This document shows, piece by piece, positions 1 to 64,000 of a DNA stretch of 64,000 nucleotides (position 1 is its first letter; each line of letters opens with the position of its first letter). The position numbers were made by a program, and so were the translations under genes. The notes beneath the pieces were generated by a model, which worked only from the letters and a program-made list of their open reading frames with translations, ran no database searches and was not told the origin of the DNA. The stretch is from the NCBI RefSeq assembly GCF_002127265.1, contig NZ_NFUU01000001.1, positions 496,001-560,000 of the forward strand, given 5' to 3'. The DNA comes from Hydrogenophaga sp. IBVHS1. GTDB lineage: Bacteria; Pseudomonadota; Gammaproteobacteria; Burkholderiales; Burkholderiaceae_C.

Positions 1-2
1 TC

Positions 3-365
3 ATCGACAAGGCGGGTGCCTACCTGCTCACCAGCCGCCCCCCGGGCAAGGTGTACGCCGGCTACTGGGAATTCCCGGGTGGCAAGTTTGAAGCCGGAGA
101 AAGCGTGGAGCAGGCGTTGCGTCGGGAATTGCAGGAAGAGATCGGGGTGACCATCGGCGCCGCGCATCTTTGGAAGCAGTCTCTGGTCGATTACCCGCAT
201 GCCCTCGTGCGACTTCATTTCTGCAAGGTGCGCGATTGGACCGGTGAGTTGCAGATGCGCGAAGGCCAGCAATTCGCCTGGGAGCACCTGCCGGTGCGCT
301 GCACCCCGGTGCTGCCGGGCACGGTACCGGTGCTGGAATGGCTGGCGGCCGAGCAGCGCACCTGA
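3..365 (+). CDS. mutT: Nudix hydrolase MutT (8-oxo-dGTP diphosphatase), 3' part
   Basis: The reading frame is open from the left edge, so the start lies outside the window; about 120 residues are visible. They carry a complete Nudix box (GGKFEAGE, then REL and EEIG), preceded by the YWEFPGG strand typical of MutT. MutT hydrolyses 8-oxo-dGTP to the monophosphate and so keeps oxidised guanine out of DNA. It ends 9 bases before the convergent yacG. The yacG-zapD-coaE-pilDCB neighbourhood is the usual betaproteobacterial site for mutT, where a longer MutT/ThiE-like fusion also occurs; no ThiE domain follows here. The family is clear; the substrate is inferred. Confidence 0.85.
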   Translation: MDKAGAYLLTSRPPGKVYAGYWEFPGGKFEAGESVEQALRRELQEEIGVTIGAAHLWKQSLVDYPHALVRLHFCKVRDWTGELQMREGQQFAWEHLPVRCTPVLPGTVPVLEWLAAEQRT

Positions 366-374
366 GGCAGAGCC

Positions 375-578
375 TCAGCTCTGCTCGAATCCGGGGTCGC
401 TTTGACCCTCTTTTTCGGGCAGTTTGAAACTCTCGCTGGCCCAGGCGCCCAGATCCATTTGCTTGCAGCGCTCGCCGCAGAACGGCCGATACGCGTTCTG
501 GGGGCCATACACGCTGGGACCACCGCAGCCCGGACACCGCACGGTCTTGATGGGAGCGCTCGAGGTGCTCGAGTCCAT
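375..578 (-). CDS. yacG: DNA gyrase inhibitor YacG, zinc-binding
   Basis: This 67-residue protein has four cysteines in a CPGC (15-18) and CGERC (34-38) arrangement, the single zinc site of the YacG family, followed by the expected acidic, probably disordered tail. Characterised YacG proteins bind GyrB and block DNA binding by gyrase. It lies 9 bases downstream of zapD in the same direction, as in many proteobacteria, so it is probably the last gene of a pilB-to-yacG transcription unit. Length and motif match the family; the gyrase role is taken from family knowledge. Confidence 0.9.
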   Translation of the reverse strand: MDSSTSSAPIKTVRCPGCGGPSVYGPQNAYRPFCGERCKQMDLGAWASESFKLPEKEGQSDPGFEQS

Positions 579-587
579 CTTCAGGCC

Positions 588-1343
588 TCAGGCGCAGAGC
601 GTCAGTTCAAACGCGGCATCTTCCTGCGCCGGGTGAAGCCTGTCGTCTTCGCCGTGGCGCATCAGGCGCACCGAAAGCATGAGCCGGTTGCCGCTGATCT
701 CTGGAATGAGGCCCAGCGCCGGATCGATTCGCAGCCGCAGCAACTGGAATGTGCGACCCTGCGGCAGGGTCAGCTGGAAGAGGCCGCCCGGCGCCACGAC
801 CTTTTGCGCTGAGCCGGAATCGCGCAGCATTTTCAGCAGAAGCACAATGGCCTCTGCCAGAGGCGACAGTGGCACCGTCCAGCGGTGCAGGTCGGCTTGC
901 CGGGCCTCGACGCTCTGGTGCTGCCAGTGGTAATAGGCGGGCAGGTCGAATTCGCAGGTGCCGCCCGGTATGCCGATGCGGCTTCTGATGCTCATCAGCC
1001 AGTCGTTTTCCGTGAGGGACTGGCCGGTTTTGCCAGCGAGCTGGCTGAGCTGGGTGAAGCAATCGTCCAGTTGCTGGATCACGCCGTCGAGCACTTCCTC
1101 GGAGATCATCGGGTTGCCGCGGTAGCCGGCGAGCTGCTGCTTGTGCCGGTCGATGTCCTTGAGCACATCAGATTTCATGTCGGCGCGAGCGGCCACATCC
1201 ATGATCTCGAAGATGGTCTGCAACGCGTAGTGATGATCCAGCGAGTGGGTACGGGGTACGAGCTCCACCAGTCGCCTGAAGAGCTGTTCAAGCCGCAGAT
1301 AGGTGCGGATGCGTTCGTTGAAAGGGTAGTCGTACAGGATCAC
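588..1343 (-). CDS. zapD: Cell division protein ZapD
   Basis: This 251-residue protein starts MILYDYPFNERIRTYLRLEQ, the conserved N-terminus of ZapD (formerly YacF or DUF1342), and is close in length to the E. coli protein (247). ZapD is a cytoplasmic dimer that binds the FtsZ C-terminal tail and bundles FtsZ filaments at the division ring. The helical N-terminal half and beta-rich C-terminal half are both present. It sits between coaE (42-base gap) and yacG (9-base gap), a conserved cluster. Nothing looks degenerate. Confidence 0.93.
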   Translation of the reverse strand: MILYDYPFNERIRTYLRLEQLFRRLVELVPRTHSLDHHYALQTIFEIMDVAARADMKSDVLKDIDRHKQQLAGYRGNPMISEEVLDGVIQQLDDCFTQLSQLAGKTGQSLTENDWLMSIRSRIGIPGGTCEFDLPAYYHWQHQSVEARQADLHRWTVPLSPLAEAIVLLLKMLRDSGSAQKVVAPGGLFQLTLPQGRTFQLLRLRIDPALGLIPEISGNRLMLSVRLMRHGEDDRLHPAQEDAAFELTLCA

Positions 1344-1385
1344 AGCGGCGAATGTGCGCGGGGTGGAGCGGCGGGCGAGGCTTCA

Positions 1386-2003
1386 TCATAGCCCGAACCG
1401 CCGGGCCAGCACCTCCGCCGAGGCTTGCAGCGAGTCCATGTCGTCGGTGTCGTTGTGCACCACTGCGTCGGCGGCTTTCAACCTCTGCAAACGTGAACTC
1501 TGGCTCCGCATGACAGCTTCGATCGTCTCCACGCTCCAGCCGCTGCGATGTTGCACCCGGCGTATCTGCGTGGCGGGCGAACAGTCGACCACCAGCACCC
1601 GATCGAGCTGGGGACGCCAGTGCGGCGACTCGACCAGCAGTGGAACGTCGAAAACGATGCAGGATGAAGAGCATTCCGCCGCTTGACGCCGGATCTCGGC
1701 GCTCACCAGGGGGTGGACGATGTGCTCAAGCACCTGGCGTGCCTCGGGGTGAGCGAACACGTGCTCGCGCATCCGCTGCCTGTCCAGCGCCCCGTCTGGA
1801 GATACAAAGTCGGGGCCGAAAGCCTGGGTGATCGCGGGAATCGCCGAACCCGCAGCGGCCGTGCTTTCGCGCGAGATCGCGTCGGCATCAATCAGGTCGG
1901 CGCCGTGAGCTTTCAGCAGCCTAGCCAGGGTGCTCTTGCCGCTGCCAATGCCGCCGGTGATACCCAGCCGCCAGATGGAGCGGGTAGGGGCCACGGATTT
2001 CAC
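1386..2003 (-). CDS. coaE: Dephospho-CoA kinase
   Basis: The protein has 205 residues if it begins at the GTG that overlaps the pilD stop codon (GTGA). The frame stays open another 93 codons upstream, but that stretch is only pilD read in another frame. The Walker A loop GITGGIGSGKST is at residues 14-25, and the DADAISRE segment that follows is the CoaE substrate region. CoaE phosphorylates the ribose 3'-OH of dephospho-CoA, the last step of CoA synthesis. The GTGA overlap implies translational coupling to pilD. panB and panC, earlier in the same pathway, lie about 50 kb away in this window. Confidence 0.93.
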   Translation of the reverse strand: MKSVAPTRSIWRLGITGGIGSGKSTLARLLKAHGADLIDADAISRESTAAAGSAIPAITQAFGPDFVSPDGALDRQRMREHVFAHPEARQVLEHIVHPLVSAEIRRQAAECSSSCIVFDVPLLVESPHWRPQLDRVLVVDCSPATQIRRVQHRSGWSVETIEAVMRSQSSRLQRLKAADAVVHNDTDDMDSLQASAEVLARRFGL

Positions 2004-2863
2004 AGGCCAATGGCGGTCAGCATGGCCGGTGGCCCGAACACCATTGCCGTGAGGCCAGCGAGTGCGAGGAACGGCCCGAAGGGCACGTAACCACCCTCGC
2101 GCAAACGGCCCAGCACCTTGATGCCGATGCCCACCACCGCCCCCAGCACCGAGGCCATGAGGATGACCGGGATGAGTGCTTGCCAGCCAAACCAGGCGCC
2201 GAAAGCGGCGAAGAGCTTGAAGTCCCCGTAGCCCATGCCTTCTTTGCCGGTGGCGAGCCTGAAAGCCCAGTACACCAGCCACAGCGAAAGGTAACCCGCC
2301 ACCGCGCCCCAGATTGCATCAACCAGCGGTGCATCCGTGAGGCCCAGGGCCGCTGCGCACAGGCCAGCCCAAAGCAGGGGAAGGGTAATGTCGTCGGGCA
2401 GCAATGTGGTGTCCCAGTCGATGAACGCCAGCGCCAGCACCGCTGCCGAAAAACCGCACCAGGCCAGCGCAGACCAGCTCGGTCCCCAATGCCAGCCACA
2501 CCAGGCAAACAACGCAGCGCTGACCAGCTCAATGGCCGGATAACGAAAGCTGATCGGGGCTTTGCACTGGCTGCATCTGGCGCCCAGCGCAAGGTAGCTG
2601 AGCACGGGGATGTTCTCGTACCAACGGATGTAGTGGCCGCAGTGAGGGCAGCGCGAGCGCGGCACCATGAGGTTGTAGGCCTCGGCCGGTGCGGCCGGCG
2701 CCGACGAAGACTCGCCGGGGGGAAGCAGCTCTGCGCAGTCGGCGGCCCAGCGTGCCTCCATCATTCGGGGCAGCCGGTGAATCACCACATTGAGGAAACT
2801 GCCTACGAGCAAGCCCAACAGGCCCAGCAGCGCCGCTGCCGGCGCGCCACCCACGAGCATCAA
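2000..2863 (-). CDS. pilD: Prepilin peptidase/N-methyltransferase PilD
   Basis: This 287-residue polytopic membrane protein is an A24 aspartic peptidase. The cytoplasmic zinc loop has two CxxC pairs (C72/C75 and C97/C100), which mark the bifunctional form that both cleaves prepilin leaders and methylates the new N-terminal residue. The catalytic aspartates lie in the FIDWD segment (about 149-151) and in GYGDFK (D214). About seven to eight hydrophobic segments follow an N-terminal one (8-28). It overlaps pilC by 4 bases and coaE by 4 bases, so pilC-pilD-coaE are likely co-translated. The substrates would be type IV pilins encoded elsewhere. Confidence 0.95.
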   Translation of the reverse strand: MMLVGGAPAAALLGLLGLLVGSFLNVVIHRLPRMMEARWAADCAELLPPGESSSAPAAPAEAYNLMVPRSRCPHCGHYIRWYENIPVLSYLALGARCSQCKAPISFRYPAIELVSAALFAWCGWHWGPSWSALAWCGFSAAVLALAFIDWDTTLLPDDITLPLLWAGLCAAALGLTDAPLVDAIWGAVAGYLSLWLVYWAFRLATGKEGMGYGDFKLFAAFGAWFGWQALIPVILMASVLGAVVGIGIKVLGRLREGGYVPFGPFLALAGLTAMVFGPPAMLTAIGL

Positions 2864-4077
2864 ACCACCTGACCCAGCTTGAAGATGGGAAGGTACATCG
2901 ACACGACGATGCCACCAATGATCGTGCCCAGCACCACGATGATGATCGGCTCCATCAGGCTGGAGATGCCGGCCACCATGTCATCGACCTCGGCCTCATA
3001 GAAGTCGGCCGCCTTGCCCAGCATGTGATCGATGGAGCCCGATTCCTCACCAATGGCGCACATCTGAAGCACCATGGACGGAAAGATATTGGCGTTGGTC
3101 ATCGCGTTGGTAAGGCTGGTGCCGGTGGAGACTTCCTGCTGGATTTTTTCCGTGGCAATGGCATACAGCGAATTGCCGGAAGCGCCACCGACCGAGTCAA
3201 GCGCTTCCACCAAGGGCACACCTGCGGCAAACATGGTCGAGAGCGTGCGCGTCCAGCGGGCGACCACAGATTTTTCGATCAAGGGGCCGAAGATGGGCAG
3301 CTTGAGCAGCACACGGTCCATGAAACGCTGCACCTTCTCGTTTCGCTTCCAGGCTTGCATGAAAAAGTAAATGCCGCCGCCCAGACCACCGAAGATGAGC
3401 CACCAGTATTCAGTGAAGAACTCGCTCATGGCGATCACGAACAAGGTCGGGCCGGGCAGGTCGGCGCCGAATGAGGTGAACACTTCCTTGAACGAAGGGA
3501 TGACGAAGATCATGATCACGGCGACCACGACAAACGCCACGATGACCACCGCAATCGGGTACATCAAGGCGGACTTGATCTTCGACTTCAGCGCCTCGGT
3601 CTTTTCCATGTAGGTTGCCAGGCGGTCCAGCAACTCTTCAAGAATACCTGCTGCCTCGCCCGCCTCGACCAGGTTGCAATACAGGCTGTCGAAGTAAAGC
3701 GGATTCTTGCGGAACGCCGCGCTGAGCGAGGTACCGGTTTCCACGTCGGAGCGGATGTCGTTGAGCAGCTTGGTGACGCTGGGGTTGGGGTTGCCGCGAC
3801 CGACAATGTCGAAGGCCTGCAGCAGCGGCACGCCCGCCTTCATCATGGTGGCGAGCTGACGCGTGAAGATGGCAATGTCCTTGGGCTTGATGCGTTTGCC
3901 CGAACTCGTGCGCCGCTTCTTGACCTTGCCAGGCACGATGCCCTGGCGCCTCAGCGCCGCCAGCACCTGGTTCTCACCAGCAGCGCGCGTTTCGCCTCTC
4001 ACCGTCTTGCCATTGCGGTCCTTGCCTTCCCACTCGAAGACAATGTCCTTGATGCTTTTGGATACTGCGGTTGCCAT
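2860..4077 (-). CDS. pilC: Type IV pilus inner-membrane platform protein PilC
   Basis: This 405-residue protein has two GspF-type domains (about 70-195 and 275-400), each beginning with the FTRQLATMM-like helix. Membrane segments lie at about 171-195, 222-242 and 378-400. PilC is the inner-membrane core protein on which the PilB and PilT ATPases act to assemble and retract the pilus. It follows pilB after 31 bases and overlaps pilD by 4, the standard pilB-pilC-pilD order. The protein is full length with no sign of decay. Confidence 0.95.
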   Translation of the reverse strand: MATAVSKSIKDIVFEWEGKDRNGKTVRGETRAAGENQVLAALRRQGIVPGKVKKRRTSSGKRIKPKDIAIFTRQLATMMKAGVPLLQAFDIVGRGNPNPSVTKLLNDIRSDVETGTSLSAAFRKNPLYFDSLYCNLVEAGEAAGILEELLDRLATYMEKTEALKSKIKSALMYPIAVVIVAFVVVAVIMIFVIPSFKEVFTSFGADLPGPTLFVIAMSEFFTEYWWLIFGGLGGGIYFFMQAWKRNEKVQRFMDRVLLKLPIFGPLIEKSVVARWTRTLSTMFAAGVPLVEALDSVGGASGNSLYAIATEKIQQEVSTGTSLTNAMTNANIFPSMVLQMCAIGEESGSIDHMLGKAADFYEAEVDDMVAGISSLMEPIIIVVLGTIIGGIVVSMYLPIFKLGQVV

Positions 4078-4108
4078 GGGGTCCTCTAAGGCTTGTGTCC
4101 GGCCAGCG

Positions 4109-5839
4109 TCATTCGTTGGTCACGCTAAGCACTTCTTCCAGCGAAGTCATGCCCAGCTTGACCTTGAGAAGGCCCGATTCGCGAAGCGTGCGGACGCCTT
4201 CCTTGCTGGCTTGCTGGGCAATGTCCAGCGCGCTGCCGCCACGCAGAATGATGCGCTGGATTTCCTCGCTGATCGGCATGACCTGGTAAATGCCGACGCG
4301 ACCTTTGTAGCCGTTGTTGCACGCCGAGCAGCCCACGGGTCGGTAAGGTGTCCAGGTGCCGTCGAGGTCCTCGGACTTGAAGCCCGCATCCACAAGCGCC
4401 TTGCGCGGCACGTCGAGAGGCGCCTTGCAGGTGCCGCACAGACGGCGTGCAAGACGCTGCGCCGTGATCAGTATGACGCTGGACGCGATGTTGAACGTGG
4501 GAATCCCCATGTTCATCATCCGCGTGAGCGTGGTGGGCGCGTCGTTGGTGTGCAGGGTCGACAAGACCATGTGGCCCGTCTGAGCGGCTTTGATGGAGAT
4601 GTCTGCCGTTTCCAGGTCGCGGATCTCACCGACCATGATCACGTCTGGATCCTGGCGCAGGAATGCCTTGAGCGCTGCCGCAAACGTCAGCCCGGCCTTC
4701 TCGTTGACGTTGACCTGGTTGACCCCGGGGAGGTTGATTTCCGAGGGATCTTCGGCCGTGGAAATGTTGATGCCTGGCTTGTTGAGAATGTTCAGGCAGG
4801 TGTAGAGCGACACCGTCTTGCCCGAACCGGTCGGCCCGGTGACGAGCACCATGCCATACGGCCGGACGATGGCGCTCATCAGACGTTCTTTTTCTTCCGG
4901 CTCATAGCCCAGCGCATCAATGCCCACCTTGGCACTGCTGGGGTCCAGAATACGGATCACGATCTTCTCGCCGAAGAGCGTGGGCAGCGTGCTGACCCGG
5001 AAATCGATCACCCGATCAGGACCGATCTTGAGCTTCATCCGACCGTCCTGCGGCACACGCTTTTCGGAGATATCCATTCGGGAGATCACCTTGATGCGGG
5101 AGGCCAGCTTGTCCTTGATTGCAATGGGTGGAGACGCAATCTCTCGCAGTTCTCCATCGACGCGAAAGCGAACCCGGTAGTTGTGCTCGTAAGGCTCGAA
5201 GTGCAGGTCGGACGCCCGCATGTTGAATGCGTCGATCAGCATCTTGTGCAGAAACTTGACCACTGGCGCGTCGTCGACTTCGGACGATTTGTCGGTGACA
5301 TCGCTCACCGCATCGGTTGCCACCTCGTCGAACTCGAAATCGCCACCGATGATGTTGTCCATCGTCTCGTTGACGCTGGTGGTCTGCGTTTCCACCAGTT
5401 TGCTGAGCTTGTCGTACTCGGCAATCACCCAGTCCACGCCCATCTGCGTGGCGAACTTGATCTTTTCAGCCGCTTGCTGGTCCGCCGGGTCGGCCGTGGC
5501 GACCATGAGGCGGTTGTTGCGTTTGCTCAGTACAACGATGCGGTAGTCGGCGCAGATCTTCGGATCGAGCAGGCCGGCGGGAAGCCTTTGCACATCGATG
5601 GCATCGAGGTCCAGCAAAGGTGCTGCAAAGGCAACCGACATCGTGTGCGCCAGATCGGATGCCGAAACGGCGCCAGACCCGGTGAGTTCGGCAATGAAAC
5701 TGGTGCGCCCGCTTTGAGCCTTGCGGTAAAGGTCTTCAGCCGCCTTCTGTCCGAGCTTGCCCGCAGACACGAGCGCCCGCCCAAGGCCCGGCAGGGCCAT
5801 GGAAGGTGTATCTTGGACGACAGATTCGACAGACGCCAT
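4109..5839 (-). CDS. pilB: Type IV pilus assembly ATPase PilB
   Basis: This 576-residue protein has the GspE/PilB layout: an N-terminal MshEN-like domain (about 20-150), then a hexameric ATPase domain. Walker A GPTGSGKT is at 335-342, Walker B IMVGEIRD at 401-408, and a zinc site uses C468, C471, C504 and C507, which distinguishes assembly ATPases from the retraction ATPase PilT. It powers pilus extension from the cytoplasmic face of PilC. As first gene of the minus-strand unit it probably carries the promoter; 172 bases separate it from tRNA-Pro. A 663-codon antisense reading frame over it is a codon-bias shadow. Confidence 0.96.
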   Translation of the reverse strand: MASVESVVQDTPSMALPGLGRALVSAGKLGQKAAEDLYRKAQSGRTSFIAELTGSGAVSASDLAHTMSVAFAAPLLDLDAIDVQRLPAGLLDPKICADYRIVVLSKRNNRLMVATADPADQQAAEKIKFATQMGVDWVIAEYDKLSKLVETQTTSVNETMDNIIGGDFEFDEVATDAVSDVTDKSSEVDDAPVVKFLHKMLIDAFNMRASDLHFEPYEHNYRVRFRVDGELREIASPPIAIKDKLASRIKVISRMDISEKRVPQDGRMKLKIGPDRVIDFRVSTLPTLFGEKIVIRILDPSSAKVGIDALGYEPEEKERLMSAIVRPYGMVLVTGPTGSGKTVSLYTCLNILNKPGINISTAEDPSEINLPGVNQVNVNEKAGLTFAAALKAFLRQDPDVIMVGEIRDLETADISIKAAQTGHMVLSTLHTNDAPTTLTRMMNMGIPTFNIASSVILITAQRLARRLCGTCKAPLDVPRKALVDAGFKSEDLDGTWTPYRPVGCSACNNGYKGRVGIYQVMPISEEIQRIILRGGSALDIAQQASKEGVRTLRESGLLKVKLGMTSLEEVLSVTNE

Positions 5840-6011
5840 AAGCCCGTAATCTAGCGTAAATCAAGGACTTGCCCGACAGTATTGAGGCAACTTGTGCTGA
5901 AAATGCGGTTTATGCCGCATTTGGCGTTGTATCGAGGTTGCGTGCTCGCCGGTCGTCGCCCGGAGCTCGCCTTTGGGCTGCTCGAGCTGCCTGCACATGA
6001 CGACCGGGAAA

Positions 6012-6088
6012 TGGTCGGGGTGAGAGGATTCGAACCTCCGGCCTCTACGTCCCGAACGTAGCGCTCTACCAGGCTAAGCTACACCCCG
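6012..6088 (-). tRNA. tRNA-Pro (anticodon CGG)
   Basis: The minus strand folds as a full cloverleaf: acceptor stem CGGGGTG/CACCCCG (6082-6088 with 6016-6022), anticodon arm CTACG-TTCGGGA-CGTAG giving anticodon CGG, and a T arm with GGTTCGAATCC. The discriminator is A, and the 3' CCA is encoded (6012-6014). It reads the proline codon CCG, abundant in this GC-rich genome. It lies alone between pilB and ispB; I saw no convincing promoter or terminator. Confidence 0.95.
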
Positions 6089-6137
6089 ATGGGTCGTTCA
6101 ACCGACCAAGCAACGGCTCATGGGCCGTCCTCAGGAC

Positions 6138-7118
6138 TCAGGAGCGTCGCTCCAGCAGACCAGCCGCCAATTGTAGCAAAGCCTCACTGTGCGCATTGAT
6201 GGGCAGCTGCCTCGCTGCGTCTATCGCGCGACTGGCCTCGGCGTGTGCGCTCGAGCGGGCTGCCTCCAGCGCGCCCGTCTGCAGGATGATGTCCCGGATG
6301 GCGTCAAGGTGGGCCACATCACCCTGCTCGATGGCTTGTCGAATCAGGCTTTTCTGGCTCTCCGAACCTGAACGCAAAGCACAGATGATGGGAAGGGTGA
6401 CCTTGCCTTCCCGGAGGTCATCGCCGAGGTTCTTGCCCAGATCGTCCGGGCTGCCCTCGTAGTCCAGCACGTCGTCGATCACCTGAAATGCGGTGCCGAG
6501 CGCCTGTCCGTACTGCGCGCAGAGTGCCTCTGTGTGCTCATCGGACCCCGAAAGGATGGGCGCTAGGCGGGCACTTGCTTCAAAAAGCTTCGCCGTCTTT
6601 GACCGGATCACACGCAGATAGGTGCTCTCGTCGATGGAGGCATCGTGCATGTTGACCAGTTGCAGCACCTCTCCCTCGGCGATCACATTGGTGGCGTCCG
6701 ACAAGACTTGCATCACGCGCATGTCGCCGACATCCACCATCATCTGGAAAGCGCGCGAATACAGGAAGTCGCCCACCAGCACGCTGGCGGCGTTGCCAAA
6801 CCGTTCGTTGGCGGTTTCGCGACCTCGTCGCATGGTGGACTCGTCCACCACGTCGTCGTGCAACAGCGTGGCGGTGTGAATGAACTCCACCACGGCAGCC
6901 AGCGTGTGGCGCATCGGGTGCTGGCTGCCGATCGCACCGCTCATGAGCAGCAGCAAGGCGGGCCGCAAACGCTTGCCCCCTGCGGAAATGATGTACTGGG
7001 CAACTTCCCGGACCAGCGGGACTTCGGTGGTCAGCCGTTCGCTGATAACTCGATCCACCTCCCGCATGTCGGGCTGAATCAGTTCCAGAATGGTTCGAGT
7101 GGGGGTGGAAGAGGTCAA
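6138..7118 (-). CDS. ispB: Octaprenyl diphosphate synthase
   Basis: This 326-residue trans-polyprenyl synthase has the first aspartate-rich motif DDVVD at 88-92 and the second, DDVLD, at 215-219, with GGKRLRP (48-54) binding the homoallylic substrate. It makes the long side chain of ubiquinone and feeds the ubi genes at 28-33 kb. Chain length is set by residues before the first motif and was not deduced, so octaprenyl is the expected rather than proven product. It is divergent from rplU, the conserved ispB/rplU-rpmA arrangement in proteobacteria. Confidence 0.93.
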   Translation of the reverse strand: MTSSTPTRTILELIQPDMREVDRVISERLTTEVPLVREVAQYIISAGGKRLRPALLLLMSGAIGSQHPMRHTLAAVVEFIHTATLLHDDVVDESTMRRGRETANERFGNAASVLVGDFLYSRAFQMMVDVGDMRVMQVLSDATNVIAEGEVLQLVNMHDASIDESTYLRVIRSKTAKLFEASARLAPILSGSDEHTEALCAQYGQALGTAFQVIDDVLDYEGSPDDLGKNLGDDLREGKVTLPIICALRSGSESQKSLIRQAIEQGDVAHLDAIRDIILQTGALEAARSSAHAEASRAIDAARQLPINAHSEALLQLAAGLLERRS

Positions 7119-7159
7119 GAAGAGGTCGCTCGTGGGTGGGCCACATCGGGTAGTCCCGA

Positions 7160-7165
7160 ATTATA
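7160..7165 (-). promoter_or_regulatory. Probable -10 element of ispB
   Basis: A perfect TATAAT on the minus strand would start transcription about 35 bases upstream of the ispB ATG. The matching -35 region is poor, so this is a moderate call. Confidence 0.45.
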
Positions 7166-7226
7166 GAAAGCGGGCAGAAGGCGCCGTCCGGATGCCATTT
7201 CCACAAGTTTTGCCGGACGGGTGGGC

Positions 7227-7256
7227 TTGGCAGCACCAAAACCGACATGCTAAAAT
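7227..7256 (+). promoter_or_regulatory. Sigma70-type promoter of rplU-rpmA
   Basis: TTGGCA (7227-7232), an 18-base spacer and TAAAAT (7251-7256) lie about 64 bases before the rplU start, in the 200-base gap between divergent ispB and rplU. The implied leader is about 55 bases. Confidence 0.6.
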
Positions 7257-7319
7257 CCGTGGTTCAGGGGAATTTGGTCCGCTGGATTTCCATTCGTGGA
7301 ATTTTTACAAGAGGTTCAT

Positions 7320-7631
7320 ATGTACGCGGTCATAAAAACCGGCGGCAAACAGTATCGTGTTGCTGCTGGCGAAAAAATTAAAGTAGAACAGATTGCTGCG
7401 GATGTGGGCCAAGAGATCGTGTTTGACCAGGTTCTTGCTGTCGGTAACGGCACTGAGATCAAGGTAGGCACTCCCTTGGTTTCCGGCGCAACGGTCACGG
7501 TCACGGTGTTGGCCCATGGCAGGCACGACAAGGTGCACATCTTCAAGATGCGCCGTCGCAAGCACTACCAGAAGCGCCAAGGTCACCGTCAGAATTTCAC
7601 CGAACTGCAGGTCTCGTCGATCGCAGCCTGA
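7320..7631 (+). CDS. rplU: 50S ribosomal protein L21
   Basis: The protein is 103 residues from the ATG at 7320 ([14 protein letters not shown]), the standard L21 start and length, with AGAGG just upstream. An upstream in-frame ATG at 7296 would add eight non-conserved residues and lacks support. The C-terminal [14 protein letters not shown] segment is the conserved rRNA-binding end. L21 binds 23S rRNA. rpmA follows after 13 bases. Confidence 0.97.
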
Positions 7632-7644
7632 GGAGTAAGTCAAC

Positions 7645-7902
7645 ATGGCACAGAAAAAAGGCGGCGGCTCAACGCGAAACGGGCGCGATTCCAAGCCGAA
7701 AATGCTCGGAGTGAAGGCATTCGGTGGCGAACTGGTGACGGCAGGTTCCATCATCGTGCGTCAGCGTGGCACGAAATTCCACCCCGGTCTGAATGTCGGC
7801 CTCGGCAAGGACCACACTATCTTTGCGACGACCGACGGGCACGTGAAGTTTGCCGTCAAGGGCGAACTGAACCGCCACGTCGTCAGCATCACACCGGTCT
7901 GA
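7645..7902 (+). CDS. rpmA: 50S ribosomal protein L27
   Basis: This 85-residue protein begins [16 protein letters not shown], the flexible N-terminus that reaches toward the peptidyl transferase centre, followed by the conserved LGVKAFGGE and [10 protein letters not shown] segments. It is co-transcribed with rplU and has a GGAG ribosome site. There is no N-terminal extension of the kind cleaved by the Prp protease in Firmicutes. A terminator follows before obgE. Confidence 0.97.
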
Positions 7903-7961
7903 CCGGTTGCCGCAGGCAATGCCCGGTTGCAAAATCCGGGCGGTGCACGGGGCTCACGTGA

Positions 7962-9116
<1,155 letters not shown>

Positions 9117-9135
9117 CCACCAGCCTCTCCGATCC

Positions 9136-10323
9136 ATGGACCTTGCTCTCAACATGCAGCAGACCGACGTTTCGACAAATGCGCTTGGCATGCCGCCTGC
9201 TGCCGTCTTTCAGTCGGCGCGCCGTATCGTGGTCAAAGTGGGCTCCAGTCTGGTAACGAACGAAGGTCGTGGTCTTGACGAAGAAGCCATCGGCCAATGG
9301 AGCGAGCAATTAGCGGCGCTGGTTCAGCAAGGGCGCGAGGTCATCATGGTCAGCAGTGGGGCGATTGCTGAAGGGATGAAGAGACTGGGTTGGAGCGTCC
9401 GCCCGAAGGAAGTCAATGAGCTGCAAGCGGCTGCTGCCGTGGGTCAGATGGGTTTGGTGCAGATGTACGAGAGCAAGTTGCGCGCTTGCGGCGTGGGTAG
9501 CGCTCAGGTGCTGCTGACCCATGCTGATCTGGCCGATCGGGAGCGTTACCTCAATGCACGCTCCACGCTGCTCACACTGCTGCAACTGGGTGTGGTGCCG
9601 GTGATCAATGAGAACGACACCGTGGTCAACGACGAAATCAAATTTGGCGACAACGATACGCTCGGCGCGCTCGTGGCCAACCTCGTCGAGGCCGATGTGC
9701 TCGTGATCCTCACGGACCAGAAGGGCCTGTACACCGCCGATCCGCGGCGCGACCCGCAAGCCGAGTTTGTGCACGTCGCGCGAGCGGGCGACCCTCGGCT
9801 GGAAGCGATGGCGGGCGGAGCGGGAAGTGGGATCGGCAAGGGCGGGATGATCACCAAAATTCTGGCGGCGAAGCGAGCCGCTGGCTCCGGAGCCTCCACC
9901 GTGATCGCCTGGGGCCGAGAGCCCCGAGTGCTGTTGCGCCTGGTGGACGGCGAGGCCATAGGCACCTGTCTGGTGGCCCAGACAGCGAAAAACCAGGCGC
10001 GCAAGCGCTGGATTTCGGATCACCTGCAGCTGCGTGGCGCTGTGGTGGTTGATGACGGTGCAGTCGGCAAGATTGTGGGCGAGGGCAAAAGCCTGCTGCC
10101 CGTGGGCATGACGGCGGTCTCAGGCGATTTTTCGCGTGGTGACGTGATTGCGGTTCACGATGCGCGCGGGCAGGAAGTCGCGCGTGGTCTGGCCAACTAC
10201 GCGAGCTCGGAGGCTCGCCTCATTTGCCGCAAGTCGTCGGTCGATTTCGAGCGCCTGCTCGGTTATGCGGCAGAGCCGGAAATGATCCATCGCGACAACC
10301 TGGTGCTGACCGCACGGGCTTGA
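9136..10323 (+). CDS. proB: Glutamate 5-kinase
   Basis: This is the first enzyme of proline synthesis, ATP-dependent phosphorylation of the glutamate gamma-carboxylate. An amino-acid-kinase domain starts at [12 protein letters not shown], contains [16 protein letters not shown] and the glycine-rich GGMITK loop, and is followed by a PUA domain (about the last 90 residues, [10 protein letters not shown] onward). The start is uncertain: ATGs at 9136, 9154 and 9190 give 395, 389 or 377 residues, none with a strong ribosome site; the usual length is about 370. It lies 19 bases after obgE. Confidence 0.93.
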
Positions 10324-10347
10324 TGGGCAGGCAGCGGGTTGCTGTCT

Positions 10348-10884
10348 TCAACGATGCAGGTACATGCCGGTCTTGAGTGTGGCCAGCATCTTTCGCGGAT
10401 TGCCGTTGACCGACTTGCCGTTGCAAAGCCCTTCCATGGCCAGAATCATGGCCGGGCGCGTCGCACCGCTGAATGCCAGCGCTTTCCATTCCGCGTTGGC
10501 CGGGGAATTCCAGGCCGATCGGTTGTTGTCCCAGCGCGCATAGGTCTTGACCTCTGCCGACTGGCAACGGATGCCTTCGTAGAGCACATTGAGTGCGCCG
10601 CTGGTGCTGCGGGCGACCATCACATAGCGCACCACCCAGTCTTCGCCAACCGTCAGGGTTTCAGGATCGATGCCATAGGTGAGCGAAGAGTTTTGCGAGA
10701 CCGTGAATGTCTGGAGCTTGTCGATACTGAACGACTTGGGCGCTTCGGTCGCCTTCTCCTGCCACTGGGGCTCGTCATCGTCGGCCGTTGCCAGAGTCGC
10801 CGTGCTCAGACAGGTCAGCACCAGCAGACACGAACGTACCAAGGCCGCCGTGCGAGTCGGCAGCATGAAATTGCGGATGGTCAT
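10348..10884 (-). CDS. CNP1-like exported protein
   Basis: This 178-residue protein has an N-terminal signal peptide (hydrophobic about 13-33, cleavage probably near ATLATA-DD) and then a small domain resembling the CNP1-like family described from Neisseria (cryptic neisserial protein 1). Its function is unknown. It has two cysteines (ircqs and glcng regions) that could form a periplasmic disulphide. Its ATG overlaps the rppH stop by 4 bases (ATGA), suggesting translational coupling. It converges on proB, whose stop lies 24 bases away. Confidence 0.75.
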
Positions 10885-11525
10885 TTGGGCTCGAAGTGCG
10901 CAGAACGGCTGTCGTTCTGCGGGTCAGGATCGAAGCTGGCGCCGGGTGGCAATTCCAGCCCATGGGGAGAGAGTGACATGCTGATGGGCGCCGGGCCGTC
11001 TTCGTTGCCACGGTGACGCACACCTCCGCGGAGATATCGGTTGCGATTTTCGGCTTTGGGCAAATAGCGCGAGAGTTCGGTGAGCGCGAGCTCGTAGACG
11101 CCCCGCTTGAATTCCACCACCACGTCCAGCGGCACCCAGTAGTCGTGCCAGCGCCAGGCGTCGAACTCGGGATGGCTGGTTGCGCGCAGGTTCAGGTTCC
11201 AGTCTTGCGCCACCAGACGCAGCAAATACCAGATCTGCTTCTGACCTTTGTAATGGCCACGCGCATCGCGGCGAATGAAGCGGTCCGGCACTTCGTAGCG
11301 CAACCAGTCCCGCGTGCGGGCGACGATGCTCACGTGTTCGGGCATGAGCCCCACTTCTTCATGCAGTTCGCGGTACATCGCCTGTTCGGGAGTTTCCCCC
11401 CGGTCGATGCCACCCTGCGGAAACTGCCAGGAGTGGGAACGAATCCTTTTGCCCCAGAACACCTGGTTTCGCTGGTTGAGCAGAATGATGCCGACATTGG
11501 GCCTGAAGCCTTCTCTGTCAAGCAT
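10881..11525 (-). CDS. rppH: RNA pyrophosphohydrolase RppH
   Basis: This 214-residue Nudix enzyme starts at ATG 11525 ([17 protein letters not shown]), with GGGG 8 bases upstream; a TTG four codons earlier is not needed. The Nudix box runs from GGIDRGE to EEVGL (38-60). RppH removes 5' pyrophosphate from mRNA, opening it to RNase E. The region after about residue 165 is a basic, low-complexity tail longer than the E. coli enzyme (176 residues), common in Burkholderiales. It is transcribed away from proS, the conserved divergent arrangement. Confidence 0.93.
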
Positions 11526-11554
11526 AATCAACCCCAAATTTTTAAACTGTGTTC

Positions 11555-11583
11555 ATTATGCATCGCTGCGTGCGACTTGCGAA
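11555..11583 (-). promoter_or_regulatory. Candidate rppH promoter
   Basis: On the minus strand TTCGCA, a 17-base spacer and CATAAT give a sigma70-like promoter with an implied 20-25 base leader before rppH. It lies in the 179-base gap shared with divergent proS. Confidence 0.4.
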
Positions 11584-11704
11584 GTGACCACACACCCGTT
11601 GCATCTCTGGAGCGTGCGGGCGGTTCCCGACGGGAGCTGTGCGGCGCGCCCGAACCCCCTGATCGATCTTCACATCCTGCCGTTGGCAGAACCCTGGTGC
11701 CTCC

Positions 11705-13450
11705 ATGAAAGCTTCGCAGTTCTTCATTTCGACCCTCAAGGAAGCTCCGGCGGACGCGGAGGTGGTGAGCCACCAGCTCATGACGCGCGCCGGCATGATC
11801 AAAAAGCTCGGTGCCGGCATCTACAGCTACATGCCGATGGGCCTGCGTGTGATCCAGAAAGTGGAGGCTATCGTTCGCGAGGAAATGAACCGCGCCGGCG
11901 CGGTCGAACTCACCATGCCGGTGATCCAGCCGGCCGAGCTCTGGCAGGAAACCGGACGTTTTGAAAAAATGGGACCAGAGTTGCTGCGCATCCAGGATCG
12001 GCACGAGCGCAACTTTGTGGTGCAGCCCACCAGCGAGGAGGTGGTCACCGACATCGCGCGCCAGGAGCTGCGCAGCTACAAGCAGTTGCCGAAGAATTTC
12101 TACCAGATCCAGACCAAGTTCCGTGATGAACGCCGTCCGCGTTTCGGCCTCATGCGCGGGCGCGAGTTCATCATGAAGGATGCCTACAGCTTCGACCGTG
12201 ATGGCGAAGCGGCGCAGGCAAGCTACCAGGTGATGGCCGCTGCTTACCGTCGCATCTTCGACCGCTTTGGTTTGCGCTACCGCGCCGTGGCGGCCGACAG
12301 CGGTGCCATTGGTGGAGATCTGTCGGAGGAGTTCCAGGTCATCGCCGCTACAGGCGAAGATGCGATCGTCTACTGTCCGGGCAGCGACTACGCCGCCAAC
12401 ATGGAGAAGGCCGAAGCTCTGGCGCCGGCCGGGCCGCGCCAGGCTGCTGCGAACCCGATGGTCAAGACGCCGACGCCCGGCAAGAGCACCTGCGCAGACG
12501 TCGCCGAGCTTCTCGGCGTTCCGCTGTCGACCACGGTCAAATCGCTGGTGCTGGCCACCGACGAGCTGAACGAGGCGGGTGAGATCGCGAAAAGCCAGGT
12601 GTGGCTGCTGCTGCTGCGTGGCGACCACGACATGAATGAGGTCAAGGTGGCCAAGGTGGCGGGTCTGGATGCCGGCTTCCGGTTTGCCACCGTGACCGAA
12701 ATCGAAGAACACTTTGGCTGCAAGCCCGGGTACCTGGGGCCCATCGGCTTGAAGAAGCCGGTGAAGCTGGTGGTGGACCGGGAGGTGGCTGTGCTGGGCG
12801 ACTGGATCTGCGGTGCCAACGAACCAGACTTCCACATGACCGGCGTGAACTGGGGCCGCGACCTTCCCGAGCCCGATGTGGTGGCCGACCTGCGAAACGT
12901 GGTTGAAGGCGATGCGTCGCCCGATGGCAAGGGCGCGCTTGCGATCGAACGCGGCATCGAAGTGGGCCATGTGTTCTACCTGGGTACCAAGTACAGCAAG
13001 GCCATGAACGCCACCTTTCTGGGCGAAGACGGCAAGCCGGCGTACTTCGAGATGGGGTGCTACGGCATCGGCGTCACTCGGCTGCCAGCGGCGGCCATCG
13101 AGCAGAATCACGACGAGCGCGGCATCATCTGGCCCGATGCCCTGGCGCCCTTCACGCTGGTGATCTGCCCCATCGGCATGGACCGCAGCGCGGACGTGAA
13201 GCAGGCTGCGGAGCGCCTGCACGACGACCTGGTGGCGGCCGGTGTGGACGTGATCCTGGACGACCGAGGCGAGCGCCCGGGCGCCATGTTTGCCGATTGG
13301 GAGCTGATCGGTGTTCCGCACCGGGTGACCATCGGCGAGCGTGGTCTCAAAGCGGGGCAGGTGGAATACCAGCACCGCCGTGACAGTGCCGCCACTCAGG
13401 TCAACACGCCCGAGTTGCTCGCGTTCCTAAAGAGCAAGCTGAAGGCATGA
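11705..13450 (+). CDS. proS: Prolyl-tRNA synthetase, bacterial type with editing domain
   Basis: This 581-residue class II synthetase matches the bacterial (type 1) form. Motif 1 lies in the first 80 residues, motif 2 [10 protein letters not shown] at about 139-148, and an insertion domain at roughly 225-395 is the one that deacylates Ala-tRNA-Pro. Motif 3 and the anticodon-binding domain ([13 protein letters not shown] region) follow. The start [15 protein letters not shown] is conserved. Its 3' end overlaps the lytic transglycosylase gene by 4 bases. Confidence 0.96.
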
Positions 13451-14076
13451 GCCTGTCGGGTTTGTCGCGGCGGGGCTGCTTGCTGGGAGCGGCTTCGCTG
13501 GGCGTGGTGGGCTGGTCGGGTCGGGTGGTGGCCGGCGGCCAGCTCGAAGAACCGTTGGCCGACTCCGTGCGCGGCGCCCTGAGCGCGGCGATCGCCAACA
13601 CTGCGCCGCCCGTTCCTGAATTCACCGATCAGGCCAGGCGCCTGGCCTATCTTCGCTGGCTGGGGGCCATGAGCGATCGTCTGCAACGGCGCAAGACCGA
13701 TTTTCAGACCCGTATCGAATTTCTGCAGACCGTCTGGTACGAGTCCAAGCGCGCCGGGCTGGACACCACCACGGTGCTGGGCTTGATCCAGGTAGAGAGC
13801 GCGTTCCGGAAATTTGCCATCTCGCGCGTGGGCGCTCGAGGCTACATGCAGATCATGCCGTTCTGGTCGCGCCTGATCGGCGACGGAGAAGTAGGGCGCC
13901 TGTTCAACATGCAGACCAACCTGCGATTTGGCTGCGTGATCCTGCGCCATTACCTGGACCGCGAGCGCGGGGATACCTACATGGCGCTCGGCCGTTACAA
14001 CGGCAGCCGGGGACGCGCCGAATACCCCAACGCGGTTTACGCAGCCGCGAAAAACTGGGCGCACCCCGACGCCTGA
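13447..14076 (+). CDS. Periplasmic lytic transglycosylase (SLT domain)
   Basis: This 209-residue protein has an N-terminal export signal with an RR pair ([13 protein letters not shown]), which could be Tat or Sec. The SLT domain covers about 95-200: catalytic glutamate E117 in [14 protein letters not shown] at 132-139 and ALGRYNGS at 180-187, the lysozyme-like signature. It would cleave peptidoglycan to 1,6-anhydro-muropeptides. The ATG overlaps the proS stop (ATGA), and this proS-SLT pairing recurs in Burkholderiales. Cysteine 11 lies within the signal but without a proper lipobox, so I call it soluble. Confidence 0.88.
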
Positions 14077-14158
14077 AGCATGCCGCGCCCACGCTGCGTC
14101 GCTGTGCGGGTCGCTGCCCCAGGGGGTGCGTTTCGCCTTGGGGCGGCCCAGCGGCGGC

Positions 14159-15163
14159 TCACTGCATGAAGCCGATGCGCCCCTTGCTCGCGCCCACTCG
14201 AGGCAGGTCGTCCGCTTCCAGGTTGTAGCGGTTGTCCAGCCTCGCATTTCCGAAGGCCGTGACCAGAGCGCGCCGCATTTCCCGAGGTGCCAGCGTGGCC
14301 AGTGCATCCAGCACGTCGTCGGCCGGTTCGGGATCGAAGCGCTGGCCCCAGTCGTGCTCGCCACGGATGCTGCGGTAAAGATGTGCCGCGATCTTGCGTG
14401 CCGCGTCCGGCGTGGGAGGCGCGATCTCGAACACATTCATGCGGTTGAGAATGGGCTCGGGGATGCTCCGTTCGTGGTTGGCCGTAGTGACCCAGATCAC
14501 CTGGCTGGCATCGATCGGCACCTCGGCAAATTCGTCCACAAAGTTCTGCGCCGTGTCGTGCTCCAGCAGACTGTATAGCGCGCCGAGGGGGTCGTACTGC
14601 GCGTCCGCGCTGGCTTTGTCGATCTCATCCACCACGATCACGGGGTTGGCGTACTGGCCGTCTACCAGCGCCTCGAACACCTTGCCAGGTTTGGCGCCTT
14701 TCCATTGAGAAGACGATCCCGAAAGCAGCCAGCCGGCGGTCATGGAGCTCATGGGCACCAGACTCATGCTGGTGCCCAGCAGGTCGGCGAGCTGGCGGGC
14801 GAAGTGTGTCTTGCCCACGCCTGGCGGCCCGAGCAGCAGGATGGGCGTCACCTCCAGGCTGTCACGGCTGTCCTGGCTCAGCGCCACATGGCGCTTCACG
14901 TCGTCGAGCACCTCACCAAAATTGGGCAGCAGGTCGTAGAGCGGCGCCATATCGGGCACGCCCGATGGCTTGACCGCAAAACGCTGGGGACCCCGTTCGA
15001 GCATGCGCTGCCAGGTGTTGCGCAGGCCCTCGTAGTCGCGTTCGTTGCCGCTGGCCTGCAGGTGCGCCAGCTTGCGCTCGACGTCGTCGGCACTGAACAC
15101 GCTGCGCATCTGGGCGATGGGCAGACCGAGGGAGGGTGAAGCGACCAGGCTGCGAGAGCTCAT
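14159..15163 (-). CDS. Lon-like AAA+ ATPase without protease domain
   Basis: This 334-residue protein has a helical N-terminal part (about 20-100) and one AAA+ module: Walker A GPPGVGKT (112-119), Walker B VIVVDEID (175-182), sensor 1 WVTTANH (224-230) and an arginine-finger region ILNRM (238-242). The order and the pore-loop-like GSSSQWKGAKPG segment resemble Lon, but the chain ends after the lid subdomain. No Ser-Lys protease domain follows in any frame. A strong ribosome site (CAGGAG) precedes the ATG. It is probably a remodelling ATPase; partner and substrate are unknown. Confidence 0.8.
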   Translation of the reverse strand: MSSRSLVASPSLGLPIAQMRSVFSADDVERKLAHLQASGNERDYEGLRNTWQRMLERGPQRFAVKPSGVPDMAPLYDLLPNFGEVLDDVKRHVALSQDSRDSLEVTPILLLGPPGVGKTHFARQLADLLGTSMSLVPMSSMTAGWLLSGSSSQWKGAKPGKVFEALVDGQYANPVIVVDEIDKASADAQYDPLGALYSLLEHDTAQNFVDEFAEVPIDASQVIWVTTANHERSIPEPILNRMNVFEIAPPTPDAARKIAAHLYRSIRGEHDWGQRFDPEPADDVLDALATLAPREMRRALVTAFGNARLDNRYNLEADDLPRVGASKGRIGFMQ

Positions 15164-15300
15164 GCGGTTCTCCTGTGGGGTTCAGTGACGAATTCATTCA
15201 AGCACAAGACGTGCCCGATCTCAATGCCGAATAGCCACAGTTGTTGCCTGCATTCCAACGGACTGGCGTGCGATGTGTGAAATGACGCAGTCCAGAAAGC

Positions 15301-15322
15301 GAAAAGCCACCCGAAGGTGGCT
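15301..15322 (-). terminator. Intrinsic terminator after the glutaredoxin gene
   Basis: On the minus strand AGCCACC-TTCG-GGTGGCT (15305-15322) is followed by TTTTC. The stable TTCG tetraloop supports it. It ends the hemA-prfA-prmC-glutaredoxin series just downstream of the glutaredoxin stop. Confidence 0.75.
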
Positions 15323-15342
15323 GGAGGATGGCGTTCGACGGT

Positions 15343-15666
15343 TCAGGCCTGGCCGCTAATGACCTGCTGCAACTCGCCCGACTGGTACATCTCCATCATG
15401 ATGTCCGAGCCGCCCACGAACTCGCCGTTCACATAGAGCTGAGGAATGGTGGGCCAGTTGCTGTATTCCTTGATGCCCTGGCGGATGCCTTCGTCTTCGA
15501 GCACGTTGACCGTCTTGAGGGTTTTGGTTTCCACGCCACAGGCTTTCAGGATCTGGATCGCGCGGCCCGAGAAGCCACACATGGGAAAGCTCGCGCTGCC
15601 TTTCATGAACAGCACGATGTCGTTGGATTTGACCAGTTGGTCGATGCGGGTTTGTGCGTCGCTCAT
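15343..15666 (-). CDS. grxD: Monothiol glutaredoxin, CGFS type (Grx4/GrxD)
   Basis: This 107-residue protein has the CGFS active site at 30-33, the WPTIPQLYV cis-proline loop (about 72-80) and GGSDI (88-92) for glutathione. CGFS glutaredoxins hold a glutathione-ligated [2Fe-2S] cluster, often with a BolA partner, and pass it to Fe-S acceptors. The true start is the ATG at 15666. A longer in-frame opening upstream overlaps prmC out of frame and is rejected. It lies 52 bases downstream of prmC. Confidence 0.93.
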   Translation of the reverse strand: MSDAQTRIDQLVKSNDIVLFMKGSASFPMCGFSGRAIQILKACGVETKTLKTVNVLEDEGIRQGIKEYSNWPTIPQLYVNGEFVGGSDIMMEMYQSGELQQVISGQA

Positions 15667-15718
15667 GGCTGAAGAGTCCTTTTGCAGATGGGCCAGCAAG
15701 GCCCGGAGTCGTTTCACA

Positions 15719-16552
15719 TTATCGCTGCAGAGGCCAGATGCCGCCGCTGCAGCGCTCGATGCCCGCCAGGTCGGTGCGGCTGTCGATCTGCTCGAATCCC
15801 GCGTTTTGCAGCAGGGAGCGCACGGCACTGGCCTGGTTGTACCCGTGCTCCAGCAGCAGCCAGCCGCCCGGCCGGAGCGCTTTGGGGGCGGTGGCCACGA
15901 GCGTGCGGATGTCGTCCAGGCCGTCGGATCCCGAGGCCAAGGCTGTTGCAGGTTCGTGCGTGAGCGCGGCCAGATGCTGGTCTTCTGCGGCAATGTATGG
16001 GGGGTTGCTCACGATCACATCGAAGCGCTGACCGGGCACGGCCGCCAGCCAGTGTCCGGCGTGGAACGCCACCGCCAGTCCGAGCCGTTGTGCGTTGGCT
16101 CGTGCCACCTCCAGCGCAGGTTCGCTGGCGTCGGTGGCGGTGACCGACCAAGAAGGGCGGGCCGACTTCAGGGCCAGCGCGATCGCGCCGCTGCCAGTGC
16201 CCAGGTCGAGCAGGCTCCTGGTGCCTGCACTGCGGCCGGCCACCTCGAGGGCCCAATGCACCAGCGTTTCCGTGTCGGCGCGCGGCACCAGAACCCTCGA
16301 ATCGACCTGCAAGGTGAGTCCAAAAAACTCCTGTTCTCCGCGCAGGTAGGCCATGGGTTCGCCCATCAGGCGTCGCTGCGCCAAATCGCTCAAAACAGTC
16401 GCGGTTTCAGCGCTCAGTGGCTCTTCCTCATGCGCCATCAGCCAGGCGCGGTCGTGGGGGCCGCGCTGCGCGGCCATGAGCAGCAGCATCTGGGCGTCCA
16501 GCCTTTCAAGGCCATTCCGCTGCAACTGCGCCAGTGTGTCACCGAGGGTCAT
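15719..16552 (-). CDS. prmC: Release factor glutamine methyltransferase PrmC
   Basis: This 277-residue methyltransferase has a helical N-terminal domain (1-80) and a Rossmann SAM domain with DLGTGSGAI (116-124) and the N5-glutamine signature NPPY (183-186). PrmC methylates the glutamine of the GGQ loop of release factors. It overlaps the end of prfA, which encodes its substrate RF1, by 4 bases; hemA-prfA-prmC is the classic order. Confidence 0.95.
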
Positions 16553-17637
16553 GAGCCGTTGCGCTGTTCGAGCTCCGCCAGCAGTTCCGTGCCACGCGCC
16601 ACCTGCAATGCATGGATCACCTCGTCCAGGTCGCCCTCCATCACCTGCAGCACCTTGTAGAGCGTGAGGTTGATGCGGTGATCGGTCAGCCGGCCCTGCG
16701 GAAAGTTGTAGGTCCGAATACGGTCGCTGCGGTCGCCGCTGCCAATCAGCCCCTTGCGGGTGGCGGCTTCAGCGGCGGCGCGTTCGCTGCGGTCCTTCTC
16801 CTGAAGCCGCGCGGTGAGCACCTGCAGCGCCTTGGCCTTGTTGCTGTGTTGCGAGCGGCCGTCCTGGCATTCGGCGGTGATGCCGGTGGGCAGGTGTGTC
16901 ACGCGCACGGCCGAGTCGGTTTTGTTGATGTGCTGGCCGCCTGCGCCACTGGCGCGGTAGGTGTCGATGCGCAACTCGCTCGGGTTGAGTTGCACCGCCT
17001 GCGTTTCATCTGGTTCGGGCATCACCGCCACCGTGGCCGCGCTGGTGTGGATTCGGCCCTGGGTTTCCGTGGCGGGCACGCGCTGCACGCGGTGGCCACC
17101 GGATTCAAAGCGCAAACGCCCATACGCACCATGGCCGGCGATGCGCAACACCACTTCCTTGTAGCCGCCCAGTTCGCTGGGTGATTCGCTCACGATCTCG
17201 ACCTGCCAGCGCTGGCGCTCTGCGTAGCGCGTGTACAGCCTCGCCAGGTCGCCGGCGAACAGAGCGGATTCGTCGCCCCCGGTGCCTGCGCGCACTTCCA
17301 CGAACGCGTTGCGTTCGTCGTCAGGGTCTTTGGGCAGCAGCAGTTGCTGCAGTTCGCCATCCAGCAGTTCCAGATCGGCTTCAGCGCTCTTGATCTCTTC
17401 CTGGGCCATCTCGGCCATGTCGGCATCGTTCAGCATGTCTTTTGCCGAGGCGGCGTCGGATTCGCGCTGCAGGTACCGGTTGAACACCTCGACCACGGTG
17501 GAGGCCTCAGCGTGCTCGCGGCTCAATGAGCGAAAGCGGTCCATGTCGTCGACCACGTCGGGGGCAGACAGCAGCGCGTCGAGTTCATGCAGCCGTGCGC
17601 GCTGGCGCAGCAGGGTATCGCGGACAAAGTTTTTCAT
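16549..17637 (-). CDS. prfA: Peptide chain release factor 1
   Basis: This 362-residue protein has the catalytic GGQ loop at 233-235 and the tripeptide anticodon PAT (188-190), which reads UAA and UAG and separates RF1 from RF2 (SPF). It is full length for the family. It lies 71 bases downstream of hemA and overlaps prmC by 4 bases. No programmed frameshift is expected in RF1 and none is seen. Confidence 0.96.
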
Positions 17638-17708
17638 GGGGAGTGAGGATGAGCCGAGCGAGCGAGTGCAGGCGCCAGCCCGCAGTGGACAGACGCCGGA
17701 CCGACAAG

Positions 17709-19007
17709 CTAGGGTTGCGCGTCGCGCGGGGATCTGGGCGGTTCGTCGCGCAGGAACAGCCGGGACACAGTCTGCGCCGTGGCGGCGCGCGCGGCGCTGT
17801 CGCCGGTGTGCAACTCGGCCAGGGTGCCGTGCAGCATCTTTTGCGTGAGGCCACGCGAAAGGGCCTCAAGCACCGCTTCCACCGGCTCACCCTTCGCCAG
17901 CAAGCGGCGTGCGCGCGCCAGTTCTACCGCGCGCCACTCGTCCGCTTGCGCGTTGATCTGCTGGATCAGCGGCACCAGCCCATTGGCCGGGTCGCGTTGT
18001 TCCAGCCAGTGCATGAAGCTGAGCACCCCGGCATCGATGATGGCCTCCGCCTGCGCCACGGCCGCCTGGCGGTGGTCCTTGCCGGTCTGCACCACGGTCG
18101 CCAGGTCGTCCACGGTGTAGAGGTACACGTCGGACAGTGCCTTGACTTCGGGCTCGATGTCACGCGGCACCGCCAGATCCACCATGAACATCGGGCGGTG
18201 ACGGCGCTTCTTCACTGCGCGTTCCACCGCACCCAGGCCAATGATGGGCAGCGTGCTGGCGGTACAACTGATGATGGCGTCGAATTCGTGCAGCCGATCG
18301 GGCACATCGGCCAGACGCATCACCTGGGCGCCGAAGCGGCTGGCCAGTTTTTCACCCCGCTCGAGTGTGCGGTTGGCAATCGCCATGCTCTTGGGTGTTC
18401 TGGCGGCAAAGTGCGTGGCGGCCAGTTCAATCATTTCGCCCGCGCCGACGAACAGCACCTTGATATCGCGCAAGTCCTCGAACAACTGCGAAGCCAGGCG
18501 CACGGCGGCGGCGGTCATGCTGATGGAGTGGGCCCCGATCTCGGTGGAGCTCCGCACTTCCTTGGCCACCGCGAACGAGCGCTGGAACAGCTGATGCAGT
18601 GTGGTGCCCAGGGCGCCGGCATCGCTGGCCGCGCGCACCGCGTCCTTCATCTGGCCGAGGATCTGCGCTTCACCCAGCACCATACTGTCCAGGCCGCTGG
18701 CCACGCGGAAGGCATGGCGTGCGGCCTGATCGTCCCGGAGTACATAGGCGTGGTCCCGCAGCACGTGGCTGCTCACCCCGCCGGTTTGTGCCAGCCATTC
18801 CAGCGTGGGATCCACCGCCGACTGATCACCTGCTCCATAGAGCTCGGTGCGGTTGCAGGTGGACAGCAGCGTGGCCTCGGGCTGGCGCGCCAGGCTCTGC
18901 CGATACCCATGCAAGGTGGGCTGGATCTGGTCAAGCGCAAACGCAAAACGGCCCCGCAGATCGAGCGGAGCCGTGTTGTGGTTGATGCCAAGAGCCCAGA
19001 CAGACAT
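17709..19007 (-). CDS. hemA: Glutamyl-tRNA reductase
   Basis: This 432-residue enzyme reduces Glu-tRNA to glutamate-1-semialdehyde, the committed step of tetrapyrrole synthesis by the C5 route. That would contrast with alphaproteobacteria, which use ALA synthase. The catalytic cysteine is C51 in [11 protein letters not shown], and a Rossmann NADPH domain with FVGAGEMIE is followed by a dimerisation helix. The start is [14 protein letters not shown] at 19007. There is no Shine-Dalgarno sequence before it and a TATAAT lies only a few bases upstream, so the leader must be very short or absent. Confidence 0.95.
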
Positions 19008-19013
19008 GTGCTG

Positions 19014-19019
19014 ATTATA
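19014..19019 (-). promoter_or_regulatory. Perfect -10 box directly upstream of hemA
   Basis: TATAAT on the minus strand ends 6 bases before the hemA ATG, so transcription would begin at or next to the start codon. A TTGACA at 19044-19049 is 24 bases away, too far for this box, but pairs with TTCAAT (19022-19027) at a 16-base spacer. Either option predicts an almost leaderless hemA mRNA. Confidence 0.4.
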
Positions 19020-19055
19020 AAATTGAACCCTTATGCATGTCACTGTCAACTTGAA

Positions 19056-19325
19056 ATGACACCTCTAGCGTTCCTTGGGCACCTGGCGGGGTTCATCGCG
19101 CCCGCCATGGCGGTGGGTTTGATCCTCTGGGGCGTGCCCCGCCTGAGACGCGCCGGACGTTCCGCACCGGGGGCACGGCTGGAGGCCTTCATGTTGCTGG
19201 TGGCCGGGGTAGGGGTGCTGCTGGCGGGTCTGGTGTTCTTCGGCCGCGACGGAAAGATGGCCACTTACGCCGCCCTGGTGCTGGTGCAAGGCACGCTCGC
19301 CTGGTGGCTGCACCGTCGACGCTGA
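19056..19325 (+). CDS. Small hypothetical membrane protein
   Basis: This 89-residue protein has three predicted hydrophobic segments (about 5-25, 44-62 and 69-84) and basic loops (RLRRAGR, HRRR at the end), giving a positive-inside topology. It is not recognised. The frame is open far upstream, but that part is hemA antisense; the ATG at 19056 ([10 protein letters not shown]) lies just past the hemA promoter. It is divergent from hemA and convergent with ugpQ, ending 12 bases before it. A real gene is likely from the coherent hydrophobicity pattern; no function can be given. Confidence 0.6.
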
Positions 19326-19337
19326 TGCCCGGGTCGG

Positions 19338-20069
19338 TCAGTCGACCGGCGCGAACAGGTCGACCCGGTCGGTGATGATGCCGTCGAGCCCCAACTGCAA
19401 CAGCCGCTGGGCGGCCCACTCGTCGTTGACGGTGTAGGCCAGGGTTTTCAGACCAGCACCTCGCGCCTGGGCCACCGTGGAAGCGTCCCACAGCGCGTGG
19501 TTGCACACCAGGCCCACGCAGCCGAGCTGGCGGGCGGCCTCAAGCCAGCCATTCCAGAGCGTGTCCAGCAGCAGACCACGGGGAATGTCGGCTGCGGTTT
19601 CCTTTGCCGCTTGAAGCGCCGCAGGCTGGAACGAGGTCAGAAAAGGCGGGTTCCCGCTGTCATCGGCCCAAAGGCGGGCCGCTTCGCTGGCCACTGCGCG
19701 TCCGGTCTGGGCTTCCAGTCCCGGCGTTGGCTTGATTTCAATGTTGAGCCTGTGGCCGTGAGCCTTGCAATGCCGCGCCACGCTTGCCAGCGTGGCCAGT
19801 GACTCACCGGCGAACGCGCGCGAATGCCAGCTGCCCGCGTCAAGCTGACTCAGCCTGCTCCAGGGCTGGTCACCGGCCACGCCCTGGCCGTTCGTGGTGC
19901 GCTCCAGCGTGGCATCGTGCAGCAGGAACACCACGCCATCGGCGCTGAGCTTGGCGTCGCATTCGTACATGCGGTAGCCGCAGGCCGCGCCGAGCCGGAA
20001 TGCGGCGAGGGTGTTTTCAGGTGCCAGCTTGCCCGCGCCGCGGTGAGCGATCCACCGGGGAAAGTTCAT
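19338..20069 (-). CDS. ugpQ: Glycerophosphodiester phosphodiesterase UgpQ
   Basis: This 243-residue GDPD-family TIM barrel has the catalytic N-terminal motif [12 protein letters not shown] (9-20), later metal ligands in EIKP, and no signal peptide, so it is cytoplasmic. It hydrolyses glycerophosphodiesters to sn-glycerol-3-phosphate and an alcohol. It is the last gene of the ugp unit and overlaps ugpC by 4 bases, so imported diesters are cleaved by a co-produced enzyme. Confidence 0.93.
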
Positions 20070-21070
20070 GCTCGCTGGCCGGTCTCTGCGTTGAACCAGT
20101 GCACACGGTCTTCGCGCGGCTTGGCGTGGATCGTGCTGCCGATGGCCGGTGCACCCTGGTCCTCATGCGTGCGGATGATGAGTTGTTCTTCCCCCAGCCG
20201 CACGTGCACCAGACGCTCGGCGCCCAGCAATTCCACAGTTTCCACCTGCAACGCCCAACCGTCCGTACCGATGTCAAGATGCTCTGGGCGGATGCCCAGG
20301 ATGCTGCCCGGGCGCCCGCCTGGAGCGTTCTTGAGCAGGTTCATGGGCGGCGAGCCGATGAAGCTGGCGACGAAAGTGGTGGCCGGGCGGGAATACACCT
20401 CTTCCGGCGTGCCGAACTGCTCCATGCGGCCGGCGTTCATCACGATCATGCGTTCGGCCAGCGTCATGGCCTCGACCTGATCGTGCGTGACGAACAGCGA
20501 GGTGATACCCAGCTCACGGTGCAGTTTCTGGATCTCCAGCCGGGTCTGTGCGCGCAGCTTCGCGTCCAGGTTGGACAGCGGCTCGTCGAACAGAAACACC
20601 TGCGGCTGGCGCACGATGGCACGCCCCATGGCCACGCGCTGACGCTGGCCGCCTGAGAGTTCGCGCGGCTTGCGGGTCAGGAGGTGACCCAGTTCGAGAA
20701 TGCCCGCGGCCTTGTCCACCCGTTGCTTGATTTCGGCGATTGGCACCTTGGCGATCTTCAGGCCATAGGCCATGTTGTCGAAGACCGTCATGTGGGGATA
20801 GAGCGCGTAGTTCTGAAACACCATTGCAATGTCGCGCTCGGCCGGCTCGAGCTGGTTGACCACCCGATCGCCAATGCAGATGTCGCCGCCGCTGATTTCT
20901 TCCAGCCCGGCCACCATGCGCAGCAGCGTGGACTTGCCGCAGCCAGAGGGGCCGACGATGACGATGAATTCACCATTGGCGATTTCGGCATTCACGCCGT
21001 GGATGACCTGCAGCTCGGTCTTGCCGGTGCGGTAGCGTTTGACGACGTTGCGCAGGGAAATGGAGGCCAT
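20066..21070 (-). CDS. ugpC: sn-Glycerol-3-phosphate ABC transporter ATPase UgpC
   Basis: This 334-residue ATPase of the MalK/UgpC group has Walker [10 protein letters not shown] (40-48), the signature LSGGQRQRV (138-146), Walker [12 protein letters not shown] and H-loop VTHDQ. A C-terminal regulatory TOBE/OB domain covers about 235-334. It energises UgpA-UgpE uptake of glycerol-3-phosphate and glycerophosphodiesters. It follows ugpE by 19 bases. The substrate is assigned from the operon with ugpB and ugpQ. Confidence 0.93.
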
Positions 21071-21089
21071 GTTGTTTTCGGTCTTTCGC

Positions 21090-21941
21090 TTACTTCTCGG
21101 TGTCCACCAGGCCCTTGACGAACCAGCGCTGCATGAGCATCACGACCAGCGCAGGCGGGATCATGGCCAGAATGGCGGTGGCCATGACGATGTTCCAGTC
21201 GGTCGCCGCGTCGCCGCCGCTGATCATGCGTTTGATGCCGATCACCACCGGGTACATGCTTTCCTCAGTGGTGACAAGCAGGGGCCACAGGTACTGGTTC
21301 CATCCGTAGATGAACTGGATCACGAACAGGGCGGCGATGGAGGTCACCGACAGCGGCAACAGCACGTCCTTGAAGAACCGCATGGGTCCGGCGCCGTCCA
21401 TGCGAGCGGCTTCCACCAGTTCGTCGGGCACGGTCAGGAAGAACTGACGGAACAGGAACGTGGCGGTGGCCGAAGCGATGAGCGGCACCGTGAGACCGGC
21501 ATAGGTGTTGAGCATGCCGAGGTTGGCCACCACGGCATACGTGGGCCCGATGCGCACTTCCACCGGCAGCATCAGCGTGACGAAAATCGCCCAGAAAAAC
21601 AGCATGCGGAACGGGAAGCGGAAGTACACGATGGCAAAGGCCGACAGCAGCGAGATCGCGATCTTGCCGATGGCGATCACCAGCGCGGTGATCAAGCTCA
21701 CCATCATCATGCGGCCGACCGGTGCGTTCGACGCCGCGCCCATGCCCGTGCCCTTGAGGGCCGCTGTGTAGTTTTCAATCAGCTGGTTGCCCGGCAGAAG
21801 CGACATGGGCGCCTGTACGATGGCGTCTGCGGTCTGGGTCGACGCCACGAAGGTGAGGTAGAGCGGGAAGGCCACCACCAGCACGCCCAGGATGAGCACT
21901 GCGTGGGAGAGAAGCGTGAGACCTGGGCGACGTTCGATCAT
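21090..21941 (-). CDS. ugpE: sn-Glycerol-3-phosphate ABC permease UgpE
   Basis: This 283-residue binding-protein-dependent permease has six membrane segments and the EAA loop [20 protein letters not shown], which docks on UgpC. The start [14 protein letters not shown] lies 2 bases after the ugpA stop; a longer frame upstream is ugpA in another frame. Length matches E. coli UgpE (281). It forms the transport channel with UgpA. Confidence 0.93.
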
Positions 21942-21943
21942 GA

Positions 21944-22831
21944 TCAGTATTGAACCTTCTTCTCGACGAAGCGGAACTGAACCACGGTCAGCGCAATGAC
22001 GATCACCATCAGCACCACCGACTGCGCGGCCGAGCCACCCAGATCCAGTGCCTTGAAGCCATCGTAGTAGACCTTGTACACAAGGATGGCGGTGTCCTTG
22101 CCCGGGCCGCCTTGTGTGGCCGCGTCCACGATGGCGAAGGTGTCGAAGAAGGCATAGACCACGTTGATGACGAACAGGAAGAACGTGGTGGGTGAGAGCA
22201 GGGGGAACTGGATGCTCCAGAAGCGGCGCCACGGCCGCGCCCCGTCAATGGCGGCGGCTTCGATCAAGGACTTGGGAATGCTTTGCAGGCCAGCGAGGAA
22301 AAACAGGAAGTTGTAGGAGATCTGCTTCCACACCGAGGCCAGCACGATCAGCGTCATGGCGTGGTTGCTGTTGAGCAGGCTGTTCCACTCGATGCCGATG
22401 GCGCGCAGGGCGTACGAGATGACCCCGATGGACGGCGCCAGCATGAACAGCCACAGCACACCCGCCACAGCGGGTGCCACCGCGTAGGGCCAGATCAGCA
22501 AGGTGCGGTAGATCAGCGTGGCCTTGACCACACGGTCTGCGAACACGGCCAGCACGAGCGAGATGCTGATGCCCAGGCCCGCCACCAGAACCGAAAAGAC
22601 GGCCGTGGTCTTGAACGAAGCGAGATAGGTTTCGTCGTCAAGCAGGTTTCGGAAGTTCTGCAAGCCCACCCACTCGGTAGAAATTCCAAACGCATCCGAC
22701 TGCTGAAACGATTGAAGCAGCGCCTGTGCTGCTGGCCAGAAGAAGAAAACCAGGATGACGGCGACCTGGGGCGCGAGCAAGGCCCATGGCAACCAGCTGG
22801 AACGAAAGACAACGCGTTTTTCAGAGGCCAT
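21944..22831 (-). CDS. ugpA: sn-Glycerol-3-phosphate ABC permease UgpA
   Basis: This 295-residue protein has six membrane segments and the EAA loop [20 protein letters not shown] near residue 200. It is the partner of UgpE. The ATG follows an 88-base gap after ugpB that holds a strong hairpin with a T run, so ugpA is probably expressed by partial read-through, giving less permease than binding protein. Confidence 0.93.
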
Positions 22832-22878
22832 GCGTGCCAGAGGCGAAGGGTTGGGTCGAATTCACGCGCTGTGCACGC

Positions 22879-22908
22879 AAAAAGGGGCGGCATGAGCCAT
22901 GCCGCCCC
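22879..22908 (-). terminator. Intergenic terminator/attenuator between ugpB and ugpA
   Basis: On the minus strand GGGGCGGCAT-GGCTC-ATGCCGCCCC is a perfect 10-bp stem directly followed by TTTTT. It lies just after the ugpB stop and before ugpA within one operon, so it probably lowers expression of the membrane and ATPase genes and stabilises ugpB mRNA. Confidence 0.75.
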
Positions 22909-22919
22909 GGCAAGCATAC

Positions 22920-24236
22920 TCAGTTCTTGTTGGCTGCCTCGAACCGAACCAGCAGTTCGTTGCCCCGCTTGACCGCGCTGTCCAGGGCTTCCTTCGCGGT
23001 CTTCTTGCCCGCCCAGACCTGCTCGAGCTCTTCGTCTTCGATCGCACGGATCTGAACGAAGTTGCCCAGGCGGATGCCGCGCGACTTTTCCGTGGTTTTG
23101 CGGATCATCTGGTTCACCGCCACGTCGGTACCGGGGTTCTGCTTGTAGAAGCCCGACTTTTCCGTGGCTTCGAAAGAAGCCAGCGTGATCGGCAGATAGC
23201 CGGTGGTCTGGTGACTCTTGGCCTGGATCTCGGCGTTCGTGAGGTAGTTGAAGAACTCGGCCACGCCCTTGTATTCGGGGGCTTTCTTGCCCGCCATGAC
23301 CCACAGGGAAGCGCCACCGATCACCGTGTTTTGCGGAGCGCCGGCCACATCGGGGTAATAAGGCAGCGGAGCAATGCCGAAGTCGAACTTGGCATTTTTC
23401 TTGATGCTGGCGTAGGTGGACGAAGACGCGGTGGCCATGGCGCACTCGCCCGAGTAGAACGGAGCGTCGGCCGCGTTGCCGCGACCGCGGTACACAAACA
23501 GGCCTTGCTTGGCCATGTTGGCCAGGTTCTCGATGTGTCGCACGTGCAGCGGGCTGTTGAAGGCCAGGCGCGAACTGGTGCCGCCGAAGCCGTTGCCCTT
23601 GGTGGCGAACTCGGTGTTGTGCCAGGTGGAGAAGCTCTCCAGCTGGGTCCAGCCTTGCCAGCTGGTGGTGAACGGGCAGCTCACGCCAGAGGCCTTGAGT
23701 TTGGCTGCGGCCAACACCACTTCAGGCCAGGTCTTGGGCGGCTGGTTCGGGTCCAGACCGGCCTTCTTGAACAGGTCCTTGTTGTAGTTGAAGACGGTGG
23801 TGGAGCTGTTGAGCGGGAAGCTCAGCATCTGGCCGTTGGGCGCCGTGTAGTAGCCAACAACAGCGGGTATGTAGGCCTTGGGATCGAACTTGTAGCCTGC
23901 ATCGGCCAGCACTTTGCCCACGGGGACGATGGCGCCTTTGGCCGCCATCATGGTGGCGGTGCCCACTTCGTAAACCTGCAGGATGTGGGGGGCATTGCCG
24001 GCCCGGAAGGCGGCCACGGCGGCCGGCATGGTTTCGTCGTAGGTGCCCTTGTAGGTGGGCACGATCTTGTATTCCTTCTGGCTGGCATTGAATCCGTTCG
24101 CCAGGCCTGTCACCCAATCGTTCAGGCCACCGGTCATGGAGTGCCACCACTGAATTTCCGTCTGGGCGTGGGCCGGGCCGCTCAACAGCGCGGCGAGCGC
24201 CAGAGCGCCGGACAGGGGAAGAAGTCGCTTTTGCAT
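22920..24236 (-). CDS. ugpB: sn-Glycerol-3-phosphate-binding periplasmic protein UgpB
   Basis: This 438-residue extracellular solute-binding protein (family 1) has a Sec signal peptide (MQKRLLPLSG onward) cleaved near AHA-Q at residue 24. The mature N-terminus TEIQWWHSMTGGLNDWV is typical of UgpB, and length matches E. coli UgpB (438). The start chosen is the ATG at 24236; upstream in-frame codons precede the signal peptide and are rejected. It is the first gene of the ugp operon and should deliver glycerol-3-phosphate or its diesters to UgpAE. Confidence 0.94.
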   Translation of the reverse strand: MQKRLLPLSGALALAALLSGPAHAQTEIQWWHSMTGGLNDWVTGLANGFNASQKEYKIVPTYKGTYDETMPAAVAAFRAGNAPHILQVYEVGTATMMAAKGAIVPVGKVLADAGYKFDPKAYIPAVVGYYTAPNGQMLSFPLNSSTTVFNYNKDLFKKAGLDPNQPPKTWPEVVLAAAKLKASGVSCPFTTSWQGWTQLESFSTWHNTEFATKGNGFGGTSSRLAFNSPLHVRHIENLANMAKQGLFVYRGRGNAADAPFYSGECAMATASSSTYASIKKNAKFDFGIAPLPYYPDVAGAPQNTVIGGASLWVMAGKKAPEYKGVAEFFNYLTNAEIQAKSHQTTGYLPITLASFEATEKSGFYKQNPGTDVAVNQMIRKTTEKSRGIRLGNFVQIRAIEDEELEQVWAGKKTAKEALDSAVKRGNELLVRFEAANKN

Positions 24237-24295
24237 GAATGCTCCTAAGAGGGTGTCGGGAACGGGGTAGCGTATGGGTCTTGTATGACAAAACG

Positions 24296-24324
24296 ATTGC
24301 AACGGCGTTTCCCGCCCATGACAA
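24296..24324 (-). promoter_or_regulatory. Candidate ugpB promoter
   Basis: On the minus strand TTGTCA, a 17-base spacer and TGCAAT give a sigma70-like promoter with a leader of about 50 bases. TTGTCAT sequences here and nearer the gene resemble half a Pho box, but no second repeat at 11-base spacing is visible. Confidence 0.35.
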
Positions 24325-24411
24325 CAGGGGTTTCCATAGGGGGGGTGGGTGTATGTTGCGCTGCGGTACCATCTTGGGCTCATTACTGTCATGCTGGCGA
24401 CTGCCACACCA

Positions 24412-27400
24412 ATGAACGCTCCCACGCCGCTCTCGCTGCTCGCCACCTCCACTGACGAAGCGCCGCGCCTGCGCGAGATTCCCTACAACTACACCTCTTT
24501 CTCGGATCGTGAAATCGTCCTGCGTTTGCTGGGCGAGCGAGCCTGGTCGTTGCTGGACGGTCTGCGTGGCGAACGCCGCACCGGGCGTTCGGCCCGCATG
24601 CTGTACGAGGTGCTGGGCGACATCTGGGTGGTGCAGCGCAATCCCTATCTGCAGGACGATCTGCTCGACAGCCCCAAGCGCCGCCAGCAGTTGGTAGACG
24701 CACTGCACCACCGCCTGGCAGAGGTGCAGAAGCGACGCACCCCCCAGGACGATGGCGCGCGAGATGCGCTGGTGGTGGAACTGCTGGCCGCCGCGCGCGG
24801 CGCAGTCGACAGTTTTGCCCGGTCCTTTGAAGACATGGCCGCGCTGCGCCAGCGCGCCAACAAGGTGCTGCGCAAGCTCACGGCGCGTGACAACATCAAA
24901 TTCGACGGCCTCTCGCGCGTCTCGCACGTGACGGATGCGACCGATTGGCGCGTTGAATACCCCTTTGTCGTGCTGACACCCGACACCGAAGCCGAGATGG
25001 CCTTGCTGGTCAAAGGTTGCTTCGAACTGGGCCTCACCATCATCCCGCGTGGCGGCGGCACAGGCTACACCGGCGGCGCGATTCCACTCACCTGGAAGAG
25101 CGCGGTGATCAACACTGAGAAGCTCGAAGCCATGACCGAGGTGGAATGGGTCAGCGTGCCCGGGCACGAAAAGCCATTGCCCACCATTTGGACCGAGGCT
25201 GGCGTGGTCACGCAGCGCGTGGCCGATGCGGCCGAGCGGGCAGGGCATGTGTTTGCGGTGGACCCCACCAGCGCTGAAGCGTCGTGCATTGGCGGCAACA
25301 TCGCCATGAACGCGGGCGGCAAAAAGGCGGTGCTCTGGGGCACGGCGCTGGACAATCTGATCAGCTGGCGCATGGTGACCCCGCAGGCGCAGTGGCTGGA
25401 AGTCACGCGCACCGACCACAACCTCGGCAAGATCCACGACGCCGACGTGGCCAGCTTCGAGCTGAAGTACTTCGAGGCCGACGGCAAGACGCCGGTGCGC
25501 ACCGAGCAGCTCGTGATCCCCGGCAAGACCTTCCGCAAGGAAGGCCTGGGCAAGGATGTGACCGACAAGTTCCTGAGCGGCTTGCCCGGCATCCAGAAGG
25601 AAGGTTGCGACGGCCTGATCACCAGTGGGCGGTGGCTGGTTCACCGCATGCCGCAGCACGTGCGCACCGTGTGCCTGGAATTCTTCGGCAACCCGCGCGA
25701 CTGCGTCCCCTCCATCGTCGACATCAAGGATTTCATGTTCGGCGAGATGAAGCGCTCGGGCGGCGCCATTCTGGCCGGCCTGGAGCACCTGGATGATCGC
25801 TACCTCAAGGCCGTTGGCTACGCCACCAAGAGCAAGCGCGGCACGTTGCCCAAGATGGTGCTGGTGGGCGATATCGTGGGCGACGATGCCGACGCCGTGG
25901 CCCGTGCCACCAGCGAGGTGATCCGCCTGGCCAACTCGCGCAGCGGCGAAGGCTTCATCGCCATCAGCCCCGAGGCACGCAAGAAATTCTGGCTCGACCG
26001 CAAGCGCACGGCGGCCATCAGCAAGCACACCAACGCCTTCAAGATCAACGAAGACGTGGTGATACCGCTGCCTCGCATGGGCGAGTACACCGAAGGCATC
26101 GAGCGCATCAACATCGAGCTCTCGTTGCGCAACAAGATCAAGCTGTGCGATGCGCTGGAGGCGTTCTTCACCCGCGGCAACCTGCCGCTGGGCAAGACCG
26201 ATGACGCCAACGACATCCCCACTGCCGAACTGCTCGAAGACCGTGTGCAGCAGGCGCTGGCGCTGGTGCGCGAGGTGCGTGCGCAATGGACAGGCTGGTT
26301 GCGCGATGTGGATGCGCTGTTTGCGCAGTTGCAGGATCACCGGCTGCGTGCCAGCTGGAAGACGCAGATCCGCGCGCCGCTGCAGCAGATTTTTGCCGGC
26401 GCCCCCTTTGGTCCGCTCCTGGCAGAAGTCAATGCCATTCACCAGCGCGTGCTCAAGGGCCGTGTCTGGGTGGCGCTGCACATGCATGCGGGTGATGGCA
26501 ACGTGCACACCAACATCCCGGTCAACAGCGACGACTACGAGATGCTGCAGACGGCGCACGAGGCAGTGGCCCGCATCATGGCGCTGGCGCGCCGGCTGGA
26601 TGGCGTCATTTCAGGTGAGCACGGCATCGGCATCACCAAGCTGGAATTCCTCACCGACGCGGAGCTCCAGCCCTTCGCAGACTACAAGAGCCGGGTTGAT
26701 CCCGAGGGCCGGTTCAACAAGGGCAAGCTGCTGCGCCAGGGGCCGGTGGGCGATGCCAGCCTGCGCAGCGCAGACCTCTCCAACGCCTACACGCCCAGCT
26801 TCGGCCTGATGGGCCACGAATCGCTGATCATGCAGCGAAGCGACATTGGCGCCATTGCCGACAGCGTGAAAGACTGCCTGCGTTGCGGCAAGTGCAAACC
26901 GGTGTGCGCCACCCATGTGCCGCGCGCCAACCTGCTCTATTCGCCGCGCAACAAGATCCTGGCCACCTCGCTGCTGATCGAGGCCTTCCTGTACGAAGAA
27001 CAGACGCGCCGGGGCATCAGCATCAAGCACTGGGAAGAGTTCGAGGACGTGGCCGACCACTGCACGGTGTGCCACAAGTGCCTTTCGCCGTGCCCCGTGA
27101 AGATCGACTTTGGCGACGTGACCATGAACATGCGCAACCTGTTGCGCAAGATGGGTCAGAAGAGTTTTCGGCCCGGCAACGCGGTGGCCATGTTCTTTTT
27201 GAACGCGACCAACCCCGAGACCATCAAGTTCATGCGTGGTGCCATGGTGGGCGTGGGCTTCAAAGCCCAGCGCCTGGCCAACGACTTGTTCAAGCGCCTG
27301 GCGCGCAAGCAGACCAGCGCCCCGCCGGCCACGCTGGGTCCCGCTCCCATCAAGGAGCAGGTGATTCACTTCATCAACAAGAAGATGCCGGGTGGCCTGC

Positions 27401-28290
27401 CCAAGCGCACCGCGCGCGCCTTGCTCGATATCGAGGACAAGGACTACGTCCCCATCATTCGCAACCCGGTGGCCACCACGGCCGAGACCGAGGCGGTGTT
27501 TTATTTCCCGGGCTGTGGTTCCGAGCGGTTGTTCAGCCAGGTGGGCCTGGCCACGCAAGCCATGCTTTGGCATACCGGGGTGCAGACCGTGTTGCCTCCG
27601 GGCTATCTGTGCTGCGGCTATCCGCAACGCGGCAGCGGCCAGTTCGACAAGGCAGAAAAGATCATCACCGACAACCGGGTGCTGTTTCACCGTGTCGCCA
27701 ACACGCTCAACTACCTCGACATCAAGACGGTGGTGGTCAGCTGCGGCACCTGCTACGACCAGCTTCAGGGCTACGAATTCGACAAGATCTTTCCCGGCTG
27801 CCGAATCATCGACATCCACGAATACCTGCTCGAAAAAGGCATCACGCTGGCCACGGGGCAGGGCGGCTACCTTTACCACGACCCCTGCCACACGCCCATG
27901 AAGCTTCAGGATCCCATGAAGACGGTCAAGGGGTTGATGGGCGACAACGTCATCGAGAGCAAGCGCTGCTGCGGGGAGTCGGGCACGCTGGGCGTGACCC
28001 GGCCCGACATCTCCACCCAGATTCGCTTCCGCAAGGAAGAAGAGATTCAGAAGGGCGAGACGGCATTGCGCGAAGCAGGCACCGTGGGTGAACAAGACAA
28101 CGTGAAGATACTGACCTCGTGCCCGAGCTGCCTGCAGGGGCTCTCGCGCTACACGGACGACCTTCAGAACGGGTTGCTGGAAGCCGATTACATCGTCGTG
28201 GAAATGGCGCGCCAGATTCTGGGCGAGCAGTGGCTGCCCGAGTACGTGGCCAAGGCCAACGAAGGCGGCATCGAGCGCGTGCTCGTCTGA
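24412..28290 (+). CDS. Large FAD/[4Fe-4S] oxidoreductase (GlcD-GlcF-like fusion, DUF3683 type)
   Basis: This 1292-residue fusion begins with a DUF3683-like helical region (about 15-170), then an FAD-binding PCMH domain with [11 protein letters not shown] near 211-221. The FAD-oxidase C-terminal domain ends near HGIGITK. Two [4Fe-4S] motifs follow, CLRCGKC near 822 and CTVCHKC near 884, then two CCG cysteine-rich modules (CCGYP near 1067, CCGESG near 1186). It resembles glycolate or D-lactate oxidase subunits GlcD and GlcF joined in one chain and probably passes electrons from a 2-hydroxyacid to quinone. The substrate is unknown. An in-frame ATG at 24391 is an alternative start. Confidence 0.88.
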
Positions 28291-28312
28291 CCACCCCCGC
28301 ACGGAGACCACC

Positions 28313-28726
28313 ATGGCCGGACTCAACAAAACCACCCCCACCCCGGAATCGATCACGCTGCACCAGCAGTCGCGCGTGCTCGAGGTCGGCTTCTCAGACG
28401 GCAGCGAGTACCGCATTCCGTTCGAGCTCATGCGGGTGTTCTCGCCTTCTGCCGAGGTCCAGGGCCATGGCAAGGGCCAGGAAGTTCTGCAGACCGGCAA
28501 GCGTGAGGTGGACATCGTCGCGCTCGAGCCGGTGGGCAATTACGCGGTACAGCCCACCTTCAGCGACGGCCACAGCTCCGGCATCTTTTCCTGGGACTAC
28601 CTGCATTTCCTGGGCTCAAAGCAGACCGAACTGTGGGCTGATTACAACGCGCGGCTGGTGGCGGCCGGGGTGGAGCGCGATGCGCCCATGCCGGAAAAAG
28701 GCGGCCACGCCTGTGGCAGCCATTGA
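28313..28726 (+). CDS. DUF971 domain protein
   Basis: This 137-residue protein covers one DUF971 domain ([19 protein letters not shown], later the [10 protein letters not shown] segment near 90-99), also seen as the N-terminal domain of gamma-butyrobetaine hydroxylase and fused to some ApbC/Mrp Fe-S proteins. The C-terminal GGHACGSH offers histidines and a cysteine. Function is not established. It sits between the Fe-S oxidoreductase (22 bases before) and ubiE (17 bases after), a conserved order in betaproteobacteria, so a link to Fe-S or quinone metabolism is an inference from position. Confidence 0.85.
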
Positions 28727-28743
28727 GCGCAACGGAGCAAACC

Positions 28744-29475
28744 ATGGCATCGACTCATTTCGGATTCAAGTCGGTTGACGAAGGCGAGAAGGCGCAGCGT
28801 GTGCGCAGCGTTTTCGATTCGGTAGCGCCCAAATACGACGTGATGAACGACCTCATGTCGGCGGGCCTGCACCGGCTCTGGAAGCGGTACACGATCGCCG
28901 TGGCCAACCCGCAGCCGGGCGATCAGGTGCTCGACATTGCCGGTGGAACCGGCGACCTGGCCCTGGCGTTTGCGCGCAAGGTGGGTGAAAGCGGCCGGGT
29001 TGTCCACACCGACATCAACGAAGCCATGCTGCGCGAAGGCCGTACCCGCTTGCTTGATAAAGGCGTGGTCCTCCCCACCTTGGTCTGTGATGCCGAGCAC
29101 CTGCCGTTTGCCAGCGATTCCTTCGATCTGGTGTCGGTGGCTTTTGGCCTGCGCAACATGACTCACAAGGAACTTGCGCTGGGTGAGATGTATCGCACGC
29201 TCAAACCGGGGGGCAAGTTGCTGGTGCTGGAGTTTTCCCGGGTGGCGAAGCCGCTCGAAAAAGCTTATGACTGGTACTCGTTCAACGTGCTTCCCAAACT
29301 GGGCAAACTGGTGGCCAACGACGAGGGCAGTTACCGCTACCTCGCTGAGTCCATCCGCATGCATCCGGGGCAGGAAGCGCTGAGGCAATTGATGCGCGAG
29401 GCGGGCTTCGGTCATGTGGATGTGCACAATCTGTCGGCCGGTGTGGTCGCGTTGCACGTCGGCATCAAGTGTTGA
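28744..29475 (+). CDS. ubiE: Ubiquinone/menaquinone C-methyltransferase UbiE
   Basis: This 243-residue SAM methyltransferase starts at [17 protein letters not shown] with GGAG upstream (28734-28737); seven extra in-frame codons before it are not conserved. SAM motif [13 protein letters not shown] is near 63-74, and [11 protein letters not shown] with the post-II motifs match UbiE. It C-methylates the demethoxy-quinol intermediate. It heads the ubi group with ubiJ and ubiB downstream. Confidence 0.95.
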
Positions 29476-29520
29476 TTCGAGTTTGATTCTTAGTGTTTGA
29501 AATTTGTAGGGGACAAGGGC

Positions 29521-30516
29521 ATGAACAAGTTGTGGTCGATGGTTCTGGTGTGCGCCATGGCGCTCGGGTCGCAGGATGTGTGGGCCAAGCGCATGGGTGG
29601 CGGCATTTCCTTCGGCAAGCAGTCGGGCAATGTCACGCAGCAGCGCAACACCGTGCCGCCTGCACAGCAGGCCACCCCTGCGCCGGCTCAGAATGCTGCG
29701 CGCCCGGCCAACGCTGCGCCTGCCGGCGCTGCAGCGGCCGCGCCCAAGCGCCCTTGGGGCGCCATGCTGGGCGGCCTGGCTGCCGGCCTGGGCCTGGCCT
29801 GGCTGGCCTCTTCGTTGGGCCTGGGTGAAGCTTTCGGCCAGATCCTGCTCTTCGGGTTGCTGGCCATGGTGGTCATGGCCGTGATCGGCATGGTGATGCG
29901 TCGCCGTGCTTCCGCTTCTCAAGGCCTGGCCTACCAGGCAGCCGGTCAGACTGGCAATTCCCAGTACGACCCGGCCACGCCACGCAGCTACCTGCCGCAG
30001 AACGTGGGCAACGATGCCTCAGCGCGCCCGTGGGAGCGCAGTGGCCCGGTGGCGCTGGACAACCGCAACGTGCACAGCGGCGGCGGTTCACTGATCGGTT
30101 CCGCGCTCGGCGGCAGCCAGTCCTGGGGTGTGCCAGCTGGCTTCGATGTGGACGGCTTTCTCAGCGCGTCCAAGAAGAATTTTGTGAACCTCCAGGACGC
30201 CTGGGACCGCTCCGACATCCCCAGCCTTCGCGCCATGATGACCGACGGCATGCTGGAGCAGATCCGCAGCCAGCTCGCCGAGCGGGAGCAGGCCAGCGTG
30301 GGTGCTCAGAACAAGACCGAAGTCGTCATGCTGGATGCGCAATTGCTGGGCATCGAGGAAATGGACGAGGAGTACATGGCCAGCGTTGAATTCTCCGGCT
30401 TGATCCGTGAGGAAGCTTCCGCCGGGCCGAACCCTTTCCGCGAGGTCTGGAACATCACCCGTCCCAAGAGCGGCAACGGCGGCTGGCTCGTGGCCGGTGT
30501 GCAGGCGCTCCAGTAG
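29521..30516 (+). CDS. Tim44-like domain membrane protein
   Basis: This 331-residue protein has a signal peptide (cleavage near VWA-KR, residue 22), an Ala/Pro/Gln-rich low-complexity stretch (about 40-76), two adjacent hydrophobic segments (80-100 and 107-127) and a C-terminal Tim44-like domain (about 200-331). Bacterial Tim44-like proteins have been linked to membrane or respiratory assemblies, but their role is not settled. It lies between ubiE and ubiJ-ubiB, which suggests a link to quinone or respiratory membranes. The ATG at 29521 is preceded by TAGGGGACAAGGG. Confidence 0.82.
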   Translation: MNKLWSMVLVCAMALGSQDVWAKRMGGGISFGKQSGNVTQQRNTVPPAQQATPAPAQNAARPANAAPAGAAAAAPKRPWGAMLGGLAAGLGLAWLASSLGLGEAFGQILLFGLLAMVVMAVIGMVMRRRASASQGLAYQAAGQTGNSQYDPATPRSYLPQNVGNDASARPWERSGPVALDNRNVHSGGGSLIGSALGGSQSWGVPAGFDVDGFLSASKKNFVNLQDAWDRSDIPSLRAMMTDGMLEQIRSQLAEREQASVGAQNKTEVVMLDAQLLGIEEMDEEYMASVEFSGLIREEASAGPNPFREVWNITRPKSGNGGWLVAGVQALQ

Positions 30517-30547
30517 GACTCGCAAGAGGTGTCAAAATCGGGCGGCC

Positions 30548-31156
30548 ATGAACCATGAACCGCCCGTTTCCCCGCCCGCTCCCGGCGCCAGGCCGCTGAA
30601 CTTCCTGCAGTCCCTGCTGGGTGAGATCCGCCCGCCCGAATGGGTGGTGGATGAACTGCAGAACCGGCTGGTGCTCGTTCTCAACCACGTGCTGATGCAG
30701 GAGAAGGTTGCGCAGGATCGGCTGCGTCGCCAGAAGGGCAAGCCGGTGCGCATCCAGTGGGGCGACTTCCACCTCACGCTCGCGCCGACCGCCGCTGGCC
30801 TGCTGGAGCGCTGTGCGCCTGATACCAAACCAGAGCTCAGCGTGACGCTGACCCAGACCTCGCCGTTCGACCTTGCGCAGAGCCTGCTGGCTGGAGACAA
30901 GCCGGGCGTGGACATTCAGGGCGACGTGCAACTGGCGGCGGAAGTGGCCTGGCTGGTGGACAACGTGCGCTGGGACGTGGAAGAAGATCTCTCCCGCGTG
31001 GTCGGTGATGCCACGGCCCATACTTTGTCGCGGTTCGCGCGCTCTGCTGCTCAGGCCGTCAAGGCCTTTGTCGATCGCCTCCCTGCGGGGTTCCCGCCCA
31101 AGCCACCCAACGCCGCTGCCCCCGCCAGCGAACGCCCCGACGGCCCTTCGGCATGA
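30548..31156 (+). CDS. ubiJ: Ubiquinone biosynthesis accessory factor UbiJ (SCP2 domain)
   Basis: This 202-residue protein has an SCP2-like lipid-binding domain (about 20-130), whose [18 protein letters not shown] segment matches UbiJ, and a Pro/Ala-rich tail. In E. coli UbiJ binds polyprenyl intermediates in the soluble Ubi complex with UbiK. Its stop overlaps the ubiB start by 4 bases, giving the classic ubiE-ubiJ-ubiB order with one inserted gene (Tim44-like). Start at 30548 (MNHEPPVSP); the longer frame upstream overlaps the previous gene. Confidence 0.9.
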
Positions 31157-32718
31157 CGCGGCTGTTTCGCGGCGCCTTCATCGTCTGGGTGGTGTTGCGC
31201 TACGGGCTCGACGAACTGGTGCTTTCCAGTTTTCAGCGACCGACGTTGCGTCTCCTGACTCGCATCGTCTCGATCGGCCGAAACCTGGATGCGCCGCGCG
31301 GTCAGCGCCTGCGCGAGGCGCTCGAACGGCTGGGACCGATCTTTGTCAAGTTTGGCCAGGTGCTCTCCACCCGACGCGACCTGCTGCCCAGCGACATCGC
31401 CGACGAGCTGGCCCATTTGCAGGACAGGGTGCCCCCTTTTTCCAGCGCGATCGCGGTGGCCACGATCGAGCGCGCCTTCGGCAAGCCGCTGTCGGAGGTG
31501 TTTACCCATTTCGAGCAGGTGCCGGTGGCCAGCGCGTCCATCGCCCAGGTGCACTTCGCCACCCTCCGCGACGGCCGCCATGGTGGCCGCGAGGTCGCGG
31601 TGAAGGTCTTGCGGCCCAACATGCTGCCGGTGATCGACAAGGACATCGGCCTCATGCGCATGATGGCCGGCTGGGTGGAGCGGCTTTCAGCCGATGGCAA
31701 GCGTCTGAAACCGCGTGAGGTGGTGGCAGAGTTCGACAAGTACCTGCACGACGAGCTGGATCTGTTGCGCGAGGCGGCCAATGCCGCCCAGCTGCGGCGC
31801 AACATGCAGGGTCTGGATCTGGTGCTGATTCCCGAGATGCTGTGGGACTACTGCCACACCGACGTGATGGTGATGGAGCGCATGCATGGCATCCCGATCA
31901 ACCGGGTCGATGAGCTGCGCCGCCAGGGGGTGGACATTCCGAAGCTGGCGCGCGATGGCGTCACGATCTTCTTCACCCAGGTGTTCCGCGACGGTTTCTT
32001 CCATGCCGACATGCACCCGGGCAACATCCAGGTCAGCCTTGCACCGGGCACTTTCGGCCGCTACATCTCGCTCGATTTCGGCATCGTGGGCACGCTCACC
32101 GAGTTCGACAAGGAGTACCTGGCGCAGAACTTCACCGCGTTCTTCCGGCGCGATTACAAGCGCGTGGCCGAGCTTCACATCGAATCGGGCTGGGTGCCCG
32201 CCGACACCCGGGTGGATGAGCTGGAGTCGGCGATCCGCGCGGTGTGCGAGCCCTACTTCGACCGTCCGCTGAAGGAAATTTCGCTCGGACTCGTGCTGAT
32301 GCGGCTGTTTCAGACTTCGCGGCGGTTCCATGTGGAGATCCAGCCGCAACTGGTGCTGTTGCAGAAGACCCTGCTCAACATCGAGGGCCTGGGCCGCGAG
32401 CTGGACCCCGAACTTGACCTCTGGAACACTGCCAAGCCCTTCCTGGAGAGCTGGATGATCGAGCAGGTGGGGCCCAGGAAGCTGCTCCAGCAGCTCAAGG
32501 CCGAGGCCCCCCAGTACGCCAAGCTGCTGCCGGCACTGCCGCGCCTTCTCCACGACTTCCTGCAGCACAAGCCGCACGAACTGCGCCGGGAGATCGACCA
32601 GCTGGTGGCCGAGCAGCGCCGCACCAACCGCCTGCTGCAAGGCATCATTTACGCGGGCCTCGGCTTTTTGCTGGGTCTGCTGGCCATGCAGGTGCTTGTG
32701 CGCGTGCAGCTCTGGTAA
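31153..32718 (+). CDS. ubiB: Ubiquinone biosynthesis ATPase/kinase-like UbiB
   Basis: This 521-residue ABC1/ADCK family member has the family KxGQ motif ([14 protein letters not shown], about 64-77), then the atypical kinase fold with the ASIAQVH loop, EVAVKV lysine, HADMHPGN catalytic loop and DFG. The C-terminus holds one or two membrane helices (about 495-518). UbiB is required for ubiquinone synthesis and probably extracts lipid intermediates by ATP hydrolysis. It is coupled to ubiJ by a 4-base overlap. Confidence 0.95.
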
Positions 32719-32757
32719 TACCCGACACCCGGGCGGGGCGGGGGAGGGCCCTCAATT

Positions 32758-32763
32758 TATAAT
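32758..32763 (+). promoter_or_regulatory. -10 box upstream of the FmdB-like gene
   Basis: A perfect TATAAT lies 93 bases before the FmdB-like ATG; the -35 position is a G-run with no match to consensus. The leader it would produce holds two GC-rich hairpins (32782-32793 and 32800-32816). Confidence 0.4.
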
Positions 32764-32855
32764 GACGGGTTTTGTTCCACGCCCCGCGCGGGGACGTCTG
32801 GCGCGCCATTCGCGCCTCCTCTCGCGGCGCTCCCGCACCTCAACCGGTTCATGTC

Positions 32856-33215
32856 ATGCCCATCTATGCCTACAAGTGCGAGTCCTGCGGCCATGCCAAG
32901 GATGTGTTGCAGAAAATGTCGGACGATCCGCTCAGCGTCTGCCCCGCATGCGGCAATGCCACATTCCGCAAGCAGGTGACCGCCGCCGGCTTCCAGCTCA
33001 AAGGCTCGGGCTGGTACGTCACCGATTTTCGCGAAGGGCAGAAGCCAGCTGCGAACGCCACGAGCGCGGCCACCGAAACCCCCAAGCCCGCCGGTGAATC
33101 CGCAACCCCAGGCGCAACCGACACATCGGCCGCACCTGCGTCTGCGCCCGCGCCGGCTGCTGCCGCCCCCGCGGCGCCCGCAGTCACGCCGGCCGCGCCC
33201 CCCTCATCCACCTGA
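32856..33215 (+). CDS. FmdB-family zinc-ribbon protein with Ala/Pro-rich tail
   Basis: This 119-residue protein starts MPIYAYKCESCGH, the hallmark of the FmdB regulatory-protein family, with a zinc ribbon of C8/C11 and C29/C32 and the conserved FQLKGSGWYVTDF end. From about residue 64 the chain is only Ala, Pro, Thr, Ser and Glu, probably disordered. The molecular role of the family is unclear. It is followed by DUF502 and aspS, an order often seen in betaproteobacteria. The start has no obvious ribosome site, and an out-of-frame ATG lies 5 bases before it. Confidence 0.85.
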   Translation: MPIYAYKCESCGHAKDVLQKMSDDPLSVCPACGNATFRKQVTAAGFQLKGSGWYVTDFREGQKPAANATSAATETPKPAGESATPGATDTSAAPASAPAPAAAAPAAPAVTPAAPPSST

Positions 33216-33223
33216 GCGCCCTC

Positions 33224-33904
33224 ATGCCGTCCATTCGCAAGTGGCTGTTCTCGGGCCTGCTGGTGCTGGTCCCCTTGATCGTCACCCTGTGGGTGCTCGA
33301 ATGGGTCGTGAGCACGCTCGACCAGACCCTGCGCATCCTGCCCTCAAGCTGGCAGCCCGACCAGTTGCTGGGTGTGCACATTCCGGGGCTGGGCGTGGTG
33401 TTTGCGCTGGTGGTCGTGCTGTCCATCGGTGCACTGGCTTCCAACATCATCGGCAACAAACTCGTGCACTGGTGGCACGCGCTGCTGCACCGCATTCCCG
33501 TGGTGCGCTCGGTTTACTCGGGCGTGAAGCAGGTGTCCGACACCTTGTTCTCGGAGAAGGGCAACGCCTTCCGCAAGGCCTTGCTGGTGGAGTGGCCGCA
33601 CGAGGGGATGTGGACCATCGCCTTTCTCACCGGCTCGCCCGCTGGCGACGTGTTGCGCCATCTGCAGGCCAAACCCGGTGGCATGGGCGAGTTCGATGAA
33701 TTCCACAGCGTTTACGTGCCCACCACCCCCAACCCCACCGGTGGCTATTTCGTGATGGTGCGAAAGAGCGCCTGTGTGGAGTTGCAGATGAGCGTGGACG
33801 AAGCCCTCACCTACATCGTCTCCATGGGTGTGATCGTGCCCGGTGGTCCGAAGAATCCGAACCTCAAGCTGGCTGCCCCTGGCGCCAGCCATCCGTCTCC
33901 CTGA
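33224..33904 (+). CDS. DUF502 membrane protein
   Basis: This 226-residue protein has two membrane segments (about 7-30 and 50-76) and a soluble C-terminal region including VRSVYSGVKQVSDTLF and a VPTTPNPTGGYF segment, both diagnostic of DUF502. Its function is not established; a plant homologue (LCV/COV) affects vascular patterning. It lies 8 bases after the FmdB-like gene and 48 bases before aspS, so the three are likely co-transcribed. Confidence 0.87.
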   Translation: MPSIRKWLFSGLLVLVPLIVTLWVLEWVVSTLDQTLRILPSSWQPDQLLGVHIPGLGVVFALVVVLSIGALASNIIGNKLVHWWHALLHRIPVVRSVYSGVKQVSDTLFSEKGNAFRKALLVEWPHEGMWTIAFLTGSPAGDVLRHLQAKPGGMGEFDEFHSVYVPTTPNPTGGYFVMVRKSACVELQMSVDEALTYIVSMGVIVPGGPKNPNLKLAAPGASHPSP

Positions 33905-33952
33905 TGTTTCCCGGCAGGCCCTTCCTGCGACTCTGTTGAAAGAAAAAATCAA

Positions 33953-35752
33953 ATGGCCATGCGTTCCCACTATTGCGGTCTGGTGACCGAAGCCCAGCTG
34001 GGCGAAACCGTCAAGCTCTGTGGCTGGGTGAACCGTCGGCGCGATCACGGGGGCGTGATCTTCATCGACCTGCGCGACCGCGAAGGCTATGTGCAGGTGG
34101 TCTGCGACCCCGACCGCGCCGAGATGTTCAAGACCGCCGAGGATGTTCGCAACGAGTACTGCGTGCAAGTCACGGGCCTCGTGCGCGCACGCCCGGCCGG
34201 CACCACCAACGACAAGCTGAAGAGCGGCCAGATCGAGGTGCTGTGCCATGAACTCAAGGTGCTCAACCCTTCCGTCACGCCGCCGTTCCAGCTCGACGAC
34301 GAGAACCTGTCCGAGACCACACGCCTCACCCACCGTGTGCTCGATCTGCGCCGTCCCTACATGCAGAACAACCTCATGCTGCGCTACCGCGTGGCCATGG
34401 AAGTGCGCAAGTTCCTCGATGCCAATGGCTTCATCGATATCGAGACGCCGATGCTGACCAAGAGCACGCCTGAGGGTGCCCGCGACTACCTGGTGCCCAG
34501 CCGGGTTCACGCAGGTCATTTCTTCGCCCTGCCGCAGTCCCCTCAGCTCTTCAAGCAGCTGCTCATGGTGGCCGGTTTCGACCGCTACTACCAGATCACC
34601 AAGTGCTTCCGCGACGAGGACCTGCGCGCTGACCGCCAGCCTGAGTTCACGCAGATCGACATCGAGACCTCGTTCCTGACCGAAGAGGATATTCGCGAGA
34701 TGTTCCAGGGGATGATCAAGACGGTGTTCCAGAACACGCTGGGCGTGGACCTGGGCGAGTTCCCCATCATGGCGTACAGCGAAGCCATGCACCGCTTCGG
34801 CTCCGACAAGCCCGACCTTCGCGTGCAGCTCGAGTTCACCGAACTCACCGACGTGATGGGCGATGTAGACTTCAAGGTCTTCTCGGCACCCGCCACCATG
34901 AAGGGTGGCCGTGTGGTGGCGCTGTGTGTGCGCGGCGGTGGCGACATGAGCCGCAGCGAGATCGATGCCTACACCGAGTTCGTGAAGATTTACGGAGCCA
35001 AGGGCCTGGCCTGGATCAAGGTCAACGATCCCACCAAGGGCCGCGACGGGCTGCAGAGCCCGATCGTGAAGAACCTGCACGACAAGGCCGTGGCCGATGT
35101 GCTCTCACGCACGGGCGCCAAGGCCGGCGACATCATCTTCTTCGGCGCCGACAAGGCCAAGATCGTCAACGACGCCATCGGCGCGCTGCGCCTGAAGATC
35201 GGTCACAGCGAACTCGGCCGCAAGAACGGCCTGTTTGAAGACCGCTGGGCCCCGATGTGGGTGGTGGACTTCCCGATGTTCGAGCACGACGAGGAAGCCG
35301 ACCGCTGGACGGCGGTGCACCACCCCTTCACCGCACCCAAGGACGGCCACGAGGACTGGATGGTCACCGCACCCGAGAAGTGCATTGCCAAGGGTTACGA
35401 CATGGTGCTCAACGGCTGGGAGATCGGCGGTGGTTCGGTGCGCATTCACACTGCGGCGGTGCAGCAAAAGGTGTTCGACGCCCTCAAGATCTCGCCCGAA
35501 GAAGCTCAGCTCAAGTTCGGCTTCTTGCTGGACGCGCTTCAATACGGCGCGCCGCCCCACGGCGGCCTGGCCTTCGGTCTGGACCGCATCGTCACGCTCA
35601 TGACCCGTGCGGAATCCATTCGCGATGTGATCGCCTTCCCCAAGACCCAGCGCGCCCAGTGCCTGCTGACCCAGGCACCAAGCCCGGTCGACGAAAAGCA
35701 ACTGCGCGAGCTTCACATCCGCCTGCGCAACACCGAGGCGGTCAAAGCCTGA
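33953..35752 (+). CDS. aspS: Aspartyl-tRNA synthetase
   Basis: This 599-residue class IIb enzyme has an N-terminal OB-fold anticodon domain (about 1-110, [12 protein letters not shown]), motif 2 [16 protein letters not shown] near 219-234, a bacterial GAD insertion domain (about 290-410) and motif 3 GGLAFGLDR near 540. It charges tRNA-Asp. Whether it also charges tRNA-Asn depends on gatCAB or asnS elsewhere, not visible here. An intrinsic terminator follows. Confidence 0.96.
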
Positions 35753-35772
35753 CGATTCGCGTGCGGATTGGC

Positions 35773-35801
35773 AAAAAGGGCGCCAAAGGGGCGCCCTTTT
35801 T
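35773..35801 (+). terminator. Intrinsic terminator after aspS
   Basis: AAAAAGGGCGCC-AAAGG-GGCGCCCTTTTT, with a 7-bp GC stem flanked by an A-tract and a T-tract. Its symmetry would let it act on both strands; on the plus strand it ends the FmdB-DUF502-aspS unit. Confidence 0.85.
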
Positions 35802-35841
35802 GTCTGGTATCGCACCGGTCTGGCCGGTTATCTGCCGGTAT

Positions 35842-35871
35842 TTGTTTCGAACAGAGCGGGTTTGTTAGGAT
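35842..35871 (+). promoter_or_regulatory. Candidate promoter of the yqjD-like gene
   Basis: TTGTTT, an 18-base spacer and TAGGAT lie between the aspS terminator and the next gene, giving a leader of about 16 bases that contains the AAGGAG ribosome site. Confidence 0.4.
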
Positions 35872-35893
35872 GACCTTTTGTAAGGAGTCCGCC

Positions 35894-36214
35894 ATGAGCA
35901 GCCGCAACACCGAATCCATCGACCCCAAAGAGAAGCTCGTTGCCGATCTCCAGCGCGTCATTGCCGACGCCGAAGAGCTGATGCAGGCCACCGCCCACCA
36001 GACCGAGGGCAAAGTGGCCGAATTGCGAGATCGCATCAACGAGAACCTGCGCACCGCGCGCCACAAGCTGGCCGATGCGGAAGACGCCATCAAGGAAAAG
36101 ACGCGTGAAGTGGCCCGCGCCACCGACGACTACGTGCACGAGCACCCCTGGCGAGCCATCGGCACGGCCGCCGGTGTGGGCCTGGTCATTGGTCTGTTGA
36201 TCGGGCGCCGCTGA
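35894..36214 (+). CDS. DUF883 (YqjD/ElaB-like) C-tail-anchored membrane protein
   Basis: This 106-residue protein is mostly a charged amphipathic helix (about 10-80) followed by YVHEHPWRAIGTAAGVGLVIG and ending GRR, the DUF883 C-terminal membrane anchor. E. coli YqjD and ElaB bind stationary-phase ribosomes at the membrane; whether this one does is inference. A strong AAGGAG precedes the ATG. It opens a cluster with yqjE- and yqjK-like genes, as in E. coli yqjD-yqjE-yqjK. Confidence 0.88.
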   Translation: MSSRNTESIDPKEKLVADLQRVIADAEELMQATAHQTEGKVAELRDRINENLRTARHKLADAEDAIKEKTREVARATDDYVHEHPWRAIGTAAGVGLVIGLLIGRR

Positions 36215-36234
36215 ACCCGCCGCCGGGATCTCCC

Positions 36235-36606
36235 ATGGCTTCGCCGCAACGCCTGTCTTCGTCGCTGCGCGGTCTCGCCAGCACCGTGCTCGAGCTGCTC
36301 CAGGTTCGCCTGGAGCTCTTCAGCGTGGAGGCGCAGGAAGAGGTGCTGCGCGTGGGCGCCTTGATGGTCTACGGTGCCGTGGCCGTCACTTTCCTCAGCC
36401 TGGGCCTGACCTTCCTGGCATTGTTTATCACCGTTGCCCTGTGGGACAGCCATCGTCTGCTGGCTTTGGGGATCTTCACGGCACTGTTCCTGCTGACCGG
36501 TGGTGTGGCCGCCTGGCTGGCACGCGAACGGGTGCGAAACGGCACCCGGCTGTTCTCGGCCAGCATTGAAGAGCTGCGGCAGGATCGCGAGGGACTGGGT
36601 TCATGA
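36235..36606 (+). CDS. YqjE-like (phage holin superfamily III) membrane protein
   Basis: This 123-residue protein has two adjacent membrane helices (about 43-65 and 75-97) flanked by helical charged ends (LLQVRLELFSVEAQEE before, ERVRNGTRLFSASIEELRQD after), the pattern of the YqjE family placed in holin superfamily III. No phage gene is nearby, so it is a cell-envelope protein of unknown role. Its stop overlaps the next gene by 4 bases. Confidence 0.85.
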   Translation: MASPQRLSSSLRGLASTVLELLQVRLELFSVEAQEEVLRVGALMVYGAVAVTFLSLGLTFLALFITVALWDSHRLLALGIFTALFLLTGGVAAWLARERVRNGTRLFSASIEELRQDREGLGS

Positions 36607-36905
36607 ATCCGCGCGCCCGGGTGCTGGCACACCGCCGCGAGCGTCTCGTCAGGCGCTCCTCTTTCCTGCGCCAGCAGACCGAATTCGAAGTGCTTGGGCT
36701 GCAAAAAGCGTTCACCTGGATCGACCGGATTCAGGACGCCTGGCACTGGTTGCGCGCCAACCCGCTGGCGGTGGCCGGTGGCGTGGGCGCTCTTGCGCTC
36801 TGGCGGCCCAGGCGCGCTCTCGGGCTGGGTCTGCGGGCCTGGTCCATGTGGCGCCTGGCGCGCCGGGTGATCGCGCTGCGTGCTGCTTTCATGCCACCGC
36901 GCTGA
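36603..36905 (+). CDS. YqjK-like small basic protein
   Basis: This 100-residue, very arginine-rich protein has one weak hydrophobic segment (about 54-70, NPLAVAGGVGALALW). Its N-terminus RARVLAHRRERLVRRS resembles YqjK-like proteins, and its position directly after yqjE supports the call. Function is unknown. It overlaps the previous gene by 4 bases and is 7 bases ahead of nudB. Confidence 0.65.
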   Translation: MNPRARVLAHRRERLVRRSSFLRQQTEFEVLGLQKAFTWIDRIQDAWHWLRANPLAVAGGVGALALWRPRRALGLGLRAWSMWRLARRVIALRAAFMPPR

Positions 36906-36912
36906 ACGCCAC

Positions 36913-37371
36913 ATGAAGATCCCCCAGTCGGTGCTGGTGGTGATCCACACGCCAGCGCTCGAGGTGTTGCTGATCGAGCGGGCAGATGCCCCGGGCTTCT
37001 GGCAATCCGTCACGGGCTCCAAGGACACGGAAGAGGAAGCGTTCGAAGAGACCGCGGTGCGCGAAGTGCGGGAAGAAACGGGGCTTGACGCGCGGGCACC
37101 TGGCCATGTTCTGAGCGACTGGGCGCTTGAGAACGTGTATGAAATTTACCCGCAATGGCGCCATCGCTACGCGCCCGGCATCACGCACAACACTGAGCAC
37201 TTGTTCGGACTCTGCATTCCGCATGCGATGCCGGTGTTGCTCAGCCCGCGCGAGCACCGTGCCCAGATGTGGCTGCCTTGGGCCGAAGCGGCCGAGCGTT
37301 GTTTCTCCCCGTCCAACGCCGAGGCCATCACATGGCTCCCGCGCTTTGCGCGTGCGTTCACCGTCGGTTAA
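36913..37371 (+). CDS. nudB: Dihydroneopterin triphosphate diphosphatase NudB
   Basis: This 152-residue Nudix enzyme has the box from GSKDTEEEAFEE to EETGL (about 36-58), and the KIPQSVLVVIHT start and FWQSVTGS match NudB. It removes pyrophosphate from dihydroneopterin triphosphate, the step after FolE in folate synthesis; folE lies 5 kb downstream. An in-frame upstream ATG at 36880 falls inside the preceding gene and is rejected. Confidence 0.9.
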   Translation: MKIPQSVLVVIHTPALEVLLIERADAPGFWQSVTGSKDTEEEAFEETAVREVREETGLDARAPGHVLSDWALENVYEIYPQWRHRYAPGITHNTEHLFGLCIPHAMPVLLSPREHRAQMWLPWAEAAERCFSPSNAEAITWLPRFARAFTVG

Positions 37372-37394
37372 CGACCTGATGGCATGATTTGCCC

Positions 37395-38123
37395 ATGACC
37401 ATTCTCCGTGTCGCCACCTACAACATCCACAAAGGCGTCCAGGGCCTTGGCCCGGCGCGCCGGCTGGAGATTCACAACCTGGCGCACGCGGTGGAGCAGT
37501 TCGATGCCGACATCGTCTGTCTGCAGGAAGTGCGCCGCCATCACCGCAAGCTCGAAAAGCACTTCACCCGCTGGCCCGATCTCGACCAGGCCAACTACCT
37601 GACGCCCGATGGCTACGAGTCGGTCTACCGCACCAATGCCACCACCCGCCATGGCGAACACGGCAACGCCTTGCTCTCGCGCTGGCCGGTGCTCGACAGC
37701 AAGCATTCCGACGTGTCCGACCACCGCTTCGAGCAGCGTGGCCTGCTGCACGTGCAACTCTTCATTGATGGTGTCGACGTGCATGTGGTGGTGGTGCACC
37801 TGGGACTGATCCACGCCAGTCGGGAACGCCAGGTTCAGCGGCTGGGCCATTACATCGCCACCGAGCTGCCCGAGACCGCTCCGCTGATCGTGGCGGGTGA
37901 TTTCAACGACTGGGGCGCCCAGTTGCTCAAACCCATGGCGGCGCTCGGCCTTCGCACTTTCGAGGGCATCCGCCTGCCCACTTACCCTTCGCGCCTGCCC
38001 CTGTTGCACCTGGACCGCATTTTTGTGCGTGGCCTGCGTCCGCTCTCGGCACAAGTGCCGCACGGCAAGGTGTGGTCGCGCATGTCCGATCACCTTCCAC
38101 TGATTGCCGAGCTGGAGCTGTGA
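37395..38123 (+). CDS. Endonuclease/exonuclease/phosphatase (EEP) family protein, YbhP-like
   Basis: This 242-residue EEP hydrolase has the family metal and catalytic motifs ATYNIHKG (7-14), CLQEVR (about 43-48), HLGL, AGDFNDW (about 160-166) and the terminal SDHLPL. It has no signal peptide. In E. coli the homologue ybhP sits next to clsB (ybhO), as here. It could act on a phosphodiester in lipid metabolism or on nucleic acid. A TTG two codons earlier is a less likely start. Its stop overlaps the clsB GTG. Confidence 0.85.
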   Translation: MTILRVATYNIHKGVQGLGPARRLEIHNLAHAVEQFDADIVCLQEVRRHHRKLEKHFTRWPDLDQANYLTPDGYESVYRTNATTRHGEHGNALLSRWPVLDSKHSDVSDHRFEQRGLLHVQLFIDGVDVHVVVVHLGLIHASRERQVQRLGHYIATELPETAPLIVAGDFNDWGAQLLKPMAALGLRTFEGIRLPTYPSRLPLLHLDRIFVRGLRPLSAQVPHGKVWSRMSDHLPLIAELEL

Positions 38124-39436
38124 GCACCGACCCTGCTGATCAACAGGCTCGAAGAGCCACACCCGGTGGCATGCGCGGCGGCCATCAGTTGTTGTTGCTG
38201 CAGGGCGGCGCCGAATTCTTTCCAGCCTTGGTCGATGCAATGGACGCGGCGCGCCAGGTGGTTCACCTCGAAACGTACATCTTTGAATTTGCGGGCTCGG
38301 CGCTCATGGTGGCCGAGGCACTGGAACGCGCGGCCCGCCGCGGCGTGGTGGTGCGCCTCGTGATTGATGGGGTCGGCTCACCCCGTGTGCCAGCCGAATG
38401 GCGCGAGCGCTTCGAGCGAGCGGGCGTGATGCTGTACATCTACGCGCCCCTGGGCCGCTTCGGCCTGCTGCTCCCCAGCCGTTGGCGGCGCCTGCACCGC
38501 AAGCTCTGCGTGGTGGATGGAACCGTGGGGTTTTGTGGCGGCATCAACATCATCGACGATCAGGACGACGTGGCGCTCGGTCGGCTCAGCGAGCCGCGAC
38601 TGGATTTCTGCCTGCGTGTGGCAGGTCCGCTGGTGCAGGACATGTCGGACACCATGGAGCAGCTCTGGTGGCGCCTGCGCGCGGCGAGCAAGGCGCGGCA
38701 GCGTGAGTTCAAGGCGGCATGGGACGCCCTGCGTGAGTCCCGACCGGCGGGCGATTTTTCGCGCGTGCTGCGCAAGATTGAATCGCGGGCCGGCGCACTG
38801 GGAGAGCGGGACGCCACCGGGCTCGCCGACGAATCCGGGCCAGCTCCCCTGGGTGTGGACAGCGCACGCGCCTGCCTGCTTCTGCGCGACAACGTCGGCC
38901 ACCGCCACGACATCGAACGCGCCTACCTCAAGGCCATCGGCGAGGCGCGGCACGATGTCGTGATCGCCAACGCCTATTTCATACCCGGGCGCAAGCTGCG
39001 GCGGGCCTTGATGATGGCTGCTGCGCGGGGTGTGCGGGTGCGGCTGCTGCTGCAAGGCAAGTACGAGCATTTCCTGCAGTACCGCGCGGCGCGTCCGGTG
39101 TATGCGCCGTTGCTGGAAGCCGGCATCGAGATCCACGAGTACGCCCCCAGCGCGCTGCACGCCAAGGTCGCCGTGGTCGACGATCGCTGGTCCACCGTGG
39201 GGTCCACCAACCTGGACCCGCTGTCCATGCTGCTGGCCCGCGAGGCCAACGTCATGACCAACGACCGCCGCTTTGCCAGCCTGCTGCTGGGTTATCTGGA
39301 CAGCATCATGCTCAATGCCGGACACACCCTGGACGTCAAGACACTCAGCAGCCGGCCATGGCACCAGCGACTGCTGGACCGCGTGGCCTTCGGCATCATG
39401 CGAACCACGCTCTTCCTCACCGGCCACCGATATTGA
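38120..39436 (+). CDS. clsB: Cardiolipin synthase B (phospholipase D family)
   Basis: This 438-residue protein has two HKD motifs, LHRKLCVVDG near 130-139 and LHAKVAVVDD near 346-355, and no N-terminal membrane helices, which matches ClsB rather than ClsA. It would make cardiolipin or phosphatidylglycerol by phosphatidyl transfer. The start taken is GTG 38120, overlapping the EEP stop (GTGA); an ATG at 38171 would shorten it by 17 residues. It ends in a TTGA overlap with the exonuclease gene. Confidence 0.87.
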   Translation: MSTDPADQQARRATPGGMRGGHQLLLLQGGAEFFPALVDAMDAARQVVHLETYIFEFAGSALMVAEALERAARRGVVVRLVIDGVGSPRVPAEWRERFERAGVMLYIYAPLGRFGLLLPSRWRRLHRKLCVVDGTVGFCGGINIIDDQDDVALGRLSEPRLDFCLRVAGPLVQDMSDTMEQLWWRLRAASKARQREFKAAWDALRESRPAGDFSRVLRKIESRAGALGERDATGLADESGPAPLGVDSARACLLLRDNVGHRHDIERAYLKAIGEARHDVVIANAYFIPGRKLRRALMMAAARGVRVRLLLQGKYEHFLQYRAARPVYAPLLEAGIEIHEYAPSALHAKVAVVDDRWSTVGSTNLDPLSMLLAREANVMTNDRRFASLLLGYLDSIMLNAGHTLDVKTLSSRPWHQRLLDRVAFGIMRTTLFLTGHRY

Positions 39437-40461
39437 AGCCCGACCTCATCGTCCAGCGCCCCGAGGGGCTGTATTGCCCGCCGGGAGATTTCTACATCGA
39501 TCCCTGGCGTCGTGTGGACCGGGCCGTGATCACGCATGCGCATGCCGACCACGCGCGCGTGGGGCACGCACACTACCTGGCCACTGCGGTGTCCGAAGGT
39601 TTGCTGCGCTCGCGGCTGGGATCGGACATCACCCTGCAAGGCCTGGCCTATGGCGAGGAGGTGGTGCACAACGGCGTGCGCATTTCGTTGCACCCGGCGG
39701 GCCACGTGCTGGGGTCGGCGCAGGTGCGGCTGGAGCATGAAGGCCAAGTGTGGGTGGCGAGTGGCGACTACCGGCCCACCCCCGCGGGCGCTGTGCCCGA
39801 TCACACCTGCGCACCCTTCGAGCCGGTGCGTTGCCATGTCTTCATCACCGAGTCCACGTTCGGCCTGCCCATTTACCGCTGGCGCCCCGACGCCGAACTG
39901 TTCGCGCAGATCAACCAGTGGTGGGCCGACAACGCCGCCGCCGGGCGCGCCAGCGTGCTGGTGTGCTACAGCCTGGGAAAAGCGCAGCGCATTCTGGGCG
40001 GGGTGGACCCCTCCATCGGCACCATCGTGTGCCATGGCGCCGTCGAGCCGCTCAACCGGGCTTACCGAGCGGCTGGTGTGGCGCTGCCTGAGACGGTGGC
40101 GGTCACCGAAATTGCGGACCCGGCCTTGTTGCGCCGCGCGCTGGTGCTGACGCCGGGTAGCGCGCTGGGTACGCCGTGGATTCGCCGCTTCGGCGATTTT
40201 TCCGATGCCTTTGCCAGCGGCTGGATGCAGGTGCGTGGCATGCGCCGGCGCGGCGGGCACGACCGCGGATTCGTGCTCAGCGATCATGCCGACTGGCCGG
40301 GTCTGCTCGGCGCCATCGAGGCCACTGGTGCCGAGCGCGTCGTCGTCACCCATGGCAGCGCGGTCGAACTGGTGCGACACCTGAGCGAGCAAGGCCTTCG
40401 GGCTGAAGAGTTCCACACCGAGTACGGCGACGATCAAGAAGCTCGCGCCGAAACCGCATGA
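39433..40461 (+). CDS. Ligase-associated DNA exonuclease (metallo-beta-lactamase fold)
   Basis: This 342-residue protein of the beta-lactamase/beta-CASP group has HAHADHARVG (HxHxDH, about 35-44), the ESTFG segment near 138 and SDHADW near 277. The N-terminus LIVQRPEGLYCPPGDFYIDPW is typical of exonucleases paired with ATP-dependent DNA ligases. The start is a TTG overlapping the clsB stop; no ATG or GTG exists before the conserved N-terminus. It overlaps the ligase by 4 bases, so the two are co-translated and probably act together in DNA end repair. Confidence 0.85.
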   Translation: MKPDLIVQRPEGLYCPPGDFYIDPWRRVDRAVITHAHADHARVGHAHYLATAVSEGLLRSRLGSDITLQGLAYGEEVVHNGVRISLHPAGHVLGSAQVRLEHEGQVWVASGDYRPTPAGAVPDHTCAPFEPVRCHVFITESTFGLPIYRWRPDAELFAQINQWWADNAAAGRASVLVCYSLGKAQRILGGVDPSIGTIVCHGAVEPLNRAYRAAGVALPETVAVTEIADPALLRRALVLTPGSALGTPWIRRFGDFSDAFASGWMQVRGMRRRGGHDRGFVLSDHADWPGLLGAIEATGAERVVVTHGSAVELVRHLSEQGLRAEEFHTEYGDDQEARAETA

Positions 40462-42230
40462 ACCGCTTTGCCGCGCTGTTTGCCGAGCTCGATGCCAGCA
40501 CCGCCACCAGCGCCAAGCTGGCCGCGCTGCAGCGCTACCTGGCTGAGGTGGACGATGATGATGCGGCTTGGGCGGTGTACTTTCTCTCGGGCGGCAAGCC
40601 CCGCCAGCTCATCAAGACGGCCCGTTTGCGAGCGCTGGCCACCAAAGCGGCCGGTCTTTCCGATTGGCTGTTTGAAGCTTGCTACCAGACCGTAGGCGAT
40701 CTGGCCGAAACCATCGCGCTGGTGCTGCCCGATGCGGCCGATGCTGGCGGCATGGAAGTCCCGCTGAGTCAATGGATGAACGAGCGCCTGCTGCCGCTGC
40801 GAGGTCAGGACGACGACACCGTGGCCCGCGCCCTGGAGGCCTGGTGGGGCGAGCTCAATCCTGTGGGGCGCTTCCTTCTGGTCAAACTGGTGGGTGGCGG
40901 CTTCCGGGTGGGAGTGAGCAAGCTGCTGGTGCAGCGCGCCATCGCCGCCCATGCGGGGCTCGATGCCCGCCACGTGGCCGCCCGCATGATGGGCTACACC
41001 GACAGCCAGCGCGCGCCCAGCGCGGCCATGTACCGCGCGCTCATCTCGGGTGCAGAGGCCCACGAGGCGGAGCCCAGCCAGCCGTACCCCTTTTTCCTCG
41101 CCAGCGCGCTCGATGCCGACGCCGCCGTGAACCTGCGCGCGCAGGGGGCGGTGGGGGATTGGCTTGCCGAGTGGAAGTTCGATGGCATCCGCGGTCAGAT
41201 CGTCAAGCGGGCCGGGCGGGTATGGGTGTGGTCGCGCGGCGAGGAACTGATGAGCGAGCGCTTTCCCGAGTTGCTTGCGCTGGCGCAGCGCTGGCCCGAT
41301 GGCACCGTGGTCGACGGTGAAATCCTGGTGTGGGACGGTTCCTCCGACGAGCCTCTGCTGCCCGGCAGCGAGAGACCCGGGCGACCCGCGCCGTTTGCCT
41401 TGCTGCAGCAGCGCATCGGCCGCAAGATTCTTGGCCCCAAGGTGCTGGCCGACGCGCCCGTGAGCTTCATGGCTCACGACCTGCTGGAGGCGGCGGGCGA
41501 AGACCTTCGTGGTCTGCCGCAACACCAGCGCCGTTCGCGGCTGGAGGTGTTTGCGCGTTCTGTGGATGACGTGCCAGGGCCGCGCATGTGGCTGTCGCCC
41601 GTGCTTGGAGCCGACACATGGGAGGCGCTCGCCGCGCTGCGCGTGCAGGCCCGCGAACTGGGTGTCGAAGGTCTCATGCTCAAGCACCGCGACAGCGTCT
41701 ATGGAACGGGTCGCCAGAAGCGTGCTGGCGAGGGTGGGTTAATGGCCTGGTGGAAGTGGAAGCTCGATCCGCTCACCGTGGACGGTGTGCTGATCTACGC
41801 TCAGGCCGGCCATGGCCGCCGCGCTTCGGTGTACACCGATTACACGTTTGCCGTCTGGAACCGTGCGCCCGTCGATGCGGCCGAAGCGCAAGCCGTGGTC
41901 GCGGCGATCGCGGAGCGCCGGCCGGCCGACCCCGAGGGCCTTCAACTCGTGGCCTTCACCAAGGCCTACTCGGGGCTGAGCGACGAGGAGTTCGATCGAG
42001 TCGACGCGGTGATCCGCAAGACCACACTGGAGAAGTTTGGCCCGGTGCGCAGTGTGCGGCCCACGCTGGTGTTCGAGCTGGCGTTTGAGGGGATCGCGCG
42101 CAGCGCACGCCACAAGAGTGGTGTCGCCCTGCGCTTCCCGCGCATGCAGCGTCTGCGGCCTGACAAACCGCTGCACGAGGCCGACACCCTGCAGGCCCTG
42201 GAGCGCCTGTTGTTGGCCCCTTCGGGCTGA
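40458..42230 (+). CDS. ATP-dependent DNA ligase
   Basis: This 590-residue ATP-dependent ligase has an N-terminal helical DNA-binding domain (about 1-200). The adenylation domain carries the nucleotidyl lysine K240 in EWKFDGIRGQ (motif I), DGEILVWDG (motif III), EGLMLKHRDS (motif IV) and WWKWKLDP (motif V); the OB domain is C-terminal. It is additional to the NAD-dependent LigA every bacterium carries and is paired with the exonuclease just upstream. Related operons often also hold an Lhr-type helicase and a phosphoesterase; neither follows here. Confidence 0.92.
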   Translation: MNRFAALFAELDASTATSAKLAALQRYLAEVDDDDAAWAVYFLSGGKPRQLIKTARLRALATKAAGLSDWLFEACYQTVGDLAETIALVLPDAADAGGMEVPLSQWMNERLLPLRGQDDDTVARALEAWWGELNPVGRFLLVKLVGGGFRVGVSKLLVQRAIAAHAGLDARHVAARMMGYTDSQRAPSAAMYRALISGAEAHEAEPSQPYPFFLASALDADAAVNLRAQGAVGDWLAEWKFDGIRGQIVKRAGRVWVWSRGEELMSERFPELLALAQRWPDGTVVDGEILVWDGSSDEPLLPGSERPGRPAPFALLQQRIGRKILGPKVLADAPVSFMAHDLLEAAGEDLRGLPQHQRRSRLEVFARSVDDVPGPRMWLSPVLGADTWEALAALRVQARELGVEGLMLKHRDSVYGTGRQKRAGEGGLMAWWKWKLDPLTVDGVLIYAQAGHGRRASVYTDYTFAVWNRAPVDAAEAQAVVAAIAERRPADPEGLQLVAFTKAYSGLSDEEFDRVDAVIRKTTLEKFGPVRSVRPTLVFELAFEGIARSARHKSGVALRFPRMQRLRPDKPLHEADTLQALERLLLAPSG

Positions 42231-42235
42231 AAACC

Positions 42236-42259
42236 CCCTGCTTGCAGGGCGCTATTTTT
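42236..42259 (+). terminator. Probable intrinsic terminator after the DNA ligase
   Basis: CCCTG-CTTG-CAGGG followed after five bases by TTTTT. The stem is short, so this is a moderate call; it would close the long yqjD-to-ligase unit. Confidence 0.5.
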
Positions 42260-42299
42260 CCCATGCGGTGTGGTCATAAGTCCGGTGTTAGCATGCGCC

Positions 42300-43028
42300 A
42301 TGCTGATGAAAGCCGAATCCGACATGACCCCCGCCGCCCCTTCAGACGACGACATCGGCGTGCCCGTTTCTGTGAAGATCCGGGAGCGCGTCAAGGCCGC
42401 TCGCAAGCGTTTTCACTCCAACGACAACATCGCCGAATTCATCCAGCCGGGTGAGCTCGACCAGTTGCTGGAGGAAGTGACCGTGCACATGCAGGGCGTG
42501 CTCGATGCCATGGTGATCGACACCGAGAACGACCACAACACCGGCGACACCGCGCGCCGCGTGGCCAAGATGTACCTCAAGGAAGTGTTCAACGGCCGCT
42601 ACGTGCACGGCCCGAGCGTCACCGAGTTCCCCAATGCCGAGCACCTGAACGAGCTCATGATCGTGGGCCCGATCACCGTGCGCAGCGCGTGTAGCCACCA
42701 CTTCTGTCCTGTCATTGGCCGCATCTGGATCGGCGTCATGCCCAACGAGCACACCAACGTGATCGGCTTGTCCAAGTACGCACGCATGGCCGAGTGGATC
42801 ATGGGCCGGCCGCAGATCCAGGAAGAAGCGGTGGTGCAGCTGGCCGACCTGATCCAGGAAAAAACCCAGCCCGATGGCCTGGCCATCGTGATGGAGGCCA
42901 GCCACTACTGCATGGCCTGGCGAGGTGTGAAGGACATGGACAGCAAGATGATCAATTCGGTCATGCGCGGCGTGTTCCTCAAGGACTCCAACCTCCGGCG
43001 AGAATTCCTCGCGCTCATTCCCCGCTGA
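42300..43028 (+). CDS. folE: GTP cyclohydrolase I (type IA)
   Basis: This is the first enzyme of folate synthesis, GTP to 7,8-dihydroneopterin triphosphate. Zinc ligands lie in ACSHHFCP (two cysteines and a histidine), with active-site NDHNTGDTARR and ASHYCMAWRGVKD. Length is 242 residues from ATG 42300, but ATGs at 42306 and 42324 are equally possible; the first 35 residues are not conserved and none has a strong ribosome site. It is followed after 25 bases by a BLUF protein. Confidence 0.94.
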   Translation: MLMKAESDMTPAAPSDDDIGVPVSVKIRERVKAARKRFHSNDNIAEFIQPGELDQLLEEVTVHMQGVLDAMVIDTENDHNTGDTARRVAKMYLKEVFNGRYVHGPSVTEFPNAEHLNELMIVGPITVRSACSHHFCPVIGRIWIGVMPNEHTNVIGLSKYARMAEWIMGRPQIQEEAVVQLADLIQEKTQPDGLAIVMEASHYCMAWRGVKDMDSKMINSVMRGVFLKDSNLRREFLALIPR

Positions 43029-43053
43029 ACCCCACCCTGCGAAGAAGAACCCC

Positions 43054-43476
43054 ATGCTTGTACGCCTGCTCTACGTCAGTCGCGCGGTCGACAAAGACGC
43101 CAAGGCCATTGAATCCATCCTGGAAGCCTCGCGCTCGCACAACATGGGCAACGGCATCACCGGTGTGCTGTGTTACGGCGGTGGCGTGTTCCTGCAAGCC
43201 ATCGAAGGTGGCCGCACTGCCGTCAACACGCTCTACAACCACATCGTGGCCGACCCTCGCCATGCGGGCGTGGAGCTGCTGCACTACGAAGAAATTTCAG
43301 AGCGCCGGTTTGGTGGCTGGACCATGGGCCAGGTGAACCTCTCCAAGCTCAACACGTCCATCGTGCTGAAGTATTCCGAGCGACCTGAGTTCGATCCCTA
43401 TGCCGTTTCGGGCAAGGTTTCGCTGGCGTTGCTCGAAGAGCTGATGGCCACGGCCAGCATCATCGGTCGCGCCTGA
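43054..43476 (+). CDS. BLUF-domain blue-light sensor protein
   Basis: This 140-residue protein is a single BLUF domain with a short helical C-terminus. The photocycle residues are all present at PixD-like spacing: Tyr7 (LLYVSRA), Asn30, Gln48 (VFLQAIEG), Trp89 and Met91 (GGWTMG). Such short proteins bind FAD non-covalently and signal by contact with a partner, as no output domain is attached. It lies between folE and a DUF429 gene, 25 and 8 bases away, so all three are probably co-transcribed. The target is unknown. Confidence 0.9.
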   Translation: MLVRLLYVSRAVDKDAKAIESILEASRSHNMGNGITGVLCYGGGVFLQAIEGGRTAVNTLYNHIVADPRHAGVELLHYEEISERRFGGWTMGQVNLSKLNTSIVLKYSERPEFDPYAVSGKVSLALLEELMATASIIGRA

Positions 43477-43484
43477 GCGGCGAC

Positions 43485-44318
43485 GTGAATCCGCTTCTGC
43501 TCGGGTGCGATTTCACCAGCGCACCGAGCCGCCGAAAACCCATCACGCTGGCCGTAGGCCATGTCGATCGGGGCCGCGTCTGGCTCGACGCCGTGGAGCG
43601 GTTTGAAACGCTCGAAGCCTGGAGCCAGCGCCTGGCCGCTCCGGGTGAATGGGTCGGCGGCTTCGATCTTCCCTTCGGACTTCCGCGTGAACTCGTCACC
43701 ACGCTGGGCTGGCCCACCGAATGGGCCGCCTGCATGGCTCACTACGCTGCGATGTCACGCCCCGATATTCGCGACGCCTTCTCGGCGTTTTGCCATGCGC
43801 GGCCCGTGGGTGGCAAGTTCGCCCACCGCGCCACCGACGGCCCGGCCGGCTCCAGCCCGAGCATGAAATGGGTCAACCCACCGGTGGCCTACATGCTGCA
43901 CGCCGGTGTACCGCGGCTCATGGCCGCCGGCGTGACGCTGCCTGGCCTGTGGCCCGGCGACGGCAAGCGCGTGGGACTGGAGGCGTATCCGGGCCTTCTC
44001 GCGCGCAGTGTGCTGGGCACGGTTTCGTACAAGAGCGACGATAGAGCCCGCCAGACGCCAGATCGCCTGATCGCACGCAAGACGCTGATCAATGCACTGG
44101 AGAACGGCCAGGCGCCGCTGCTGGTCGCCTGTGGCTTGCGCCTGCGTCTCACCCACGGCCAGCGCGATGCGCTCGCCGACGACGCCAGCGGCGACAGCCT
44201 GGACGCCGTGCTGTGCCTGCTGCAGGCGGCGTGGGCACGGCATCAACACGGTGCGGGGCATCCGCAATGGGGCTTGCCGGCGTTCGATCCGCTGGAGGGC
44301 TGGATCGTCAGCGCCTGA
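43485..44318 (+). CDS. DUF429 domain protein
   Basis: This 277-residue protein starts at a GTG (VNPLLLGCDF) 8 bases after the BLUF stop. It has DUF429 features: an N-terminal GCDFTSAPS strand with an acidic residue, GGFDLPFGLP, EAYPGLLA and the C-terminal DDASGDSLDAVLCLLQAAW segment. The pattern is that of an RNase H-like fold with spaced acidic residues, but no activity is established. Co-directional with folE and the BLUF gene. Confidence 0.78.
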   Translation: MNPLLLGCDFTSAPSRRKPITLAVGHVDRGRVWLDAVERFETLEAWSQRLAAPGEWVGGFDLPFGLPRELVTTLGWPTEWAACMAHYAAMSRPDIRDAFSAFCHARPVGGKFAHRATDGPAGSSPSMKWVNPPVAYMLHAGVPRLMAAGVTLPGLWPGDGKRVGLEAYPGLLARSVLGTVSYKSDDRARQTPDRLIARKTLINALENGQAPLLVACGLRLRLTHGQRDALADDASGDSLDAVLCLLQAAWARHQHGAGHPQWGLPAFDPLEGWIVSA

Positions 44319-44358
44319 GCCTTCAACCCGCGCGACAGTGGGGTCGGCCACCCCTGCC

Positions 44359-44364
44359 TACAAT
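44359..44364 (+). promoter_or_regulatory. Candidate -10 box for the FMN riboswitch transcript
   Basis: TACAAT lies 31 bases before the riboswitch P1 stem, so transcription would start about 24 bases before it. The -35 region is weak. The rest of 44319-44394 shows nothing else I can name. Confidence 0.4.
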
Positions 44365-44394
44365 TCGCGGGTCCGGCCAGCGTGCCGGACAACA

Positions 44395-44582
44395 GCGTTC
44401 TCAGGGCGGGGTGAGATTCCCCACCGGCGGTGATGGTGGCGTGGCGACACGACCACACGAGTGCCGCGAGCGCCCATGTGCCGATTCATTTCGGTGCCTG
44501 GGGTCAGCAGACCCGGTGAGATCCCGGGACCGACGGTAAGGTGTCTGGCAACAGGCTCCAGAGTCCGGATAAAAGAGAGCGC
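44395..44582 (+). promoter_or_regulatory. FMN riboswitch (RFN element)
   Basis: P1 forms between GCGTTCTC (44395-44402) and GAGAGCGC (44575-44582). The conserved core is present: AGGGCGGGGTGAGATTCCCC then ACCGGCGGT near the 5' end, CAGCAGACCCGGTGAGATCC with GACCGACGGT in the middle, and AGTCCGGAT with AAAGAGAG at the 3' end. It binds FMN and should shut off ribH when flavin is plentiful. Downstream GC-rich inverted repeats and a T6 run (44645-44650) could act as the terminator; I could not settle between terminator and ribosome-site masking. Confidence 0.93.
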
Positions 44583-44674
44583 GAGCCGTTTGCCCCGGTG
44601 GTGCTTGCGCGCCGCCGGCTGGCATTCGCGCTTGTGCGCCCTGATTTTTTGGCCAATCCCGACTCGAGGACACC

Positions 44675-45181
44675 ATGAATCAGTCAGAAGCTTCCCTTAC
44701 TCCTCCCACCGTTCAACTGCCGGGCGATCTGCGCTTTGCCTTCGTCGAAGCGTCCTGGCACGCCGATATCGTGCACCAGGCGCGCGACGCCTTTTTTGCA
44801 GAAATGGCTCGAAACGGCTTCGACACCCATGCCATCGACGTGTTCGACGTACCCGGTGCGTTCGAGATCCCGCTGCACGCGCAGCGGCTGGCCCGTTCGG
44901 GCCGCTACGCCGCCGTGGTCGGCAGCGCATTGGTGGTCGACGGCGGCATCTACCGCCACGACTTCGTTTCGCAGACGGTGGTGCAGGCGCTGATGGACGT
45001 GCAGCTCGGTACCGGCGTGCCCATGATCTCGGCCGTGCTCACACCGCACCACTTTCACGAGCACGCCGAGCACCGCAAGTACTTCCTGCGGCACTTTGCC
45101 GTGAAGGGCACCGAAGCCGCGCAGGCCTGCCTGCAGACCGTGGCCGGGCTGCGGCGGCTCGACGAGCGCCTGAGCGCCTGA
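44675..45181 (+). CDS. ribH: 6,7-dimethyl-8-ribityllumazine synthase, RibH2 type
   Basis: This 168-residue lumazine synthase condenses ribitylaminouracil with dihydroxybutanone phosphate to the riboflavin precursor. Instead of the common type I GAVIRGETPHFDY segment it has VVDGGIYRHDFVSQTV (about 88-103) and SAVLTPHHFHEH, resembling the riboswitch-controlled RibH2 paralogues known from Brucella and rhizobia. The FMN riboswitch 92 bases upstream supports this. No ribB or ribE gene is adjacent, so a second, type I ribH in the main rib operon elsewhere is expected. Confidence 0.9.
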   Translation: MNQSEASLTPPTVQLPGDLRFAFVEASWHADIVHQARDAFFAEMARNGFDTHAIDVFDVPGAFEIPLHAQRLARSGRYAAVVGSALVVDGGIYRHDFVSQTVVQALMDVQLGTGVPMISAVLTPHHFHEHAEHRKYFLRHFAVKGTEAAQACLQTVAGLRRLDERLSA

Positions 45182-45232
45182 TACGCTGGCGCTTCCGGGG
45201 CCGTTGATGCGGCCTGTTGAGAGGCCTCCGCC

Positions 45233-46072
45233 ATGACATTGCAGCGCCTTCCCACGCCCGCCCTGCGGCCCTTCGTGGCCATGGTGTGGTCGAGCGAAGG
45301 CGGTGCCACAAGTGGCGGCGAACCATGGGCGCGCGAACACACATTGCCCACCGGCCTGATGCACCTCGTCCTGCGCATGACCGACAGCCCATTGCACATC
45401 GCAGACCCTCAACGCGACGGCGTGGCCAAGCCCGTGGCCACTGCGCTGGTGGGGGGTGCGCGCTCAAGTTTCTATGTGCGGGAGTTTTCTGGTCGCGCGT
45501 GCTCGGTGGGTGCCGTGCTGCGCCCGGGCGCGGCACAGTGTCTGTTTGGCGTGGGTGCGGACGAACTCGCCGAGCGCCACACGCCGCTGGAAGATCTTTG
45601 GAACGCCGATGCTCCTCGCCTGCGGTCACGTTTGCAGGAGAGCCATCGTGCCGAAGACCGTCTGGCCTTGCTTGAGGCCGCGCTTGAGACCCGCCTTCCG
45701 CGAGTGCGAGGCCTGCACCCCGCGATCGCCGCCGCTCTGGCTGAAAGGCCCGGCGCATGGAGCGTCGCGGATGCCGTGCGCCACAGCGGCGTGAGCCACC
45801 GACGCTTCATCGAGCTGTTCCGGCAGTCTGTGGGCTTGCCACCCAAGACCTGGCTTCGGGTGCAGCGTTTCCAGCAGGTGCTCTCGGCCCTCGGGCGGGG
45901 CGTACACGAGCCGCTGGCCGCTCTGGCGGCGGATGCCTGCTACAGCGATCAATCGCATTTCAACCGCGATTTTCTGGCGTTCACCGGTGTTACGCCGCAG
46001 GCCTATCGCCGCGTCTCGCCTCCACATGCCAACCACCTGCCTGTTGAGAGCTTGCCCGCGCGACGGATTTGA
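45233..46072 (+). CDS. AraC-family transcriptional regulator
   Basis: This 279-residue regulator has an N-terminal sensing domain (about 1-140, resembling the DUF6597 group that starts LRPFVAMVWSSEG) and a C-terminal double helix-turn-helix (about 165-262): HSGVSHRRFIELFRQSVGLPP for the first helices and YSDQSHFNRDFLAFTGVTP for the second. The ligand is unknown. It lies 51 bases after ribH and 74 bases before a VOC gene, the likeliest local target, though this is inference. Confidence 0.88.
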   Translation: MTLQRLPTPALRPFVAMVWSSEGGATSGGEPWAREHTLPTGLMHLVLRMTDSPLHIADPQRDGVAKPVATALVGGARSSFYVREFSGRACSVGAVLRPGAAQCLFGVGADELAERHTPLEDLWNADAPRLRSRLQESHRAEDRLALLEAALETRLPRVRGLHPAIAAALAERPGAWSVADAVRHSGVSHRRFIELFRQSVGLPPKTWLRVQRFQQVLSALGRGVHEPLAALAADACYSDQSHFNRDFLAFTGVTPQAYRRVSPPHANHLPVESLPARRI

Positions 46073-46146
46073 GGTCAATTTTTTTCTATACGTCTCTGCA
46101 GTGCATGGGGAAGATGCCGGCTTTCTACAACTTCCCGAGGTGACTC

Positions 46147-46590
46147 ATGAAAATTGAAGAAGTTTTTGCCTACCTGTGCGTGTCCGATACCGCAGCCGCC
46201 ATCGATTTTTACCAGCGCGCGTTCGGCGCGAGCGAAAAATTTCGCCTGACCGAACCCAGTGGCCGCATCGGCCACGCCGAGATGGCGTTTGGCGCCATGA
46301 CAGTGATGGTGTGCGACGAGTTTCCGGAATACGGCATCCGCAGTGCGTCGTCCATCGGTGCGACACCGGTGTCCATTCACCTGCACGTGGACAACGCCGA
46401 TCGCATGATCGAACACGCGCTGGCGGCGGGCGCCACGCTGGAGCGTGAGGCCCAGGACGCGTTCTACGGTGAGCGTTCGGGCGTGGTCCGCGATCCGTTC
46501 GGCCATCGCTGGTTGATCGGCCACGCCATTGAAGACGTGAGCACCGACGAAATGCAGCGCAGGTACACGCGTCTGTTCGACGCCACCTGA
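46147..46590 (+). CDS. VOC superfamily protein, PhnB/glyoxalase-like
   Basis: This 147-residue protein has the paired beta-alpha-beta-beta-beta layout of the vicinal oxygen chelate fold. AAIDFYQRAFGASEKFRL is the usual PhnB-like opening, IGHAEMAFG contains a possible metal ligand, and VRDPFGHRWLIGH ends the second module. Substrate unknown. An AraC regulator lies directly upstream in the same direction. Confidence 0.85.
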   Translation: MKIEEVFAYLCVSDTAAAIDFYQRAFGASEKFRLTEPSGRIGHAEMAFGAMTVMVCDEFPEYGIRSASSIGATPVSIHLHVDNADRMIEHALAAGATLEREAQDAFYGERSGVVRDPFGHRWLIGHAIEDVSTDEMQRRYTRLFDAT

Positions 46591-46679
46591 GCACGGCGTT
46601 TGATGCATCATCGGCACTGCGCTGCGTGGCGGCCATACCGGACGCACCACGGAAGCGCATGAACAAATAGGAAATCTCC

Positions 46680-46901
46680 ATGAACACAGCCAAGTTGGTC
46701 GGCATCATCCTCATCGCAGCCGGCGTCATCGGTCTGGTCTATGGCAGCTTCAGCTACACCAAGGACACCTCGGCCGTGAAACTCGGCCCGGTTGAATTGA
46801 CCGTGAAGGAAAAGGAAACCGTCAACGTGCCGGTGTGGGCCGGTGTGGGCGCCATCGTGGTCGGCGGCCTTTTGCTGGTCATGGGCGGCAAGAAGGGTTG
46901 A
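46680..46901 (+). CDS. DUF3185-like small membrane protein
   Basis: This 73-residue protein has two hydrophobic segments (about 5-22 and 51-69) separated by a charged hairpin containing AVKLGPVELTVKEKETVNVP, the pattern of DUF3185. Function unknown. A GGAAATCTCC stretch precedes the ATG. The secreted nuclease gene begins 4 bases after its stop. Confidence 0.8.
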   Translation: MNTAKLVGIILIAAGVIGLVYGSFSYTKDTSAVKLGPVELTVKEKETVNVPVWAGVGAIVVGGLLLVMGGKKG

Positions 46902-46905
46902 AAGG

Positions 46906-47412
46906 TTGCGCAGGCTGGTCCTGTACCTGTGGCTCTTCACCTGTGGCGCGGCCGGCGCGCAGGCAAGCGCGCCCAGCGAAGGCGATGTCTATGCAGCGCG
47001 CGTGAGCCGCGTGTTCGATGGCGACACCCTTTGGGTCAAACCGGTGTCGGGCGGGCGCTACCGCAAGCTTCGCCTGGACGGCATTGACGCCCCCGAGATC
47101 TGCCAGGCGGGAGGTGAGCTGGCACGCGATGCGCTGGCTTCTCGCGTGCTGAACCAGGTGGTGCAGGTGCGCGTGAGGAGCCACGACGACTACGGACGCG
47201 GGCTGGCGCGCATCAGCCACGGCGACGAAGATGTGGGCGGCTGGCTGGTCTCGCGCGGGCTTGCCTGGTCGTACCGCTGGGGCCGAAGCCCCGGACCCTA
47301 TGCCCGGCAGGAAGAGGCGTCGCGCAAGGCTGGGCTGGGTGTGGTGGCCGACGCGGCGTCCGAGTTGCCGCGCGACTTTCGTCGTCGCCACGGGCCGTGC
47401 CACTTGCCCTGA
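46906..47412 (+). CDS. Secreted thermonuclease-like (SNase domain) protein
   Basis: This 168-residue protein starts at a TTG (MRRLVLYLWLF) with AAGGGTTGAAAGG upstream and has a signal peptide cleaved near GAQASA. The staphylococcal-nuclease domain retains catalytic residues: FDGDT (Ca-binding Asp), RLDGIDAPE (Arg and Glu) and YGRGLARI (second Arg). It would degrade DNA or RNA outside the cytoplasm. Three cysteines remain in the mature part, two near either end. It converges on the MoeB-like gene, 10 bases away. Confidence 0.85.
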   Translation: MRRLVLYLWLFTCGAAGAQASAPSEGDVYAARVSRVFDGDTLWVKPVSGGRYRKLRLDGIDAPEICQAGGELARDALASRVLNQVVQVRVRSHDDYGRGLARISHGDEDVGGWLVSRGLAWSYRWGRSPGPYARQEEASRKAGLGVVADAASELPRDFRRRHGPCHLP

Positions 47413-47422
47413 TGGCGAAATA

Positions 47423-48175
47423 TCAGGGACGTGCCGCGCAGACCTTGCAATGCGGATTGCGGGGCAATGCGATCTGGTGCACGCCCATGTCGCGAGCATC
47501 CAGCATGAGCAACTGGCCAGCGAGCCGAGAACCCAGGCCGGTGAGCAGCTTGAGTGCCTCGGCCGCCTGCATGCTGCCCACGATGCCGACCAGCGGCGCG
47601 AACACGCCCAGGGTGGCGCAGCGCGTTTCTTCCAGTCCGGCGTCGTGGGGAAACACGCAGGCGTAGCATGGTCGATCGGCATCGCGGGTGTCGTACACGC
47701 TGAGCTGTCCGTCCATGCGGATGGCCGCGCCGGAGACCAGCGGCCTGGCGTGCTTCACGCAAGCGCGGTTGATGGCGTGCCGGATGGCGAAGTTGTCGGT
47801 GCAGTCCAGCACCACGTCGGCTTGCGATACCAGCGCATCGAGCAGCGCTTCGTCGGCGCGTTGCACCAGGGGCGTCACGCGGACGTCGGGATTGATGGCC
47901 GCGATGGCATCGCGCACCGACTCGGCCTTGGGGTGGCCCACGCGGGCCAGATTGTGCGCAATCTGCCGCTGCAGGTTGGTCTCGTCGACCACGTCGTGGT
48001 CCACCACGGTGATGCGGCCTACGCCAGCGCTGCCCAGGTACAGCGCCACCGGCGAACCCAATCCACCTGCGCCAATGATCAGCGCATGCGAAGTGAGCAG
48101 TTTTTCCTGACCCTCGATGCCGAGCTCGTCGAGCAGGATGTGGCGCGAATAGCGCAGGAGCTGGGCGTCGTCCAA
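47423..48175 (-). CDS. MoeB/ThiF/HesA-family adenylyltransferase
   Basis: This 250-residue E1-like enzyme has the ATP loop GAGGLGSP (about 34-41), DHDVVDETNLQRQ and CTDNFAIR, plus two CxxC zinc pairs (CYAC near 169-172 and CKVC near 243-246). It adenylates the C-terminal Gly-Gly of a small sulphur carrier, MoaD or ThiS. No moaD, moaE or thiS gene is nearby, so the pathway cannot be decided. It lies 46 bases downstream of the ctp protease gene, a frequent neighbour in betaproteobacteria. Confidence 0.9.
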   Translation of the reverse strand: MDDAQLLRYSRHILLDELGIEGQEKLLTSHALIIGAGGLGSPVALYLGSAGVGRITVVDHDVVDETNLQRQIAHNLARVGHPKAESVRDAIAAINPDVRVTPLVQRADEALLDALVSQADVVLDCTDNFAIRHAINRACVKHARPLVSGAAIRMDGQLSVYDTRDADRPCYACVFPHDAGLEETRCATLGVFAPLVGIVGSMQAAEALKLLTGLGSRLAGQLLMLDARDMGVHQIALPRNPHCKVCAARP

Positions 48176-48221
48176 GGCAGTGTCCCAGGGCGTGCCCGCA
48201 GGCAGCCGCCCTGCGTGGGCG

Positions 48222-49709
48222 TCAGTTTTCCTTCTTCTCGGGTGTACGCACTTCCAGCGTCTTGCTCACCAGCACCGGGCGACCCTTGAGCTGGTTGAGC
48301 GCCTGCTGAAGCTGGAAGTCCTTGTCGCTGCCGAACTCGGGCACGAGGCGCTGTCCGGGGTTCTTGCGGGCTTCTTCTTCCACACGCTTGCGTGCGATCT
48401 CTCGGGCTTCGTCGCGCTGCTGCTCTTCGGCACGCCGTGCATCCGTCATTGGCGCTTCGGCCGGGTCTTTGCCATTGCCCAGGTGCTTCTGGAGGTCCGC
48501 CTCACGCGTGCGAAGCGCTGCGAACACGTTGCCTTCCACGGTCTCGTCGACCATCACGTTTGGCACGATGCCCTTCGCCTGGATGGAGTTGCCCGATGGC
48601 GTGTAGTAGCGCGCGGTGGTGAGCTTCAGGCCGGTGTCCGGCGTGAGCTGACGCACCGTCTGCACCGAACCCTTGCCGAAGGTCTGGCTGCCCAGGATGA
48701 TGGCCCGCTTGTGGTCCTGCAGGGCGCCAGCGACGATCTCGCTGGCCGAGGCCGAGCCTTCGTTGACCAGCACCACCATCGGCACGCGCTTGAGCGCACC
48801 CTTGGTGTTTTCGGTCAGGCGCTTGATGGGATCGGTGCCGCCACGGCGCAGGTAGTGCTGCGGGATCGCCTTGTAGACGAACTTGCTGTCTTCGAGCTGT
48901 CCATTGGTGGACACCACGGTCACGTTCTCGGGCAGGAACGCCGCAGACAAGGCCACGGCGGCATCGAGCAGGCCACCCGGGTCGTTGCGAAGGTCCAGCA
49001 CCAGGCCTTTGAGGTTGGGTTCTGCCTTGTAGATGTCTTCGAGCTTGCGGGCGAAGTCTTCGATGGTGCGTTCCTGGAACTGAGACACACGCACCCAGGC
49101 GTAACCAGGCTCGACCACACGCGATTTCACGCTCTGCGTCTTGATTTCCTCGCGCGTGATGGTGACCGGGAACGTGCGATCCTCGTCCTTGCGGAAAATG
49201 GTCAGCAGCACCTTGGTGCGCGGCTCGCCACGCATGAGTTTGACGGCGTCGTTGATCGTCAGGCCCTTGACCGCGGTGTCGTCGATCTTGGTGATCAGGT
49301 CGCCCGACTTGAGGCCAGCGCGGAAGGCGGGGGAGTCTTCGATGGGTGAGACCACCTTGACCAGGCCGTCTTCCATGGAGATCTCGATGCCCACGCCAAC
49401 AAAACGGCCACTCGTGCCTTCGCGGAATTCCTTGTAGGACTTCTTGTCGAAGTACTGGGAATGGGGATCCAGGCTGGCCACCATGCCGGAAATGGCCTCG
49501 GAGATGAGCTTCTTCTCATCGACCGGTTCCACATAGTCGGTCTTGACCATGCCAAAGACAGCCGCGAGCTGTTGCAACTCTTCCAGCGGCAGAGGCGCGA
49601 GCGTGCCGCGCGCGACCGCCTGGAGTTGAACCGTGGTGAGCGCTCCAGCCACCGCACCAATGGCCACCCAGCCTGCAATCTTCAGCTTGTGACTCACCTG
49701 TTTTGCCAT
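48222..49709 (-). CDS. ctpA: C-terminal processing protease, S41A family
   Basis: This 495-residue protease has an N-terminal membrane anchor or signal (about 9-30), a PDZ domain (about 85-165: GVGIEISMEDGLVKV) and the S41 catalytic domain with the serine in NEGSASASE and the lysine in QTFGKGSVQ. A Lys/Arg/Glu-rich segment lies near 380-440. CtpA-type proteases trim periplasmic and envelope substrates from the C-terminus. The start is MAKQVSHKLK with GGGG upstream. It lies 138 bases after gpmA. Confidence 0.92.
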   Translation of the reverse strand: MAKQVSHKLKIAGWVAIGAVAGALTTVQLQAVARGTLAPLPLEELQQLAAVFGMVKTDYVEPVDEKKLISEAISGMVASLDPHSQYFDKKSYKEFREGTSGRFVGVGIEISMEDGLVKVVSPIEDSPAFRAGLKSGDLITKIDDTAVKGLTINDAVKLMRGEPRTKVLLTIFRKDEDRTFPVTITREEIKTQSVKSRVVEPGYAWVRVSQFQERTIEDFARKLEDIYKAEPNLKGLVLDLRNDPGGLLDAAVALSAAFLPENVTVVSTNGQLEDSKFVYKAIPQHYLRRGGTDPIKRLTENTKGALKRVPMVVLVNEGSASASEIVAGALQDHKRAIILGSQTFGKGSVQTVRQLTPDTGLKLTTARYYTPSGNSIQAKGIVPNVMVDETVEGNVFAALRTREADLQKHLGNGKDPAEAPMTDARRAEEQQRDEAREIARKRVEEEARKNPGQRLVPEFGSDKDFQLQQALNQLKGRPVLVSKTLEVRTPEKKEN

Positions 49710-49847
49710 CGAGATACCCCAATTAAGACGCCCGTGCAGGGCCTGCAAGACCCTCTCGGGCCAATATACACCTTGGAGCAAGGCGGGATGGGTCGGTTCC
49801 CCAAGTCGCGTATTGGTTATTTGAAGCGGGCGTGACGGATCACCCGA

Positions 49848-50591
49848 TCACGCTTTGCCTTGCGCCGCAACCGAGGCCGCAGCCCTGGCCACCGCCTCGG
49901 CGTCGCCCAGGTAGTAGTGCTTCAGGGGGCGCAACTCGGCATCGAGTTCGTAAACTAGAGGGATGCCGTTGGGGATGTTCAGGCCGACGATGTCGGCGTC
50001 AGAGATGCCGTCGAGGTACTTCACCAGGGCGCGGATGCTGTTGCCGTGCGCCGCCACAACGACTCGCTTGCCGGAGCGGATGGCCGGTGCCATGGCCTCG
50101 TTCCAGAACGGCAGCACACGCGCCACGGTGTCCTTGAGGCACTCGGTGAGCGGAATTTCTTCGGGTTTGAGGCGGTCGTACCGCCGGTCGCCGCGCTCGC
50201 TGCGTGGGTCGCCCGGTTCCAGCGGCGGCGGCGGGGTGTCGTAGCTGCGGCGCCAGACCAGCACCTGTTCGTCACCATACTGACGCGCCATGTCGGCCTT
50301 GTTCAGGCCTTGCAGTGCTCCATAGTGGCGCTCGTTGAGTCGCCAGCTGTGCACCACTGGAAGCCAGGTGCGGTCCATTTCATCGAGCACATGCCACAGC
50401 GTGCGTGTGGCGCGTTTGAGCACGCTGGTGTAGGCCAGGTCGAAGTCGTAGCCCTCTGCCTTGAGCAGCCGGCCGCCGGCCTTGGCCTGCTCCAGGCCGG
50501 TCGGGGTCAGGTCCACGTCGGTCCAGCCGGTAAAGCGGTTTTCGAGGTTCCAGGTGGATTCGCCGTGGCGGATCAGGACGAGTTTGTGCAT
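49848..50591 (-). CDS. gpmA: 2,3-bisphosphoglycerate-dependent phosphoglycerate mutase
   Basis: This 247-residue dPGM starts [15 protein letters not shown] with the phosphohistidine H9 in RHGE and a second histidine in [10 protein letters not shown] near 182. It interconverts 3- and 2-phosphoglycerate in glycolysis. It is divergent from the rhodanese gene. gpmA next to a ctp protease is conserved in Burkholderiales. Confidence 0.95.
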
Positions 50592-50674
50592 GGGAAATCG
50601 GGCGTTTTAGGGAGCGGAAGACAGGCGAGCAAGCTGGCATTCTAAAATCCCGGGCTTACTCGAAAGGTGTCTCC

Positions 50675-51085
50675 GTGAGTTTCTTCATCGAAAACTGGGT
50701 TCTCATCGCCGTGGCCTTCGCCGCCGGCGCCATGCTGGTCTGGCCAGCGGTCTCTGCGGGCGGACGCGCCGGCACGCTCAACACTGTGCAGGCGGTGCAG
50801 CGAATGAACCGGGAAAAGGCGGTCGTCATCGATGTCAGTGAGTCGAAGGAATTCGCCGCCGGGCACGTGATCGGGGCGAAGAACCTGCCCCTGGACGAAC
50901 TCGAAGCCAAGCTGCCAACGGCGGTCAAGAACAAGGCCGTGCCGCTCATCATGGTGTGCGCCACCGGGGCAAAAGCCAATCGGGCTGTGGCCATCGCCAA
51001 GAAGCTGGGCTACGCCGATGCCCAATCCCTGACCGGGGGCATGGGTGCCTGGCGTGCGGCCAGCCTGCCGGTGGAAAAAGCCTGA
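50675..51085 (+). CDS. Membrane-anchored rhodanese-like protein (YibN-like)
   Basis: This 136-residue protein starts at a GTG, has one N-terminal membrane segment (about 8-26) and a rhodanese domain (about 36-132) with the active cysteine C95 in MVCATGAKA. The usual arginine after the cysteine is alanine, so classic thiosulphate sulphurtransferase activity is uncertain. The order rhodanese-grxC-secB-gpsA matches E. coli yibN-grxC-secB-gpsA. A TAAAAT box lies at 50643-50648. Confidence 0.88.
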   Translation: MSFFIENWVLIAVAFAAGAMLVWPAVSAGGRAGTLNTVQAVQRMNREKAVVIDVSESKEFAAGHVIGAKNLPLDELEAKLPTAVKNKAVPLIMVCATGAKANRAVAIAKKLGYADAQSLTGGMGAWRAASLPVEKA

Positions 51086-51119
51086 TCATCGGGTCTTTCG
51101 GTTTTCTGGAAACTGCCCC

Positions 51120-51377
51120 ATGGCCAAGGTCAAGATGTTCACCAGCGCGTACTGCCCATATTGCAGCCGCGCTAAAGCACTCCTGGAGCAACGCGGCGTG
51201 GCCGACCTGGAGGAAATCCATGTGGACGGTCAGCCCGGCCTGCGCTCGCAAATGACCCAGCTCACCGGGCGCACCAGCGTGCCGCAGATCTTCATTGGTG
51301 ACACGCACGTGGGCGGCTGCGACGACCTGTACGCACTCGACAGCCGCGGCGGTCTGGAGCCCCTTCTGCAGGGTTGA
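51120..51377 (+). CDS. grxC: Glutaredoxin 3
   Basis: This 85-residue dithiol glutaredoxin has the CPYC site at 12-15, TSVPQIFIG (cis-proline) and GGCDDL for glutathione. It reduces disulphides and glutathionylated proteins. The start ATG lies 34 bases after the rhodanese stop. It is the second glutaredoxin in the window, the other being the CGFS type. Confidence 0.95.
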   Translation: MAKVKMFTSAYCPYCSRAKALLEQRGVADLEEIHVDGQPGLRSQMTQLTGRTSVPQIFIGDTHVGGCDDLYALDSRGGLEPLLQG

Positions 51378-51422
51378 GCCAGCAGGTTTTCGCCGTGGCG
51401 AGGCTGCCATAATCGCCTCTTT

Positions 51423-51462
51423 GCCCGCTGCGGGATCGACGCCCCGGCGGGCTTGACTTTTT
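51423..51462 (+). terminator. Hairpin between grxC and secB
   Basis: GCCCGC (51423-51428) pairs with GCGGGC (51447-51452), continued by CGGG with CCCG inside, and TTTTT follows after five bases. It could end the rhodanese-grxC transcript or sit in the secB leader; the gap before the T run weakens the terminator reading. Confidence 0.45.
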
Positions 51463-51484
51463 CCCCTCTTCATCGAGACATACC

Positions 51485-51943
51485 ATGGCAGAAAACCAGG
51501 AACCTACCTTCCAGATCCAGCGCGTCTACCTCAAGGAGGCATCGCTGGAGCAGCCCAATTCCCCGGCCATCCTGCTGGAACAGGAGCAGCCCTCGGTGGA
51601 CATCCAGCTCGGCGTGGAAGCCAGCCCGGTCGCGGAGGGGATCTTCGAAGTCTGCGTGACCGCAACGGTGACCACCAAGATCAAGGATCGCACGGTGTTT
51701 CTCGTGGAAGCCAAGCAGGCCGGGATCTTCGAAATCCGCAACCTGCCGCAGGACCAGATGGGCCCGATCATGGGCATCGCCTGCCCTCAGATCGTTTATC
51801 CCTACCTTCGCAGCAACGTCGCTGATCTGGTGCAGCGTGGCGGGTTCCCGCCGGTCCACCTGGCCGAAATCAACTTCCAGGCCATGTACGAACAGCAGCA
51901 GGCGCAGGCCGAGCAGGACGCTCCTCGCATCGTCACCCAGTAA
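51485..51943 (+). CDS. secB: Protein-export chaperone SecB
   Basis: This 152-residue protein has the SecB fold signature [19 protein letters not shown] at the start, [24 protein letters not shown] in the middle and [10 protein letters not shown] near the end. SecB keeps preproteins unfolded and hands them to SecA. It lies between grxC and gpsA in the conserved order. Confidence 0.97.
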
Positions 51944-51970
51944 GCAGATTCGCTCGCCGACGCAGACCTG

Positions 51971-52993
51971 ATGAACATCGTCGTGCTCGGAGCGGGTGCC
52001 TGGGGCACCGCGTTGGCGGTGAGCGCGGCCTCCCAGGAGGGTGAATTCCGCCAGGTCACCCTGTGGGCGCGCGACGTGCGGCAGGCCGACGACATGCGCA
52101 CCCAGCGCGAAAACCGCCGCTACCTGCCGGGCGTGGCGCTGCCCCCCACCCTTGCAATCAGCCACGGGCCAATGGACGCCCATGCGGACGAATGGCTCGC
52201 TGCCGACCTGCTGGTCATCGGCACACCCATGGCGGGGCTGCGGGGGTTGTTGGGCCAGTTGAAGGACCATCCGGCCCCGGTGGCATGGCTTTGCAAGGGC
52301 TTCGAGGCGCCGCAGGAAGATGCGCGGTCTGTCGGGTTGCTGGGGCACGAGATCCGTGCCCAGATGGCGCCCCGGCTCAAGGCCGGTGTGCTCAGCGGAC
52401 CCAGCTTCGCACAGGAAGTGGCGCGCGGGCAGCCGACCGCGCTGGTGGCCGCCAGCGAGCACGCCTGTGTGCGCGACATGCTGGTGGCCGCCTTTCACAG
52501 CCCGACGCTGCGCGTCTACGCCAACGACGACATCATTGGCGTGGAGGTGGGGGGCGCGGTGAAAAATGTGCTGGCCATTGCCACGGGCCTTTGCGATGGA
52601 CTCGGACTGGGCCTCAATGCGCGCGCTGCGTTGATCACGCGTGGCCTGGCCGAAATGACACGCCTGGGGCTGGCGCTCGGCGCTCGCGCCGAGACCTTCA
52701 TGGGGCTGTCGGGCCTGGGCGATCTGGTGCTCACGGCGACGGGCGATCTGTCGCGCAATCGCAGGGTGGGCCTGTTGCTGGCTGAAGGCATGAACCTGCG
52801 GCAGGCCGTGGATTCGCTGGGCCATGTGGCCGAGGGCGTGTACACCGCGCGCACTGCGGTGCAGCGGGCCCGCCTGCTGGGCGTGGACATGCCGATCAGC
52901 GAGGCCGTGGTTGCTCTGCTCGAAGGTCGGCTGAAGCCGGCGCAGGCGGTCGCCGCGCTCATGGGGCGCGACCCCAAGGAAGAAAGCCGCTAA
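51971..52993 (+). CDS. gpsA: Glycerol-3-phosphate dehydrogenase [NAD(P)+]
   Basis: This 340-residue enzyme has the Rossmann loop GAGAWGTAL (7-15), the catalytic lysine region [13 protein letters not shown] and [20 protein letters not shown]. It makes sn-glycerol-3-phosphate for phospholipids, complementing uptake by the ugp system. Its stop codon overlaps that of the convergent DUF1272 gene. Confidence 0.96.
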
Positions 52994-53256
52994 GGCCTGG
53001 CTTCAGCCGAGCTGGCGGCGACACAGCCCTCGGGCTTGAACACGCGCTCTGTCGAGGCTGGATTGCGGGCCAGCGCGGCAGCTGGCCGGCGCGGGCGGCG
53101 CAACAGCTCACCGCCGCAATTCGGGCAGATTCCGTTCAGGCGAGCGTCAGCGCAATCACTGCAGAACGTGCACTCGAAGGTACAGATTCGCGCTTCAACG
53201 CTCTCGTTGGGCAGGTCCTTGTTGCAGCATTCGCAATTCGGGCGCAGTTGAAGCAT
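52990..53256 (-). CDS. DUF1272 zinc-ribbon-like protein
   Basis: This 88-residue protein begins [16 protein letters not shown] and has [11 protein letters not shown] and CPNCGGEL, four or five cysteine pairs forming a probable double zinc site typical of DUF1272. The tail after residue 55 is basic and low in complexity. Function unknown. Its TAG overlaps the gpsA TAA on the other strand, and it starts 16 bases below the panC stop. Confidence 0.85.
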
Positions 53257-53272
53257 GGCGAGCTCCCAGGCA

Positions 53273-54163
<891 letters not shown>

Positions 54164-54178
54164 TTATCGCTTCGGCCC

Positions 54179-54970
54179 TCAGGGATGGCTGGCGGCTCGT
54201 TGCAGCACGCCGCCAATTGAATGCGCCTGGGGTGCATACCATTGCATGGCGGCTCCGCCGACACCCAGCAGCGCAGCGGTCAGGGCGAACGGCACGGCAG
54301 TGCGCCGCAGCGCGGTCTCCAGCCAGTGCCGCGATTCGAAGTGGCGCAGCCGCCGGTACAGGGTTGCTGCCAGCACGCCGTCGAGCAGCAGTTCGGCGAA
54401 CAGGCTTGGTGCCGCATACAGGATGTAGAAGGAAGAGACCGCTACGCCAAGCAGGCCCACGACCAGAGCGGCGACGAGCAGCAACGCCAGCAACGGCAAA
54501 GCCGCTTCCTCGGCGTTGCCCACGGAGGCCAGGCCATCTTTCACCAAGCCGGAGCCGGGGAGAGGCAGATCGCCGTACCCTGAAGGCGCATCAAAGCTGG
54601 CTGAAGCGCCGCCCCCTCCGAAGTCTCCACCGCCACCGCTGTGCAGGTCGGTGGGGCTCGCTGCCTCACAACCGCCGTTCGAGGACCCATCCCCCGAGGG
54701 CACCTCTGCGTAGTCGGACGCCCGCGTCTTCATCCACAGCCAGAGCAGCAGGAGGAACACCCCGTACGCGAAAGCGACCGACACCGGGTACCGCACCCAC
54801 ATGGCCTGCAGGCCAGTTTGCAAAAGCAGATAGGAAGCCAGGAACCCGCTCGCACCGGTGAGCATGACCAGCAGAGCCATCTGCAGTCGGGGCCATGAGT
54901 CGCGCTCCAGCCGCGCCCGCAGATGCCCGACCGCCCATGATCGGGACCGAACAGTGGCGCCTCTCACCAC
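54179..54970 (-). CDS. Hypothetical multi-pass membrane protein with glycine-rich linker
   Basis: This 263-residue protein starts at a GTG overlapping the panB stop region by 7 bases; the later MALLVMLTG could also be the start. Hydrophobic segments lie at about 30-50, 60-80, 157-182, 184-205 and 226-245. A Gly/Ser/Asp-rich stretch (about 92-145, [12 protein letters not shown]) separates the first pair from the rest and is probably disordered. I do not recognise the family. It sits between panB and panC, suggesting co-transcription but not a shared function. Confidence 0.65.
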
Positions 54971-55851
54971 GCGTGCAGCTGGTCGTCCGGAAAGCTCCCG
55001 TCCTTCACAGCGGCCACGTAGGCCGCCATGGCCTCGCGCACGCCGCTCGCACCATCCATGAAGTTGCGCACGAACTTCGGGTTCTTGCCCAGGTTCACGC
55101 CCAGCATGTCGTGCATCACCAGCACCTGACCCGCGGTGCCCTTGCCCGCGCCGATGCCGATGGTGTGGCAGTGTGGGAGCTGCTGCGTGATCTCGGTGGA
55201 GAGGGCGGCGGGGACCATTTCCAGCACCAGCATGGTGGCGCCGGCGTCTTGCAGTTCGAGGGCGTGGCGTTTGAGCGTGAGTGCGGCTGCGTCTCCGCGA
55301 CCCTGCACGCGGTAACCGCCGAGTGCATGCACCGTTTGCGGCGTCAGCCCGAGGTGCGCGCAGACAGGGATGCCGCGTTCAACCAGAAATCGCACAGTTT
55401 CTGCCGTCCAGCCACCGCCCTCCAGCTTGACCATGTGCGCGCCCGCGTGCACCAGCTGCGCAGCGCTGCGCATGGCTTGCTCTTTCGATTCGTGGTAGCT
55501 GCCAAACGGCAGGTCGCCCAGAAGCCAGGCGGTGCCCTGCACGCGGCGCAGGCCTCGTGCCACGCTCTCCACGTGGTACGCCATGGTCTCCAGTGTCACG
55601 CCGGCGGTGCTGGCCAGACCCTGGCACACCATGCCCAGGGAGTCGCCCACCAGAATGCACTCGACGCCAGCTGCATCGGCCACGGCGGCAAAGGTGGCGT
55701 CGTAGGACGTCAGCATGGTGATTTTTTCACCGCGCTCGCGCATTTCATTCAGGCGCGGCAGGCTCACCGGTTTGCGCTGGGGCAGGGGCGATGCAGTGGG
55801 CAGCGTGCCATACGGCGTGGCCATGGGCTCGGTGGTGGTGGGGGTGCTCAT
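54964..55851 (-). CDS. panB: 3-methyl-2-oxobutanoate hydroxymethyltransferase
   Basis: This 295-residue enzyme makes ketopantoate from 2-oxoisovalerate and methylene-tetrahydrofolate. It has [22 protein letters not shown] (metal aspartate) and [17 protein letters not shown]. The first 30 residues are Thr/Pro-rich and not conserved, so a start at a later methionine is possible. It is divergent from nadC, with 72 bases between them. Confidence 0.95.
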
Positions 55852-55923
55852 GCGTGGTTCCCGCGTGTTTCAGGGGTGGGTGAGAATGCGGGACTATAGA
55901 CCATCCCGTTATGCTTGCGGCCC

Positions 55924-56787
55924 ATGAAACACCTCTCCGAATTCACTTCTTTCGACATTGAAGAACTGGCGCGTGCGGACGTGGCCAGAGCGCTGGCGGA
56001 GGACGTGGGCGACGGTGATCTGACGGCGGCGCTGGTCGATGGCGCTCGCACGGCGCGCGCGCGCATCCTGGCGCGAGAATCGGCGGTGATCTGCGGCACG
56101 CCCTGGGTGGAGGCGGCGGTGCACGCGCTGGACCCGCAAGCCCGCCTGCAATGGCACGTAGCCGAAGGCCAGCGATGCGCGGCCGACCAGACGGTGCTCA
56201 CCATCGAGGGCCGCGCGCAGCAGCTTCTGACGGCCGAACGCACGGCGCTCAATTTTCTTCAACTGCTCTCGGCTGTGGCGACGCAGACCGCGACCTATGT
56301 CGATGCGGTGGCCGGCACGCGCGCACGCATCGTGGACACGCGCAAGACTCTGCCGGGCCTTCGGCTGGCACAGAAGTACGCCGTGACGACCGGTGGTGGC
56401 GTGAACCACCGCATCGGTCTTTACGATGCGGTGCTGATCAAGGAGAACCACATTGCTGCGGCGGGTGGTGTGGCCCAGGTGCTGCAGCGCGTGCGCGACA
56501 CCGCACCCGCAGCCCGCTTCGTCGAGATCGAAGTGGAGACGCTGGCGCAGCTCGATGAAGCGCTGGCCCACGGCGCCACGATGGTGCTGCTGGACAACAT
56601 GGCCACGTCCGATCTGCATGAGGCGGTGCGCCGAAACGCCGGACGCGCTGTGCTCGAGATCTCCGGCGGCGTGAACCTGCAGACCGTGCGCGCCCTTGCA
56701 GAAACCGGCGTCGATCGCATTTCCATCGGGTCCCTCACCAAGGACATCCGGGCGATCGATTTCTCCATGCGCTTCGAGGCGATCTGA
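55924..56787 (+). CDS. nadC: Quinolinate phosphoribosyltransferase
   Basis: This 287-residue enzyme converts quinolinate and PRPP to nicotinate mononucleotide. It has [49 protein letters not shown] and the C-terminal ISGGVNL and DRISIG phosphate loops. The start is ATG 55924; a TTG three codons earlier is possible. It precedes nadA by 29 bases, so quinolinate synthase and its user are co-transcribed. Confidence 0.95.
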
Positions 56788-56816
56788 AGCCACCCTTCCC
56801 CGACAGGCAGAACGAC

Positions 56817-57935
56817 ATGAACCCCACGACCGAATCCAGCAGCGACGTGATCGACGTCGAATACGAACAACCCGCCTGCCCCACGCAGCACGCCTGGGCG
56901 CGCGTGCCGGTGGAGCCGGGGCCAAAGCAGCGCGCCGCGCTGAAGGAACGCATCCGCGCGTTGCTCAAAGAGCGCAATGCTGTGATGGTGTCGCACTACT
57001 ACGTACATCCCGACCTGCAGGATCTCGCCATGGAGACGGGCGGCATCGTGAGCGATTCGCTGGAGATGGCGCGCTTCGGACGCGACCATCCCGCCACCAC
57101 GCTGGTGGTTTCGGGTGTGCGTTTCATGGGCGAGACGGCCAAGATACTCAGCCCCGAAAAGACCGTGCTCATGCCCGATCTGGATGCGAACTGTTCGCTC
57201 GACCTGGGGTGCCCCATCGACGAATTCAGCGCCTTCTGCGATGCGCACCCCGACCGCACGGTGGTGGTGTACGCCAACACCAGCGCGGCGGTGAAGGCGC
57301 GGTCTGACTGGCTGGTTACGTCGAGCTGTGCGCTCGACATCGTGAGCGCTCTCAAGGACAAGGGTCACAAGATTCTTTGGGCACCCGACAAGCACCTGGG
57401 TGCCTACATCCAGCGCGAAACCGGGGCCGACATGGTGATGTGGACCGGCTCATGCATCGTGCACGACGAGTTCAAAGCCTTCGAACTGGAGGCGCTCAAG
57501 AAAGAACACCCCGGGGCCAAGGTGCTGGTGCACCCCGAGAGCCCTGCCGACGTGATTGCGCTGGCCGACTCGGTGGGGTCCACCTCGGCCATTCTCAAGG
57601 CCGCACGCGAGATGGACGCCACCGAATTCATCGTCGCCACCGACAACGGCATGATGCACATGCTGCGCCAGCAGAATCCCGGCAAGGTGTTTTTCGAGGC
57701 GCCGACCGCCGGCAACAGTGCCACCTGCAAGAGCTGCGCGCACTGCCCGTGGATGGCGATGAACGGGCTGGCGGGGGTGGCTCAGGTGCTGGAGAAAGGG
57801 CTGAACCGCATCGAGGTGGATGCCGCGCTGATCGAGCGGGCGAGGTTGCCGATCGACCGGATGCTGGCCTTCACGGCCGCGCAGCGCGGTGGCCAGAACC
57901 CAGGGGCACTGGTGCCGAACATCGGCGCTGCCTGA
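56817..57935 (+). CDS. nadA: Quinolinate synthase A
   Basis: This 372-residue [4Fe-4S] enzyme condenses iminoaspartate and dihydroxyacetone phosphate to quinolinate. The three cluster cysteines lie in [21 protein letters not shown] and the [13 protein letters not shown] segment (about 301-313). It converges on nadB, which makes its iminoaspartate substrate; only 6 bases separate the two stops. The 30-residue N-terminal acidic stretch is typical. Confidence 0.96.
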
Positions 57936-57941
57936 CCGCGT

Positions 57942-59549
57942 TTACCTCGCCGGCGGCACCAGGATGGTCGGCTTCGCTTCCGGCAACAGCTCTGGGTAGT
58001 CGCGGCTGAAGTGCAGGCCGCGGCTTTCGTGCCGCATCATGGCCGACATCACGATCAGGTCGGCCACCTGCACCAGATTTCGCAGTTCCAGCAGATCGCG
58101 TGTGACATGGAACCTGGAATAGAACTCGTGAATTTCGGCCTGCAGCAGCGAGATGCGGTGCGCGGCGCGCTCCAGGCGTTTGTCGGTGCGCACGATGCCC
58201 ACGTAGTCCCACATGAAGCGGCGCAACTCGTCCCAGTTGTGGGAAATCACCACCAGCTCGTCGGCGTCGGTCACGCGGCTGTCGTCCCACAAGGGCATGG
58301 CGGGGGCCGGGGCGCCCGATGCGCTGCGAATCGCGCCCACGGCACCCTGAGCGAACACCATGCACTCCACCAGCGAATTGCTGGCCAAGCGGTTGGCACC
58401 GTGCAGGCCGGTGCAGGTCGTCTCGCCCACGGCGTACAGGCCGGCGATGCCGGTGCTGCCGGTGAGGTCGGTCACCAGGCCGCCGCAGGTGTAATGCGCC
58501 GCAGGCACCACGGGGATCGGCTCCTTCGTGATGTCGATGCCCAGTTCGGCGCAGCGCGCCAGGATGTTGGGAAAGTGCTCACGCAGGAATTCGGGCGACT
58601 GGTGGGAGATGTCCAGGTGCACGCAGTCCAGGCCATGCTTCTTCATCTCGAAGTCGATCGCGCGGGCCACCACGTCGCGCGGTGCCAGTTCGGCGCGCGG
58701 ATCGTGGTCGGGCATGAAGCGGTGGCCACCGTGGGAGGCTGGCAACTTGAGCAAGCCGCCTTCACCGCGCACGGCCTCGGAGATCAGGAAGCTCTTGGCG
58801 TGCGGGTGGTACAGGCAGGTGGGGTGGAACTGGATGAACTCCATGTTGCCCACCTGGCAGCCCGCGCGCCAGCCGGCGGCAATGCCGTCGCCGGTCGCGG
58901 TGTCGGGGTTGGTGGTGTAGAGGTACACCTTGCCTGCGCCACCGGTGGCTAGCACGGTGTGGGTGGCGCTGAAGGTCACGACCTCGTCGCGCACGGTGTC
59001 GAGCACGTAGGCGCCGTGGCAGCGTTCGGCCGCATGCGGCGCCGGGTCGTGGCCGGTGAGTTTGCGGTCGGTGATGAGGTCGACCAGCATGTGGTGCTCG
59101 AACACCTGGATGGCCGGCGTGGCGAGCACGCGCTCGATCAGCGTGGCCTGCACCGCTGCGCCGGTGGCGTCGGCCGCATGCACGATGCGGCGGTGGCTGT
59201 GGCCGCCCTCGCGGGTGAGGTGCAGCTCGCCGCCCTCGGTGGAAAAAGGCACCCCGAGCTCTTGCAGCCAGGCGATCGCCGCGGGCGCGTTTTCCACGGT
59301 GAAGCGCGTCGCCTCCAGGTCGCACAGGCCGGCGCCTGCCACCAGCGTGTCGTCCACGTGCGAGGCGTAGCTGTCACCCTCGGCCAGCACGGCGGCAATG
59401 CCGCCCTGGGCCCAGTTGCTGGAACCGTCGGTAAGCGCGCGCTTGGTGACCACCGCCACGCGGTGGGTGGAGGCCAGGTGCAGGGCGGTGGTGAGGCCCG
59501 CCAGGCCGCTGCCGATGATGAGGACGTCGAAACGGTGCAGATCGGTCAT
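57942..59549 (-). CDS. nadB: L-aspartate oxidase
   Basis: This 535-residue flavoprotein has the N-terminal FAD loop [13 protein letters not shown] (10-22), [10 protein letters not shown], the HPTCLYHP region of the succinate dehydrogenase/aspartate oxidase family and [13 protein letters not shown]. It oxidises aspartate to iminoaspartate for NadA. The ATG overlaps the scpA stop... more exactly, the nadB start codon overlaps the end of upstream scpA's neighbour frame by 4 bases, with scpA lying downstream on the minus strand. It is convergent with nadC-nadA. Confidence 0.95.
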
Positions 59550-60397
59550 GCAGGTGTGTAGGCCAGGCGAACGTAGATGGGGGCGAAGGCTTCGGCCTGG
59601 GTCAGCTCGATGAGCGTTTCCTTGGCCAGCTCCAGCATGGCGATGAAAGTGACCACCAGCACGGGGGACCCGTGTGTGGGGTCGAACAGTTCACCGAACT
59701 CGACGAACTTGCGGCCTTGCAGGCGGCGCAGCACGATGCTCATGTGTTCGCGAACCGAGAGTTCTTCGCGGCTGATCTTGTGATGCTGCACGAGCTTGGC
59801 GCGCCTGAGGATGTCGCGCCAGGCGCTTTGCAGGTCGACGGCGTTCACGTCCGGGAAACGTGGTGCCAGCGCCTGCTCCACGTAGACCTGGGCGCGCAGG
59901 AAATCACGGCCGTACTGCGGGCAGTCGGCCAGGCGCTGCGCAGCCAGCTTCATCTGCTCGTATTCCAGCAGGCGGCGCACCAGCTCGGCGCGCGGGTCTT
60001 CGGGTTCCTCGCCCTCGGCCACCTTCTTCGGAGGCAGCAGCATGCGCGACTTGATCTCGATCAGCATGGCCGCCATCAGCAGGTACTCGGCCGCCAGCTC
60101 CAGGTTGCTGGCACGGATCTCATCCACGTAGGTGAGGTACTGGCGGGTGACCGCCGCCATTGGGATGTCGAGGATGTTGAAGTTCTGCTTGCGGATCAGG
60201 TAGAGCAGCAGGTCGAGCGGGCCCTCGAAGGCTTCCAGGAAAATCTGCAGCGCATCGGGTGGGATGTAGAGATCGCGCGGCATCGCGAACAGCGGCTCGC
60301 CATACAGGCGGGCCAGCGCCACGTGGTCCACCACGCTGGGCAGCACCGCGTCCAGGCCCTGGGGGGCCTCGTCGAGCATGTGGGGCTCGCCGTTCAT
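59546..60397 (-). CDS. scpA: Segregation and condensation protein A
   Basis: This 283-residue kleisin has the conserved [19 protein letters not shown] segment (about 58-76), [22 protein letters not shown] and a C-terminal winged-helix region. It bridges SMC heads with ScpB to compact the chromosome. In minus-strand order it runs from DUF3460 (8-base gap) to the edge of nadB: the scpA start side faces DUF3460 and its stop (59546) lies 4 bases inside the nadB start, giving an ATGA overlap. The start chosen is ATG 60397 ([10 protein letters not shown]); a later ATG (MLDEAP) is also possible. Confidence 0.93.
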
Positions 60398-60405
60398 TCC
60401 GGCAC

Positions 60406-60618
60406 TCAGGTGTGGTCGGAGCCGGTCTGGTAGACGTAGGGCTGCTGCGGCACGCGAGCGGCTTCGGCCCTGGACTGGAATTCGCGGTCGATCTGCTTGT
60501 CCCACAGCAGCGCGCGGCCTTTGCGTTGCTCCTGCTCCAGCGAAGGCTTTTTCTGCTTGAGCGACTCAATGAACTGGGTCGCGTCGGAGGTGTAGTCGGG
60601 GCGGCGGAAGAAGGACAT
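60406..60618 (-). CDS. DUF3460 protein
   Basis: This 70-residue protein begins MSFFRRPDYTSDATQFI and continues with a Lys/Glu-rich helix and QQPYVYQTGSD, the whole-length DUF3460 pattern known in betaproteobacteria. No function is assigned. It is the first gene of a DUF3460-scpA-nadB unit with 8-base and 4-base junctions; ties to scpA in many genomes make a chromosome-related role conceivable but unproven. Confidence 0.85.
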   Translation of the reverse strand: MSFFRRPDYTSDATQFIESLKQKKPSLEQEQRKGRALLWDKQIDREFQSRAEAARVPQQPYVYQTGSDHT

Positions 60619-60668
60619 GGTGGGCGGCCGGGGCCAGCGCAGAGGAAAGAGGGGATTTTAGCGGTGTG

Positions 60669-62312
60669 CTACTGACAGGTGTGCAGGCGGGTCGCAAAGC
60701 CCGATCGCTCGATCAGCGAGCGCGGCTGCTCGTGCAGGCCCACCATCCCCAGCTGGCCACCACGCTTGTGAACCGCCTTGTGCAGTTGCTCCAGCGCGTC
60801 CAGTCCGGTGGTGTCGAGCGAGATCATGTGGCTGGCATCGAGCATCACATTGACCGGTTCGGGCGAACGCTCCACCTCGGTCACGATGGGGTCGATCTTG
60901 GCCACGGCACCGAAGAACAGCGAGCCATAGAGCTTGTAGGTGAGCTGCTGTTCGGTGCGCGCCACCGGTTCGGCGCGGAAGATCGAGCTCTGGCGCCGAA
61001 CGAACAGCACCACGGCCAGTACCAGCCCGAGCTCCACCGCCACGGTGAGGTCGAAAACGATGGTCACCGCAAAGGTGGAGAGCATCATCAGCCGGTAGTG
61101 GTTGCTGAACTGCTTCAGGCGGGCGAACTCGCGCCATTCCCCCATGTTCCAGGCCACGAACAGCAGCACACCCGCCAGCACCGCCAGCGGAATGTGAAAC
61201 GCCAGCGGGGCCGCCAGCAGCACCACGGCGGCCAGGGTGAGCGCGTGCACCATGCCGGCCACCGGTGATGCGGCGCCAGATCGGATGTTGGTCACTGTGC
61301 GTGCAATCGTGCCCGTGGCCGGCATGCCGCCGAAGAACGGCACCACGGCGTTGGCAATGCCCTGGGCCATGAGCTCCTGGTTGGGATCGTGCTTGGGTGC
61401 GTCGCCCAGCTGGTCGGCCACGCGGGCGCAGAGCAGGGATTCGATGGCCCCCAGCATGGCGATGGTGAGCGTGGGTGTTACCAGCAGGCGCACGGTTTCC
61501 CAGGAAAAGTCGGGCAACGCGAAGGCCGGTGCGCCCTGGGGGATGCCGCCAAAACGCGTGCCGATGGTCTCCACCGGCAGGGCCAGCACCCAGGCCAGCA
61601 GGGAGAGCGTGACCAGCGCTACCACCGGGCCGGGAATGCGAGAAGTGGCCCTGAGCGCGCTCACGGTCTCGATCGATTTCAGCTGGCGGCGGAACTGTGA
61701 ATCCACCGCCCACAGCCTGGGCCATATGAAGAGGCCCAGCACACACAGCGCACCCAGCACAAACGCAAACACGTTGAAGCTCTGAATATGGAGTGCCATG
61801 GTGTTGATCTGGCCGAAGAAGCTCGCGGGCATCTTCGCGATGTCCAGCCCCAGCAAATCGCGCACCTGCGAGAGTGCGATGAGCACCGCAATGCCGTTGG
61901 TGAAGCCGATCACCACGCTCACTGGCACGTATCGCACCAGCGAACCAAGCCGGAACAGGCCCATGAGGAACAGCAGCACGCCGGCGCTGGCAGTGGCAAT
62001 GAGCAGGTTGGCCACGCCGTAGCGTTCCACGATGCCGTAGACGATGACGATGAAGGCGCCGGCCGGCCCACCAATCTGCATGGAGGTGCCGCCCAGGGCA
62101 GAGATGAGGAAGCCCGCGATGATGGCGGTCCACAGACCGGCCTCGGGCTTGAGTCCACTGGCAATGGCAAAAGCCATGGCGAGGGGCAGCGCCACGATGC
62201 CCACCGTGGCGCCAGCGCCGACGTCGCGCACCAGCTTGTCCCGGTTGTAGCCCTTCATATCCTGCAGCAGGCGCGGCCGGAAGGGTGCAAGGGGAGGCAA
62301 TCCTTGGAACAT
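60669..62312 (-). CDS. SulP-family anion transporter with STAS domain
   Basis: This 547-residue SLC26/SulP transporter has about 12-14 membrane segments, the family segment GYNRDKLVRDVGAGATVGIV near the N-terminus, GGPAGAFIVI near 80, and a cytoplasmic STAS domain (about 430-547: VMLDASHMISLDTTGLDALEQL). Possible substrates are sulphate, bicarbonate or dicarboxylates; no carbonic anhydrase or sulphate gene is adjacent to decide. The start at ATG 62312 has GAAAGG upstream; a TTG seven codons earlier is possible. Confidence 0.9.
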   Translation of the reverse strand: MFQGLPPLAPFRPRLLQDMKGYNRDKLVRDVGAGATVGIVALPLAMAFAIASGLKPEAGLWTAIIAGFLISALGGTSMQIGGPAGAFIVIVYGIVERYGVANLLIATASAGVLLFLMGLFRLGSLVRYVPVSVVIGFTNGIAVLIALSQVRDLLGLDIAKMPASFFGQINTMALHIQSFNVFAFVLGALCVLGLFIWPRLWAVDSQFRRQLKSIETVSALRATSRIPGPVVALVTLSLLAWVLALPVETIGTRFGGIPQGAPAFALPDFSWETVRLLVTPTLTIAMLGAIESLLCARVADQLGDAPKHDPNQELMAQGIANAVVPFFGGMPATGTIARTVTNIRSGAASPVAGMVHALTLAAVVLLAAPLAFHIPLAVLAGVLLFVAWNMGEWREFARLKQFSNHYRLMMLSTFAVTIVFDLTVAVELGLVLAVVLFVRRQSSIFRAEPVARTEQQLTYKLYGSLFFGAVAKIDPIVTEVERSPEPVNVMLDASHMISLDTTGLDALEQLHKAVHKRGGQLGMVGLHEQPRSLIERSGFATRLHTCQ

Positions 62313-62410
62313 GGGGCATGTTACCTTTCGCAACCGTTCATGAGGCTGACAGATCGGCGGCTGGCACCAGCGCGACTAAACTGAATTTTTCTGCTTTGAA
62401 GAGGATCCGC

Positions 62411-62920
62411 ATGCAAGCTGCCTGGAAGCGATGGAGTTGGCCCGTGCTGCTCATGGCCTGTGCATGGCTCATCAGCGGCTGCGATCCCCAGAACATCAGC
62501 GAGCTGGAAGAGGGCGTGTCCACCGAGGCAGACGTCCGCGAGCGATTCGGCGCGCCGGAGGCGGTCTGGGAAGCGGAGGACGGCGGCCAGATCTACGAAT
62601 ACAACCGCCAGCCTGCCGGCCACCGCAACTACATGATCACCATCGGGCCCGATGGGCGGATGGCTGCCCTGCGGCAGGTGCTCACGCCACAGAACTTCAA
62701 GCAGGTGGTGCCCGGCATGCCGATGGAGGCGGTGCGCCGCATGCTGGGCAAGCCGATGAAGGTCACCACCTACGACCTCAAGCGCGAAACCCACTACGAC
62801 TGGCGATACCTCGACGGCCCCAATCCTGGCGACTCGAAAATCTTCACAGTGGTCTTCGACCGCGACCTGCGGGTGGTGTCCACCGGGTCGATGCGCGATC
62901 CCGAAATCGATCCGAAGTAG
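62411..62920 (+). CDS. Lipoprotein with SmpA/OmlA (BamE-like) domain
   Basis: This 169-residue protein has a lipoprotein signal with lipobox LISGC (cysteine 24) followed by Asp25, which in E. coli would favour inner-membrane retention. The mature part has two BamE-like repeats, VSTEADVRERFGAPEAVWE and VPGMPMEAVRRMLGKP with YDWRYLDG, the pattern of the SmpA/OmlA fold. It is not a full BamE operon homologue by context. AGAGGA precedes the ATG. It is divergent from the SulP gene and converges on the DUF1275 gene. Confidence 0.82.
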   Translation: MQAAWKRWSWPVLLMACAWLISGCDPQNISELEEGVSTEADVRERFGAPEAVWEAEDGGQIYEYNRQPAGHRNYMITIGPDGRMAALRQVLTPQNFKQVVPGMPMEAVRRMLGKPMKVTTYDLKRETHYDWRYLDGPNPGDSKIFTVVFDRDLRVVSTGSMRDPEIDPK

Positions 62921-62932
62921 GAAGTGAGCGAC

Positions 62933-63673
62933 TCAGGCCGCGCGCAGGCGCTGCCAGTCGTCCAGCGCAGGGCGCATCACCAGCAGCAGCAGCATCAGCG
63001 CCAGCGGCACGGTGCTGATGAAACCCAGGTATTTGAAGCCCAGCGCACCCGCGAGACCTCCCACGAAGAAGCAGGCCACCAGCTGGCCATGCACGCGCAG
63101 GCGGTGCCGGTCGGCCTGCACCGGTGCACCGCCCCCCTGCCGGTTCACATACAGCAGCTTGCCGAGCTCGATGCCGAGGTCGGTGATGAGACCGGTCACG
63201 TGGGTGGTGCGGATGACTGCGCGCGAGATCTTGGTGATCACCGCGTTCTGCAATCCCATGATGAAACACAGCAGCACCACGGTGAGCGGCAGGAACACCG
63301 GCGTCATGAAGCCAATGGCCGCGCCGAACAGCCCGAACACGAGCAGAGCGGCTGCTTCCAGGATCAGCGGCAGGCCGTAGGCGCTGCGCAGCTCATGCCG
63401 CATGCCCCAGTTCACCAGCCAGGCCGTGGTCATGGCGCCCAGCAGAAAAGCCAGCACCGCGCCCACACCGGCCAGCGCCAGCGTGAAGCGGCCGAGCACC
63501 AGGTGGTCGGCCACCGACGAGACCATGCCGGTCATGTGCGAGGTGTACTGGCCCACCGCCAGAAAGCCGCCGGCATTGGCGGCGCCCGCCACGAAGGCCA
63601 GCACCGAGCCGAGCTTGAGGTCGGTCTGCGGCGTGCGCTGCAGACTGGTGAAACCGCGGATCGGCTTGAACAA
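62933..63673 (-). CDS. DUF1275 (YoaK-like) membrane protein
   Basis: This 246-residue protein has six to seven hydrophobic segments, with the DUF1275 hallmarks FVAGAANAGGFLAVGQYTSHMTG (split by the first loop), GLQNAVITK and TTHVTGLITDLG. Function unknown; a transport role is often suggested. A soluble loop near 185-205 is rich in Gly and Arg. It lies 8 bases downstream of metG on the minus strand. Confidence 0.87.
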   Translation of the reverse strand: MFKPIRGFTSLQRTPQTDLKLGSVLAFVAGAANAGGFLAVGQYTSHMTGMVSSVADHLVLGRFTLALAGVGAVLAFLLGAMTTAWLVNWGMRHELRSAYGLPLILEAAALLVFGLFGAAIGFMTPVFLPLTVVLLCFIMGLQNAVITKISRAVIRTTHVTGLITDLGIELGKLLYVNRQGGGAPVQADRHRLRVHGQLVACFFVGGLAGALGFKYLGFISTVPLALMLLLLVMRPALDDWQRLRAA

Positions 63674-63681
63674 GGGGCCGC

Positions 63682-64000
63682 TCAGCGCACCCGCATGCCA
63701 GGCGTGGCGCCTGGCCAGGGGTTAAGGATGTGAATGCCCGGCTCGGCCTTTTCGTCGGCGTGGCTGGCGGCGAGCACCATGCCTTCGCTCACGCCGAACT
63801 TCATCTTGCGCGGCGCCAGGTTGGCCACCATCACGGTGAACTTGCCCACCAGGTCTTCGGGCGCATAGGCGCTGGCGATGCCGCTGAACACGTTGCGCAT
63901 GCGGCCTTCGCCCACGTCGAGCGTGAGGCGCAGCAGCTTGGTCGAGCCTTCCACCGGCTCGCAATTCACGATCTGTGCGATGCGCAGGTCGATCCTTGAG
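63682..64000 (-). CDS. metG: Methionyl-tRNA synthetase, C-terminal part
   Basis: The frame is open to the right edge, so only the last 105 residues are visible. They form the C-terminal tRNA-binding OB domain of Met[47 protein letters not shown] and the terminal HADEKAEPG. The catalytic and anticodon domains lie outside the window. The same domain occurs as free-standing Trbp111 proteins, but the open frame upstream favours metG. Confidence 0.88.

Follow-up and report, generated by a model that had tools for sequence, protein, structure and literature searches.

What would the closest described systems lead one to expect of a blue-light receptor that carries no output domain? In crystals, PixD, a BLUF protein of this kind, forms two pentameric rings stacked on one another, and its partner PixE is released after excitation (PMC5899715). 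As far as the accessible text of that source goes, the BLUF partners named there, PpsR, BluR and PixE, are regulators and not metabolic enzymes. BlsA of Acinetobacter and BluF of Escherichia coli likewise act on separate partners, Fur (PMC5955987) and BluR (PMC9758184, PMC5899715), respectively; in its accessible parts, the literature cited here for these two proteins yielded no link to folE. Blue light and folE do meet in Pseudomonas, where folE is light-induced via LOV/LitR: in the class II LitR-short LOV system of P. mendocina and P. putida, a blue-light photoreceptor without output domain is coupled to folE expression (PMC9758184). On the side of the enzyme, human GTP cyclohydrolase I (GCH1) is a D5 decamer flanked on its fivefold axes by two pentamers of GFRP, which responds to BH4 and phenylalanine and not to light (PMC7750480).

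The locus described here lies in a 64,000-nucleotide stretch of the Hydrogenophaga sp. IBVHS1 genome (the window), whose forward strand carries folE, a BLUF gene, a DUF429-like gene, an FMN riboswitch and ribH in this order. The BLUF gene (43054-43476) encodes 140 residues, of which residues 2-92 match the Pfam BLUF profile (PF04940; 102.7 bits against a cut-off of 25, E 1.2e-29), the sole such match found in a profile search of its genome. Pfam recognises no second domain, in agreement with the first-pass annotation, which had described a receptor without output domain. The nearest solved structures are PixD-type BLUFs, Tll0078 (E 9.7e-23, residues 2-131) and Slr1694 (E 4.9e-18, residues 2-125), and the phmmer alignment to Tll0078 extends to residue 131, into the C-terminal extension. 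With these relatives the protein shares the absence of an output domain and the photocycle residues: Tyr7, Asn30, Gln48, Trp89 and Met91 are all in place, as had been claimed, but the PixD spacing claimed along with them is not exact, the alignment to PixD leaving one residue fewer between the tyrosine and the asparagine. It also departs from PixD in the conservation of its own tail and in having folE, not a response regulator gene, as its neighbour. The sequence thus supports a putative short BLUF photoreceptor with a complete set of photocycle residues; taken alone, the protein is an unremarkable representative of a family already known.

Among 196 distinct BLUF proteins encoded beside folE, Y7, N30, Q48 and W89 are kept in all 196 and M91 in 195, the exception being L137 with a leucine. 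The C-terminal tail of these linked proteins (residues 99-139, 43348-43470) is conserved as strongly as their core (residues 1-98), with mean majority-residue frequencies of 0.82 and 0.77. The corresponding values in 29 unlinked short BLUFs, a set without identical sequences and limited to proteins below 260 residues, are 0.26 and 0.51; as the unlinked proteins are more diverse overall, part of the difference in the tail reflects divergence. One tail pattern recurs in 149 of the 196 linked proteins and in a single one of the 29 unlinked, L253, the orthologue from genome G684.

In the window the gene lies 25 nt downstream of folE. The same arrangement, with folE at most 150 nt upstream, is seen in 80 of 80 family loci chosen on BLUF (L018-L097, picked by best BLUF hits and mostly one per genus). 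Of 47 additional family genomes with a BLUF match of E 1e-32 or better, 46 show it too, judged by coordinates, the exception being G117, in which folE and BLUF are both fragmented; these 47 come from 51 genomes, of which the remaining four (G016, G083, G101 and G112) have weak BLUF hits only. A set of named loci, the best 80 of 558, spans Hydrogenophaga, Acidovorax, Tepidimonas, Malikia, Rhodoferax, Variovorax and others and holds the pair in every case, folE being broken in L178 and matched only partially in L157; this set overlaps the fetched family set, so that the two counts are not additive. Overall, BLUF is matched in 263 of 299 family genomes and in none of the other 36, and folE was examined in 132 of the 263. 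In 211 loci, with some genomes counted twice, BLUF starts a median of 5 nt after the folE stop; the values run from -1 to 91 nt, apart from L178, with its broken folE, at 243 nt. None of these loci has the two genes fused.

The pair extends beyond the family. A search of 200 genomes of the order gave 27 high-scoring orthologues in 11 other families (at least 158 bits; hits below 130 bits left out), and 26 of them stand beside folE; in the exception, G684, folE lies near one contig end and BLUF near the end of another contig. Among 369 genomes of the class, three of three BLUFs outside the order that score at least 198 bits adjoin folE, while none of 25 loci with lower-scoring BLUFs has folE within about 1.5 kb on each side, a range limited in some by a contig end. 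Similarly, a search of the phylum gave 24 new BLUF loci, with folE only in the three from the family and in none of the other 21 within about 1.5 kb, again limited in some by a contig end. No regular third gene accompanies the pair outside the family among the gene clusters listed for loci reaching about 1.5 kb each way; one transporter-like and one GGDEF-like gene occur near it, once each. Throughout, FolE comes first and BLUF second while other neighbours change. Among the open-access matches listed in our literature search, we found no report of a folE-BLUF unit; within that scope, the link is apparently unreported.

The upstream gene (42300-43028) encodes GTP cyclohydrolase I (PF01227; 145.8 bits against a cut-off of 27, E 1.2e-42). 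We moved its start to the ATG at 42300 in preference to the GTG at 42270, because relatives have an in-frame ATG at that place. With 148.3 bits the protein stays below the cut-off of 181.6 for the NCBI equivalog TIGR00063, which marks it as a divergent FolE. The SACSHH and HxCM motifs are nevertheless present in at least 97% of 130 linked FolE proteins; we take CxHH and HxC to be the metal and catalytic motifs of the enzyme. FolE has a single match in the genome of the window, and matches in 65 of 70 genomes searched, in 59 of these as a single copy; FolE2 (PF02649) has no match in the window's genome and is absent from 42 of 50 genomes, this one included. A single FolE without FolE2 makes it likely that the window's folE encodes the housekeeping GTP cyclohydrolase I. 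As folE is kept in genomes without BLUF, the enzyme evidently works without it, and since the FolE columns of linked and unlinked genomes do not differ except for one (V187), FolE shows no surface that is evidently reserved for BLUF. In a FolE tree of 157 rows, made by a quick method, with many weak branches and with identical sequences and FolE proteins below 180 residues dropped, the unlinked rows (23, including three repeats and some second folE copies) are scattered among the linked ones; the linked state takes 13-14 changes, of which at least five are forced by well-supported branches. This fits an old pairing with repeated loss of BLUF, and gains are also compatible with the tree.

The further surroundings are less constant. 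BLUF is followed after 8 nt, as first stated, by a gene for 277 residues (43485-44318), labelled DUF429 in the first-pass annotation. This label, which we take to mean PF04250, finds no backing in profile searches, as the protein has no match in Pfam up to E 10 or in NCBIfam up to E 1. Its AlphaFold2 model (mean pLDDT 92.1) has a RuvC/RNase H-like fold, matching RuvC with Z 9.7 over 150 aligned residues at an rmsd of 3.5 (matches below Z 8 were disregarded), and the best Foldseek E is 0.034; the label is thereby plausible by fold, but a shared fold alone gives no membership, and we call the protein DUF429-like. The flavin riboswitch announced farther downstream is indeed there, an FMN riboswitch (RF00050, 86.6 bits, gathering 66.2) at 44393-44584, with ribH, a second lumazine synthase gene, behind it (44675-45181; NF009084, 1.6e-72); the other of the two lumazine synthase copies of the genome is at C1:2339185. 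We do not count the riboswitch and ribH as part of the folE-BLUF unit, since ribH lies close by in no more than a part of the Hydrogenophaga-type loci and this neighbourhood is therefore local. Before folE, 37389-42230 holds genes for proteins which we presume to be endonuclease/phosphatase-, cardiolipin-synthase- and exonuclease-like, and for an ATP-dependent DNA ligase recognised by Pfam; the exonuclease-like and ligase genes are near folE in only some relatives. Among eight window proteins (FolE, BLUF and six neighbours) Pfam gives no match to MerR or LOV/PAS, and there is one AraC-type gene.

Counted over the 131 linked loci, a set restricted to those holding both folE and BLUF, the next commonest same-strand gene cluster near the pair is found in 53. 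A cluster present in 130 loci proved to consist of antisense ORFs overlapping the folE-BLUF pair and was rejected as a neighbour gene. A protein of about 293 residues, transporter-like as judged from its sequence by eye, is encoded near the pair in 28 of the 131 loci; its gene is absent from the gap between BLUF and the DUF429-like gene in the window, lies between these two genes in L035-L040, L069-L083 and others, and directly follows folE in three genomes without BLUF (L292, L293 and L301).

The conserved neighbour of BLUF is thus folE and not the DUF429-like gene. In many Burkholderiales-type bacteria the order folE-then-BLUF suggests light control of folate or pterin synthesis, and our leading reading, which we hold tentatively and at slightly less than even chances, is that the two genes form a unit placing this synthesis under blue-light control, likeliest by the docking of one ring on another. 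The BLUF protein would bind FAD and switch with blue light as PixD does, and, being made together with FolE, would report to FolE itself: the D5 FolE decamer would offer its faces to a pentameric BLUF ring, whose docking would shift the activity of the enzyme, much as GFRP pentamers do in mammals. As the gene for a PixD-like protein all but abuts that of the only FolE in the genome, direct docking is the most economical reading, and we infer direct binding on these grounds. In the specific form of a PixD-like ring gating pterin and folate synthesis on the FolE decamer, as an analogue of GFRP that is driven by light and widespread among Burkholderiales, the proposal is a doubtful one. The benefit would likely lie in the supply of reduced folate in the light, for example for the folate antenna of photolyase. 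Folate serves as such an antenna, and the genome has one photolyase match. The likeness to GFRP (PMC7750480), in that a small protein would form a ring on a D5 FolE decamer, is proposed only; GFRP does not appear by name among the 22 sequence matches of this BLUF listed up to E 0.001. Counting against an action on FolE are the nature of the BLUF partners named in PMC5899715, which are regulators, and the lack of any BLUF match in 36 of 299 family genomes; moreover, a tight operon can reflect co-expression only. Covariation between FolE and BLUF does not exceed that of control pairs with two neighbours, at a low power given by effectively 41 sequences; the highest scores between proteins in this weak test, with the same effective 41 sequences, are those of FolE with the DUF429-like protein. 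An AlphaFold2 model of the read-through chain FolE-stop-BLUF has low confidence (mean pLDDT 41, pTM 0.33) and is informative neither way.

Which other partners or histories could explain the locus? The first-pass annotation had seen folE beside BLUF, rightly, yet chose the DUF429 protein as the natural partner for light-dependent binding, and had named conservation of the BLUF-DUF429 pair as a check on this choice. The gene is common, being found in 235 of 299 family genomes, and it follows BLUF within 150 nt in 32 of the 80 loci; its linkage is loose, however, since in 30 it stands 151-1500 nt away, often with a gene between, in 2 it is farther off and in 16 it is missing from the locus. Conversely, in genomes with a weak BLUF hit or none, 20 loci were selected by their DUF429-like gene (L098-L117), and in 19 of them it stood without BLUF. 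In G007, G091, G119 and G133 BLUF adjoins folE, and the DUF429-like gene lies either on a separate contig or at a distance of more than 1 Mb; the 27 loci of the order outside the family showed no such gene in the roughly 1.5 kb around BLUF. On these neighbourhood counts we reject the RuvC-fold protein as the light-dependent partner, an idea that is now highly improbable. The same looseness bears on the view that BLUF simply rides along with the folE promoter, for dosage or by history, with a partner and an output unrelated to pterins. FolE being equally conserved with and without BLUF, the lack of FolE-BLUF covariation in a test of low power, and the scatter of BLUF-less folE over the FolE tree all accord with this view, but hitchhiking would be expected to break as the link to the DUF429-like gene does, whereas the adjacency of folE and BLUF is kept in 11 other families, in whose short loci the other neighbours known from the family were not found. 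We regard hitchhiking of this kind as improbable.

The chief rival to direct docking is a transcriptional loop, in which the target of BLUF would be a transcription factor whose gene lies elsewhere, and BLUF would thereby control the folE-BLUF promoter, as an autoregulated light switch in the manner of BluF/BluR and BlsA/Fur. Known BLUFs do act on regulators (PMC5899715, PMC5955987), and in Pseudomonas light acts on folE at the level of transcription (PMC9758184), albeit with a LOV protein in place of a BLUF, with the MerR-type PmlR2/PplR and in a folM-folE-folX operon, as far as described in the accessible text of the same source. The promoter region is suggestive as well. An extended -10 promoter-like element, TGTTAGCAT (42286-42294), ends 5 nt before the folE ATG, and 119 of 143 distinct folE upstream regions of close relatives (the window at 42286-42302 and folE loci L018-L093 and L138-L217) contain TGnTAnnnT with an in-frame ATG 3-9 nt behind it, where shuffling predicts 0.2; the spacing is 5-7 nt in 113 of the 119. 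Its position directly before the ATG suggests a leaderless folE mRNA in the clade of close relatives, so that the message of the window's clade is perhaps leaderless. As close relatives show no clear conserved -35, the element would fit an activator-dependent promoter. Yet none of 25 regions from more distant members of the family has the pattern, and of 30 from outside the family 3 have it and 27 lack it, while the pair is kept; it also precedes 6 of 18 folE genes without BLUF. Nor does a regulator-like gene stand regularly beside the pair: among clusters present in at least 8 of the 131 loci, judged by eye, one, found in 9 loci, resembles a GGDEF protein. A loop through a distant transcription factor therefore appears rather unlikely to us, though it is the alternative to be reckoned with first.

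What would blue-light control of pterin and folate synthesis by the folE-BLUF unit mean? To our knowledge, no partner is known for many of the short BLUF proteins, and the constant pairing with folE provides a concrete, testable partner for one of them. Should the two proteins bind directly, they would amount to a naturally occurring enzyme switched by light, useful in optogenetics. For the bacteria themselves, the pair points to a supply of folate and pterins that is governed by light even though they are non-photosynthetic, and taken together with the LOV/LitR control of folE in Pseudomonas it suggests that a tie between blue light and folate synthesis arose more than once.
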